Part shown: piece by piece, positions 1-64,000 of the stretch
How the letters are laid out: every line of letters begins with the position of its first letter
Numbering within the stretch: position 1 is the first letter of the stretch
Assembly: GCA_037576195.1 (NCBI GenBank)
Contig: CM075104.1
Location: 16,446,211-16,510,210 of the forward strand
Reading direction: 5' to 3'
Length of the DNA: 64,000 nucleotides
Source: Phytoseiulus persimilis
Taxonomy: Eukaryota; Arthropoda; Arachnida; Mesostigmata; Phytoseiidae
Made by a program: the position numbers and the translations under genes
Notes under the pieces: generated by a model
What the model saw: only the letters and a program-made list of their open reading frames with translations
Database searches by the model: none
What the model was told of the DNA's origin: nothing

Positions 1-71
1 GGCCCGATTGATATTATACTGCAAGCGTTCACTAAACATCGAATACGACTTGTGTGCTGATTTTCGGTCTC

Positions 72-854
72 TCACCACGCTCCAGTCTTCTCGCTGAGCA
101 TGAACATAGACCACAAGAGGTCGAGATCTGACAGCTTGGCCTTCTTGGCTCGGGCTGCCTCGATAACGCTCCCCTTGGCTCCCGAGGTGGCTAGCCCCAC
201 TTTCAGGAAGAACTTTTTCTTGCCGTCCAGCGTGGTTCCGAATCGCGACGCATGCACGACCTCACCTTGCATGAGATCACCGGATAGGGAGTCAAACACA
301 GCCTCGGCTACTTTCACGGGCACCTCATTTTGCATGGGAGGAATGTTCGTCACAATCACTTCCTTCGTCGACTCTTCTGTGTTCTTGGGTGCTTTTTCCA
401 GCGCTTTCACTCTGTCCTGGAGATTCGCCACTGTCTTCTTTAGTTTCGTCACTTCATCAAACTGGACCGAGTACATTTCCGCTATCGCTTGCACTTGGCT
501 CAGCTTGCTGTCGAATTTCTTCTCGAGATCTGTCATCTTTCTCAACAGCTGCTTGAGAATACTATCTTTCGTGTGCTCATCCTGATCATCGTCAGCTTCT
601 CCCTCATCCTCTGAGCAATCATTGCATGAAGCACAGACGTTTCCGTTGAGAGGGTTTTCGTCCTTCCCGAACGCGGCCTTTGAGAAACCGGCACATTTCT
701 TGATTCTGTGTCGAAGCGAACCGCAGCGGCAGCACGTGGCACCGAATTGTGTTTCCACTTCCTGGCCACATGCCATACATTCATCGACTCTGTCTCGCGT
801 CGGTTTGACCACCGATGTAGGCTTGCCTGTCCTCTTTGGTCTACACAAATTCAC
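72..854 (-). CDS. ORF1 protein of a non-LTR retrotransposon
   Basis: An uninterrupted 260-residue frame with the layout of ORF1 proteins of CR1/L2/Jockey-like LINEs. Residues about 26-80 hold a run of Cys and His pairs (CMAC, CCRC, CASC) resembling a PHD-type zinc finger. An acidic stretch follows, then a Lys/Leu/Glu-rich coiled coil (about 95-155) and a C-terminal RRM-like part beginning VIVTNIPP. Such proteins bind element RNA and form trimers through the coiled coil. The reverse transcriptase ORF would lie beyond the left edge of the window, so completeness cannot be judged. The frame is open, so the copy is probably young. Confidence 0.6.
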   Translation of the reverse strand: MNLCRPKRTGKPTSVVKPTRDRVDECMACGQEVETQFGATCCRCGSLRHRIKKCAGFSKAAFGKDENPLNGNVCASCNDCSEDEGEADDDQDEHTKDSILKQLLRKMTDLEKKFDSKLSQVQAIAEMYSVQFDEVTKLKKTVANLQDRVKALEKAPKNTEESTKEVIVTNIPPMQNEVPVKVAEAVFDSLSGDLMQGEVVHASRFGTTLDGKKKFFLKVGLATSGAKGSVIEAARAKKAKLSDLDLLWSMFMLSEKTGAW

Positions 855-963
855 TTAGTATTTCTGACAATTTTTTCAACTTTTCTGTCAGAGCTGTAGA
901 ATCGTGGCTTGTTTACATGTCGCGGTTTCCGGCAGACTCTGATAAGTCTGATTTGAGGGATCA

Positions 964-2347
964 AGACGTTTCGGCCACGGGCATTCTTTGCCGGACAATT
1001 CGGCCCCAGGAGTTCCCGGTCCTAGCATGCCGTCCACGGACATTTCGGCACCTAACGGCGACGCTCATCGGTGCATGAGACTATGCATGGTGCTCATGTG
1101 TATAGAGACTTTTCATTGTTGTTGGGATTTCATGCTTCAACCTGGGTACGCGTTTTCCCGAAAACGAGGCTTTGCAACCGTAGACCCACGCCGCAGTGCA
1201 GAGGACCATCGCGACCGTTCAAACATACGGGCCGCTACAGAGGACGTATCTCAGCGAGCTCAAAGTGTTCGTGGGTCTTATGACATGTCTCCAGAGAGCG
1301 ACATCCGGTGAAGATACGGTTTCAAACAAGGCGAAAATGAGAAATCCGAGCTCCGGAAATATCACAACACGTCGATGTGACGAACGAAAAGTGAACATTC
1401 GATCCCTTTCGTCGACTGTTTCTCGTTCGTCCTCAATAGTTGTGTTGGGAATGGCGGCGAAGCGAGCAATCGGTGACGGGATTCGGAGGTTCCAGCGTGA
1501 ATGGACAGAGAAGTTTTCGTCGAGCTGGGAGGAAAACCAACGTGTTCGATCTGTGAGAAAACCCTGTCCGTCTTCGAGGAGTACAACCTGCGACGGCACT
1601 ACGAAAGCGCCCATCAAGGTGAGGAGACGCTCTCCGGGTGGGGAAGATCGTAGCAAATGTCGAATCTCTGCTTCCATGGAAGCGATTCGGCGATTTTGAG
1701 CGCTCAAGATGTGCAGAGCCCTACTCGAACACTGTGGTCCACTCGCGGCCCGCCAGACGCGCGTTGCGGATAAATGATGATCTTAATGAACATCAGCTGG
1801 TATCCGAAGATCGCGAGTGAGTTCAGGGCCGAGATGACCAAGGCCGAAAAGTCTCGGCCGGAATCTCCAGGGCAGAAATGTCATGTACCGCTGACTTGTT
1901 GCTCCGACCCAGGTGGTCGTAGGATCTTGTTTTCCGTTGGAGGCTATTGCCACATCACAGCTCAGATTGAACATTGTGCATCACCGAACCTGGACGTCAT
2001 TCATATTTTCTCCCAATCCAATCCGAAGGGTAATGGTATTCTCCGAAAGGAATGATATGGGAAATAGGGCGATTCCGACAATGGCACCAAAATCACACCA
2101 GAATCGAGCTCAAGGCAACCATGAACGACTTGTAGACACACGAAGTTTCAATCAAGGAAGTCGCCACTGAGCGAAGTGTATCGTACACACCTCCTTCGAG
2201 GGTTTGATTGCTTCCGAAAGGAGGATTGCGTTTGGTGTTTGTTGGGAGCATCCGGAGCCGAGAGGTCTGGGGCCGAGAAGTCTCGGGCCGAGAAGTCTCA
2301 GGGCCGAAAAGTCTTGGGCCGAAATGTATGGAACCGGAATGTATGGT
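964..2347. repeat. inverted arrays of 15 bp tandem units (candidate foldback element A)
   Basis: At 964-1,055 about six 15 bp units contain TTCGGC or a variant. At 1,829-1,888 and again at 2,258-2,347 four to six 15 bp units contain the reverse complement, as in GCCGAGAAGTCTCGG. The left array is therefore inverted relative to the two right arrays, as in foldback transposons. Between them lies a hAT-type zinc-finger fragment. Ends and target-site duplication are not resolved. Confidence 0.5.
1440..1650 (+). pseudogene. hAT-type transposase N-terminal zinc-finger fragment
   Basis: Translation gives RRFQREWTEK in one frame. One frame over it continues as GGKPTCSICEKTLSVFEEYN followed by LRRHYESAHQG. 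This is the CxxC...HxxxxxH finger found at the N terminus of zinc-finger hAT transposases and their domesticated relatives (ZBED5, GTF2IRD2-like proteins). The frame change between EWTEK and VFVELGG, and a stop soon after the finger, mark a dead copy. No catalytic domain follows. Confidence 0.5.
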
Positions 2348-2874
2348 TCCCGTTCTGAGAATATCCAATGGTTTCCAGGCGAAAGATGTCCCATGGGTCT
2401 CCAGAAAATACATCTGTGTTCTGCCAGGTGGGATCGTGTATCCTCTCAGGGTCTTAGAAGGGGTCCGAGACTCAAGGGTACTCCCTATCTTCCGTCTCAT
2501 CAGTTCCACGCTCCGTGCTTGGAAGCAGCACTCCATCCTCTTCCGATTTTGAGCGCCAAAGCTCATGTTCGTGACCCCATGTGGTATAGCGGACTAATGG
2601 AATATCTGACCACAAGAGATGAGGCCCATGTAATGATCGGTCATCACTGAACAATATTCTTCCTTATGTTCGTGACTTCACTTTCGGAGGAAAACTTACG
2701 GAGTCGAAGATTTCGAGCGAAACGAGAATCGATGGGGGCGTTGCTTGTGCGACGTGCTCTGCTTGGAGTAGATTTTCCAAATGTCGTTGCAGAAGCACTG
2801 ACATGAACACGTGTGCGGATAGAATTGTGTTAATTCTGTGTTATTCAGCGGAGTACTGATATCTTCCCTTCACA
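2348..2874. other. no gene recognised
   Basis: About 530 bp with only short overlapping frames on both strands and nothing resembling a known domain. Probably decayed repeat sequence between element A and the MULE fragment. Confidence 0.4.
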
Positions 2875-3200
2875 ATGCTTACTGCAAGCATCGAATCGCA
2901 ACGTGAGAAGTCGAAACTCCCGCACGACGGATTCGTATATGTTCTCGGTCATCTGAGTAAAGATAACAGCGCCGAAACCTGGAGATGCCAGCACAAGAAC
3001 AGCAGGTCGACAAGTGCCTTGCTCGATTCAAGAGGAGCATTCTCTCTGGTGAAATCGCAGTATTTGGTATCCACGCCGATCCTGCTGATGCCGCCAAGAT
3101 AGAGGTTCAGGAGAGGAAGACCACAATTGAGCGTCGAGCAGCAGAATCCTTGGAGACGCCTCTGCAGATCATCACGCAAGCTCGAGCTGGCTCGAGTTAA
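2875..3200 (+). pseudogene. broken FLYWCH-MULE transposase fragment
   Basis: The first frame gives a FLYWCH-like start (HDGFVYVLGHL, ETWRCQHKN). After a frameshift near 2,990 a second frame continues with IEVQERKTTIERRAAESLE. Both pieces match, in order, the N-terminal region of the intact MULE transposase at 14,584-16,145 (HEGHLYVYDKK and IEVQRKKTALKRRAAETVE). It is a degenerate relative of that element. The catalytic domain is missing or unrecognisable downstream. Confidence 0.6.
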
Positions 3201-3529
3201 TCCACCCAGGCTCCACAACCGCAGCAACGTACACGCAGCATTATCATCAAGTGTAGAGATTGAATCTTCTGGGTACTGACACTGATCTGCTCATCATCAG
3301 CTCTCGAGAGCGGTTGCCAAGCGTTGTTACAACGCATTGGGTCAGAAGATGAGCAACTGCGACCAACAGAATTCGTAGATGTCCTGGGCAAGCCGGCTCG
3401 GAATCATGTAAGCAGGGAGATACAGGGAAGATCACGCTCGGCGAACGTTACACACAGTAGAGAGCTGTCGAAGAAGCGGATGCTTACATCGTATTCGAAG
3501 ACTACATGGTTCACACTCCTCGGTCTTGG

Positions 3530-5095
3530 TTAGCAACAGGTTGGTCGACGTGGGCCGGGAACTTCCTCAACCCTCCTTCTCTTGCTCATTACTCGATGAA
3601 AAATGGTTCCCGATACTGGATTTATTTTCTCGAGATCGATGGCTGCAGGGATGACAAAAGTTTCCCTCCTGTATTCGAGTTAATCGGCCAAACATTAAAA
3701 GGGTCTAGCCGGATAAGGTAGGGTTAGGTGCCCCACCTCGTCGGATTCTCCTGAATACTGCAGGATCGAGATCCCTATGTGGAAGAACGTGTTCCTGAAG
3801 TTTTCAGCTTTTTCCGTTACCTAGATCCGAATCTATCAACATTAATTAAAAATAGTTCATTTAAATCCGCATGATCGAGAGCAAACTTAAAATCGTTATA
3901 TCTCGAGAACCACTGGGCGTACAGCGTTGAACGACAACTTTGTGGAAAGTCTTTTCATATAGCCAGTGATTTGATCGCTTGATTTCAAGGCACTAAAAAT
4001 CGAGGGTTTCTCAATTGAGATGGTTGATACCCTTCTCGTGGCCGGCCGAGAATCGGCGAAGACCAGAATGTAGCTCTGAGTACTCTCTTCGTACTCAAGA
4101 GGTTTCATCAAAATCGAAGCTTAGCCTTCGGAGTTATCGCTCCGAGTAGGTAACCGACCAGACCCCTCTCTCACTTCGGAGTCCGGAAATTCGCTCCTAC
4201 ACAACTTTCACGCGCGCAACTGTCTCAAGAGAGCGCGTCTCTCAAGTTTCTGGCGTCCATGTTTGTTTCGCTTCGGTAACACGTGCAGGAACTCATCCTT
4301 GTGATAGGAAAGAACCTGGAAATCGATTCTGTGATTCGAGGTATTCAGAACTTCGACTTCCTTCGCTGGCTTGTTGGTTAAAACTTCCGAATGAGAGATC
4401 TACGGTGCAGTCAAGTGAGAATGAACATGAATTCAGTTCGAAAAAGAATCGATCGTGTTTCTCGTCACAGAAGAGAACGTGGAAGGGTAATTACCATGGA
4501 GGAGGAGAATACCCTTCCGGAATAACTACCGGAAGGGTATTAACCATCTCAATTGAGAACCCCTCGATTTTTAATGCTTTCGAAATCATGCGATCAAATC
4601 ACTGGCTATATGAGAAGATGGCCCCCGAAGGGAGCTTTCATAGAAGCTGTCGCGCGACGCTGTACGCCCAGTGGTTCTTGAGATATGACGATTTTAAGTT
4701 TGCTCCCGACCATGCGGATTTAAATGAACTTTTTTTAATTATTGTTAATAGATTCGGATCTAGGCAACGGAAGAGGCTGAAAACTTCAGGAATACGTTCT
4801 TCCACATGGGGAACACGATCCTGCAGTTTTCAGGAAAATTCGACGAGGTGGGGCACCTAACCGGCTAGACCCTTTCCAGAACTCCCACAAACTTCGTCCT
4901 TCTTTTCGACCTTTTCCGAGAAACTGTCCGAGGAACGCTTTGAGTCGACCGATGGAGTGCGTATTGGTTCAATGGGATGCGCTGAAATATTCCAGTGTGA
5001 TTCCAATGAATCCGGTGTCGGAAACCATTTTTCACCGAGCAATGAGCAGAAGAAGAAAGGGTTAGGAAATCCCCGGCTTGCCCTGTAAACCCCTC
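3530..5095. repeat. long imperfect inverted repeat, probably a foldback/MITE-like element
   Basis: The stretch from about 3,532 to 4,060 reappears in reverse complement from about 4,530 to 5,095, around a spacer of roughly 470 bp. Clear matching blocks include AAAGGGTCTAGCCGG near 3,698 and its complement ending near 4,875; the GTGCCCCACCTCG block near 3,730 and its complement near 4,850; GAACCACTGGGCGTACAGCG near 3,905 against its complement near 4,670; and ATGAAAAATGGTTCCCGA near 3,597 against its counterpart near 5,030. The arms contain no convincing gene. Confidence 0.7.
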
Positions 5096-5694
5096 CAGCC
5101 TCTGATTCGGACACATGTGGAGAACTCGAAGACTCCGCAGCGGATCATATTTGCATTCGACTTGATAGGATGATCGGTTCGCGATGGCGCTCTCAGCAGA
5201 GGAAAACCAGGGGGAGTTTTGGTGCGAAGTAGCTCTCGACTCCAAATTCATGCAAAATCACGGTTCCCGAGGACGCGCATGCGCCGTCGGCTCAAACGTT
5301 GCGGCACACAGGAGTCGGCGGCAGCGACGTCCAAGCATCAGGGGCATTGTTCATTGACGATCGTTTGTTCACGTGTTCACATGGGTCTTTTGCACATTTC
5401 GAATCGGCATTTCGCCACGCCCCTAGTCGGCATAACGCGCCTGTGGGGCATTCGGATGGCTCAGCTCCAACTGTGAACATCTCATCTCCAACTCATTTTG
5501 GCCCATCGTTCCGTTGCTCGCAGTGTTCGTTCGAGACGATATCAGCTCGTGGATTCGGAATTCTCCCAGGACGGGCCTAGTGACTCGAGTGCCGATTCAT
5601 CTGTATCTGGTCCAGTTGCTCCTTGTTCGTCAGACCACGCCGCCACATCCACGCCGCAGCGAGCTCTGCGGAGTCAGTTTCGGTTGTGCGCTTC

Positions 5695-6170
5695 GAACGA
5701 TCGCCTCGCCCGCTATCCTCCCCCCACTCCCAAGACCGCCGCTCACACAATTCCGATTGTTGAGATTAGGGCAGAGAGCTCTCTTGTATTCAGCTCTACC
5801 GTTTCCGAGGAAAGAGAATTCTCTCGGTCCATCCGCCGAACAGTTCTCTGATGGGGTCGTTGACGTCCCGGTCTCAGGCCTGAGAGTGTTCAGAAGAAGA
5901 ATTGAGGTTATTCCTGTGGGACGCAGAGATCTCGCCAAAGTCACTCGCCACTGGGGTACTCGTCCAGTCGGAGCCATGTGAACCAGCATAGAAGAGAAAG
6001 TCACTGAAGCCGAGAATAAGTCCCTAACAGAGCGCCGAGAGAGAAGGAGTAGAATCTGCATCCTTGCACATCGAAATGGTTTCTTGAAGAAGCTCATCAT
6101 TGGAGAGGTAATATTTTGAAGAGCGCTCACTCGTTCGTTCCGGCTGCAATGAATCGAATCTCTTCAACAT
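5695..6170 (+). repeat. dispersed repeat, copy 1 of 2
   Basis: This segment is a diverged direct copy of 19,222-19,668, alignable from ATCGCCTCGCCCG to the TTCAACATGT block. One frame is kept between the copies (DGVVDVPVSGLRVF here, DGIVDVPVSGLRMF there), so the ancestor probably encoded a mobile-element protein. Neither copy has a complete reading frame and the family is not recognised. Confidence 0.6.
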
Positions 6171-6372
6171 GTCGGCTGTCGGCTGGCGGGTTAGCCGGCT
6201 GTGATTTTAGAAGAGGGGGCCAAACGCACAAGAACCGTTTATTATGATTCCGCACAACTTTGCTCGCCGATATGCTCGTTATATTATCACAAAAGGGTAT
6301 GAGGATTCATATCAGGTCTCGACAAGTGACCCGAGGTCATACAAGAGTTTTCACGGACGCCACATTTTGAAG

Positions 6373-7902
6373 CTATTGTGACAGCGAAACTTGATTGGTC
6401 TCCAATTTCTCCGCGAAGTTCATGAGTTTCTGGTTGATTCTTCGATATCGCTGTGGTGATCGAGGTGGGGGCCCTCCCTGCCGCAGGAAAAGCATGTCAT
6501 TTTTGAACCGTTGCTCTTGCTGTTGAAGATGTTTCACCAAATCGAAGACGTTCGGATGAGCCCTCCCAACCGCCGTATTCAGAGCTTGATGCCATCCTTC
6601 GATGTAGTTCGTGGTGCGGGCGCCGTCATTCCGGTAATGATTCCACAGCTCTCGCGGGAACACGGTCGCGTTTTCTAACCAGGTAGCGACGAAATACTCT
6701 TTGAAAGTTTCCAAACCCTGGTATGCAGGATGGTCGGGTCCGGGAGAGTCTGCGTTTATCTCCACCCATGCATCGTCAATTGCATGCAAGGGAACGAATG
6801 CCAGCGCTCCGATGGATCGAACAGTGAACTTGACTTCTGGTTTCTTGTAGTGGGTGCTTAGGCCGATTTCTTGGACTTTTCGCCAGAGGCATTGACCAAA
6901 ATGGAAGTTACAGCCTTTCATTTGTGACGCCGGGAAGAGTTCTCTGATCGCCTTGAGCGCTGCTTGTTCGAAATCGAGCAGGAACGTTCGTGAGCGAAAC
7001 AGCAAGCCGATAGATGACGCGTACTTACGGAGCAGGACAAACATCCGGCAGTAGGTTTCCTTCCGTTTATCGGGGAGCAAGAAGTATACCAGTGGTATCA
7101 TCTCACCTCTATAGAAGGCACGAAGAGTGTAGAGTTGAGTAAAAACACTCGGAACCACCCGAAAAGTACCATCCGAATATACAATGGGAGCGTTGCAGAG
7201 AGCCATCATCATCTCTTCCGTCGAAAACCCCAGAACCCGATTATCTTCCCCATCGTTGATTATCAGGAACAGTCGGCCATCGAGCGTCTTGGTGTAAGAG
7301 TCTCCCAGCACGATAGTTGCCAACGAAGTTGGCAGAGGAGGTCTCACTTGTCCACGAGCTCGATGTAGGATGGTGGAAGTGGAGTCAAATGTCGGAAACG
7401 ATGCACCGATCTCTTCATCCACGTGATCGGCTCGCAGCTCATCGATACGAGAAGCTCTGAGCTCATTGTACACCTGTTGCGCGGTCTTCTGGCTTTCGAC
7501 TGTCATTCGCTCTTTCATCTCGTTCAAAGTTGTCCTCTTTATGTACTCCTCACTCGCGGGCTCGTGGCTGTGCGTTCCACTCAGTCCCTGACAGGCGGGT
7601 ACAGTTCCCTTCAGAAATCAAAATACATTGTAGAAGGATGGTCGTTGGATGGGTACGCAGATACACTGTATAAGATATAATTTACACACGATCACCGGTC
7701 TGTAGCTATTGAAACGGAGGAACAAGACATGTCAGAGATATTCTACCTTTGTGAGTGTCGCTCTCGCACGACAGTTTTTCTTGGACTTCTGCGTGCATCG
7801 GCAGTAGATGCTGGTTTCTTTCTCCCCGTCAACTTCATACAAGTAGTGGTCGATGTAGTACATCGGTTTTCCCTCCGTTGAGAGCACTACTTTTACCTCC
7901 AT
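6373..7902 (-). CDS. MULE (Mutator-like) transposase with FLYWCH zinc finger, copy 1
   Basis: Two exons read leftwards: 7,902-7,747 (52 codons) and 7,608-6,373. They join in phase through a 138 bp intron (GTAGAA...AG) to give about 463 residues. The first exon and the start of the second form a FLYWCH finger (YCRCTQKSKKNCRARATL, then HSH about 30 residues later). The catalytic core shows the MULE DDE pattern: YSDGTF, LLDFEQAALKA with GCNFHFGQC behind it, and TNYIEGWHQALN. No stop or frameshift interrupts it, so it could encode an active cut-and-paste transposase. Terminal repeats were not found around it. It is clearly diverged from the copy at 14,584-16,145, so two separate MULE lineages are present. 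Confidence 0.85.
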
Positions 7903-8562
7903 TGTTCCCGTCGTCCTACTCGGGTCTGATTCGTCCGAGTCGGCTCAAATCACTCTCGTTTCGATCGCTCACAAGAACAAATGAAATGCTTTAAGAACAC
8001 AGTGGAACGAAAACTGCGGTCGATTTGTGATTCGAGTCGATTGTGCGGGTAGAATCGTTCCGGAGATTCCAAACTAAAAGATGCACCGAAACGAGAAGGA
8101 GTTTGCGATCCGAAACCGTGAGTGTCAACAACCGCCACTGCTTGCCGAGCGAGCTTATAAGCACTCCGATCTCGACCGGCAAACGCGTACGTGCAACGCA
8201 CATGGGATCATTAGAAACGTCCCAAGTTTTCTCGAAAGCCGGACGGACAATACTATGGCACATCTAAGCGATTCCGAGCGATTGAGAGACGTTCTATGAT
8301 GAAATGATGCCAACGGCTCAGTATGACTCCAGAGCATGGCAACGCACTGAGAAAACTGTTCCGTAGGCTTTCCGATTCGTTCTCCAATATGGAAACATTC
8401 GAGATGCGCACGAGCGCTCTCCATCAGAGTGTTAATGGACGGGAATGGATCATTCTGCGAGTCACGCCGGGCGCTTATGCGTGCTCTTCCTGGGTTTGGG
8501 TGTTGCCCCGGGTCGGGAGCGCCTCCAATTCTTCATCATCGAAAATCCAAGGTGGTCCTCCG
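7903..8562. other. no gene recognised
   Basis: Upstream flank of the MULE copy 1 transposase. It contains only short overlapping frames with no domain signature. Any promoter or terminal repeat of the MULE would lie here but none could be picked out by eye. Confidence 0.35.
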
Positions 8563-8601
8563 AAATGCGGCCCGCGGGCCGCACCAAGGTGCCCGGCCCT
8601 G
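8563..8601 (+). repeat. possible hAT element terminus
   Basis: The block around CGGCCCGCGGGCCGCA, ending in GCCCGGCCCTG, resembles the conserved subterminal GCGGCCCGCGGGCCGCA and terminal CAGGG of many animal hAT (Charlie-like) transposons, read in reverse. No matching partner end was found in the window. Confidence 0.3.
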
Positions 8602-9385
8602 ATGTAAGTTATTGTGATATTGAGCAAATCTGAAATTATTCATCCTGGATTGGGGGCTCGCGGGACACGCAACTGTATTCCTCTATGCAAATCCATCACA
8701 TTGCGCAGGGGAATCCCTCAACATGACTCGCTCCCCTTGGAGTCCGCTCACTCGGACTCCGCGGTCCACATAGAAGCCTCATAGACTCGGAGGGTCTCAG
8801 AATCAGGAGAGGGTTTCTAGTCGGGGAAACGGGAGGACACCGATTACGCATGGTCTCGGCCCACCGCGACCGGCTCAACGGCCGCCTACGACGCCTGAGC
8901 CGAAACCGCGTCTTCCGTCAACGGGACCCCCCCCCCCCCGTCATTCCTCGGCCGATGCGGCAACATCCGGAGGGGCCAACAGGGCTCACTTCGCATTTGA
9001 ATCCTGCCGCTCGGTATTAGATGTCCTGGGCGCCTTCCCGAGTGTCGGGAGCGGCTCGGAAGAAGCCCATCTCGTCCGCGCGACCAGGAGCCGAAGAACT
9101 CGCGGCTGAGATGAGTCGCGTAAAGAAGGTTCTGGACGAGATGAGGCTCCTTCCTCTGCTCGCCGACATCGAGGATCGAGGACGCCGGCAGCCCGACCGA
9201 ACGTCAGGCGAGATTGGTGCTGTCGTGGACATCCTGAAAAGGACGAGATTGCCTGCGCCGCTCAGCCCCATAAGGAGTCCTGCGAGGGATATGGTGACTA
9301 CGGCGAGCATTCTACCCTCGACAGCAGCGACAACCGTCGCCAAGCGAAGCCAAAAGGTACGTTCACGGTTCACAGCTCTAATTCT

Positions 9386-9703
9386 TTGCTTCTCCCCCAT
9401 CTCCCGCGTGCCGCTCTCCTCGGCAGAAGCTCCGAACGCTCATCGAACCATTCATATTGCAGGGACTTCCGTGACGTTCATGTGCCACTCCAACGAGACT
9501 GCCATCAATGCACAGGAGAGGGAGAACTGGGATGTATTCTGGTGGCGATCAAGCCATTCAAAATCGCTATAGACATGCTCGGCTCTTCGCAGGCCGACCT
9601 CGTATACGCTGACCGCATCATACTCGCCCTCTTACAATGCCTGCACTACCCTGTTTCGGGTCTATCAGTACTTCTCCTCAAGTCGGTGGCCCGGAAGTAC
9701 TGA
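9386..9703 (+). pseudogene. possible hAT transposase fragment
   Basis: A short open frame contains IKPFKIAIDMLGSSQADL followed by a Leu-rich segment. It resembles the 'L.PF..AT..LS' region of the hAT central domain. Upstream frames (from about 9,020) are Arg/Ser-rich and unrecognised, and nothing catalytic is seen. A weak assignment resting on one motif. Confidence 0.25.
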
Positions 9704-9989
9704 AAAGATGAGCAGGTCACTGGAGAGTCCTACAATATCTTCTGGACCCCAGGTATGACTGGTCTTTCGGAGATGCGCTCGGCGTCGAGCGCCCGAGCGA
9801 ATCGGGGACGCGGAACCTGCTCAACGGCATCGCGCATGTCGACAATGTTTCTAGCGGCATCGGAGGAAGTGCTCTCGCCAAGCGCAACGCCTCTATTGGC
9901 GATGAAGTTCCAAAATGTATTCAGTATGCCGTTGAGTCCGCTAAGGACTCCGTCTGAGGCGGACATGGGAGAACTTCAGAACCAATAAA

Positions 9990-11334
9990 AATCTGCAGAG
10001 TTCGATGGATTCTCCGATAACGATTTATTGGTCAATAGTTTCGGTAGGATGATGGGGGAAGATGCTCTCGAGATCATGCAGCGCGAAGCACATGCTCCAC
10101 TGGATTGGTTCAGACCTGGACTGGACTTCATCGACCCGTGATTTGTGTCGATCGATTCCCACGCTCTTCCAGGAACAGGTGCTTTTATCCCGCTTCGGAG
10201 TAGACTTTCGCGGACTCATTGTGTCTGCAGTCACCGAGACATGAATTTTGCTTAGAATGCTGGATTTGCTCCCTGACCTTGACTCGTGGGCTCGGACTCG
10301 CGAAGCCGAGTCTGCGACCCCTAGTTCGGACGCGCGTCGCGTTCAGTCACATGGGGTAGGTTTCCCAGATCATGGAATTTCATAACTCACCAGAGTTTTC
10401 CATACTGAGGGCTGAAAGGCTCTTAAGTGTGGACCGCGTTAGAGCGTAAACGAAGAGTTGCCAGGTCGGTCGGAAGGTCTTGCTAGGAGCTTCTTCACAG
10501 GATCGCCGCCTCTTCCGAGCGAGAGAGCTCCGGTCAAGATACGGTTCCCCTGAGAGTTCGAACCAATCGTGGCAGACTACCTCGCCGACTCGGATTCGGT
10601 GGAGCAATCTGACTACAGAAGGAGGGCTGGGCAAACTGACAGACCAAGCGGACCTAATGAAGTAAGGATCTCATGGATTGAATTCGCATCCTACAATTTT
10701 TCGACCCTTTGGGAAAACCTTCCGTTGCTTCCTCGTCGACCTCCAATGCCGTAACCAGTGTTATATGCGAGGTTTCGCATGATCAGCCTCTTTCGCTGAA
10801 TTATACTGCTTTGGCACTGTAGCTTTTGTCGACGTTCTCATGTACGCGGAGTTCGAACTCGTTTCCTAAGTACCACGGTTGGTATGAGCATTTGAATGTT
10901 CACTTGTCGCAATCATACCTAGTTCACGGGGGTGATTCGTGGAACCCATCTCTGGGAGCTCCTCAAAAAAAAGGAGAATCTTTCTCCCTTCGCGTTGGGA
11001 CGTTTTCTTCAAGGATCACATGTCCAATACTATACCAACCGATCGAGGACGCATGATGTCTTCAGATCTTCCCAAAGTATCTCAAAGCCCTGCTAATAAC
11101 ATCGCCGAAGCGATCGTGGGAAGATGGGAGGATCATTCCTGATGGTGTCCCAAACCGGCATCGGAAGTTGTTAGGTCCGTGCGGTGGAGTTCTTGGACAC
11201 ATCCAGACGGATCCCCAAGCCAATCGCTGGTGTATAGTCAGATCTTCGACAAACTTCAGAACGGCTCCAAAAAAAAGCCGCTCAGTAGCTCGCTTCCATC
11301 TCCCATTGTCTCTGATCGCTGCTGAGGTCTGCAG
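9990..11334. other. no gene recognised
   Basis: Short frames only on both strands, with no domain, tandem repeat or RNA gene seen. Likely decayed mobile-element sequence. Confidence 0.35.
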
Positions 11335-12141
11335 TTGTTCAACTCTCCGGATCGCAACGACGCGGATTTCAACTACACGAATAGCGGACGATTTCCGGGG
11401 CGTCCTGGAATGACGTTGAAGAGACCGTCAAACCGTAAGATAGAGCACAGAAACACAAAGCAACGCCGCTCGGAAGCGACCGATCAACCCACGAAGGCTC
11501 CGATGTATTCGGTGAGGGATTTCTTTTTTCGAACGTTTCATCTCTCACCGAGTTATTCTTTCGATGGTATCCGCTCCAAATGTTGCCTCCAGAATGGAAA
11601 AGCGCAGCTCCGCCGCATGTTACTCCTAATGAGAGAAAGGAGGAGACGAGCTCGGAATAGACTTGAGTTCTATCTTCCGCCGTATCGTTGGGGGCTGCTT
11701 GGAGTACCGGCTTCTCGCGTGTCACCGGTTGATGTGGAGAAAGATAGATCAGACGGTAGGTTAGCTGAGAGTTCATTGGTGAAGCAGGGACGAGAGGCCT
11801 ATGTCCTCCTCAGTGATCTCCTTTACAGCACGCGGAGTTTATGTCGATACGATCAATCGAATCAAAGTTTATGGAGGACAAACATGCACACAAATAGACA
11901 GATCCTAGTATTTCATACTCATAAGTTCACCGCAATATTAAGAAGACATGAACAACAATGGGCGGAGGAGAATAACAGGTATCAGAGAGGCAGGAGGACT
12001 TCAAGAGGAATCGATGAGGTGAGGATGGCATTACGTCGGCGACAGAAACTGCGAAGGCCCGAAACTGAGTCCGCTGTGGCAAACCTTGGGAGAGAGAGGA
12101 ATGAGCTCGGCATTCGTCGAGCTCGCAAGACACCTGTATGA
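11335..12141 (+). CDS. unrecognised 268-codon open frame
   Basis: The longest open frame between the two MULEs. It has no ATG until about 11,410. The product is very basic (many Arg) with no recognised domain. Overlapping it in another frame, about 12,110-12,400, is a helical, charged sequence containing VPLIRDPREELQQY and RKAQIELLTSTMKRM, which looks more protein-like. A single ancestral gene with a frameshift is possible. It may belong to a mobile element or be a chance frame. Confidence 0.25.
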   Translation: MFNSPDRNDADFNYTNSGRFPGRPGMTLKRPSNRKIEHRNTKQRRSEATDQPTKAPMYSVRDFFFRTFHLSPSYSFDGIRSKCCLQNGKAQLRRMLLLMRERRRRARNRLEFYLPPYRWGLLGVPASRVSPVDVEKDRSDGRLAESSLVKQGREAYVLLSDLLYSTRSLCRYDQSNQSLWRTNMHTNRQILVFHTHKFTAILRRHEQQWAEENNRYQRGRRTSRGIDEVRMALRRRQKLRRPETESAVANLGRERNELGIRRARKTPV

Positions 12142-12482
12142 AGAAACTTCAACCTTCATGAAACAGAGAACCATCCCTCCGAGGAAGTTCCCCTGATACG
12201 CGATCCACGAGAAGAGCTTCAGCAATATCGGAAGGAACGATTCGACGTCGATTCTCGGATGCTAAGGCGCAAAGCACAAATCGAGCTTCTCACAAGCACG
12301 ATGAAGCGGATGAATGTCATATTCATGGAGGTAGAAACAGAACCAACGGGAAAAACTGCAGGGACAGCCAAAGACATTTTCCGATCTGCGACGATATTCT
12401 AGCATTACAGTCAGAATTCTTCGACCACTCACGAACGGCAGAATTGAGAAGTAACAATATGTTACATAGCATAGACGTCATA

Positions 12483-12619
12483 TTCCGTAGTACGGAGTAC
12501 TGCAATTGAATTTCCGTACCGGCTCAGTACGGCAATTCAATTTCCGTACCGGGGCGGCGAAAATGAATTTCCGTACCAGGAAGTACGGAAATTGAATTGC
12601 CGTACTCCGTACTACGGAA
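12483..12619. repeat. 137 bp palindromic element with 37 bp terminal inverted repeats
   Basis: Left arm 12,483-12,519 starts TTCCGTAGTACGGAGTAC. Right arm 12,583-12,619 is its reverse complement with about two mismatches. The 63 bp centre holds two more copies of GAATTTCCGTACC. The whole could fold into a near-perfect hairpin. It looks like a tiny MITE or solo foldback element. No target-site duplication is obvious. Confidence 0.75.
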
Positions 12620-13382
12620 AGTGATACGTTGTATCAATTGGCCGAATGAGAAGATACTTTTAGAAATTGTGCTGCTGCATTGAAGAGGGACTCCAGTCAG
12701 CCCAAGGTCGACTGCTCTTTCTATCATCCGATGAGAAACACCTTCGGGAATGTGGAGATCTGCTGTGTGCAGGGGAAACAAAAGTGGGCCGACAAGTGGA
12801 CCTTGGTTCACTCCAGAAGGGGCTGGCTGCCAGTGAGAAGTGCACTCATCAAAACTGCCGCGAAATCGGCAATCAGAGAGGAAACTCGCAAACCAGCGTC
12901 ATAGCGAAGAGGAGAGACCGAAGGCACCTTAGGGAGCTGCGAGACGAGAAGGCGTAGATTAGCCAAGTCGGACGCTGCATGAAAATCAATAGGAATAACA
13001 TCAGTCCTCGCAGACCTCTCGTTGGTAGCTGTCAGCCGTTCTTGAGAGATTCTGCCAACTGGAGGGCTGTTCATCGCCTGGGGAACCAAAGTGATAACGG
13101 TCCAGCAGACGTTGTCATGGTGGCTAATGATACGATTCGCAAGGATTCTGCGATGCGATTCACAGCATCAATCGTTCTTGGCGAAGAAGTGCCGAAGAGA
13201 TTCGGTGCATTCTGAGTTGCGGTGGGACTCCGTTGCGACCTTGTATTGAACTGCAAACGGACCAAAGCTTTGCTGTAGAGACAACCCTCTCGAACGGAAT
13301 CTGTATAAGTTTCGGGTCTCCATGCTTCTTGCGAATCGATTGTAGCGTGAAGTCTCCGACATTTGGATCAGGATCAGACGAA
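12620..13382. other. unclassified sequence between repeats
   Basis: Several 60-100 codon frames overlap on both strands (the longest on - at 12,808-13,089) with no recognisable domain. Probably repeat-derived. Confidence 0.3.
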
Positions 13383-13625
13383 CTACTTGATTGACTGGGA
13401 GTCGAAAGTCCTCAACCCGACAGAGCAGCGTCCGCCAGGCTCAGCGACTGCGCGGCATTTGGAACAGAGCCAATTTTCCATGCTCACTTGATTCTCAGGA
13501 AACGCGGTTTCGTATCGTCGAATGTCGCCGCTATTGCTAATGGCTATCTCGAGTTCGTCCACCCAGGCTCCACAGCCGCGGCAACGTACACGCGGCATCA
13601 TCGCCATGTGTGGAGATTGACAAAT
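13383..13625 (-). other. zinc-finger-like repeat fragment inserted in the hAT gene
   Basis: The - strand encodes RVRCRGCGAWVDELEIAISN and, further on, WLCSKCRAVAEPGG, i.e. paired CxxC motifs. About 65 bp of its 5' part (the AWVDE region) recurs near 3,200-3,265, so it is a dispersed element. It abuts the hAT frame near 13,620, where the hAT homology stops. The family is not recognised. Confidence 0.4.
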
Positions 13626-14190
13626 GATTGCTCCACTAGACATCATTGTCGCCGAGGACAACGTATCGAAAAACTTGACTCGTTTGGTCCTAGTGAGAAA
13701 AATCAGGAGTACTGTCCAGGATGAGAGCGAAATATTTCGCTGCACGAAGCTTTCCCAAAATGGCGTTCCTTACACGTTCGCCTAGCGCATCTATGAATCT
13801 ATTCTGTATTCAGTTCGAAATGAAGGTGATTTTTCTCGTTTCGGACAGCTGTATTCTGACGAGATTCTCACGGATGACTGGGTCTTATTTCGCCACAAGG
13901 TAGACTCGTTCTACAAAATCGCCTCTGTTAGATTTGCCTCGCCAATCGACGTTGTATTTGTTCTTCTCACGATCTGTTGGTCTCCTTACGATGCCCCCCG
14001 AATGCCAGATTCTGCTCCGCTAGATATTTGAGAATATCCACCATTCTTTGGAGGACCGCCTCGCACTTTTGAATTTCTTCTTTGATTTTCTGATGCTCGG
14101 CGCATCGATCGTTTGGTTTTTCTCAAGCCGCATCCGTAAGTCTTCCCATCTAATAATGGCCTCCCGATGTGGAAGACTCTTCTCTCGCGC

Positions 14191-14275
14191 AATTGGGCGC
14201 CGGCGTCGATTGGGCGCTGGCGTCAATTGGGCTCCGCCGTCAGTTGGGCGCCAGCGTCAATTGGGCCCCAGCGCC
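14191..14275 (+). repeat. 17 bp tandem array, left arm (5 units)
   Basis: Units start at 14,191, 14,208, 14,225, 14,242 and 14,259. Each is 17 bp with the core (A/G)(A/G)TTGGGC and differs from the next at one to four positions. Confidence 0.85.
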
Positions 14276-14583
14276 GGGTCGTCCCTGTATGCTTTCATCA
14301 TACCCACAATACACTCAGCTGCGTCCGCGGAGAGCCCACTCATACAATGTGGGAGCGTGTCCCTCCAGGTCCTTGAAGGAACGATCTCTCGGCTTCGTCA
14401 AACATGGGAATTCGCTGAAAATGAGACGATTGTTTCCGCTGGCTGGAGGGTTCCTCGGACGGAATGGACTTTTCATCGGGAGGGCGCGATTGGAGAGAAA
14501 ACGCCCGTTGAGCATGGATTCGAATATACTTTTATTGTGTATATTATGGGTCGAACTCCATTCCCGGCAGGGATGGCTGCTCT

Positions 14584-16145
14584 TCACAGATTCATCTCGT
14601 AGTTATGAGCGACTCCGCGGAGTGTTTCGAACAAAGTTCGAGATTCTAGATCTGTGATTACGTTCATGATGCGACGATCGATTTCCAGGTAACGGTTCCG
14701 TTTTCTCTGAGAAGCGTTTCCGGCCACGTATCGCTCCAAGTCCGCGTCTTTGCTTTGTTGAACGCACTTTATGCCTTTTATGAACTTGATGAGGAGAAGG
14801 CCGGGATGGCGGACTGCGAATTGGCGCTGGAGGCTTCTGTGCGCAGCTTCCACATAGTTGTTCGTTCGTGAGTCCCCTTGAAGGGTCCTTTCGTAAACGG
14901 TCCACGTGAACACAGGGAACATGGCTGCTCGGCGGCTCGGATTTCCGTTGATGTCTATTTGAAGTCGACCCATGTAGAAATCTTCAAAGTACCCCAAGAC
15001 CGGCTGCAGTTCGAGCGGAAGATGAGATCGCAACTCCCTCAAACCGTCTTCAAGATGTTCTGGTGGGAGGAACGCCATGGCAGACATCATTTTCCCATTG
15101 AGAGCGAAGTCCGGTTCGTTCCTGTATCTCTGGCTCAACCCACATGGTGCAACTTTCTTCTTCATATTTTGCACTAGATGGAAAAAGCATCCGTGCAGTT
15201 CTGCTCCAGGGAAGTAGGCAGCGAATGCGTTCCGCAACCCTTGTTCGAAGTCCATCGATATTGCTCCTTCATTGAGGTCGGGCCATCCCAAGGTCAACAT
15301 ATCCAACATCTGAGCGGAAGAGGAAAACAAACTTCCTTGAAATCGTTGATACCCGAGTTGCCCTCATGATACAGCGGCAACGAGCTGTTATCTTCCAGGA
15401 TATTATACGAAATCTATGAGTTATTTACCTTGTTGTAGCTTCGCTCTTCCTTGTTTGGCATAAGCACATAACACAGGGGAGTGACTACTCCAGGGCGTTC
15501 CGCGAGGATCACGAAAATTTGCGCGAATAACTGCGGAGCCAACGAGAAGGTCCCATCAACATAGATCCTCCTTACTCGACCGACCCACGATCTCGCGGAC
15601 TCTCTTCCAAAGATGAGTATTCGATGAGGATCGTCGGATCCAGAATCCGCTAGCAGGAAGTTTTCGACTTCACCCGGAGTGCTTTCGTACATACGGAAAG
15701 ACTCGGGAATATCGATGTCGGCCAGTCTTGTGAAGTGAGTCGATGGAATCCCTACTCGGTTGCGCGTCCTCTGTACTATCCGTGCTAAACACTTGTTCGT
15801 GCCCGTGGATCCTTGCGCAGGGAGGGAGGATTGCGTGCGAACCTTGTTTATGATCTGATGGGGTTGCTCCACCGTCTCGGCGGCTCGTCGTTTCAGCGCG
15901 GTCTTCTTCCGCTGTACTTCGATTGCGGCGGCGTTGGGATTGTCGCTGTGTTCACCCACTGCGCGAAGTTCACCTGTTATCAGGTTCTTGTGAAGACGAG
16001 CTTTGCATTTGAAGGCTGGGTTATTCTTCAAGTAACAGCGCCAAAATTCGGTGTTGGAGTCCTTGCTCTTCTTGTCATACACGTAAAGATGCCCTTCATG
16101 GGCAGTCTTCAGCTTATTGCGCTTGGACAATATTTCACCTTCCAT
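14584..16145 (-). CDS. MULE (Mutator-like) transposase with FLYWCH zinc finger, copy 2
   Basis: Exon 1 16,145-15,429 (239 codons, ATG at 16,145) joins exon 2 15,309-14,584 in phase 0 to give 480 residues. The 119 bp intron has a GTAAAT donor and a strong pyrimidine tract before CAG. An N-terminal FLYWCH finger (HEGHLYVYDKK, WRCYLKN, CKARLH) precedes the DDE core: YVDGTFSLAP, SMDFEQGLRNAF with GCFFHLVQN, and NNYVEAAHRSLQ. There is no interruption. About 0.8 kb separates the start from the right array, so the promoter lies within the element. It is the likely driver of the 14,191-17,038 transposon, and the fragment at 2,875-3,200 is a relative. Confidence 0.85.
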
Positions 16146-16919
16146 CGAACAATAAACAAAGACACAAGAGTTCAGAGATACTAGTTGTGGAAGTTTTTTC
16201 AGAGCGTCAGTTTGATTTCGGTGTGCAGTTCCGCCGTATGGAGTTTGGAATGAAATTTGAATTTCGCATGAGTTCTCGATGGAGATAACGACTGAGGAAA
16301 GGGTACGGCAGTTCAAATATGAGAACTTTTCCGATAGGACATCAGGGCTCCGAGAACAATGGCCTGAGTCCAATGAGTAATGCGGATTAGTATTGCTTTA
16401 ACACGAAGAGACATCAACAATGCAGGAAATACAGATTTTCCAATTTCGATGTTTCTCCCAGACACTGAGAGCGTTGCACACTCTCCCAAGTTCTCACCCC
16501 CTGGCTCATGACGGTTCCTTGGAGCATGACCTCCGAGCACTGAGCGCTTCGTCCGCTCAATACGGGAACCATGGAGATGATTTCCATACAATTTCACTCA
16601 TTGATTGCAGTGTACGATTATTTTCCGCTTTCGATGCGTTGATGATGACGAAATCTAGATTTTTGCTAGTCTATCGGGTTTCATTGAACGAGCCCAGCCG
16701 CTCAGCGCTCAGCTCAGCGAATTATGTCCCTCCCGTGGATATTCTTGTACATTCATCAAAATCAAACGCGATGAATCGTATTGCCAGGGCCACTATATTC
16801 CCAAGCTCGAGTCCACCTTCGAGTTGGTCTAGCTTTTTTTTTACCACGGGCTCGCAATGTGGGGCAGAGCCTGGGACCACAGAGATGTCAACGATCTCTC
16901 ACAAGCTGTGGGAGCCAGC

Positions 16920-17038
16920 GCCCAATCGACGCCGGAGCCCAATCGACGCCAGCGCCCAATTGACGCCGGAGCCCAATCGACGCCAGCGCCCAATCGACGC
17001 CAGCGCCCAATCGACTCCGGCGCCCAAATGACGCGCTC
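16920..17038 (-). repeat. 17 bp tandem array, right arm (7 units)
   Basis: Units start at 16,920, 16,937, 16,954, 16,971, 16,988, 17,005 and 17,022. They read GCCCAATCGACGCCAGC with few changes and are the reverse complement of the left-arm units. Confidence 0.85.
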
Positions 17039-17599
17039 CGCGTGGAGTTTACCATGGAGTTGCTCCCTCGTGCGAAGAGTCGCCAACAGTGGCAAAACAA
17101 GGCAGTTCGGGTAGGTGAGTAGATCATGCACTGCCTTAGGCTCGTTTCGCCGTTCGCGTTCGTCCCAAAGAACCATTCCCGTGACAGCTTTCGCTCACAT
17201 CCCTTACTGGCATCACTGTGACGCATCGCGCCCTCGGAAGCGGAGTCCAGATGCCGCAAAGCCGAGCGCCCGCGGTTCACGAGAAAAAATCGGAGTGCTT
17301 CGTCGACGTTTCCAGGCCAATGGCTGATATCTCTCAGAGGTGAGAACGTTTCTCCGGAATCGTAGCACTTTGGGTCGTTAGAGTCTGAGGACTGTTCGGA
17401 ACTACCTGGTCTCCCAGACTGATCCCTGCGGTGATCTGTTGCAACGTTTACTGGAGCACTCGACTGGTCTTGAGCAGGGCTTTCATGTTCTCCCTCGCCA
17501 GCTCCAGTGGGACCCTCCTCTGAAGTCACTTTTAGCTGTAGATACTCCAGAAAGCTTCCTTCCTGCTCCGCCAATCCCGCTTATCACTGGAACTCGCTC

Positions 17600-19221
17600 C
17601 GATTTCCTAGGAGCGCATCATGGTTCGACGTCGGCGGTCCGGAGTCCTTTCGAGGGAACAAGCATGATGGTTATTTTCCCATTCTGAACCTCAAGGGGTA
17701 GAAGGTCGTAGTATCCATGCATTGAATATTCAGGAATACGGAGGAAGGCATATGCAGGCACCGACTTTGGAACTCCGAACCTACCTCTTTCAAAGAACGC
17801 TGGAGTACCGGTGCTAGATTGGAGAAATCTCGGAAAAAATTGTGCACTAGGGGTGTTGCTGTTTTCGATGTGAAACTTTCTGCCCGGGAATCGAGGCCGC
17901 ATACAGGAGAAAAAAGGAAGAAGGCACTCTTCAAAGGCCTCACTTAAAGGCTCTCTTTACAAGAGTCGGCGTTCGGGAGTCGCGGCGAGAGCGATGGCGG
18001 GAATTGAGTACGCCGTTAGCGGCCTCTCTGGCCGAATCCGGGAATCGGAAATGGCGGATTGCGCCCGCGCAAATCAGCGAGCGCGCTGAGGTTGGGGATC
18101 GCGAGTGAAAACTCACAATAGTTCGGTTCTGATATGGAGTTACCTATCTCATCTGTTACGATCAGAGGTGTGCCGGCGGCGGTGGACTGGAAAAAACATT
18201 GCGTGTTGCGGCGCACCGGGGAATCCGGTCTCTGATCAATAGATGAATCGATTGATTTTGAACCGTTGCTCGATACTGAGTGTCAGCCATTCCTCGATCA
18301 TGTACATGTGGGCATGCCTGAGAAGCCCTCTTCGCAGCGTCGAATGTACTCAGCTAGTTACTTGAACTGATTCCCGCTTTGAAGTGCCTATCGGAACCTG
18401 CTCAAAAAAACGCCCCGGCGAGGCTGTTGACTAAAACTGAGATGCACTCAATGCACTCTTGGCACTTTGGATAGACGGAACCCACCCGGTATTGCTTGGC
18501 TGTCGCATGCAAGTGGGCTGATGGCCCTCACTTATGTTGAGAGAGTCTGTCGTCAGCCAGCATTTTTCAGAGAATCGCGGAGGGCAGTGACCACTTCTGA
18601 CCGGAGTCCGACGCCATGGCATCAATCCAAGAAACGCCTAGTTTCACCGAACCGTTTGAAATGCATGCCAGGGACAAAGGGATCAGATTTAGACAGAAAA
18701 ACGCGTTACTCAGTGATTATCGTGTCAGCTGGGTCGCGCGAAAGTCGTCAAACTCTTTGGGTCGAAGCAGGGACTCCTGAGACCCCGTCTCCATCGACAC
18801 ATCGTTCAAACCAACAACTGAGAGCCCGGCAGACTTGGGACCTACTCCATTCCCTCCCGAGTTTGGGGAGGAATTCAAGGAGAATAGCGTCGGATGCTTG
18901 CGGCATTTGGAATTCAGGGACTGATATATCTATCATTCCAGCGTTCGTTGAAACTTTGAACTGAATCGCTGTACTTGGTGTCCGAAGCCGGAGATCGCGC
19001 TCCAAAGTGTCAACGAAATCAAGAGTGGTAGGGAAGAGGAGATATGTACGTCACAGTGAGTCTTGCTTCTGCCCTGATTCGTCTGATCAACGCTGTGATT
19101 CGGGTCGAATCTATGAAGCGTCCGAGACGCGGCCCACAGCCCTGGTTATAATGTCTCGACATTGAAACTTCTCGCGGGAATTTCGCTCAGAGAGCCATTT
19201 CAGATCTTTTTAGCGCGTGAA
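17600..19221. other. no gene recognised
   Basis: Overlapping frames occur on the - strand at 17,618-17,943 and 18,748-19,005 and on the + strand at 18,467-18,964. None has a known domain, and no repeat structure was recognised. Probably old mobile-element remains upstream of the hAT copy. Confidence 0.3.
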
Positions 19222-19668
19222 GCGATCGCCTCGCCCGATATCCTCCCACCATTCCCACGACCGCCGCTCACACAATACTTATTGTTGAGATTAGGGCAGA
19301 AAGCTCTCTAGTATTTAGCCCTACCGTTTCCGAGAAAGAGGAATCTCCCGTTCAAGCCGCCGAAGAGTTCTCTGATGGGATCGTTGACGTCCCGGTCTCA
19401 GGCCTACGAATGTTCGGAAGAAGAATAGAGGTTGTTCCTTCGACGCAGAGATTCCCCCAAAGTCACGAGTCACTCGGGTCTGTCCAGTTTGAGCCATGTG
19501 AACGAGCAGAGAAGAAAAAGTCACTGAAGCCGAGAATGAGTACCTAAAAGAGCGCCGAGAGAGAGGGAGTAAAATCTGCAGCCCTACACACTGAAATGAA
19601 GAGGCTCATTATTGGAGACCTATTTCTTTCGTTTCGACTGGAATGAATCGAGCCTGTTCAACATGTTC
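19222..19668 (+). repeat. dispersed repeat, copy 2 of 2
   Basis: Diverged direct copy of 5,695-6,170. It keeps the SGLRMFGRRIEVV reading but carries small indels and stops. The two copies begin and end at similar points, suggesting they are defined elements or truncated copies of one. Confidence 0.6.
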
Positions 19669-19669
19669 A

Positions 19670-21790
19670 GGTAAACTACCAAGACCCTGGGAGTTCACGA
19701 TCCTACTCTGTGAAGAAGTCCGGGACGAATGATCGGGTTTGGACGCATGTCGCACTCAATTGCATAAAGAATGTTCAAACGCGCCTCAAGCAGAATGAAG
19801 GCAGTGCAGTGTTCGGTAGTCGGTGATCTATTTTTGTCGCGTTTCATTCCGGCTCAGTTCTCATCTGCTGAAGAACAAGCACCGGAGAGCGATTCGGAAG
19901 ATGTTGCTTGAGCTCAATCTGAGTATAGAGCGGAGTACGTTCGCCTGTTTGAGGGATATTGCGATCACCGCTGCCAGACAGACTTAGATCGAATCAGAAT
20001 CCTCGATTAAAGTGTCGACAGTCCGTGCAGCCCCTATGTATCAGTCAGCCATATATGATAATATTTAATAAAGGCATCGAGAACGTTATCGTCTATGGAG
20101 CCATCGCTTTTCCACGCTTCGTTTATTTCACAGAAAAGGACACTATAAAAAGCGACGAGACATAACAAATCGAAATTGTTATACGACCGAACCTTCCTGT
20201 CTATGGACATAATTCACAGACACTGATCAAATCGGGGGAGCCGCGAGAACGAACCACAGACCCTTTTTGGTTAGAGGACAAGAGTTACAAGAGAATTGGA
20301 TCCCCATTTTGGAGAGAAAAAGCGGTTTCCATGGAGGTCTCAAAAATGATCGAATTCCGTCGTACAAATTACTCGGCCTGCGTCGTCTGTGCGATAACGA
20401 CCCACGCGTCCCAAGGCAGCACTTCCGACGTGATCGTATTTGAAACCATGAAAGTATACAACGGCAGTTGGTTTACGTTGCTTTGTCGACAGTGAAAACG
20501 GTCGAAGGCTTATCCTTGACAGCACCGGACGATCGTGCCGATGTATCCCAATTCCATCATTCCAAACGAGCAAGCGCTCCTCGAGTGGAACAACTTCGAA
20601 CAGAACTGCAACGTTTGGATGATCACCGACTCAAAGCTCAAGATCATCAATGATTAGAGAGAACGGATTCAACTAACACGATGCTCATGTCTTCCAACAT
20701 ACGCATTGGATACCAGGAGCGACAGAGTCTACATGCAATCCACAATTTTCTGCCACAGTGGAACTCGGAACGATAACTCAACAATCTTCATCCTACATAG
20801 CTTCAACCTCGTGACCCAGAACAAGAGAAAACACCGCACAGGTGGAGTACCTCTTAACAAACGAATAGGAGCAACTGCACGAGCGACTCCCACAATTACA
20901 CCAGATCTCAATGATGAGGATGATGTTGACATATGCAGTCGCATGCGCAATATGAGGTTGGCGAGGCCAGAGCCCCCCCCCCCCCCCCCCCCCCCCCTCC
21001 CCCCCCCTAAGCCTGGAGACTCATACCATACAAGTCGAAACTTCGGCTTGGCTTGCGATCTCTCACCCACTCTACTCTTATAGCCGCTAGGGCGCAAAGA
21101 CACTCTTCAGATGGCTCTCCTTGTCCTCGAAGCAGATCTCGGACGAGAGTTCAAGTCACTGGTCTGAACCATCGTGCTCGAAGTCGGCGCAAAGTGCGGG
21201 TGGCGAAGGTGGGAAGCAAAGTGCGCTACCGTTTCCGCGGCAGCCAGACTCAGTACAGCCATCGACGCGTTCAACCAGTGGTGCTCGGAAATTTCCGCTG
21301 TTGCAGATCGTCGTCATCTGACCAAGGTTGACTCCGCCGCCGAAAGATTTTCAGTGTACCACGCTTGTTGACAATATGCTTCTGGCCGGGTATTACTAGA
21401 ACCTGGGAGTTTGAGTGATTCTTCGAAGTTATCCCATCAATCAGCTGAGATCGATCAGTTGAAACGATGATGAGATCTACCTCGATCAGTGTGCACCTGG
21501 ACATTATTGTCACCGCTCATGGAGTGCTTGACATTCTTGCATTGAGCTCAAGGAGGTTGGATCCGTTATTTGGAGTGATTCATGAAATCAGCTGGGAGTA
21601 TGGGAACTCAACCTCAGACATATGAATGGTCGAGCTCCAACGACTCATCCACTGTTAGGTATATCCATTCAGATGTGAATAATTTGGCTGCGCTGAAGAC
21701 GCCCCTAGGAGAAAGAGGGGGGAATCAGCTCCCCTCCGAGCCTTCAAGACGCGAAGTCAACCCTCGTTCGGCTCTGCCCTGCATTCGAGT
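19670..21790. other. no gene recognised; contains a long poly(C) tract
   Basis: Only short frames. One at about 20,333-20,500 on + reads MEVSKMIEFRRTNYSACVVC and onward and might be a small exon. A poly(C) run of about 25 followed by further C blocks lies at 20,973-21,007; it makes a proline stretch in one frame that is most likely chance. Confidence 0.35.
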
Positions 21791-21793
21791 TTG

Positions 21794-23602
21794 TCATCGC
21801 GGTATGAAATCAACATGAAGACCATTCTTTGCCCTGAGGATCAGCTCACCGGCTACCTTGATCTCACTCAAGGGCTTGCAGCTCTCTATGCGGAAGTTCC
21901 TCAGAATGTTCACCAACGAGATCTTCAGCTCTTGTATAGCGGAGCGTTGGCCGATGCAGTTCCTGGCTCCCGCCGAGAATGGGATATACGAATAAGGATG
22001 GCGGCCGTGGGAGTTCTCGGGCAGGAATCGGTCTGGGTCGAAGTTCTCCGGATGGAGGAATACATCTGGGTCCCGATGGAGGTAGCGCAGAGCGACAACG
22101 ACCGTCGCACCTTTTGGTATCCTGTATTCGCCTGCGAACGACGTGGAGACCCGTTCCCATTCAGCGTCATGGCTATATCGAGCGAATTCAAGAAATGCGA
22201 GTCTCAACTTGCCTAGAGTTGCACCGTCTACGGTACACTTCCGAGACACCAATCGAGCAATCGGAAACATGACTTCTCACCCTCTCGCAGAATGCGTGAA
22301 GTTTCGCAACAGCTCTCAAGTGACGTTTCCCTTCGGGAAGATTATAGTATCAGAAACCCCATCGGTTCCAGGGTTTCACGAACCGCGTGACGAAAAGATG
22401 AGCCGCGCTGCAACATTTCAGTGCGCATGATGTGATGAGCTCACGCGACGAACATATAAACCCGAATAACATTTTGCAGGAGAATCTCCTGGAACCGTCC
22501 ATACTCAACCAGAGCATTGATGTACTCTCTGCTGTCGGCACATTCCGGATCACCGAGGTTTCAGCCCATGACGGTTTCCAGAAGTACAGCCATCGTACAG
22601 TCGGTTGCCCATTCGCCGAGTTCAACACTCTTCAGAAGTTTCCCATCGGACTCTCTCAATTGTCTCACGGCTTCCAAGGAATGATTGTTCATCACGCTTA
22701 CGTATTCGTCCAATATGGCGAAGTGGAACGATGGTGTGAGCGTTCGCCTCTGTGATTTCCATTGACAGCCATTGCTGTGAAGGAGAATTGAAGGAGCTGA
22801 ATCATCTTGCCAGCCCACCCAGCTTAAGAGGCCGAAATGGATCAGCAGATGATTTTCGGATGCGGGCAATCACAGAGCATGACTATCTTGAGCGCTGAAA
22901 AACGCGAGAGCTAACGACTTGTTGTTGTTGTTGACGTTGGAACCATAGAGATGTTAAGTCTACCGTGAGTAGAGCAGTCGACCAATCCGACAGTTGCGCC
23001 CAACCACCGTTGCCATTTTACGATCTCGGGAGACCGAGTTGCTTTCCACAAAGACCGAGTTTTGCTGAGATATGGAATGGCCTCGTCATTGGACTCGCTC
23101 CTTGTACCTTGTCACAAGGCCCTTGCCAAGCCAATCTTCGATCAGATCGTATCCGATAGCTTCTGTGGCAAAACTTGGCGACTTGAGAACTTCTTCGATG
23201 AGCTCCGCTCGGAACACCGGTATGAGAGGTCCTCCATCGTAGGCGCACCAAATTTGGTAAGCCCCTTCAGCACGGTCCTTGGTGAAGAGTGTGTGCCGGA
23301 AATTGTAAAACGCTGGAGAGGAAGAGTCGATTATAAAAGTTTCGAGCAGATGAACGGAAAACATGGAACATTGCTCGGATAAACTCCGACCCACCGGGAC
23401 TCATGTCTCCGCCTTGTCTGGAACGCCGCAGGTTCAGATAAATGATGACCGAATTCAGCCAAGGGAAGATGCTTGGTATTATACCGGGCATGTTTTTCAG
23501 CATTTCTCGATGTCTCAGATAAGTCCACCATCTCGAGAGCAGCACAATCAACGCAGCTGTCAAAATCCATTTAATGACTGGAATGAAGCCGAAAAGTTTC
23601 AC
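21794..23602 (-). pseudogene. CYP4-type cytochrome P450 remnant
   Basis: Read leftwards: a hydrophobic N-terminal anchor (LTAALIVLLSRWW, about 23,590-23,440); a segment with YQIWCAYDGG and DLIEDWLGKGLVT; the C-helix region (WKSQRRTLTPSFHF); then ECADSREYINALVEYGRFQ; and the C-terminal part with [36 protein letters not shown] and the heme ligand in [10 protein letters not shown]. It appears dead. No ATG precedes the anchor. An in-frame TGA follows LLETVMG near 22,570. The roughly 150-200 residues carrying the I-helix and the K-helix ExxR are missing, since only about 180 bp separate the flanking homologies. One intron before EYRIPKG uses a GC donor (GCAAGT). Confidence 0.8.
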
Positions 23603-23609
23603 ATCAGTT

Positions 23610-25110
23610 GGGTATCGGGATCAGGGCCCACAGAGAGCGACGTTTTTCGAAAGCATCCGTCCGGTAGCCTGAGAAGCCCGAGGAGGCAGACCCGCGAGAT
23701 CTTGGAAATTGGAGTGGATACATCCAGAACTACTTCCGTCTCATTCTTGGAATACCTGTCAACATCGTGGCGAAGCTGCTTGAGTCCGAGTGAACGCGGC
23801 CATCAAACATGTGAAGAAGCAGAGAGGGTAAGACTGTATTGGCGATTGTGGAGAGACCGGTGAAAGCGAATCGCCCACGGCTCGCAGTATGTCACCAAGC
23901 ATCGTAGTTGAGAGCAATACGAAGGTTTTCCGTGAGCTTAATCGGACGAGTCCATTGGAACGAGCCCGGGGTTATCCCAGAGCGTAACTTGTATGCTCAG
24001 GCTGAGCATTGTCAGAGTGGTGAGAAAGCAGAGTTGGACGTGATGTGGAAAAAATGTCTCAACTCAAATCTCCGGCGATATTCAGTGCCGCCCCGAAATA
24101 CTTCCTGAACCCCCCCCCCCCCCCCCCCCTCACGCCTGTTCTTGGATGGATTCGAACGAGCTTCCGCTCCACCAAACATATTGTGACATTTCTCCATGGC
24201 GTTTTAATTCTCACCCGCACGTCCCGATTCGCGCAGGTCCTTCATACATCCCCCACTGCTCTCATCGCACTTGAAGCTTTCTTCTCACAAACCCCGCGGA
24301 TTCTCATGGACTATTCACTCAGAGAAAGTGCCTTCAACAGCTCGAATGGACTCTCTCAGCTCCAACAGCTTTGTGAGAACTGCCTCAAGGAGATCGGAAA
24401 CCGACGCTGTAACTGCCAGAGCCGTCTTCCGAGGACTGCGTGCGAACTGATTCGCGCGGACTTCCACCGGCTCACTCGCACAAATTTTATTCTCACGTGG
24501 GGCACCGAGTCCTGAGGAAGCTCAATGAACAAGTTGGAGCGCCTCAATTCGACGCGCTTCGAAACGCAGGAGAGGGATGACCAGTAGGGACGAGAGACTT
24601 AGCGGGATTATGGGTCGTCAGTTGAGTGGGTCGGATCGGGATTCGTTCGAAAAGGAAAAGAAATCGTCGATGGCCTAAATGAGTTACCGAGCCGGGAAAA
24701 CCTTCATTCTGGAGAAACTGAGCGAGCTCGGGAGTTCTCGACATCGGGTGGAGTTCCGTGGCAGCGATCTCGGAATGCGCGGAGCCTGCGACGCATCATT
24801 CCCGCAGGCCAGGGTTCATTGTGGCCTGGCCGTCACGAATTCCGACCCAAGTCTGGCGATTCTCAGTTCGCACGTGATCGAATTTCATCTCGAGATGTTC
24901 ATTCACAGGGTGTCGCAGGTTCGAACTAGACGGGCTGATTTCTGATCAGCGCCTCATTTTAGAGGGAAATGTCCAGGCAATTGTTGCTTTCCCATCAAGT
25001 TCCATTCTTCGCTACCGCTGAGGGGATTTGGAAATGACTTCCGAACAATCAGGACAGCGTGAACGGCGTGAGGCAGTTCTCACACTGTGTCGACGACGAC
25101 GTTCAAGCGT
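23610..25110. other. no gene recognised
   Basis: Intergenic stretch with a poly(C) run at 24,110-24,129. A 156-codon + frame at 24,045-24,515 runs through the poly(C) and has no domain signature; it is not accepted as a gene. Confidence 0.3.
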
Positions 25111-25117
25111 CTGAAAA

Positions 25118-25370
25118 TCACCAATCCATCAAGTCATCCAACGAAATCGTGGACTGACCGGGAAAGAAGAAGCCCGAGGCATCTTTCTCTTCCTTCGCGC
25201 AACAATCATCTCCCTTTTCCAATGTGCCTCCCGAACCGAACCCGCGTGAGGTGGACTGCCTAATTTTCTTGATACTCTTAGCGGTCTCCGAATCGTTCCT
25301 GGCTTGTTTCCGATATAAAATAGGCATCACTCGGACAACCTGCCGAAGTGTCCCATGGTCATTTCACGCA
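25118..25370 (-). CDS. possible 3'-terminal exon, unrecognised gene
   Basis: After a CAG near 25,350 the - strand reads VVRVMPILYRKQARN, then a Ser/Lys-rich low-complexity part, and ends SLDDLMDW before TGA at 25,118. The composition and an acidic/aromatic C-terminal tail look like a real protein end rather than a chance frame. Upstream exons, perhaps within 25,500-26,050, could not be joined. No function is proposed. Confidence 0.3.
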
Positions 25371-26144
25371 CTATTCAAGGAAGATCAGATTTCCTCTGAG
25401 TCCGGTGGTTTTCACGAGGTGTGTCCGGGGGATCACCTCAGCGGGATTTCAGAGACAATCGGTTGACGGTACGATCCCAGGGAGTGGAACAAACCTGGAA
25501 GAGAGCCCAGGAAGAGTGTTCCCCTAGGCCCGATCTTGTGCCCCGCATGATGTTTCCAATTATTGATCGTGCTTGGGATCTCTATGGGAAAAGAACTATT
25601 TCATCCGGGAACTCGTCTTTGTGCAGTTCCAGAGGTGGGTGGTGTTCGTGATTTGTCGAACATCTGCGGCGGTGTTGTAAGGGGATAGGATTTCGGAAAG
25701 GTTCCTGCATGAACTATTTGGTTGCACAGTCCTTGACAGCGCCTTTCGAAGTGCACTTTGAAAACATTGGAGAGCTGCTTATCGGGGTCGTGATGATGAG
25801 TTAAAACCAGTGACGGAAATTTCGACTTCATTAGGATTCCTATTGCAGATTGACCAGAATGAATGAATGATGCTGTACTGTGGCTGACGTCGAGATATGA
25901 AGTTGTCACTCTCGATCGAAGAACGCCTCAAGGGTGTTCTCGCGGGAGTAGATTGGAAAGGAGTCGATACCGATACCCGGGACCATGCATTGGGCGAATA
26001 TTCAACTCCGTTCTTCATCTGGGATGTTCGAACGACAACCTAACTTGACCATCCAAATTTTAGATGGTTGAAAGAGAGCGAATCAAGGCGGAGACATTAA
26101 ACACAAAAGAGTATCGAGAGACATCAATTCTTCATTTATGTCTA

Positions 26145-27478
26145 TCAATATTTGATGTCAGCAGGCTTTGAAGTGTCCTGCTTGTTGTCTGAGGAAATCT
26201 CCACATTGTCATCCTCATGAGGTGAATCGAAAACGTGAACTTTATCGGGCAGAAGTTGAGCGGGACCACGCTTGCCCGAGGGATCATGGGGGTGCATGAT
26301 CTTCACCTTGATTCCGAGTACGCCCTGCTTGAGCAGAACGTGACGCACAGCGGTCTCGACGTAGTGGTTTGTGGGGTCACCGGAGTGAATCATGAGACCT
26401 TCGACGAATTTCATGCTCTTCGCTCTCTGTCCTCGGAGCTTTCCGGAAACCACGACCTCGCATCCCATAGCCTCAGCCTCCATGATACATCGGAGCACGG
26501 AGTAACAGGCACGACGAACGGCGAGACCTCCAATCAGCTTATAACGGAGTGACTCGCACTGAGTGATCGCACAGAGGCCTCGGGCGGAAACCTTCTCAGC
26601 GAACAAGTTCACGGTGCCCTCCTGGAAATAAGCGCGGTTCATCAAGTACAAGTGTTTCGCGACTCAGGTCCGTTCGCTCTCCAACATCCGAGGAGTTCTT
26701 AACAGTCGAAGATGTGGACCGAAAGCAATGAGCGAAACCTACCTTGAAGCCGAACCTCTTCTGAACCACAGCCGTGAGTTCGCGGATCTTCCGTCCCTTT
26801 TCGCCCAACACATCTTGGGTCCTAGTGGCCATGATGATGATGTCGGTTTTCGTCGCGCCATTGCGAACCTCGACTCCGGAGTAGCCGTTTTCAGCGAGCT
26901 CCCGACGGAGAAACTCGTTGAGTTCGGCGTTGAAAACGCCATCAGCCACAAACTGGAAGCGAAATGAGGCATGTTCGAAATACGGTTGACACCTGGGATC
27001 GTCTGAGCAAACGAGTTTGGAACAATCTTCCCAGCCAAGATAATCGGCTCGGAGTCAGAATGCTGGTTGGGCAGATCCTCGGATGAACACGGAAGCCGGA
27101 ACGATTATTTCGCAGATGGAAGAATGCTTTGAGCCGGTGGAAAGAGTCGACCCTCTGCTAACTGGAAACATCTCCACAACATCCAAGAGACACCGAGTAC
27201 AATGTACACGACTAGCCGGAAGGCATGAGCTCAGGAGTGACGTGAGATGCGTTCCGAAGTCTCTCTAGCATCATAACTGGCGTGGCACTGTTTGAGAGTA
27301 TGTCGAAAGGATCCGCACAAATCAGAACATCGCGCTCATCTTCCCCGCACGAAATTTGCACCGAACTGAGGCTGCTGCCTCTATCTTTCCGGGAGGAGGC
27401 TTTTCACTGACGAAATTCACCGTAATATACGTTAAATTCGACATTTACCCTGCGCTTCTTGCTGATTGTTCCCGGCAT
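26145..27478 (-). CDS. RpS3: 40S ribosomal protein S3 (uS3)
   Basis: Three exons, 27,478-27,449, 26,952-26,743 and 26,621-26,145, all phase 0, give 238 residues against 243 in human. The first exon encodes only ten residues ([10 protein letters not shown]), matching the usual MAVQISKKRK start. Exon 2 carries the KH type-2 domain ([37 protein letters not shown]). Exon 3 holds the S3 C-terminal domain ([46 protein letters not shown]). The last 25 or so residues are variable, as in other animals. It forms part of the mRNA entry channel of the small subunit; uS3 also has reported DNA-repair roles. It is transcribed away from CTU1, leaving under 500 bp for both promoters. Confidence 0.97.
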
Positions 27479-27491
27479 GGTTGGAGCCTTT

Positions 27492-27501
27492 GGGAGAAAA
27501 G
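27492..27501 (-). promoter_or_regulatory. possible 5' TOP-like pyrimidine tract of RpS3
   Basis: On the - strand CTTTTCTCCC lies 14 nt upstream of the RpS3 ATG. Ribosomal protein mRNAs of animals usually start at such a C plus pyrimidine tract, which makes their translation TOR-dependent. The transcription start itself cannot be seen. Confidence 0.4.
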
Positions 27502-27965
27502 ATCAACGACAACAACATTGCGTCCGGTTTCGAAATCGAACCGGAAACGAGAGCCACTCAGTGGTTTCCATTTCTTCCGTGCGCTCGAATTCCGATTGCC
27601 AATGCGGATGCTTGTTCGTCTCTTCATGCGATATGTCACAAGGGTTTCAGCTGCGACCCCGGAGTAACTCGCTCCTTTTGGATACTCCTCAGAGAATTCA
27701 CTATCACAGTGCTTCGAACGAATGAACGCATTCCGTGTTTACCTCGCAGGCGCAGGCTCAGCCGGTCGTTCATCTCCCTCCCCCTCTTCACGACGACCAT
27801 GTGTTCCTCATATTCTGAGCTCGAAATTTCGCTGTTTCTCGTGACGGAATGATATGTTAGCTGTCATCCAGTTTCCGGAATTTCTAATGGAAACTCGGCG
27901 TTAGGAACTGACTGTTGACTGGACGTAGAGTTTGGAGCGGATCCGGGCGAACGATTCCATCGAAT

Positions 27966-29638
27966 ATGAAGACTTGCACCAAGTGTTGGCAAAATATCGC
28001 GTGTCTGAAGCGACCGAAAACAGGCGATGCACTGTGCCGCGAATGTTTTTTCGATGCATTCGAGAGAGAAATTCACTGGACAATCACCACATTCAAGGTG
28101 ACAACGGCTTCCGGGAGATCTCCCGCGTCAGTAGCATAAGAACCGATTTCCGCACGCCTCCCAAATCTCACGCTTCCCCCTGGATTGACTGATCTATATG
28201 TCGATTGAGATCAATCTGAAATACCAACATACCTCTGCGATTATAGCTGTTCACCCGTGGGGACTATGTGGCGATCGCGGCGTCGGGCGGCAAGGACTCC
28301 ACGGTTCTTGCTCATGTCATGAAGGTTCTGAACGATCGTTACGACTATGGGCTCAAATTAGTCCTCTTGTCTATAGACGAAGGCATCACCGGCTACAGGT
28401 GAGCAGCTGTTGTACCATTCTTTCTCTGCGTATGGCTCCGGATTTCAGATGCGACACGGCTCCTTGAAGAGCGCCTCTCCTCGGAGATTAAAGTGATAGG
28501 CTTTAACGCAGAGATGATTCCCTCGAGACTGTCAAACGGAACGAGTGTCAGTATGGTATACCTCTGAAAATTTTGTCCTACAACGACTTATACGGTTGGA
28601 CGATGGACAAAATCGTAGCCGCAGTAGGCAAGAAGAGCAACTGCACATTTTGTGGAGTGTTCCGTCGGCAGGTGAGCTTCCGAATCGCCGGCGAAATATT
28701 TTCTCCCAAAAATGAGACTGGACATTGAGCTCAGAAGGGCTGGTGATTCGACACTGATCGTAGCGACGGTTACAGGCACTCGATCGCGGTGCGATGCAAC
28801 TAGGTGTCGATAAAATTGTTACCGGACACAACGCAGATGACATCGCTGAAACTGTGATAATGAATGTGCTAAGAGGAGATATCGCCCGTTTGCAGAGGTA
28901 AGTCTCACACCTGCAGCCGTTCCCTCCCCTCGTTCTTTGACTCTGAAAGTGGTTCTATGCCTTCACCCAACATGTTCATCACTAGGGGCCTAGAGTTTAT
29001 GGAGCGGTATAATTCCGAGGAGTTGCATGAACTTTCTGGCCCCATTCTTCATACAGATGGATCAATATAGAGTGAACTCAGAACTTTCTTTCATCGCGAA
29101 ATAATTATCGTTCCACAGATGCACCTCCATCGTGACCGGTTCAGAAGGAGCGATCCCACGATCCAAGCCATTCAAGTACACGTACGAGAAAGAGATTGTT
29201 ATGTACGCTCACTTCAAAAAGCTGGATTACTTCTCAACAGAATGCATATATTCACCCAACGCGTACAGAGGACATGCGAGAGCTTACATCAAGAACCTAG
29301 AACTCCAAGACCCACTATCGATTCTCAACATTATTTATTCCGGAGAATGCATGAGTTTGAAAGAAGGAGTGAAGTTGCCATCGAAAGGAACCTGCGCCCG
29401 TTGCGGTTATATCTCGTCTCAAGACGTGTGTAAAGCTTGTGTTATGTTGGAGGGCTTGAACAAAGGAGTTCCACGCTTGGGTATAGGGAAAACCAGCAAG
29501 GTTATCAAGAAAATGGAGGAACTCAAGTTGGCCGACAGTGTCGATGAAAACGTCATGGCCGCCGAAAGTGCTCCGGTATCTGATGGGGTCCTTCCTAAGA
29601 AGAGCTCTGTGTTGCGCGAGAACACCTTGGAATGGTGA
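27966..29638 (+). CDS. CTU1: cytoplasmic tRNA 2-thiolation protein 1 (NCS6/ATPBD3)
   Basis: Five exons, 27,966-28,097, 28,247-28,398, 28,512-28,671, 28,776-28,897 and 29,119-29,638, keep frame and give 361 residues (human 348). With CTU2 it thiolates wobble U34 of tRNA-Lys, -Glu and -Gln in the cytosol, using sulfur passed on by URM1. Seen: an N-terminal zinc pair (CTKC, CREC); the adenylating PP-loop SGGKDST at about residue 55; the CTFCG motif near 143; [12 protein letters not shown]; and a second zinc pair (CARCGY, CKAC) near the end. The exon 3 acceptor is the AG at 28,510-28,511. An earlier CAG at about 28,447 would run into a stop. Confidence 0.95.
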
Positions 29639-29643
29639 ATAAA
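29638..29643 (+). terminator. CTU1 polyadenylation signal overlapping the stop codon
   Basis: AATAAA begins on the last base of the CTU1 TGA, which implies a very short 3' UTR. It fits the crowding against the next gene, whose first plausible coding sequence lies within 100 bp. Confidence 0.5.
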
Positions 29644-29704
29644 TGAAAGCCGTGTCCTTCGGTTTGTTCGCATTTACTCTGATCGAAATCGGATATTTAG
29701 ATGT

Positions 29705-31300
29705 TTGGTTAGTATATGGTTGAGTACCGTTCCTCTATTAGAACAATCTCTCGGCAAGGTCTGTTCAAAGCTGCACACCGAGTGCGCAGACTTCGCGCAA
29801 TGTTTTTCAGACGATTTTGAAGAGTTGATCAGCGCGCAATGTGTCAACACGGCTAGAGCCCTCGTAGACTTGAGACTGCTATTGCTCAAAGCCATCATCA
29901 TGGATTCACTGTAGTGTTCGGAAACTTTTTAGCGTCGTGAAGGAGGACAGGAAACTCATCGCGACCTCATCTACATCGGTCGAGCCTGGTGAGCGTCAGA
30001 AGCGGTCGTCAGAAGTTCCCGACAGACCGTACTCCTGAACTTGGCTCCATTGCGACACATCATGAGAGCTCAACGAAGATGGAGGGAAATGAACTGATCA
30101 GCTGTGTTGCGACCAGAGGCGCGATGCTCGTGTGCGGTTTGGATGAAAATAACAGTGGAGCGTCGAATCTTACATTGTGGGAATGTGCATCCACAATGAT
30201 ATCGGCATTGATGCGCACACGTCCTGTTGTTTACGCTGTCTCGGCTCGTGATCAAAGCTACCAACATCAACAGAGCGTTTTACAATTTTGGAATTATCTC
30301 TGTATTGACCGAGAGACTCGGACGCGAAGTCATGAGGCTCCGTGGTGCGATAAGGCAGCTCGATTTCCAGTCGTCCGCTGGAACCGTTATACCGAATTCG
30401 ACTTCGTTGGAGTATGACGAGGGATGCGAGCTTCGCTTCTTGTTCATCAACCTCAGTCTGCAGGACGCCCTAATACCGTACCTTGTGCCTGGACTTCAGG
30501 TATCTCTCTGGGAGCTTTTGTTCTGCCTTCGTTACAACCTGAGTATCATGATATATTCACTGAGAATGTAAGGCTTTCTTTTCAGTCGTCGAGGAGCCTT
30601 ACGGTGGGATCGATGTTCTGAACGTAAGCGCTCTTCCTCCTAAAGTCTCGTCCGATCGACTTCCATTGCAACATATCGAGAATCCAGGATTGTTTCTTGC
30701 CAACAGGTCGCCCCAGCGCGTGTGGGCCGTTACCGAGCAAGGTGTACCCAGAACGGGAGCCACAGGGTTTTCGTTCCGGATCTGCAGATCGCCGCGGAAG
30801 TCAGCGAAGCATCGACCTTCGAGCTCGGGGGCGTTGATAGTTTCCGGAGGAACGACGAGATCCTTGTCATGTTGAGTTGGGAAGAAATAATCCAGTCACA
30901 GAGAGAGCAGCGAGTGCCAAAAGTTGACGCCTGCGGTACGTTGACTGCCCGCGGTTTTCCCTTCCTGACAGATAATATGAGGCAAATCCTGGCCGAGAAT
31001 TTCCGGCGGGATAAGTATGATCTGGCCACCAAACCGTTCGGAAAGCTTGACCGATCTCCCCCCTCGCCGATTGACCGCTGCGGGGAGCGCGGCAGACCGC
31101 GATCGAAGAGCTTTGAGGGTATGCCATCTACCGACTGCTTCGGATCCTATCAATCCAGTAGCGGCTACTCTAGATTCGGTTTCAATTTCTCCGGCCCAGG
31201 GCTGACCAACTTACGAGCGATGACTCAAGCTGGCTTGAATCCTTTTTACAATCCGTTCGTACCAGCCGCAAGAACGAGCTGTAATTGCTTCCGGCTTTGA
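29705..31300 (+). CDS. unrecognised multi-exon gene, possibly RUN-domain
   Basis: Between CTU1 and the first channel gene are several coding-like segments separated by splice signals: 29,705-29,911 (LLEQSLGKV, AARALVDLRLLLLKAIIM-like helices); about 30,250-30,495 (NRAFYNFGIISVLTERLG, then SLEYDEGCELRFLFINLSL); 30,585-30,706 (EPYGGIDVLNVSALPPKV); and 30,765-31,300 (VFVPDLQIAAEVSE, LSWEEIIQSQREQRV, tail ending SCNCFRL then TGA). The helical 'FY...G' block is loosely like the RUN domain of RUNDC3/RUFY proteins, but this rests on one block only. Start codon and exact exon chain are not resolved. Confidence 0.4.
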
Positions 31301-31460
31301 TATCGATACATAGGGCTCGAACCGTTCTGAGGACCGCTGCGATCAGGTGGTCTTGAGAGCACGCCTCCTGGAACCGCAGCGGTGCTTCGAATCATTGAGT
31401 CGGATGAAATCCGTCGTTCAAAGAACGATTTTAGAATGCATATTTAACTCAGAATAAACG

Positions 31461-34400
31461 ATGTCAATGTTCTCCGCTCGATTCTCTGAGCTGTGTCCAT
31501 ATTTTGATAAATTTCGAACCTACTTCGGCTTCACCTTGCCGAATTTCAACAGCAGCAAGAAGCGTTTGACGACTTTTCGAGCCTCGGAGAGAAACTGTCA
31601 CGACATCGTGATTCTGCCTGGAAGACTGATCGGCTTCCATTCTCCGTGCGACCGAGACCTTGACCTTTCGGAGGAGATTGAGCATGTAAGGCGTGGCGAA
31701 TGGCGATATATCATAGCTCGTCAAGCAAATTTGAGAACGCAACGAACCCCGGGGGGATTTTGTGGTCACTTCATTGCTCCCGAATATTATTCGTTTAATT
31801 CGATCCCGGCGGCCAACAAGAGCCGTCGTAGGAAGAGACCGCCTGTGCGGTTTGTGATGGAAAACCACAGAGCTAAGGAGCAGGTTTTCGCTCGACCTCA
31901 TACCCGACTCTTGATCGGAAATGGTCTTCATGAAAGGTTCATCACGTCAAGACCTCTCCGGAAAACTGAGATTCGGCCGACCGAGAAATCCGTCCTGGAA
32001 GCCGAGGAGAAACCAGCACGTAGTATGGCTCTGGTCGGAGCTCTGGCGATGATTTCTAGGGAGAGGAAATCGACCATGAGCATGAAGGAGACTCTACGAC
32101 AACTTTTCATGGATGGGAACACAGGTGAGTAGGGATCCTCAGGTTAGAGGCTCCGACACACAGTTTAGGGACTTCAACTCCTGCAGACGGTTCTCGAAGA
32201 TCGTTCCACTCGGAATTCATGGAGCTCGGATCAGATGCTCGTGAACGAGTTTTTTCAATAGGACTCGACCGTCTGATTGTCACGTACAACAGCCGAATTC
32301 GCTTCTCGGTTTGGTCGATCACGTATTCGGTGCTGGCTGGCAGTATGTTCTATTTCATCTACACCGATTTCAAAAAATTCTTTGAGTACGTACCCAGATA
32401 TGAGAGTTTCTTTGTACCGATTCAGAAGTGTCATGTTTGTAACGATCATGCTTGTATGTCACAATTTGCCACTTCAAGATATCCAACGGTGAGCGCTGCT
32501 GGATTACGAGAGCCTGAATCGACGGATTTCCCGGCCGTAACGATCTGCAACCTGAACTATCTCAACCGATCAACGTTCTGTAGACACCAGGAGGCTCTGG
32601 ATGAGCCGCGGGAGCAGATATGTCGAAACAAGAGCATTGTAATTCGAATTTGGTTCTGGATGTCAGTGGGATGATGGTAAGCATAAGTCGAGTGGCTTAG
32701 TTTCATCGGTGAATGGCCTGTCATCTCGCAGGAACGAGCGGACGCGTTTTCGTTCGTGGCAGATGGATTACGGAACCCTGGGAGTCGGAACACGCTCCGT
32801 AGAGAAGATATTCTGCGGGTCATTTCCAAACATTCCATGAGATGGAATAACACTATGCTCAGATGTCATCTATCCGGACGAAACTGTCGAAGGTACGCGT
32901 TGGAGACTATACCGATACGATACGACTTTTGCGGCATCTTTGGAAGGAACAAGCGGGTTCCCAGGGTCGCTTCGACACTTTCATCACTTTCCCAGATGTC
33001 GATAACTTCCCCCCACCATACTGAACCTTGGCCTGTCACGAACGGCGTCCACCCAGCAATGTAATAGAAACATAGATTGGACTGCTCATTTCATGGTAAA
33101 ATAATATGTCCACAGCGAGGCTTTCATCGAGCGGCGAGTGACGACAAACCCCGAGTACGGAGAGTGTTTCACGCTGTTCTCAGAGAGCGTTCGTCTGAGG
33201 GCCTCGAAAGAAACTGGAAACTTCGAGACCGTGGAGGATTCTGAGAGTCATTTGGGTGGCTTGCACCTCATTCTCGACGCTCGCAACGTTGACTACGTCC
33301 CTTTCCTACTTGAGGAAGGTTTCGTGCTCATGGTCCATGGGAGCAGGGACGACGCCGACGTCTCGGAGCAGGGAATAATGATTCCCACGAATCGCGTGAC
33401 ATACATCGGATTAGAGAAGGTGGGCCAGGTGTAGGTTCGAGAATTATTGATTCCCGCGGGAAGAGGAATACGTCCATTCTCACTCCGTATTGCCCTGCCA
33501 GAGAATAATTTCGCTCATGGAGGCTCCGTACAATACGAGATGCCACCCTTCCAAGGACTGGCCTCAAAACATTGTGGAGTTAGATGAGGTTCTGGCAGCC
33601 CAGATCGCTGATGAACCTTACAGTACACCGGTGAGCTCATCGTCGTATGTCGAATAGTTCCGTCCCCATGACTCTAACCGAACATTCTGCCAGAGTTGCG
33701 AATACATCTGCCGTGCGTTCAACCTGGCCCTGGTATGCGGATGTGAGACCAAGGGTATGAGTTTCGACTTCGCACTGCTGTGCAACGAGGAGCAAAACTG
33801 TGAGCACCTATAGCATCGAGAGAATGACCGGAGTTATTTATATTGCATGGGAGATCTGCGTAGGTGTCCTACATGTTCCACCATCGCTCAGTTTTTTCAA
33901 CTCCAATGCCTTGTTTCGAAGGGAGAGACCCGATAACAAACCTGACCTGCAAGGAAGAATTCACCGCGGCGCCTCGCACCACGGCCAGGAAGCACAAGAA
34001 AGCGATGCCCTGCCGTTGTCCAAATCGATGCAGGTAAGAATTCGCTGCCCTGTCCGCAGCATGGCTGAGGGCGGGAAGTTCATTATCCTGCTCGAAAGAT
34101 GAAAGAGGTGCATACAAGCGCGTCGTGCCAACAGGGACGTGATGTACCGTACGGAAGTGTCGTATGCGGCATTCACCAAATCAATGGTCAGTTTCGCTCA
34201 GATCTCGGATGCTGACGTTGAACTGTTCAGGAGGCGAGCATGTGGCCATGAAACAACATCGTCCTTCCAGGGCAGTATCGAGAGAGACAAACTGCGCGGA
34301 GAACAAATATTCCACAGGAGGTGAGTTTGATCGAAACAAGAAATTCATTCTGATCCATCATTCGTTTTCTCGGAGAATCCTCCTCCCAGCGAAATTCAAC

Positions 34401-34821
34401 GAATCTCTGACAGCTTTACCTGCGGTCAAGATATGTGAAAATGGTGTATGAGCTCACGGATTCTCAACGGTTTCTCAGACTCGAGTTTGAAATAACCTCT
34501 TTTGGAGCAGATACGCCGAAGTTTTTGTCTTCTTCAAATCCATGCTCGAAAATGAGGTGAACATAACGCCAGCGTTCACTGTGAGTGGTCGGGTTGCATG
34601 CAAGTCTTCGAACTCGGGAACGTGAGATTGAGATTATCGTTGGACGATCAAGACCACCGTGACTTCGATTCCAGCTCATCATGATGATCACTGAGATCGG
34701 GGGTTTCATAGGCTGCTTTGTCGGAATGGCCTTCATGAATATTTACGAGATTCTGGAAAATTTCCTCATCGCCCTCTCACACCGCTCAGGATGCAGCAGA
34801 TTCGGACAATATGTCGTCTAG
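31461..34821 (+). CDS. DEG/ENaC-family sodium channel subunit 1
   Basis: Twelve exons stay in phase to give about 717 residues: 31,461-32,124; 32,187-32,385; 32,479-32,638; 32,732-32,892; 33,116-33,419; 33,502-33,630; 33,694-33,799; 33,922-34,033; 34,135-34,186; 34,271-34,320; 34,511-34,580; 34,675-34,821. It has a long basic cytosolic N terminus, TM1 in exon 2 (SVLAGSMFYFIY), the family signature FPAVTICNLNYL just outside it, a Cys-rich extracellular loop, then TM2 (EIGGFIGCFVGMAFMNIYE). Such trimeric channels conduct Na+ in neurons or epithelia (pickpocket and degenerin types). Odd points: the pre-TM1 HG motif is replaced by IG, and the GxS filter reads GMA. The exon 3 donor is a weak GTAATT. 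It pairs in tandem with the gene at 37,219. Confidence 0.85.
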
Positions 34822-37218
34822 CGCGAAGCCGCTTCGCTCTCGGGACAGCAATCCTTCGGAAGGGATATCGAAGGTAGCGAAAAAATCCGAGGTGCGAACA
34901 GCGCTCACACCGAACGATTAGAAATCATCCGCTCACTCGGAGCTCAGGGAGCGTCCCAAGTGCGAAGCTTACCTCTTGATCATTCTGCCTGCCGGAGATA
35001 TTCAAGATTCCGGGCATTCTGCGGAGAAGCTGCGGAACTCGCGGTCTTGGCACGGAATTTACTGAAACGGTGAATCAGGGCTCATTTTATCGGGTACCGA
35101 ATCTAAAGCTTCCGACTTGTTTTCAACGGCCCAATAACGACTGTCCGTTGTCAGACAGGAATTTTCCTCAGGGCTTGAGCTCGCTTCGATGCTGATGGTG
35201 GAAGCATCCAGCAGTCGAGAAAAATTCATCATCTTTCTAACATTGACCTCGACAGCATTAGTGAACGCCTGGCAGGGAGCGCCGGAACATGCGGCATCGA
35301 TGGGAAACTCTTCTGCTGAGTGTCATCCAGGCAAACGGACTGATCTCTTGGATATTCAAAGAATAACGCGCCTGAAAATCATGACTGACTTGGATTGGCA
35401 GACGGAAACCTGTCTCCTCCGGGACTCGATGGATTCTCGAGTCGATGGTTGGATTGATAAAGCTGAGTCACATGTCCGATGCAACAATAGTTTCGTTCCT
35501 CGAGGTTATCCACTCCTGCACACCGACGTGGAATGTGAAGGGGCTCATGGAGGGCTACGTCGTCAAACACTCATTCAGGGCTGGATACGAGTTGACAAGC
35601 GCTCCCAAAAACGGTGAGGGCCGGATATTTTCGCCACGGGGGGGTGGGGAACCGCGTGTACCGCCCCGAGCTGAAGAGGCATGGCGCTGTCTTAGCGCTG
35701 CCCAATACAAGCGATCCGTCAGACTGAACCCCCTTCGAGATCGGATCGCCGAGGGATGAATACGTATGAGCAGATGGTCGAGTGCATATACTAACATCAA
35801 TCAATCAGTGGCTGTCCGTAGCGAAGTCGGAAGGTAATTCCTTCTTTCCAGCAGCCGTGTGCAAGCGTCCAGTCTCTTTACAGAAGTCTTCCGGCAGGCC
35901 TATAAAGTTAGATCTATCGGAATGCAACGAGTCAGCGAGAACTGTACGAGCCATATTCCTGCTTCAGAAGAGAGCCCGCTTCTTTTGGGAAAGGAGCGAA
36001 ACGCATGTTTTTCCATTGCGATCAGACCAGACAAGCGGCGGTCGTGAGGGGGGAACATTGGTGGTATCGGCTGGTTCCAATACACGCACCAAAACTACAC
36101 CTGAACCCAGCTCTCTCCATAGGGCTGCCTAAACAGCTAGAAGACTCCCATTCAAAGTTTGGAAAATAATTGAAAAAGCACTCGACATGCCATGCGGAAT
36201 ATTCAAAGCGTTTTCCAAAAGTTGTCCGACTCCCTCGATCCGGGTGCTTCATGCACTCCTCGAGCGTTCTGAGGTCAAAACGGACGGAGTGTCTGGACAG
36301 TGTCTCCTGGTCGTCAATCAGCGGTTCTCGGCAGCAGCGAAACCGGGATCACCCGAAACGGGACCTCCCGAGGCCGATATCTCCGCTTCGGATTCGGGGC
36401 TCAGAACCTCTGCATCGATCAGATGCTAGCGTCCAAGCACTTTTCGAATCCCGGGCCCGCAGTCGCCGTTTCGAATTTTGAGAACTTCAGGCCTCGGGGC
36501 GAATCCTGCGGGTACCCGCGGGCTTGCGGTCTCTATTGCGGGCTTCGTGGAGTCCGCATCCAGAATATCGACTATCGATGATAGTCAGCGGAGTTCGATG
36601 ATAGTCATCTGAATGTTTATAGTAATGATAGTTAACACGCGGGCTCTTTCGGTTGGAGTCCGCGGTCCTCTCGCAGCATTGGCGGGGACCCGCGGGCTTG
36701 CGCTCCTGGAAATGCGGGCTTTCGCAAGCCCTAGCTACGGGGCTATCGCGTCGGTGAGGAAACTCCATGCTCGAACAAGCGGAGTGACTTTTCGAGGAGG
36801 CCCGATGCGGTGAAAAATCTCGGACAACCTATCCTTGAAAGTCATATGGAAGTGCGCACCACTCTGGGCAGCAGGTTGAATAGGAGAGGGGCATTTGTTC
36901 AACCACGCGGCTGACGAGAACTGAGATCTCCGATCACGCGGCGTGAGGTGGGAACCGACCTGACGGTTTGTCGAAGGTCGTCCCGCTGCGTTCAACAATA
37001 GGGAGGCGTATCCGAGATGTATTGTAAGGTTTTCGAATCGCATGCAACCCAGCGGCTGCGGTATCGATTGCATGGCTGTTCACGTTGGGCTCGCGGCTGA
37101 TTTCCGTGACGATTACTGAGCCAGTCATCGGTTCAGGGTTCCATCATCAGGGAGTATATGGAGCGGCGAGCTGAAGCTCAAAGCCCATAGAACTTCGAGA
37201 AGTACGTCAGCAAACAGC
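34822..37218 (+). other. spacer between channel genes with unrecognised coding-like stretches
   Basis: Two + strand stretches look protein-like: 35,189-35,617, opening with a hydrophobic segment (FIIFLTLTSTALVNAW) and overlapping another frame with LMEGYVVKHSFRAGYEL; and about 36,170-36,429 (MPCGIFKAFSKSCPTP). They could be exons of a small secreted protein or a decayed third channel gene, but no DEG/ENaC motif is present. Around 36,500-36,720 a GACCCGCGGGCTTGCG-like block is repeated in direct orientation. Confidence 0.3.
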
Positions 37219-40200
37219 ATGGCTCTCTGCGAGGAGCCCGAGCTCAAGACGTTGATCACTGCGCCGAAGCCTCTATCCGTAGGGCTCGAAGTCGACTCCG
37301 GGAGCGTCGCTCCAAGACAGCGTCCTCTCAGGACGAAATTCAGACTTCTTGCGAAACTTTCCACGAGGAAGTCTCCAAGCACGGTCCATCATGTCGTTGA
37401 TGGAATGTTCCTGGGAGGGACCACGGGTACGTGAGTATCATGATCAGAGTGAGAGACTCTATAACTGATTTGGGCCACTCCCAATTACATTATTTGTGAG
37501 TCAGTTGAGGAATATGTGTGACATGCAAGCAAATGATACATTTTGAGGAAGGGTATTTTCGTGGTTGACCTCCGTACTTCTCACACATAACTTGCATGTT
37601 TAGTTGAGTCGGTCAAACCCGTCAATGCATGAAGTCTTTGGCCCTCATCATATTGCGTGACCTTCTCAGCCACCTCCAAGTTTTCCAACAGCTCTCCAGG
37701 GCTCGTTGGTCTTGTCTGCCTTTTTTAAATTGCATGAGTCGCTACAGGTCTAGATCGACTCATCCGTACGTACGACAATTGGATCCGATTCGCGATCTGG
37801 CTCGCGACATATCTTTTCCTGTCAGCTTGCTTGGGGTACTGCGTTTGCTGCGTACTCGCCAAGTATTTCAGGTGAGTGATTAACTTCGAAAATGTCTCCT
37901 CTCCGTGAGAGAGCGCGGAAACTCTTCGCAGATCTGAGGTCATCGGGATTTCCAGGTACGGCACAGCTATCTCCACTGACACCTTGATATCCAGAACTTT
38001 GGAGTTCCCGGCTGTCACAATCTGTAACTTGAACTATCTACGCAAGAGCAGCTTCTGTCGCGATGAGGGAATCTTCTGGGCGTTCCGGGATCGGATCTGC
38101 ACTCATGTCGACCAGGTGAGGAACGCTCGTTTGGTGGACTTCCATGTAATGCTCGGTCGCCGATCGCTTCACAAGGAAATGGACACAGGCGTTATTTCGG
38201 AACCATTTCGATCTTCGCAGACAAGACAGGATGTTCTCCTGATGCTGTCGGTCAACTCTGGAATCATGAATAAGACACTAGAGCCGGAATCTCATGATCG
38301 GCTCCCAGACCCAGTGATACGACACACGATTCACTGGAGCTCAGTCATCAAATTCTGCAACCTCGCACGGAACAACTGCTTGAGGTATTCCATAATCATA
38401 TACTGATTCGATGTCGACCACCTCGCGTCATCTTTGACACAGAGTCAACGAGAACAGTATGCGGAACGGTCTTTCAGGCCGGATTTGATCACGATGAGAC
38501 CGTCATCGAACCCCGAGTACGGCATGTGCTTCACTTTGTTTGGGAGAGAACTCCGTCGGAATCTCTCGGGGGTCGAGCGAGAGGAAATTTTGGAAATCAC
38601 GGGCCCCACCGACCCTTCAGGAGGACTGCATTTAGTGTTGGATCTGAACGAGGACGAGTATTTACCCTTTCAAGTTGAGAAAGGGTTCATCCTCATGGTG
38701 CACAGCATCGTTGATGCCGCTGATGTATCCCGGTCTGGAGTTTTTGTACCGGCAGATCGGAGGACATACGTTGCGATTCAAAAGGTTCGAGTTCGATCGG
38801 TTAAACTGATAGGATTGGAGGGGCATCCGCGTTTCCGGAACTTACTCTTCCTACGTTGATGCAGGAAGTCGTGCGCTTGTTGGAAGCTCCATACGATACC
38901 GGATGTCAACCTGGGAAGAAATGGCCACAAGATATCGTCGACCTGAGTCCTCAACTAGCGAACCATCTGAAGGGGCAACGCTACAGCGCCGTGGTAATCG
39001 CATGACTCCAGTTTCGCCTCGTTGTTACAGCGGATTGGCGGCACAAGTCCCCCTTATCCCCTAATGAGAAGTCCCCCTCTTGCCCCTAACCTCTATTGCA
39101 GGTCTGCGAATTCGTCTGTCGTGCTGTCAACGTCATCGACGTGTGCGACTGCGAGGAAAGACGCGGTTTCGACTATGCTTTGGCTTGTGTCGAAAGATTG
39201 TCCCGTGAGTATCGCGATCCTCTCTTATATTCGAGCCTCGCGATTGCCTTCGTTTCTTCTCCGAGCGACTTCGCGGCTAAGAATCTCGCCTCGGAGACCC
39301 GGGATTTTGCTACACATTCTCTCCGTTGAGGAGTTTCTCGCGGCAAGACTCTTAACAACGGAGCGTCTCGGAGCAAAGATTTAGTGGACGAAAATTCTTG
39401 CGGCAAAGTTCCGTGAGCATGATTTTCATCATCCTGTTGAAGGGCCAGGACACATAACAAACTTCACCTGTAAGGATGAGTTCACCAAGGCGCCCCTAGA
39501 TACGGCGAGAAAATATGACCGCCCCATAAGGTGTTTCTGTCCTCCAAGATGCAAGTCAGTACACGGTTCCCACTCGATAGCGATGGGTGTGCTTGCCGAC
39601 CACGAAATTCAGAGTCTCCTGCAGCCTGTATTTTTCAGGGATACTCTATTCATGAAACAAGTGTCTTACACTCATCTCAGGACTGAAACGGTATTCGCTG
39701 GGAAGAAATCTTCCCCATCAGCAATCTGAGCCAAAAGTGAAGTTCGATGACGGTTGCTAGACGTGGGCATCATAATCACTGGGTTGGTTCATTTCAGATC
39801 TACAACAACGCGCAGCAGCGCCGCAGAAAGTAAGTCCACTCACTTTCTCACAGATTTTCTCAATTGAAGAGATCTCTGTCGCAGGTCCAGGAGTATCCTG
39901 AATAGTCAGAGGGTTTCCGGCATGGGAATCGACTCCGCCCGATTTGAGCGGAAGCCCGATTCGGGCGAAGACCCGGTTCGAGCGGAAGCCAACAGCGGCT
40001 GTGGTACTGTGGCTCGCGCTCGAGTTGGGGTTCGGCACCTCTAAGTGGCGATCATGACTGGAGGAGAGCTGCAGCCCTCGTTTCTTGAGGCTCTCGTGGA
40101 CGAAATGAAGAATCAGAATGCGGTGCAATCGCGCCTATCTGCTCTTCGTTCGGTGGAAACGCTGCTCCCGGAATCGAAAAAACCTTATTGCTCTCTGAGC

Positions 40201-40989
40201 ACACTTGTTCGTGGGAGTTCGGGACACCGATCGCTACTTTTTGGATTTGCGCCTCGCCGAAGAGCTGGCTATGGACGCCGCTCGCTACGCTCGCGCGGCA
40301 CTCCGATTCTCGCTGGTGTATGAGCCCTTGACGGCGGAGACGTTAAGAAGGATAGTTGTCAACGATGAGCGGAGGTTGCCCTCTAGTCGAGTCCACGGAG
40401 CTCAGCGGCATACTTGTTCCGCACTCCAGATCAACGCGCGCATTCCTGCCTAGCTCTGGATGGAACCCATACATTCGAAAGGAAAGGTGAAATATGTTCG
40501 AACCACACCAGCGTCTCCCGCGCCGCTGCTGTCTGCTCAAATCGGGCCTTCGCTCGAATTGGGCGTTCGGTCACATAGTGCTTTCGCTCAAATTGGGCCT
40601 TCGGTCAAATCGTGCCTTCGCTCGAATTGTGCCTCCGCTCAAATGCAGCAACACCATGGCAATCATCCGCAAGAATGTTAATCTTCTGTTTCCAGATACG
40701 CAGAGGTATTCATATACTTCAAGGATATAAGGGAGGAGATTCTGTTCGTTACGCCCACCTATACAGTAAGTCCACTCCTGAGGAAATGCATGCATTCTGA
40801 TCGTGAGAAACGTTCCTGGATGGGATTCTACCGACTAACGAGCCTTCTTCGCAGTACGGTAAAATGATGAATGAAGTCGGCGGCTTTCTCGGCAGCTTCG
40901 TTGGTATGGCCCTTATCAGCATCTATGAGATCGCAGAGAGCTTCATCGTTACCTTCCTGCATCTAATCTCTTCCAAATCGCGTCTTTGA
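37219..40989 (+). CDS. DEG/ENaC-family sodium channel subunit 2
   Basis: Twelve in-phase exons give about 531 residues: 37,219-37,426; 37,748-37,871; 37,956-38,115; 38,221-38,384; 38,478-38,784; 38,865-38,993; 39,102-39,204; 39,443-39,554; 39,639-39,690; 39,798-39,829; 40,696-40,765; 40,855-40,989. Five exons (3, 6, 8, 9, 11) have exactly the length of those in the upstream paralogue, so the pair arose by tandem duplication. Seen: TM1 (AIWLATYLFLSACLGYC), FPAVTICNLNYL, NPEYGMCFTLFG, paired CxC motifs (VCEFVC, VCDCEE), YAEVFIYF and TM2 (EVGGFLGSFVGMALISIYE). HG before TM1 is TG, and GxS is GMA. The N terminus is much shorter than in gene 1. Intron 10 is long because it holds a repeat element. 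The exon 5 donor (GTTCGA) is weak. Confidence 0.83.
39939..40640. repeat. candidate foldback element in intron 10 of DEG/ENaC gene 2
   Basis: Three 17 bp units at 39,939-39,989 (CCGATTTGAGCGGAAGC type) face about six 17 bp units of opposite orientation at 40,536-40,640 (CTCAAATTGGGCCTTCG type). The roughly 550 bp between them include a frame with FLEALVDEMKNQ and, one frame off, DTDRYFLDLRLAEELAM, neither recognised. Unit length and the ATTGGGC-like core match the arms of the MULE at 14,191-17,038. The host intron is 866 bp, against about 80-380 bp for the others in this gene. Confidence 0.65.
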
Positions 40990-41237
40990 TCCCTCGTGGA
41001 GGAGACGGCGAGTACTCATTTGAGTTGCTCTGAGCGGATACAGAATGATGAAGACTTGTTCTGCGAATAACGCGATTCAGTGAGGCTATATCAAAAAGAT
41101 CCACTACCGCGCAATAGAAAGAAGCAGGAACCCATAGAAGTCCACGAGGTGATTTATTTCTAGGTTGGTATATACACTGAGACTGCAGCATTTACACTTC
41201 GGTCAAGGCAGTTGCGGCAACGGATTCATACCGGATT

Positions 41238-41587
41238 TCATCGAGCATCGAAAACCATGTGTCTTTTCGTTCGGCGCTTGTACATGATACGGTATCCACA
41301 TTCCCTGTGGAAAATGGAATGGTTGCCGAAAAAATTTTCTACGGACATGGTGCAGTAAGAGATCGTCGAAAGCATCTAGCGGGAGACGTATCTGAGCAGG
41401 AGAAACACGGACGAAAACCACCGAATGCATCCACATGTGGCTCCCAGTGAGCAACTAACCTGCAACGGATAGGGTCCGAGAGCTTCATTTCGTTTTCGTG
41501 ATGACAGTCCCCACAAATGTAGATCATTGCCGGAGGTTTATTGAGAGTCGATCCCCCGCTGCCCGATCCTCCTGGCTTGTCCGACAT
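41238..41587 (-). CDS. POLR2K: RNA polymerases I, II and III subunit RPABC4 (Rpb12)
   Basis: Two exons, 41,587-41,460 and 41,304-41,238, joined in phase give 64 residues (human 58). This small zinc-ribbon protein is shared by all three nuclear RNA polymerases and helps assembly by bridging the two largest subunits. Seen: a Gly/Ser-rich N terminus; [38 protein letters not shown]; and the invariant C-terminal VFDAR (here MVFDAR). All four zinc-binding Cys (CGDC and CREC) are present, and the intron splits the second pair. The exon 2 acceptor follows a clear pyrimidine tract. Confidence 0.95.
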
Positions 41588-41639
41588 CGTATTCGGCCAG
41601 AAACTATGCGTGAACGATGAGGACACTTGAACTACGCTC

Positions 41640-43416
41640 CATTCGAAGTCTAAGCAAAACAATGGGAGAGGGTCTCAAATCAGGCGGAGGGAGAAAGCCG
41701 CGCGAATTCAAGCAGTGCATGAGGATCCGGTACAAAATTGGACCCATGAGAAAAAGATGGATCCATGAGAGCGAATCTCCAAACAATCCAGTTAGAAACA
41801 GGAACGGCGTTCTCAGGATTGAATGAGACGTGCATGGGTTAGAGACCTGACGTGTCCGAACAGCGTCGGCTTTTCCTTATTCCATGAGCATTGCGAGAAT
41901 TATGACGTTAGCTGAATTTCGTTCCAGTTAGGGACAACGTGTCTACTTAGAACTTCTTGTTACGCGCCTCTCCGTGTCCTGCTTGGTTCCTGCTCATTCT
42001 CCGCAGTTATCACATGCTGTTCGGTCGTGGGTTGCCGCTCACGACATCTAGAAGTCCAAGGGTAGGACAGATGACCTGACGAGGAGCTTCACAACATCAT
42101 AAGAGCGGCCGAACTACTACCATATCGATTCATGAAAGGCCTTCGCAGCTTCTCGGGGCCGAGTCTGCCGAAGAGTATTTTGTCGGAGTTTCGCATCTTC
42201 ACAGCCTCTGAGCGCCGGGAAGCGCAAGTGAACATCAGATGCACACGCGGGAAGATTTGACTCTTCTTTTCGTCTGCCCAACCCGAACTTCCGAAAGATA
42301 GAGAAGTTCGAATGAGCTTGAGCGAGAATCAAACCGCCTAGGGAGGAAATAACGCGTTCACATTGCGTGAGGCGGATACAGATACTGTGTCCGAGTGCAG
42401 ACCAGTTGCTTGACTCTGGTTGCGCGTGCTTCCAAACAAGGCCGAGATTTGTTATTGATATGTTCTTGCCGCCGCCGCTGCGCGCCAACAAACGGGCGTA
42501 GTTTTTCTGTTCGTGATCTGGACCGAGGAACCAGCACACCAGCAGCTTCTGTCGTTTTTTTCTGCGAAGGCGACGCGACGCCGATAAGGTCTCAACAACC
42601 TCGCATGAACACAACAGGAACAATGTTCCTTGAATAAATCCCGTCCACGGCAGCGAGAGTTGTTCTTTAGTTCGTTGCTCGGCTCTCTGCTTGCAGTTCG
42701 TCTTGTGTGAAGGAACTTTGGAGCGGCGGACGTTGTTGGAACGGCAGCAGGGACGCCGGTTGTTCCGTTCGCAGGTGGACATTTCAAAATCGGTCTCCCG
42801 CTATGTAAGTTGATTCTTCTTACTGATTTTCCACAATTTCGCTAGGGTTTCTGAGATCTCGGGTCAGCGAGATGGCGACTTCGAAACGATGCTCTGTCGG
42901 ATGATCCGGTGCCGATTTTGGACACAGAGGCGAGAAACCTGCGGAGAGCTCCTGAACAAGATTCGGATTGTTTCGCTAGTTCCATGAACTCCCTTTCAGT
43001 TCTCTTACCGACGTTGCGGAATGGTGCTGGCTTGATTCTATACTGACACAATCATCGACGAAGGTGACGGAGTGTTCGTGGTTACGAATGGCGCCTTGAG
43101 GGTTCGCTCGCTTGAATCTCAGTCAGTCTCTCCGTTCGATCCGAGGTTATCTCAGAGGCAGAGAGCGGAACTACTCTCTCAACAACTAAGTGGGGAGAAA
43201 GCGCGACCAGAGGAGATAGTTTCTGAAATAACGCTGCAGTGGGGCTGAAGTGTCCGACTTATTTCAGTGTGATGGGAACAGGTGTCCGCCAACCCGAGTG
43301 CACCAAGTCTCGAACCACATACTCTCATCGTGAAAACGTTCGGTAGCGTTCCCGAGAGCTTCGCAACGCACTAGAACAAGTTCTATCAGAGCGGATTCTT
43401 CGCTTCAGCTCGTCAA
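41640..43416. other. upstream region of POLR2K and EHMT; no further gene accepted
   Basis: This divergent spacer should hold both promoters. A 221-codon frame on - (42,117-42,782) is basic, Cys-poor and domain-free. It overlaps another open frame on the same strand, so neither is convincing. No CpG island boundary or TATA box was identified by eye. Confidence 0.3.
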
Positions 43417-46400
43417 ATGGAGGGCAAGTCCCTGAGCCGACCTCGAGGACGAGCTCCGCAACCCGTGAAACGAGGACGACATTCCGAGCCCGAGCACCCT
43501 ACGACAACCGCCCGAGGTACGGGTATGCCATTTTGAGCACACGGTCATTCCAGCTGAAGCGGTGTTATCTGGAAATCCAGGGAAGCGATGTTCCTAGAGA
43601 AAGTTTCTCTTTGCAGACAGCGAGATCCGCACCAGACGGAGTGCAGGTGTCATCCTCACGCCCGAAACAGCCTCACCCCCGATCCGTAAAAAAGGAAATT
43701 CTGAACAAGCCAAGGTAGTCGGCCGATCCTCTAACTCAAGGAGGCTTCCCGCTAACAAGAAGGTGTGCCCGCGCTCGCTTCCGGTATTGCTCTCTTTTCG
43801 GGCCATGGCTGTCTTGCCGATGACGATCATTTTGAGGATTCGAAGAGTACCATAGTACCATCTGAATATGCTTTTGGGTTCCTGACCGCGCAGCCATGGC
43901 AACTAATCCTCAGCGGTGAATTCACCGTTCGCTTCGCTTAGTTTCTCTCGAAAAACGAATCCTCACCCTGCACTTTCCTACTCTAACTCCTGCACGCCTC
44001 TGGTGGCTTGGTCTTTGTTGTCAGGTTGAGAAAAGCTCTGTGCAGGTGGAAGAAAGATGGATCAAGTCTCCTACTCACTCGACCTCCTCTCAGGATTCTG
44101 CGTCGATTCCTTCGGGTGAACAGCAGCACAGGAACGCTTTTTTAAAGAAAGAGGCAAAACGACGGAGGTACTTTAAGGGAATGACATACTCCCTTGGGAA
44201 GACGAAAAAAAGACCGAAAGCGAAGTCGAAATCCAAGTCTCTATCGGGTACGTAGTCGTCTGGAGCTGCGTATGCTGTCAAGATTGGTCTCGACGATTCC
44301 CAGTATATTCCACTATTATCCTCGTTCAACTCCCGCGAGGAGAACGAATGATAATTCATTTTATTTTCCTCAGCTTCGGAAAACGCTGCGGCGGAAGACG
44401 TCGAGAGCGAGTCGACTCAGGAGTCTTTCACAGAAGGAGAGTCTGCAGCGGAATGCGCAAACGCATCGAAACTAGGTAAAAGACCTCTTGAAGAGGACGA
44501 CGACGAGGAAGACGAGAAAGAGTCCGACGTCGACCAAGACGCAGATCGAGATCACGAAGACGATGGAGACATGGAAGATGACGCAGAGTTCGAGGAGCAC
44601 AAGGACGATGTATATCAGGACCAAGTTTACGATGACGAGGACGAAGAGGAAGAAATGAAACTCGAGATCCCCATCGAGGACGACGAAGATGACGAAGATG
44701 TTTCAAAAGATCGGGCCGCCAACAACAGCAACCCCAATAACAAAGTTGAAACTACCACAATCGAACCCAAAGTAGAAATAGTCAGCGGTAGCTGCATCAG
44801 TCCAAACAGCGGGAGCGACCCGATAGTTACTGAAGCATCAGTCGTTGCTTCATCGCATAAGGTTGAAAGTCGGAAACGCAGCGAAGATTCAACCAAACCC
44901 AGCCCTGGCAGAGCTGACGGAAACGTTGAGGAAGGCAACGCGAACAGCATTTTATCTTCAGTGAAGACTCGCAATCGGGTTAAAAGGAGATATGATGAGA
45001 ATCTCGTAGATATCGATGATCCCACGTTTGCTGAAGCAGCTGGAGAAATCTCAACTGCGGCAGAAGACGCACCCCGCTCGACTCGGAGCTCCCAAATTTC
45101 CAGCACGGTGAACGACACTGCGCTGGTTCCGTACTATCCACAAGAAGCATCCATCGTGCCTTCGAACTACAAAGTCGAGCACTTGGTGAGTTCCCCAGTT
45201 CCCACGAACTCCGTATTCAGTTCCGCTCCAACCGGCCCAGGGTTCTCGAGATTAGAGTAGATCGGAAACTCATATCGAACTTATTTTGCAGGTTGATAAA
45301 TCGATCGCACTGTACCGTTGTCATTGTCTCTCGTTGCCGTTGTCGCATCCGCCTCCCACTACAGCGGGCAACGACTTCTACTGTCAAGCACTTGATGGAA
45401 TCTCCGGCCGTATTATAGGATGCTCGAAGAAAATCAAAAATTACGACATGTATCGTGCTTCTCAGAAAGTTCCTTTCTCGGTGTTGTGTGAAGGCCACAC
45501 AGTTCGCTTGCTCAACCATCAGTGTTGCCCCACCTGTGGAGTGTTCTGCACTCAAGGCGAATTCATGCTCTGTAGGAGATTGGAGGGTGTCAACTGGCAG
45601 AGACACTTCTACCACAGAGATTGCACATTCCGCCCGCTTGCCCACGAGACGGTCGGATCGGTGTCCGAGTGTTGTCCTCATTGTGGCGGATCAAACAGCC
45701 TCAAAATGGTAAGACCCTTCCCGAAAGAGTGGCCTCTGCTCGTATTATGCACACTTCCGGGATGGTATGGTGGTCAAGGGCCAGAAAGGACCCGAATGAG
45801 CTCGAGGAAGGTTCTACGATTAATTTTTCTCTTCACTTCAAGATCAAGTTGGAATTGGAGAGTGAAACCGCCCCGATCGTGAGCTTCAGTCAGAAGATAT
45901 CCTCGACGGGACCACGTGCCAAGATGAGCTTGGGACGGGTCCGCGACACGAACGACGAGGTCGAACGACCCGCCCTCACGCTGCCTGGAATGAAAGAGCC
46001 TCTGGATCCCGAAGGCGAAGAGGTGGACATCGTTGTCAACGATGCATCGCTGATAACGTGCAACACCGCCTGGTGCCCATCGGTCAGCAAGGTCACTCGG
46101 GCTGCTCAGAGTTTCAGTAAGGGCATGGCATCGCGGCTGTCTGCCAAAACACTCTACTCCGCGGCCAAATCCGGAGAAGTTGAGAAAGTTGTGCATGCCA
46201 TCATGTCAGGAGTGGATTTGTGCACTGAGTTCTCTGAGGAGGACAACTACACAGCCCTGCACGTGGCGGCCGAAGGCGGGCACGTGGAAATCTGCCACAT
46301 CCTCGTTCGAGCGGGCTGTTCGGTGGACGCGTTGGATACCGGCCTCTATACGCCGTTCATGACAGCGATAACCGCCGGCCAAAGAAAGGCGGCAAGGTGC

Positions 46401-48133
46401 TTGATCGCCATGGGTGCCGATTCCTCGAAATGCGGCGAGGATGGCATGACTTGCCTCCATTTAGCGAGTAAAGCTGGGCTGCTCGACATTGTCCAGATAA
46501 TACTCAAGCGATCGACGTCTCAAGTCAACGCTCAAGACGAGGGCGGTTGGACTCCGATTGTGTGGGCGTCCGAGCACCAGCATGCGAACGTTGTGCTATT
46601 GCTACTTAAACACGGAGCGAACCCCAACATCAAGGATGCCGAGGGTAACACCGCGCTCCATTGGTCAGCATATTCCGGAACGGTCGATATTTCTCTCATG
46701 TACATCGATCTCGGCTCAGACGTTAACTCTCGGAACGAACTGGGCGATACCCCGTTGCACGTTGCTGCCCGCCAGGACAAGTACGAGATGGTTATGTTAT
46801 TGTTGGGAAGAGATGCGGATGTTGCAGCCTTGAATGAGGCGGGACAGAAAGCTATCGACGTTGTGAAAGACAAGAACTCTCCTTGCTACCACGCTATCCT
46901 CTTGAGTTTGGAAATCAAGAAGGCGATCAAGAACGCACGAAAATTAAAACCATTCCCTAGAGTTGTCCACCGGGACATTTCTCGCGGGAAAGAGAAACAC
47001 GCCATTCGCGTCGTCAACGAGATCGATGACGATCGTGCAATACCGAACGACTTCATGTATTTGACTAACAATTGTGAAACAACGCTGTTGAACATCGATA
47101 CAACAATTCAATCGCTACAATCCTGCAAATGTCAAGACGATTGCACGTCGACCTCCTGTCAATGTACGCAGCTGGGGAGCGGTTGTTGGTACAGAGACAA
47201 CCGACTCGTCGACAACTTCAACTTCAAGGATCCCCCGATAATTTTCGAATGTAATCGAGCCTGCGCGTGCTACACCAACTGCGAGAACCGAGTTCTACAA
47301 CGCGGCATACAGTGAGTGTCCTCCAGAGTTCCCCGAGAACGATCGCGAAGAAAGCGGCTTCGGTTCGCCGAGGGGCGAGAGGAGCGTACAGCCAATGAGA
47401 AACCGAATGGTGTTTCAGGGTGCACATGGAGCTGTACAAAACGCAACTCACGGGCTGGGGGGTCCGGGCGCTCCAGGAAATTCCCAAAGGCACATTCGTG
47501 TGCGAGTACGTTGGCGAAATCATCACAGATAAGGAAGCTGACCAGCGCGAAGACGACAGCTACCTCTTTGATCTCGAGAACAGGTCGGTTTTCTCAGAGC
47601 CCTCGGGATTCTCGCTCTTCAGACTGGACGCAGTGTTGTTGATTCCGCCGCTCGGCATCTCATTTCAGAGACGGAGACACGTTTTGTTTAGACGCCAGGC
47701 ATTATGGTAACGTTTCGAGATTTATTAACCATTGTTGCGATGCCAATGTACATCCAGTTCGTGTTTACGTGGATCACCATGACCTGCGGTTCCCTCGCAT
47801 CGCGCTGTTCGCTACCAGGGACATATCAGCGGGAGAGCAGCTCGGGTAAGTTCGCTCGCGGTCGAGAACGGCGGGACAACGTTCGGAGAGATTCTTCTTT
47901 CATCCATGAGGTGGATGGCCGCTGCGGAAGAGAAATGTGAGACTCAAACTCAAGTGATGTTCGTTCTCAGATTCGACTACGGCGAGAAATTCTGGGTGAT
48001 CAAATACAAGTCGTTCCTGTGTGGATGTGGCAGTCCGAAATGCAAATACAACGCCGAGAATATTCAGAGCGCCCTTGAGGCTTATCACAACAAGAACGCA
48101 ACCGATGACGATTCGTTGATAAATGGCGAGTAG
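43417..48133 (+). CDS. EHMT: histone H3K9 methyltransferase EHMT1/2 (G9a/GLP)
   Basis: Nine in-phase exons, 43,417-43,516, 43,617-43,714, 44,025-44,247, 44,374-45,185, 45,292-45,708, 45,843-47,311, 47,419-47,583, 47,669-47,845 and 47,971-48,133, give 1,207 residues, as in human G9a/GLP. Order: basic N terminus; Asp/Glu-rich stretch (about 176-250); EHMT-specific Cys-rich region (412-550); seven or so ankyrin repeats (about 650-890); pre-SET Cys cluster (about 977-1,030, [14 protein letters not shown]); SET (about 1,040-1,160); post-[11 protein letters not shown]. It mono- and dimethylates H3K9 in euchromatin. The ankyrin aromatic cage for methyl-lysine is kept ([22 protein letters not shown]). 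FDYG with the catalytic Tyr is present. The NHxCxPN motif reads NHCCDAN, a Pro-to-Ala change. Confidence 0.96.
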
Positions 48134-48208
48134 GGGAAACAGAATAGGCGCTCAACAAACTCTGTGTGTTTCCTGTGTGCACGTCCCCATCAAATGAAAT
48201 CGCTGATT

Positions 48209-48214
48209 AATAAA
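48209..48214 (+). terminator. EHMT polyadenylation signal
   Basis: AATAAA lies 76 nt after the EHMT stop. It is the first such hexamer downstream and in a suitable position. Confidence 0.5.
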
Positions 48215-48229
48215 TACGGAGTTAGTTAA

Positions 48230-49488
48230 TATAGAAAACATCATGCGGCACCCGCCGAAAGCTGTTGCCGACACTCGGCTCGTCAGTGACTGAGGTAACT
48301 GACGTGTCGACATTGGGGTTCGATATTTTCCGTCTAATCTAATATTGATTACTTGAAGGCAACCAAGTGAGCAAATAACCAAGGGTGGAAAAAGAACTTG
48401 AAAACATGAAGGAGACATAAAAAAGATGACTTATCGATGTTGGCTCTGAGACCTGCGATGCTTGGTTGATGAAAAAGAACAAGATACGAGCGTCGTAAAG
48501 ACGAACTCTAAAAGCTCATCATTGGTCTAGACCTTTGAGGATCATTGAGATACGTGTGGGGGTCCTTTGATCAGAATGTCGGAGTGTCGAAAAAGCGAAG
48601 TGTCTGACTTCGAGATGATATTGGTAAAGTGTAAGATGACGGCACGCTCGAAACTCTCGGATTTGACAGTGGTCGCGCGCACAAAAGCATCTGTGGGTTC
48701 CACGTTTTAGATTCGAAGCGAGTGACTTTTCATAGGTCGCTGTATGCGAGGGGTTGCTTCCGCCACGTGACAGCTACAGCTCATTTCGAGTCAACTCCAC
48801 TCTATTTTATATTAGAATGACTTCTTCATCCGAATTCTCATTCAGTTTTGATTGATCGGTCAACTGCTCAGTCAGTGGTAGTTTCATCGGAGTAGTTACT
48901 CATCGATTTCTACTTTCATCTGTCATCTCCCCATTCAACGGAGATCTGGCGAACCCTGATTTCATGCTTTCTTGTCCAAAGGCTCGTTCGGGGTTCTGCA
49001 CCATTCGAAGAACTCCACAAAATCTCCATGGCCGCACTGAGTGTGCGACTTTGATTAATTTGAGTGTGAGAGGATCTATTGACGAGGAAATGTCGAGATT
49101 TCAGTTTTTTGGAGTGTTTAGAGCAAACGCCTGTACATAGTTCCATACGGTGTTCTCCGAGGTCGTCAATAAAACTGTCAACCTTCTGATTCGTGTCAGC
49201 CGCTTCATCATACGAACTGCTCTCGATTGAGAAGACTTCCCTTATCCTCCATCGTTTATTTCCACGCGGCCTCAAGGCCGCACATGCCCACAACACGGTC
49301 GAGAACCGCACGAACGGATCGAGAATCGTCGGAATCACGACAGCTCGAATACCTATCGTGGTACGCAGACCACGGATCACAGAAACCTCAGGGAGAGCTA
49401 ATCCAGCCGAAAACTCCAGCACGGAAGTCGATAATGAAGGATCGATGAAGTCTCGCGCGTAGTTCCGCTTCAGCGGCGTCATCTGTCA
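48230..49488. other. spacer between convergent EHMT and DUS1L
   Basis: No gene is accepted here. On the - strand AATAAA occurs near 49,257, about 230 nt past the DUS1L stop, and is its likely polyadenylation signal. A 188-codon frame on - (48,916-49,482) starts 7 nt after that stop and runs through the signal, so it is probably 3' UTR. Confidence 0.4.
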
Positions 49489-51456
49489 TCAGGTTCCAAC
49501 AAGTGCTATCGGTGGTTCCGAGAAAAACGCTCGATGCGTCTCGCAAGTCAAGCGTTCGAGCCGGGCATTGGCTCGACAGCAGGCTCTACACATCGCAAAA
49601 TCACATTTCGAACCCTGAATCCGAACAAATTGTTTATTAGTCGATTTGTGAACCTTGGCAGCAGAATCGAGTGTAGACTTCCAAATCCCTCACCTTCGGG
49701 TTCCTACAGTCTTTGCCCTTGCAAAGAGAGAATGTCGTTTTCTCACTGAGAATGTTGAAACATCGACGTGGATATCGTTTCAACTTTTTCAATTTATTCT
49801 TCGAGAGCGAGTTCAAATCGACATCGGGCGGCGTTTCGAGTTTCTGTACGTGATCGATCAAGCTGCTGAGAGTCTCTTTGGGGTCTCTGCGTACCTCATG
49901 GGTCTCCTCGGTTTCTTTCGGGCTGCAAAATCGATCGTTCTCGAATGAAAGAAGTATCTGACGCATCGAATGGAAAGGAGTTTAGGACGAGACGGGAAAT
50001 ACTCACTCTGGCCTCACGTAAGGTTGACATCTAGAGACGCTCAAAGGTTTCAAGCCGCAAGAAGCCTCCCAGGCAGTGAGCTCCCGATGGTCGGGAGCCC
50101 CGGCCAATCTCTTCTCAAGTTCGCTTGCCGACTCGCCGAATGTTTCGATGCTTTTCGCATCGCCCAATACGTCCCGGAGGTCGTGGTTTTCCTTCAAGTG
50201 GATCCTGAGGAAGAGCCGCCGACGGTTATAACGTGAAAAATCGCCCCGGGGATTCAGCCAGGAACCCGGCGACGAGCTACGAGCTTCGAGCTGCGGCACC
50301 AGTAAACTTACGCATGATGGAAGACTTTGAACAGATGACCTCTGACGTAGGACAGAGGACAAGGGTGTGATTTCACTAGGTCGAGGTATTCTCGAGCGAT
50401 GTCCCATATGAGAGGATTTGTACCGGAGAAAAGGGCTGGATTGTGCAAATTTCCTTCCGCAGTCATGACGCCATCGACTCCAGTCTCGTTCATGCATTTC
50501 TCTATGTCTTCGAAATGCTGGATATTGCCGTTGGCAAAAACAGGTACCGGCACATTGCTCCTGGAAACATTGTCATATGGAATAGGAGCTTCAGCCCATC
50601 CCAGCTGTCCTGGAAACAGTCCTGCTCGAGGGGGAATGATAGATTCAGGTTCGATCGAAGTTCGTGAAAAGCTTACTTGACGGCTTTTATGTGCTCCCAG
50701 CTCGCGATGCCTGTCGATCGACCTTTCTGCTCCCGTGTCCTTCCATGAACGGTAAGAATAGAAACTCCCGCAGCAACAAGCGTCTTGGCGTAATCGATAG
50801 TCTTCTGGACATCTTCGAATACTCGAATTTTGGCAGTGATGGCGAGCCCGGGATGGTCTTGACGCGCTCTGCTGACTGAAATCCCATGTGAGAGAACTGG
50901 ATCAATGGAGCTCCAATGGCCTGCCCTTATGGATTGGTCCTGTCAAGGACAATCAACGACTCACTCATGGATGCGATGAGGTCCCATTCTTCCTGAAGGA
51001 ACGCTCCGAAGTGTCCCGCTCTCGCTATGGCCTGCGGGCACCCAAGGTTGAGGTCGACCGCGTCACATTTGCCAGCAACGAAGCCGCAAGCTCGGCTGAA
51101 GATTTCAGGATCGTTGGCGCAAAACTGTCCGAGCGTCGGGACTTTAAATCAATGAAACGCCCTACCACCGGGTATCGTTCTCTCAGGACTTTTGAGCTCG
51201 TGATCCTCACCTGAACTATGAGGGGCCGATCTTCTTCGCATGTCTTGAAACTTTCTCGGTATTCGGCACTGTTCACGAAGCACTTGGCATTGTACATGGG
51301 AGTGTAACACAACTGCGCACGGTATCTCCGAGATAGCAAACGCCAAGGTAGCTCACTCGCGTCTACCATCGGAGCGACCACATACGTCGGTCTTCCCAAC
51401 TTCCTGAACAGTGCGAATCCAGGATGCTCAGAGTCGCTCTCCGATCCTGGAGACAT
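49489..51456 (-). CDS. DUS1L: tRNA-dihydrouridine(16/17) synthase, DUS1-like
   Basis: Seven in-phase exons, 51,456-51,211, 51,124-50,965, 50,875-50,677, 50,560-50,312, 50,204-50,007, 49,922-49,694 and 49,614-49,489, give 468 residues (human 473). It is an FMN and NADPH-dependent enzyme reducing U16/U17 in the tRNA D-loop. Seen: [20 protein letters not shown] near the start; the FMN-barrel motifs LCYTPM and CANDPEIF; the catalytic Cys in [33 protein letters not shown]; and [14 protein letters not shown]-terminal Cys cluster split by an intron ([10 protein letters not shown], then [10 protein letters not shown]) matches the zinc site specific to DUS1L. It is divergent from the NuMA-like gene. 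Confidence 0.96.
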
Positions 51457-52583
51457 CGTCTCCGATATGATCGAAATCGAACGTCAATCCTCAAGTCGAC
51501 ATCGGGAATCCACGGATGGTGACAGTTTCCAGTCCGATAGCCGTCGGCTGCTGTTGAACTTCGGATCGGGACAGCGCACGGATCAGCAATCGCCTCGCGG
51601 ATGATAAAGTAGAAAAATATGGGCTCTTACGCAGGAATAGATTCGGTTTCGAGAGCAACGTGCTTCTTGTTATCGAAGTGGAGAGCGCATCATAGAGAAA
51701 GGGAACCCAGCGTGCCGAGGCCCCGGCCCCGAACGACAGTTCTCTGAATCGAAAAAGAGGCAAGTTCCGCGTCTAGGTTCTCGCGGTCTCTCGCGGGAGA
51801 ACGTAGCTGGATCTTCCATCCAGAAACGAGAGGAAAGAGAGTATGAGAGTATCGGCAGCGAAAACACCGGGTGCGTGTTTTTGAATTTGAGCGGGCTAGC
51901 TCCGAAATCTGTTTTGATCGGGGACTTGGTTTGAATTCTCGGGAAGCGGCAACAGCGGCAACAGCACCAACAGTCTGTTACGCTGAAGCTCGTCAAACGC
52001 TGCTGATCAGTGGTGGACCGGTGAAAAACCCGTCTAGCTTGTTGGAGGAGAACTAATGTGTTTTTTGTGCTGAATCAACATGACAGGATTCTTGGAAGTT
52101 CTGGTGTGTATCTCTGCGGAGCTATGTGTGTCAGAGCCGAGCAGTGGAGATTGAGGGGTTTAGTCAAATAATTATGTGCGTCGAGATCAGTCTGATCCAG
52201 TCCGAGTTTGAACGAATCAAATTAACTCGGATCCGAGCTCTCGTCTGTTCTCCAGAGTCATGCTTGGAACGGGTCCCAAACCTCTTTGGCCAACATCGGA
52301 AGCAATCGCTCGTTGTGATCGTTGGTTGCGACCCGTCGCGAACCTTTCCAGAACAAGTTCTCCTGAAAATAACTCGACTCATTCCAGCTCGGTGCATACG
52401 GGGTTCACGTGAAGTCATTCAGACAACTCCGGGGTGGCACGAAATTGTTGGAGCTGTTCTCAATGTGAGTTCCCGGATTTTTTTCATCTAGTGGAGAGAC
52501 CGGGTTCTAGATGGCGCGGCCAACTCTCAGGGCGAGCTCGCATGATCCGAGTCGCTTCGACATTCCTACAATGATTGCCCCAG
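51457..52583. other. divergent promoter region; 5' end of the NuMA-like gene unresolved
   Basis: Lies between the DUS1L start (-) and the first certain exon of the NuMA-like gene (+). A + strand frame at 52,126-52,470 ends at a GTGAGT and may be an upstream exon, since it lacks stops and reads TRLIPARC...WHEIVGAVLN before the donor. It shows no clear Hook-domain motif. Confidence 0.35.
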
Positions 52584-55500
52584 TTGAAGAGTTTGACTTC
52601 TCCCTCCAGCTCGTCAACGAACTCGCCGCAAGATAACTTCCGCCGGCTGAAAGCACATCTCCGGAACATCTTTCCTCAAATCGAAGGGACGCTCTGTGTT
52701 GCGAAATGCGCTCGGGGAGACCGTCTAGAATTGTGCTACGTGGCGGCGCTCTCAGTGGGTGCTCTCATCGCCCAGGACCTTTCGAAAGCATCTTCGTCTC
52801 TTGATCAAGGGCTGCCCGAACGTCTGCGAAATCTCTGTGCATACCAGGGAGCGGAAGTAAGGTTTTTCCCTGAGGCAGTTTCCGGCGCAGAATCGTCATT
52901 TTGTCGGACGGACGGCGTGTCCAAGTGATTAGCGTTCCTAGATCGATGTATCGTTCCCGCAGGTGGATTCCATCAAAGAGTTTTGTGAAATCGTCTTCAA
53001 AGACGATGATGTAGCGGCAAGGATTCGGAAACTTTTGACAGCTTGGATGGAGAACTCAGAAAACGATATCTCGACTTCGAGTGGGTCTTCAATGAATTCC
53101 TCGGTGAATTCCGTTCATAATAGAACGCCTCTTTCACCATTGAACATCGTGATGAGAACACCTGAAAATCGGCTCCGGGTTCGAGAAAAATACAACCAAG
53201 AGGTACTCACCCTCATACGACATCCTTGAGATGGCGATTCAATGATTTTCAGAGACTTTCAGATCGATAGCCCTCTTGATTTGTGGGTTTTCCAGGTTAT
53301 AAAACTGCGAGGCGACCTTCTGATTATGCGTGATCGCTATGATCATCTCGAGGCGGACATGAAACAGCAGGCCGAAGCCAAGGATCGAGAACTCAAAGAG
53401 CTTCAGAACCGAGTGCGTTTCTTGCGCGAGGTAATCGACTCAGAGTCGGCCGAAAATCACAACAACGCGGCCACGGCCCAACACGAGGTCTCAGCCGGTA
53501 GACTGAAAATGCTTCAGAAACAAATTCAGCAGCTGCAAGAGTACGAGCAAAAATTTTTTGATGAGAAACTTCGCGCAGAAGAACTCGAAACGAAACTTCT
53601 GCAAGATGAGAAGAAGATCAAAGATCTCAAAGCCAAAATTCAGATACTAGAAGCTACGATAATCGAGAGGGACGAAGAGATTTCCCAGGCTGCCGACGAG
53701 ATGGGTGCACTGAGGGATCGACTCGAGGAGCAGCGATTGAATATCTCTCTTGTCAAGTATGTTGTGGCATAATTTCTCGTCCATCGAATTCGCCATCAAA
53801 CACTGCGGCCTTGTTGAAGATTGTTGTCAGCAGAGAGCTGTCGGTCCTGGATTGGGGTTTTGCGGCAATCACTGATATGATTCCAGGCATCGAAATCAGT
53901 CCAATGAAACCCTGGAGAGCTTGCCTGATGGGGAGAATCTTGGAGATGCCGTGCAGGATCTGATCGTCGCGGAATTGAAAACCTCTGGCGACGAGCTCCG
54001 CAATGAACTCGAAGCTGCGAGGAGTGAGCTGACATCGAAGAACATCGAGGTCGCCGATTTACAGTTCTCGAATCAGATCAAACAGGAACAGATAACGACG
54101 CTGGAAGCTCAGGTTGAGGAGCTCAGAGGTGAGAGCTTCATGCCTTGTTTTCAAGACCCCATCGGATGGGAATATACCAATTGTCAGTGCCTGCCCATCA
54201 TCTCCTTCATCAATGACATTCATTGGAGAGTAAATTTCAGCTCAAATTAGGAACCACCTGGAAACCATAACGCATGCGGCATCGCAGGCGAACGAATTAT
54301 CAACAAAGTTGCAGTTAGCTCAGAGTGAGGTGGAGCGTGTCCGCTCTGAATTGGGAAGCGTGACAGAAATCAAGCAGAAACTTGAAGAGCGTCGCAAGTA
54401 TCTTGAGAACGAAGTGCAATTGCTGAAAGGACAAATCGAAGAGACTCGGGGCAGGCTAAGTGACATGGACCGAATCAAGATCTTGGTCGAGGAGCAGCTC
54501 AGAGGTGGGCATGGGATTTTCTACGGATTAGAATTATTCTGTCATGTCGAGCCAGGGTCGAAGAGTTGGAGGATCCCCGGTGGGGATTCCCGACGCTATC
54601 GATGCTGTTCATCACACGCTTGTTTCCGCAGCCCAAACCACTCTGGTTGAAGAACTGAGGACACAAGTCGCAGAGAAGACGGCTCGCATTTCTTCTGTGG
54701 AATCAGAGTTGTCGAAGGCGACGTCCACGTTCACAGAAACACTGAAATCCCTCAACGCTCAACTGGTAGATGACAGGAGAACTCAGGCGGAGGAGAGGTC
54801 CAAACTCGAGCATCGGATCAACAACCTCGAGCAGGACCTTACCGAGGCCAATCTTCAGAAAAGAACGCTGTACACGGAGATAGAGAAACTCAAAATCGAA
54901 CGTGCAGAAATCTACACTCAGTTGAACATTCATATCGAATCACAGTCAAAAATGAAGAAGGAGATTTCGGTGCTCGAAGGTAAGCTCGCGCTTGAGGAAG
55001 AAGTCAAGAGGAGTTTTGAAACTTCTCTCGAGCAAGCCCTCGAGGAGGTCAGAAACCTTCAGAACAGCAATGAGATCCTGAAAACCGAAGTCGAGCAATA
55101 CAAAAAATCAGAGAACCTGATGAGAGAGGAGTGGGAGCAAAATCGGAATTCCCTTGCTGAGAGCCAGCAAAGCCTGAAGGCACTCGAGGAAAAACATCGG
55201 AGTTTGAAAAAGAGCTATATAGAGAGCTGCACACAACTCGAAGAAGTCAAGGGTGAGTGAGACGAGATGGGATATCTTCCATTTGAGATTTTGTGGGGGA
55301 AAACACCCCTGATCAGGGATCGCAATTTCACATGGGCGTTCGGATTGCAGAGCAGCACGAGATCCGCTCTAGGCAACGTGACGATCTAGAGGAGAAGAAC
55401 ACGAAGCTCGCAGCAACAATAGAAGAGCGAAGCACTGAAATCGCTACATTGGAAGCCAAAATTTCAGAGTTGAAAGATGCGCTGGCCTCGGAATCCGCCG

Positions 55501-58500
55501 ACAAATTGTTCATGGAGGTGTGTCCCGGTCAATCCATGCTTTCTCAGTCTCCGAAGCTCAGGTCCTGGGATCCCGCTTGAACTCCTCGATTTTTTCTTAT
55601 AGGAAGCCTTGAACCAAGCATCGGCCACAATTTCGGAGAACGACGCCGCTTTCGCCGAACAGAGCAGCCGTCTCTCGTTGATGGAAAATGAAATGAAACT
55701 ATTGGAGACGCGTCTCGGCAGAGCAGCAGAGGAGTTGAAGGAATCTCGCGAGGCTCAAGAGGAACTGCAAAAACGTTTAGAAAAGACGACGGCAGACATG
55801 ACTCTCCTGGAAGAGGAATACAAGCAGACAAAGCAGCAGGCTGAGGAAAGAATAGCCGCGATCGAGAAGGAATTGACGTCCACCGAGAATGATCTTTGTT
55901 CTACTCGGATTCACTTGGAAGAAGTACAGAAATCTTTGAGCATTCTTGAACGAGAGAAGGCCGAAGTGATCGAAGAGAATCAGAAGCACAAAGCAGAAAT
56001 AGAACGACTAGACGATTGTCTGTCAAGGTGCGTCAGCGAGTCCGAAGCCAAACTGGCCGAGCTGAACGCGAGATTCACGGAAGTTGGGACCGATACGGAT
56101 AGAATACAAGCTGACTACGCAGAGAAGGAACGTGATTTGCTTAACACTGTCGCCAATCTGGAAAGGCAGCGGGATTTGTTGAGGGTAACAATCAGCTAAT
56201 TTTGAACCAAAGTCACCATACAGAGACGTATGTGCAGGACATTCTGGCCCAATGTGTCAGGAGGGAGGGGGATTGAGGGCATAATCTGAATTTCGGTTTT
56301 CTCTTCTCCAGCGCGAACTCGAGGAATTCTGGGCGAAATCTTCCAAGGATGACGCCCGCAACGCGCAGTTGTCCAACAAAATCACGTCTTTATTGGATGA
56401 CCGCGATTTCTCTAGGAAGGAATCAGAAGATTTGAAACTCGAGTTCGAAGCCTCCCAAGCCGCGCTTCGGAACGAAATCAGTGCGAAGGAGGGGGAAGTC
56501 GAAATCAACCTCATCGTAATCCAAGGGTTGACAGAAAAGGTATCAATGGACGTTCAGAGTGTTCGCCTGGTCGATGATTACGACATGTGATTCCATCAGA
56601 ACATAACCCCAGGATTCGCCTCCGCAGTTGGAGGCTGAACGCAAGAGGAGTGAGAAGTTGACCCGCGACTTCTGCGACCTGAAACAGGAGCATGTGATAG
56701 CGAGGGCGCAAATCGCGGAACTTCAACTGCAAGTCCCCTCTGTATCCTCAGCTGAATCTGAGCTGTGGAAAAACTTCAGGAAGAGTCTCGTCAACAGGCT
56801 CGAACTCATTGACGTACAGGCTCCGGTCATGAATGATGAACAGTTACTGGATGTGATCGATAAAGCTCTGGAAAACCATAAGAAGGTGAAAGAGCTGCAG
56901 GTGGAAAACCAGAACTTGAGTCGGTTGGCCCGGAACGCGGAGGACAACGTCAAATTCCGCATCATGGAGCTCACGGCTGAGATCGATCAGCTCAAAAGAA
57001 AACTCCGGGAATCATCCTGTGAGGTGAGATTGACTTCATTTCTGTCAATATTAAGCGCTTAACTCGGCATCAGAGCCCGGCCGTCGTGGGACCGACGAGA
57101 CGCGATGAGAGAGACTCGAGCGAACTTACCAGGTCAAACGTTTCAGCTGAGTCGTTGCCAAGACGAACTGAAGGAAATTACGGCGACAGTCATCCGAGCG
57201 AAGAGTGGAGACACGGTCGACGGTGGAATACTCAACTCCTTGTGTCGTGACATCATGAATATGGCGGTCGCTTCTCAGGAAAACGCCACTACGAAGAAAG
57301 AAGTCACGGAGCTACGGTTGATGCTCAACGAAGCTCGCCAGGAGAAGGAGCGTCTCCTTTCCCAGTTGGATCAGATGAGGAGTGTTAAGGACGAACTCGA
57401 CAGCGTCCGAGAGGAGAGGGATCTATTGAAGGAGCAATCTAGGATCCATGAAGAAAACATGCAGCTCGGTATCAGTAGCGAAAAGAAACACGAGACAACC
57501 ATGGAACTCGTGAAAGAAGGCTACGATCTTGAGGTGGAGCGGCTCCGCGGCGAGCTTCAGAGATCGAACCTGGAGCTCTCCCAGACGAGATTGCAGTTGA
57601 AGAACACCCAAGAATACGTTTCAACGCTCCTCGACAAATACGATAAAACAAAAGAGTATAGCCTCAAAAAGATCTCCGGTTTGACCGACATCATCTATCA
57701 AAACAATATCGCACTCCCGAGAGCAAGGTATCCATGAGTAACCGTATCTGGATATCTCGGTTTCATTTGAGATCCCATACCTCTTGATTGGATCGATCCT
57801 TCTCACTGATACAGCCGCAAATGACTCTTTCAGGCGTAAAAGCCCCAACCAAAACGGCCTGCCTTTTTCCTCCCGGAACAGTGATGTACTCGGGGAAGAT
57901 GTGGAACGGAAGCTTCGGGAAAAGGATGAGGAAATCAGGAGACTGAAGCTGGCGAAGAACGAACTCGAGAAAAGAGTCTGCGCGGCAACGCTAGGCGAGC
58001 GAAGGGCTGCGGGAATCGGGGACTTGAATACTTCTAAGACGTTCACCTCGATGATGGATCTCGAAAGACAGAGAATGCCACCACCACTCCGGGTTCCCGG
58101 AGATTTCCAAAGAGATCGTTATTCCTGTGTGAATGAACGCGCTTGGAACGAGTTTCGTGAACCCAATAGGTTTTCGTCATCGACTTGCTCAGAGTACGAT
58201 TCATTCTCTGTCAGAAGGTTCGTGGGGACGTCGCGAATTCCATTGCCGGGAGTTCTGTGGACATTCGGGAGTTTCCCGCATTGGTGCTCTGGAACGAATC
58301 CGCTGATAATCCCGCAATTATTTCAGTATGCCGGCGGCATACCATACGGATCAAAATTCGATGCAACGTAGTTTTTCGACGCGTTCCCTGCTGTTCGACA
58401 ACGACAGTTCCCGGTGCGGTCAAAGGCCTCTTCCCTCGTACAACTTACCCCGCTCATCAACTTGTGCCCACAGAGGTAAATGGTTCAATTACCGGTTGAA

Positions 58501-59592
58501 ATTATGAGAATTCCTCCCTGAAGCCGATCGCACCGACTCATATTCTTCCGTCGAATTCCGAAGGCTCACTGATTCCATGGGTGAAGTTTACATCCTAATG
58601 TCTGTTCCAGGAGCATCGTGTATTGCCGGGTGCAAGTTTGTTCCCCACGAAGAAGATTTCCCCAGTCCTCCGGCCATGTATGACAAGCCTCTGCCCGCTC
58701 CCGGAGACCCGAAGCTGAGCTCTACCTTCGAAAGTATCAGTGATCTCAACTACAAATGGTACGGAACATCGGATCGAAACCTCGCAGCTCCATTGTAGCG
58801 TCTCAGGCGGCCCGGTCCAAACTTGGCATTCTCGGAACGAATTCGAAAGTTTGAGAAATCGAAATCTCTAGAGTTTCTCGTCGAGATTCGATCGGCTTTC
58901 CGAGAGAACCCGTTCGATTCGGTCCGGCGCCATCCGTGGATGACGCACGAGCTCCGGAAGCAATCGAGCTCTACATACACCTCAAACAGGTTCCCGGAAA
59001 GTGGATATCGTTGAACTCATTCGATTGACCTGTTCACTTTACATTCGATTGGAAGAGCAATAGTCATCATTGAGATGCTAGTGCGCCTATCTCCCGAGAG
59101 AATGGCCGACTCTCCGCACCGGACCGAGCTCCCCGTGGTCACGGGATGGAACTTTGAAGTCTAGACCATGCGCACCATGTGTATAACCGCTGTGACCTCG
59201 CTTTAACGGGTGATTCGAATTACAGTGATCTCGATGCATCGTACGCTTCGGGTCGCGGGGGGCGATCTGTAGGTTTGGGTGGCCTCGGGCTCGGGGATGA
59301 TGAAGAGGCGCAATTCATGAACCCCAAGAACCTTGAAGATCTGAAGAACGGGGGACCAAGAAGTCCGACGGATCCCGACCGGAGCTTGGTGTTGAAAAAC
59401 CGCAATTCCAAAGTTCCTCCGCACCTCCAGTCAGTTGACCTTTAACATATAACGTCGACAGCTTCTTCTTACGGTACGAATCCTCTGTTCGATTCAATGG
59501 TTTCGGTTCATTACAGGTCGTCTTATCCCGTGGAAACTCAGAACGGGAAAATTCCTGTGACTCCTCTGCTGCAGAAGAAGCGACCACAGTAA
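52584..59592 (+). CDS. NuMA/Mud-like spindle-pole coiled-coil protein (5' end incomplete)
   Basis: A long gene of many short-intron exons; clear ones are 52,584-52,856, 52,963-53,202, 53,296-53,756, 53,887-54,128, 54,241-54,504, 54,632-55,252 and 59,517-59,592, with similar exons between 55,350 and 59,429. The start resembles the NuMA Hook-like domain (FRRLKAHLRNIFPQ, DRLELCYVAALSVGALI). A Ser/Thr linker and more than 1,000 residues of heptad-rich coiled coil follow to about 58,060, then an Arg/Ser/Pro-rich tail. The C terminus carries NSKVPPHLQSSYPVE, matching the NuMA NRVCPPHLKTCYPLE peptide that binds the TPR repeats of LGN/Pins, and ends LLQKKRPQ. The family ties dynein and spindle poles to the cortex in oriented division. 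Exon 1 and a few tail exons are unresolved. Confidence 0.8.
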
Positions 59593-59599
59593 TTGCGAC

Positions 59600-60091
59600 A
59601 ACCGCCTGGAACTCTGAGCTCCATGGGGAGAAATAGTTTGTGGTGCCTACATCGAGAGATGTTTCTAGTGTGAATCGTCGTTTTTGAAAAGGTGTCCAAT
59701 CTGAAGCGATCGTGGTCCGGATTCAGTGACTGAGCGACCTCCCATCAACAGTGCACTCAACACAAATAAATGACTCAAGTTTACGAATAATTGTGATAGT
59801 TCACGACTCGTTCTTCGAGTATCGACCGCCCTGAAGCCGATGAAGCGATCGGGAATATTTCTACTCGCACAGGTAGAAAATGTGGTGTGAATAACTTTGC
59901 CCACGATCAAAATTTTTTGATAACCAAAAGACATCTTGATTTATTCTCAGTATAATGGCTCGCCTCGAGAGGCTCTATTTGAGACCGGGGGGATGGGAAA
60001 TGGCGCGAACATTATCCGTAAGGAATAGTTCTTGTCCAGCGGAATCCCAGCGTTTGCTTCTGTCTTATATACACAACACAGTGTCCTACAG
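59600..60091. other. 3' flank of the NuMA-like gene and of the RT remnant; nothing recognised
   Basis: About 500 bp without a gene. The 3' UTR of the retrotransposon remnant (read on -) should lie here, but no poly(A)/poly(T) tail marks its end. Confidence 0.4.
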
Positions 60092-61398
60092 TCAGAAAAA
60101 CCGCAGTCTAACATTCGTGTCCTCCGCCAGGAGTGACTTGAGCCTTCTCTTGAATAATTCTCTAGAGTTGATCTTCCGTATTTCTTCAGGTAAAGAGTTC
60201 CAGAGGTTGGCTGCCCTCACGTAGTAGGAATCTCTACCCAGTTTCGTGATTCTTCTTTCGAGTTTGATTAGTCTCGAACCCTCTGCCCTTGTATTCTTTC
60301 CAGTCCCCAGCAGCTTTAGGTCTAAAACCACAGGTCCCTGCTTGGTTATCTGTTCGTGCAGGAAGTTGCACACATTGAAGGTCAAGGCCGACGGCAGGGG
60401 GAGGACGTTCAGATCTTTAAATGCGTGTATTCTTCTTTCTGGACGTGATAACGCTCTGAGAGCTCTTCTTTGGAGTGTGAATAGTTTCTTGAGCTGGGCC
60501 TTCGGTGCCATACAACAGAAACCCGCGCAGTAGTTGAGATGCGAGTGGAAGTAAGCGTTGTAAACAAGTTTAGCTGTATCGTAACCAGCTTGTTCACAGA
60601 GGTTTTTACAAAGGAAAGTCGCTTTTTGGAGCTTTTTGCTTAGCTCCTCGACGTGCGCCGACAACAACAGTCTCGAATCCACTATGCAGCCCAAGAACTT
60701 TGTATGGGTAACTTTGTCAATAAGCCTACCATCTACCACTACATTTAGTTCGGGTGATTCGTCGTTGAGGTGATTCGCCGAACACCATTTGTCTATGCTC
60801 GTGAGATCATTTTGCATAATTTTCTCCAGTTCCGAGTAGTTGTTCGCTTCGTATATCACACTTGTATCGTCCGCAAATATGTTTACATTACAGACGGCAG
60901 ATCATTAATTACCACCAAGAATCCTACTGGGCCGAAGATACTCCCTTTGGGCAGACCTAGTTTGACGTTAAGAGGTGGAGTTGAGACTCCCTCTAGTTCG
61001 ATGTATTGTTTTCGGTCTGTGAGGTAGGAGTCCATCAGACTTAACGCTTGGCGGTTGACGCCATACGCGCCCAGTTTCGCCAATAGGATCTCCTTTTACA
61101 CTGAGTCAAAAGCTTTTTTCATATCAATCAGAAGGGCTCCAGATACCTCACCCCTTTCGAGTCCGCTTCTGATGTGCTCAACTGTCTTGACGACAGCGTG
61201 CACTGTGCTTCGATTTCTTCGATAGCCGAACTGATTTCCATAAATAATATTGTTGGTCTCCAGAAAGTCTGTGAGCTGTGTGACCAATATTTTCCGACCA
61301 CCTTGTTCATGGTCGGGTGTGCCGAGATTGGTCTGAAGTCGCATGGGGACTTTGGGGTTTTGACTTTTGAAATTGGGACTACTCTGGCAACCTTGTCG
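60092..61398 (-). pseudogene. 5'-truncated non-LTR retrotransposon reverse transcriptase
   Basis: Reading leftwards from 61,398: PISKVKTPKSPCDFRPIS, then after a 1 nt shift ILVTQLTDFLETNN, QFGYRRNRSTVHAVVKT and LLIDMKKAFDSV. A stop codon, GLPKGSIFGPVGFLVVINDL, another shift, and the catalytic FADDTS follow. It ends with the usual C-terminal domain (KLVYNAYFHSHLNYCAGF, LWNSLPEEIR). These are the RT fingers, palm and thumb of a Jockey/CR1-like LINE. The two frameshifts, one nonsense codon and missing endonuclease make it a dead copy truncated at its 5' end, next to the tandem array at 61,441. Confidence 0.85.
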
Positions 61399-61440
61399 TG
61401 GCGGTCAGCGCCACGCGGTTTTCGGAACTTCGAGAATTTT

Positions 61441-62330
61441 AGGAGTTCTGTTCACAGAACTCTCACAGGAATCAAGTCCGAGAATTTTCGGGATGATAAA
61501 CCCAAAAATCATCGGAGTTCTGCCCACGGAGCCCTTACAAGAGTTACGTCCGAGGATCTTCCGGAAACAAAACCCGAAAATCGTCGTGCTTCGATCCACA
61601 GAGTTTACAAGAGTCAAGTTTGAGAATCTACGGGATAGGAAACCTGGAAATATTACGAAGATTCTTAGTGTCAAGTCCTATAGCAGCGCAGTGAACCGAG
61701 CTCCGATGATTTCCCGGTTCCCTATTCCGAAGATTCTCGGAGTTGAATTCTACTGCAGCGCAGTGAATAGAGCTCCGATCATTTCCGATTTCCGGTCTCC
61801 TTGCTCTGATTATTTTCGGAGTAGAATCCCATTGCCGCTCAGTGAATAGACTTGAGAGAATTTTCGGTTTCCTTGTTCCGGAGACTTTCGGAATCGAATC
61901 CCATTGCAGCGCAAGGAATAGAGCTCCGATGATTCCCGCGTTCCTTATTCCGAAGATTCTCGGAGTCATCGAGTCCTAAGGCAGCGCAGTGAACAGGTCT
62001 CCTATAATTCTCTGGTTCCTTATTCCGGAGACGAACATCGTCTTTCTTGTGCGCATTGAGGGACAGCAAGATCGGAATTCGAAAACATCGGAATAACGAG
62101 TCCCAACCTTATCGGAATGACGTCCAAATAGATTCCACTCCGAGGACCATCGAAATGTCGAACACGAAGTCGGAATGATGTCCAACGGTGCACAGCAAGA
62201 TTCCACTCCGAAAATCACCGGAATGAAAAAACCGAGAATTCTCTTAGTTCTATCCACTGCGCTGAAAAAGGAAGGAACGACGAGGATCTCCGGGACAAGG
62301 AACCCAAGATCCAAGATATCTTACAGTTCT
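61441..62330. repeat. 72-75 bp tandem array that changes orientation
   Basis: Units start at 61,441, 61,513 and 61,585 (spacing exactly 72) with AGTTCTG...CAC and TCCGAGAAT...CGG blocks. From about 61,670 to 62,040 the same unit runs in reverse complement (GCAGCGCAG landmarks near 61,683, 61,755, 61,833, 61,907, 61,981). Around 62,180-62,330 forward-type units appear again. Being multiples of three, the first units keep a 24-residue periodic frame on both strands. Unit identity is moderate. Confidence 0.7.
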
Positions 62331-62339
62331 ATCCTTCGT

Positions 62340-63010
62340 TCTGTGGCCTCATCCTGAGAGAACACAGGCGGCTTCCCTCCTTTTTACGGAACTATCTGAG
62401 CGGGACTCGTTATGGGTGGTTGAGCTCTCTGAGGGAAAATAAAACGAGCCAGACTTTCTTCGCGAGTTCCGCTCCAAATATACCGCATGAGACGGAGACC
62501 CCGAAACGCTCGCCCACAAGGGAATCGATCACAAATCCTGCCCGGATTCCAAGGAATCCGTCCCCGAAGAAGGGGAAGGCCACCGGAAGTCAGTCTCTAT
62601 GCCTGACGTGTTCAGCTCAACTATGGTGCATTTTCAACTATTCCAGTCGTGGTATCGATTGCTCAGTTCGGGCGGAGATTGCCTTGGATAGCGAGATCCG
62701 GAGCTTGATCGGTGTCCACAACCACCCTACGGATCTCGGAGGCCAAGCGCGATTGGGGTTGGAGTGACAAAGTGGCTGCTCATGCTCAGGGAGGAACCCG
62801 AAGCCTCACCGGCGATGGCGACACTAGATGGGCGTCGGAAATACGATTTCTTCAAGTTCTATCGAGTTCTCACGCTTTAGTGTCTCCGTAAGGCCAAGGT
62901 TGACGACGCCGTTCGGCCGCGAAAAGTGAGAATCCTTTCACAGCTGCATGTCATCATCGGAGAGTTTGGGATCCGGGACTACACCATAACGCGTGGCGGC
63001 AACCGAGTCC
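62340..63010. other. no gene recognised
   Basis: A Ser/Pro-rich + frame at 62,420-62,767 has no domain and no clear splice partners. Nothing else was seen. Confidence 0.3.
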
Positions 63011-63891
63011 TCAGTTTCGAACTGCTTTTCCTTGGAGCCGCTCCGCGAGGCGATGATGTTGCGAGTTGACGCAATCTATGCGGTTGTTGTCTTCGGTTTC
63101 GGCTAGCAACTCTTCACAATCCACGCTAACTTCGAGGGTTCTGTGATTACCATCGATTAAATATACAACCGAATATTGAGGATTGCTTGACCATTCGAAG
63201 TGCCACAAGGCGTTCAAGCTGCTAGAGCAATCACCTGCGTGAGAGGAAACAGGGCACATCGCAATCTATTCCTCGTATTCATTCTCTTTGTTACTCGAAC
63301 TGAGTGAAAATAAGAAGCAAGTGATCTGTTCCTACCTATTTCCGGTGAAAACTGCGTGTCATTCTTCTCTTCCTCCTCAATGAAGGGATGATCCCCCTCG
63401 CCTTCATGACCCCGAACTATGCAGCTGCATACGCTGAAGTGATCCAGCTCCTGGAGCGGGAAATTCCCGATTATCAGCCCGCCGCAAATCAAGGGCAATG
63501 GCGATACGGCAATGCGAACAGTGATTCGGACTGAATTCCCAGATGCGCGCAGCTTTGGATGCTTGCTTCAGTTTGCGCAGTGCTTGGTGAAAGACGTCGG
63601 GAGCTAAGAGTCGGTCTGGCTGCAGAAGCCAGGCGTCTGGGTCCTGTGCTGAGCAAGTTTCTAGCTTTCTCAGCACTCCCTCGGCTTCCTCCCGACGCCA
63701 TACTCTCAACCTTCGTTGAGTGCGCGAACGAAGCCCTCTAAGTCAGCGACCAAGTCAGTCGAGCGCCGGTGTCCTTCGAGTTGCTGTTGAAGAACACTTG
63801 GTTCTGAGTCGTAGTACGCTCGTCTCTCACTGTCAATCGTTCCAGCTCGTGTCTTTCCTGAAGTAGTTCTGGAACGAGTGGCTCGTGGCAA
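63011..63891 (-). CDS. coding-like segments of an unrecognised gene
   Basis: Three - strand pieces look protein-like: 63,891-63,706 (YYDSEPSVLQQQLEGHRR, DLEGFVRALNEG), 63,709-63,404 (WLLQPDRLLAPDVFHQALRK) and 63,259-63,011 (LNALWHFEWSSNPQYSVVYL, then EELLAETEDNNRIDC). The first two overlap in different frames around 63,706, so an intron or a frameshift must intervene if they belong together. No domain is recognised, and the 5' end would lie near or beyond the right edge. Confidence 0.25.
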
Positions 63892-64000
63892 TAGGTCCTG
63901 AAGCTCTCTCTGTACACCGCTGGGTCGATCGTATGAACTACATAATCGAATCGAACAAACGGTTTCTGAAGCGTTTTCTGAAGCCCCCCCCCCCCGCTGC

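What the first reader, a model, noticed from the sequence alone, without database searches (positions are those of the whole stretch)
14191..17038. Intact MULE with Foldback-style ends made of 17 bp tandem units
An uninterrupted FLYWCH-MULE transposase gene is framed by five and seven 17 bp units in inverted orientation. Drosophila Foldback/NOF elements combine a MULE-type ORF with tandem-repeat inverted ends. Here the arms are very short (85 and 119 bp), which could be a minimal form of this architecture in another arthropod lineage.
Basis: partly seen in the sequence, partly recalled or inferred. Interest (0 to 1): 0.7.

Follow-up and report, generated by a model that had tools for sequence, protein, structure and literature searches.

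The report
Jumping gene with tandem-repeat ends
This is a mobile DNA element of a known animal type whose two ends are built from a row of repeated 17-letter units; relatives in the same genome keep a similar core motif in those units, which hints that the rows are landing pads for the enzyme that moves the element.

Summary
Window 14191-17040 is a FLYWCH-MULE transposon with five and seven 17-bp units at its ends, in inverted orientation. The family is multicopy: four further long copies and about twenty short relatives; all 12 short ones fetched keep at least one arm. Arm-specific caps lie outside the units. Of 17 copies examined, both caps were found in 11, and 10 of these have 8-10 bp target duplications; mismatched flanks gave 0 of 110.

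The window copy is not fully intact: left cap and duplication are missing and its coding changes look unconstrained (dN/dS 0.92-1.01).

The architecture is described already in Muta1 of Aedes aegypti (PMC5225508) and Tm1 of root-knot nematodes (PMC3169594), closer matches than Drosophila Foldback/NOF. Verdict: new member of a known kind.

One result goes further. Seven MULE lineages here have units of 14-17 bp that share an 11-bp core, G[AT]C-N3-Y-N-G[GT]C, while linkers change. This fits repeated transposase-binding sites, a role that PMC3688188 (2013) calls untested for Foldback and Phantom elements.

The parts
14191..14275 (+). left arm: 5 tandem 17-bp units; the outer cap seen in other copies (CGGTGCACGTC) is missing here
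16911..17029 (-). right arm: 7 tandem 17-bp units, inverted relative to the left arm
17030..17040 (-). right outer cap, CGGAGCGCGTC read from outside inward; right end of the element
15429..16145 (-). transposase exon 1: FLYWCH zinc finger match (16127-15984) and first half of the MULE domain
15310..15428 (-). intron (GT-AG)
14584..15309 (-). transposase exon 2: second half of the MULE domain and the C-terminal region with the candidate catalytic Glu (E393; D197 and D259 are the candidate Asp residues)
   Evidence: assignment of the DDE residues is recalled motif knowledge, not from a call
14191..17040 (-). whole element as it stands in the window (left cap lost)

Best explanation
It is a cut-and-paste MULE of the Phantom/Muta/Tm1 kind with composite ends. 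Each end is a short arm-specific cap followed by 3-9 head-to-tail units. Shown here: the family has moved (8-10 bp target duplications at different sites; three long copies differing by 1-3 coding bases), short relatives keep the ends and some internal sequence, and unit numbers differ by single units between near-identical copies. Inferred: each unit carries one recognition site for the transposase (the 11-bp core, read from the end inward), the array recruits several transposase molecules to each end, the cap marks the cut, and unit number drifts by slippage or repair between adjacent identical units. The window copy is an end-damaged relative that still has an open gene.
For: FLYWCH and MULE domains. 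Both arms in all five long copies. 15 of 22 left caps paired with an inverted right cap, 634-3242 bp from end to end (one of the 15 uses a right cap with 3 mismatches). TSDs in 10 of 11 elements with both caps found, of 17 examined; null 0 of 110. All 12 fetched short copies keep at least one arm, 10 of 12 both. Core shared by seven lineages: leave-one-out P 0.00005-0.00225, with core spacings of 14, 15, 16 and 17, although synonymous sites between lineages A, B and C are saturated (not computed for D-G). In Galileo, a transposon with Foldback-like ends, repeats in the ends hold binding sites for the transposase's THAP domain (PMC3688188). Five natural Muta1 derivatives that differ in TIR length were all mobilised in yeast, none as well as the artificial element (PMC5225508).
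Against: No binding data here. The FLYWCH finger seems to lack its last His (GEHSD; the C2H2 reading is recalled and from PMC3169594), so which part of the protein binds is uncertain. The within-lineage test that core positions vary less than linkers is only suggestive (P 0.10, 0.07, 0.06 for A, B, C). Trained on the other clade alone, the core match for lineage D is not significant (P 0.078). Arms of lineages E, F and G were assigned to their transposase by adjacency and seen on one side only. 8 of 9 other unit types tested do not share this core; the one that does (P 0.005) is an arm of L064 whose partner arm has a different unit.
Confidence: 0.85

Rival explanations
1. A minimal Drosophila-type Foldback/NOF element: a MULE-type ORF between foldback arms, moved by a NOF-like protein.
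For: Inverted arms of short tandem units around a MULE gene; [quoted passage not shown]
Against: FLYWCH plus MULE, caps, 8-9 bp TSDs and units of similar size match Muta1 and Tm1 more closely. No NOF sequence could be compared here.
Confidence: 0.07
2. The arrays are by-products of replication slippage in GC-rich ends with no role in transposition (the element is otherwise as in the best explanation).
For: Unit number differs by single steps between adjacent identical units in near-identical copies; within-lineage constraint on the core is weak.
Against: Both arms keep the same unit in the same end-to-inside sense, and lineages whose transposases are 41-66% identical to the window's in exon 2 keep a common core although linkers and unit length changed.
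Confidence: 0.2
3. A domesticated host gene flanked by chance repeats.
For: Open reading frame in the window copy.
Against: Near-identical copies at three other sites with different target duplications; dN/dS near 1 for the window copy.
Confidence: 0.02

Closest known systems
Muta1 and sister families, Aedes aegypti (PMC5225508; passages and section 8 read)
   Same: FLYWCH + DDE transposase in two exons, 10-bp terminal motif followed by nine 12-bp tandem units with 3-4 bp spacers, 8-9 bp TSDs, many short derivatives with variable unit number; the authors call it a type2 Foldback TE and report short subterminal tandem repeats in 10 of 12 long-TIR families. PMC6446971 (passages) places Muta with Phantom
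   Different: Here the unit is 17 bp and the caps differ between the two ends; the letters of the Muta1 unit were not seen, so the units could not be compared
Tm1, Meloidogyne (PMC3169594; abstract, passages and first part of the discussion read)
   Same: Phantom-like FLYWCH-MULE transposase lacking the last His, asymmetric outer motifs (one starts CGG), 13-15 bp tandem units in variable number, mostly 9-bp TSDs, MITE-like derivatives
   Different: Different unit sequence, 7 exons, and an extra purine-rich inner motif
Drosophila Foldback (FB/NOF)
   Same: Inverted arms of short tandem units; link of some Foldback elements to Mutator reported in PMC3169594
   Different: FB arms are recalled to be far longer, with 10/20/31-bp units; NOF was not compared
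Galileo, Drosophila (PMC3688188; abstract and discussion read)
   Same: Tandem repeats inside the ends, shown there to hold extra transposase-binding sites
   Different: P-superfamily THAP transposase, ends of more than 1 kb

Membership tests
Phantom/Muta-type MULE | N-terminal FLYWCH finger plus MULE transposase domain | tested here: met
   Pfam; last His of the finger seems absent, as reported for Tm1-A. PMC6446971 Table 1 lists none, FLYWCH or SWIM for Phantom
Phantom/Muta-type MULE | 8-10 bp target-site duplication | tested here: met
   10 of 11 elements with both caps, of 17 examined; null 0 of 110. Not found for the window copy itself
Phantom/Muta-type MULE | short terminal motif followed by subterminal tandem repeats (frequent, not universal) | tested here: met
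Phantom/Muta-type MULE | transposase falls inside the Phantom clade | not testable with these tools
   reference transposases are not held; a viral-contig scan with the exon 2 alignment found no relative
Drosophila Foldback (FB/NOF) | inverted arms made of tandem units | tested here: met
Drosophila Foldback (FB/NOF) | arms of hundreds of bp to kb (recalled) | tested here: not met
   arms 85 and 119 bp in the window; detected arms of the 17 copies examined have 3-9 units
Drosophila Foldback (FB/NOF) | NOF protein homology | not testable with these tools
   no NOF sequence held
Galileo / P superfamily | THAP domain transposase | tested here: not met
   Pfam finds FLYWCH and MULE only at E up to 0.01

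The most novel reading that the evidence does not exclude
In this genome the tandem-unit ends of MULEs are modular. Seven transposase lineages keep one 11-bp recognition core (G[AT]C-N3-Y-N-G[GT]C, read from the end inward) while the linker between cores has changed between about 3 and 6 bp, giving units of 14, 15, 16 and 17 bp and, in one lineage, alternating 15 and 17. The array would then be a row of transposase sites whose spacing and number are free to evolve, and a second set of lineages uses other cores (for example CGTTTCCCCGAA at 14- and 15-bp spacing).
Probability: 0.5. Interest if true: 0.55.

Novelty: new member of a known kind. Interest (0 to 1): 0.4.

Why it matters
The element itself is ordinary for its kind. 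Its value is comparative: one genome holds many MULE lineages with different tandem units, so conserved and free parts of the unit can be separated without experiments. [quoted passage not shown] the shared core names the bases to footprint. The 2026 arthropod MULE survey (PMC13359780; abstract and passages seen) suggests that long TIRs may offer several binding sites, but its main text does not use the words tandem, subterminal, FLYWCH or Phantom, so this layer of structure may be under-recorded in arthropods.

Tried and rejected
A universal core for all MULE arms in the genome was considered and rejected: 8 of 9 unit types outside group 1 did not match the core. Relatives in viral contigs were sought and none was found. 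The idea that the array at 2257-2322 is an arm of the second MULE gene (6373-7617) was dropped: its units carry the group-1 core and resemble lineage F, while that MULE's closest copy (95%, L053) has 14-bp CCGTTTCCCCGAAA arms. Lineage B copies (c06, c07) have a second array 5' of the gene in the unexpected orientation; I could not define their right end. The two arms of L064 have different units. L024 overlaps L060, so its left array is the right arm of L060 and not its own (coordinates).

The survey count (50 of 60 loci with an array) is loose: it includes a 45-bp satellite and poorly periodic arrays. Counting by hand from that listing only arrays with lag identity of at least 0.6 gives 42 of 60; that drops L014, L015 and L017, whose arms are irregular or alternate. 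Loci are not all independent: L028/L029, L059/L070 and L024/L060 overlap, L055-L057 are near-identical, and L001 is the window copy. The 60 loci are only the best rows of two searches (139 and 126 rows). Window tiles: 4 of 17 have such an array, two of which hold this element.

Full report
What is there. The window carries a two-exon transposase gene on the minus strand (exon 1 16145-15429, intron 15428-15310, exon 2 15309-14584, 480 aa). Pfam gives FLYWCH (E 7.7e-8, a partial profile match) and MULE (E 1.1e-10, nearly the whole profile once the exons are joined). Candidate catalytic residues are D197, D259 and E393 (positions; the assignment rests on recalled motif knowledge). On the left are five 17-bp units (14191-14275), on the right seven (16911-17029) in inverted orientation, followed by an 11-bp cap ending at 17040.

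The family in its genome. A search of the window's own genome (181 Mb, 127 contigs, unnamed) with exon 2 gave 139 matches (a lower bound), of which four besides the window are 90-95% identical over the full exon (c02-c05; c05 has one stop). Their arms hold 7-9 units on the left and 7-9 on the right. A two-unit pattern hits 74 + 78 times, control 0 + 0. A 290-bp subterminal probe found 30 matches, 25 of them strong (E 2.7e-43 or better): five long copies and twenty others. I fetched 12 of those twenty. All 12 keep at least one arm; in 10 of 12 the script found both, in L045 and L051 only one. L042, L044 and L046 have the same flanking letters at both ends and look like one insertion copied within something larger.

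Ends and duplications. Two caps recur: CGGTGCACGTC at one end and CGGAGCGCGTC (or CGAAGCGCGTC) at the other. At up to two mismatches the genome has 22 left caps, 15 of them paired with an inverted right cap at a distance of 634-3242 bp (24 right caps were offered, 23 with up to two mismatches and one with three, and that one is used in a pair). Seven left caps and nine right caps stay unpaired, the window's right cap among them. Of 17 copies examined, both caps were found in 11, and 10 of these have an 8-10 bp duplication (six of 9, one of 10, three of 8; c05 needs an offset of one base); L045 has none. Mixing left and right flanks of different copies gave 0 of 110.

Recent movement and the state of the window copy. 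c02, c03 and c04 differ by 1-3 of 1431 coding bases and lie at different sites. The window copy differs from them by 25-27 bases with dN/dS 0.92-1.01, so it looks unconstrained although its frame is open. c02, c03 and c04 differ in their arms by single units next to identical neighbours, while the edge units stay nearly the same.

Other MULE lineages. I examined 60 MULE loci, the best 30 rows of each of two searches. A loose scan found a short-unit array in 50 of 60; a stricter count by hand from the same listing gives 42. The loci are not all independent (see Tried and rejected). Unit lengths are 14, 15, 16 and 17 bp, and 15 alternating with 17. By eye, further duplications were read for lineage C (c12 and c09, 9 bp; none for c08) and for L053, L059 (8 bp) and L060 (9 bp); none was recognised for L058 or L064.

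A shared core. In seven lineages that I call group 1 (A-G) the unit can be written as an 11-bp core plus a linker. I saw this by eye and then tested it on unit consensuses. With the lineage left out of training, its unit matches the core better than its own shuffles at P 0.00005-0.00225 (7 of 7). Trained on the other clade only, P is 0.002-0.018 for six and 0.078 for D. Of 9 other unit types, 8 do not match; one arm of L064 does (P 0.005). Core positions vary less than linker positions within lineages A, B and C, but not significantly one by one (P 0.10, 0.07, 0.06). Synonymous sites between lineages A, B and C are saturated, so a kept core next to changed linkers points to selection there; for D-G only protein identity to the window copy is known (41-46%), and E, F and G arms were seen on one side only. 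In the window the exact pattern G[AT]C-N3-Y-N-GGC occurs 44 times on both strands: 4 in the left arm, 7 in the right arm with its cap, 4 in the remnant at 2257-2322, none in the second element at 39931-40654, the rest elsewhere.

Known relatives. Muta1 of Aedes aegypti and Tm1 of Meloidogyne have the same plan. Five natural Muta1 derivatives of different TIR length were all mobilised in yeast, none as well as an artificial one. The Galileo paper reports binding sites in the repeats of that element and says that for Foldback and Phantom elements this remains untested. Table 1 of PMC6446971 lists none, FLYWCH or SWIM and, where indicated, 8-10 bp TSDs for Phantom (passage). The original Phantom paper is not held. 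That I found no report of a conserved core across lineages rests on searches of an open-licence library; none was worded for such a core.

Verdict. The most interesting part is the conserved core with changing linkers.

Noticed in passing
window 39931-40654: A second short element with inverted 17-bp units (GGCCCAATTTGAGCGAA, read inward) and a near-perfect 10-bp duplication (CATGGGAATC/CATGGCAATC). A 22-bp pattern from its units (up to 3 mismatches) hits the genome 226 + 223 times (control 1 + 0), in the listed part often as inverted pairs; I saw no transposase with these arms among the 60 loci.
   Followed up: partly
window 2257-2322: Isolated array of about 16-bp units with the group-1 core (GACTTCTCGGC and variants), perhaps a remnant arm of lineage F.
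   Followed up: partly
window 6373-7617: A second MULE gene (414 aa, Pfam MULE E 1.5e-10, no FLYWCH found in this frame), 95% identical to L053 which has 14-bp-unit arms; no array was listed within 1.5 kb of the window copy (L052).
   Followed up: partly
L014, L015, L018 arms: Core spacing alternates 15 and 17 bp over most of up to 18 cores, a 32-bp double unit.
   Followed up: partly
c02, c03, c04 (C2:1308759, C4:11676047, C2:5460210): All three are exactly 2939 bp and hold 17 units in total, split 9+8, 9+8 and 8+9. May be coincidence.
   Followed up: no
L012, L013, L022, L061: A 45-bp satellite-like repeat lies next to several MULE copies.
   Followed up: no
window 12496-12624: Tandem array of about 30 bp with inner inverted symmetry (GTACGGAAATTGAATTTCCGTAC-like).
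   Followed up: no
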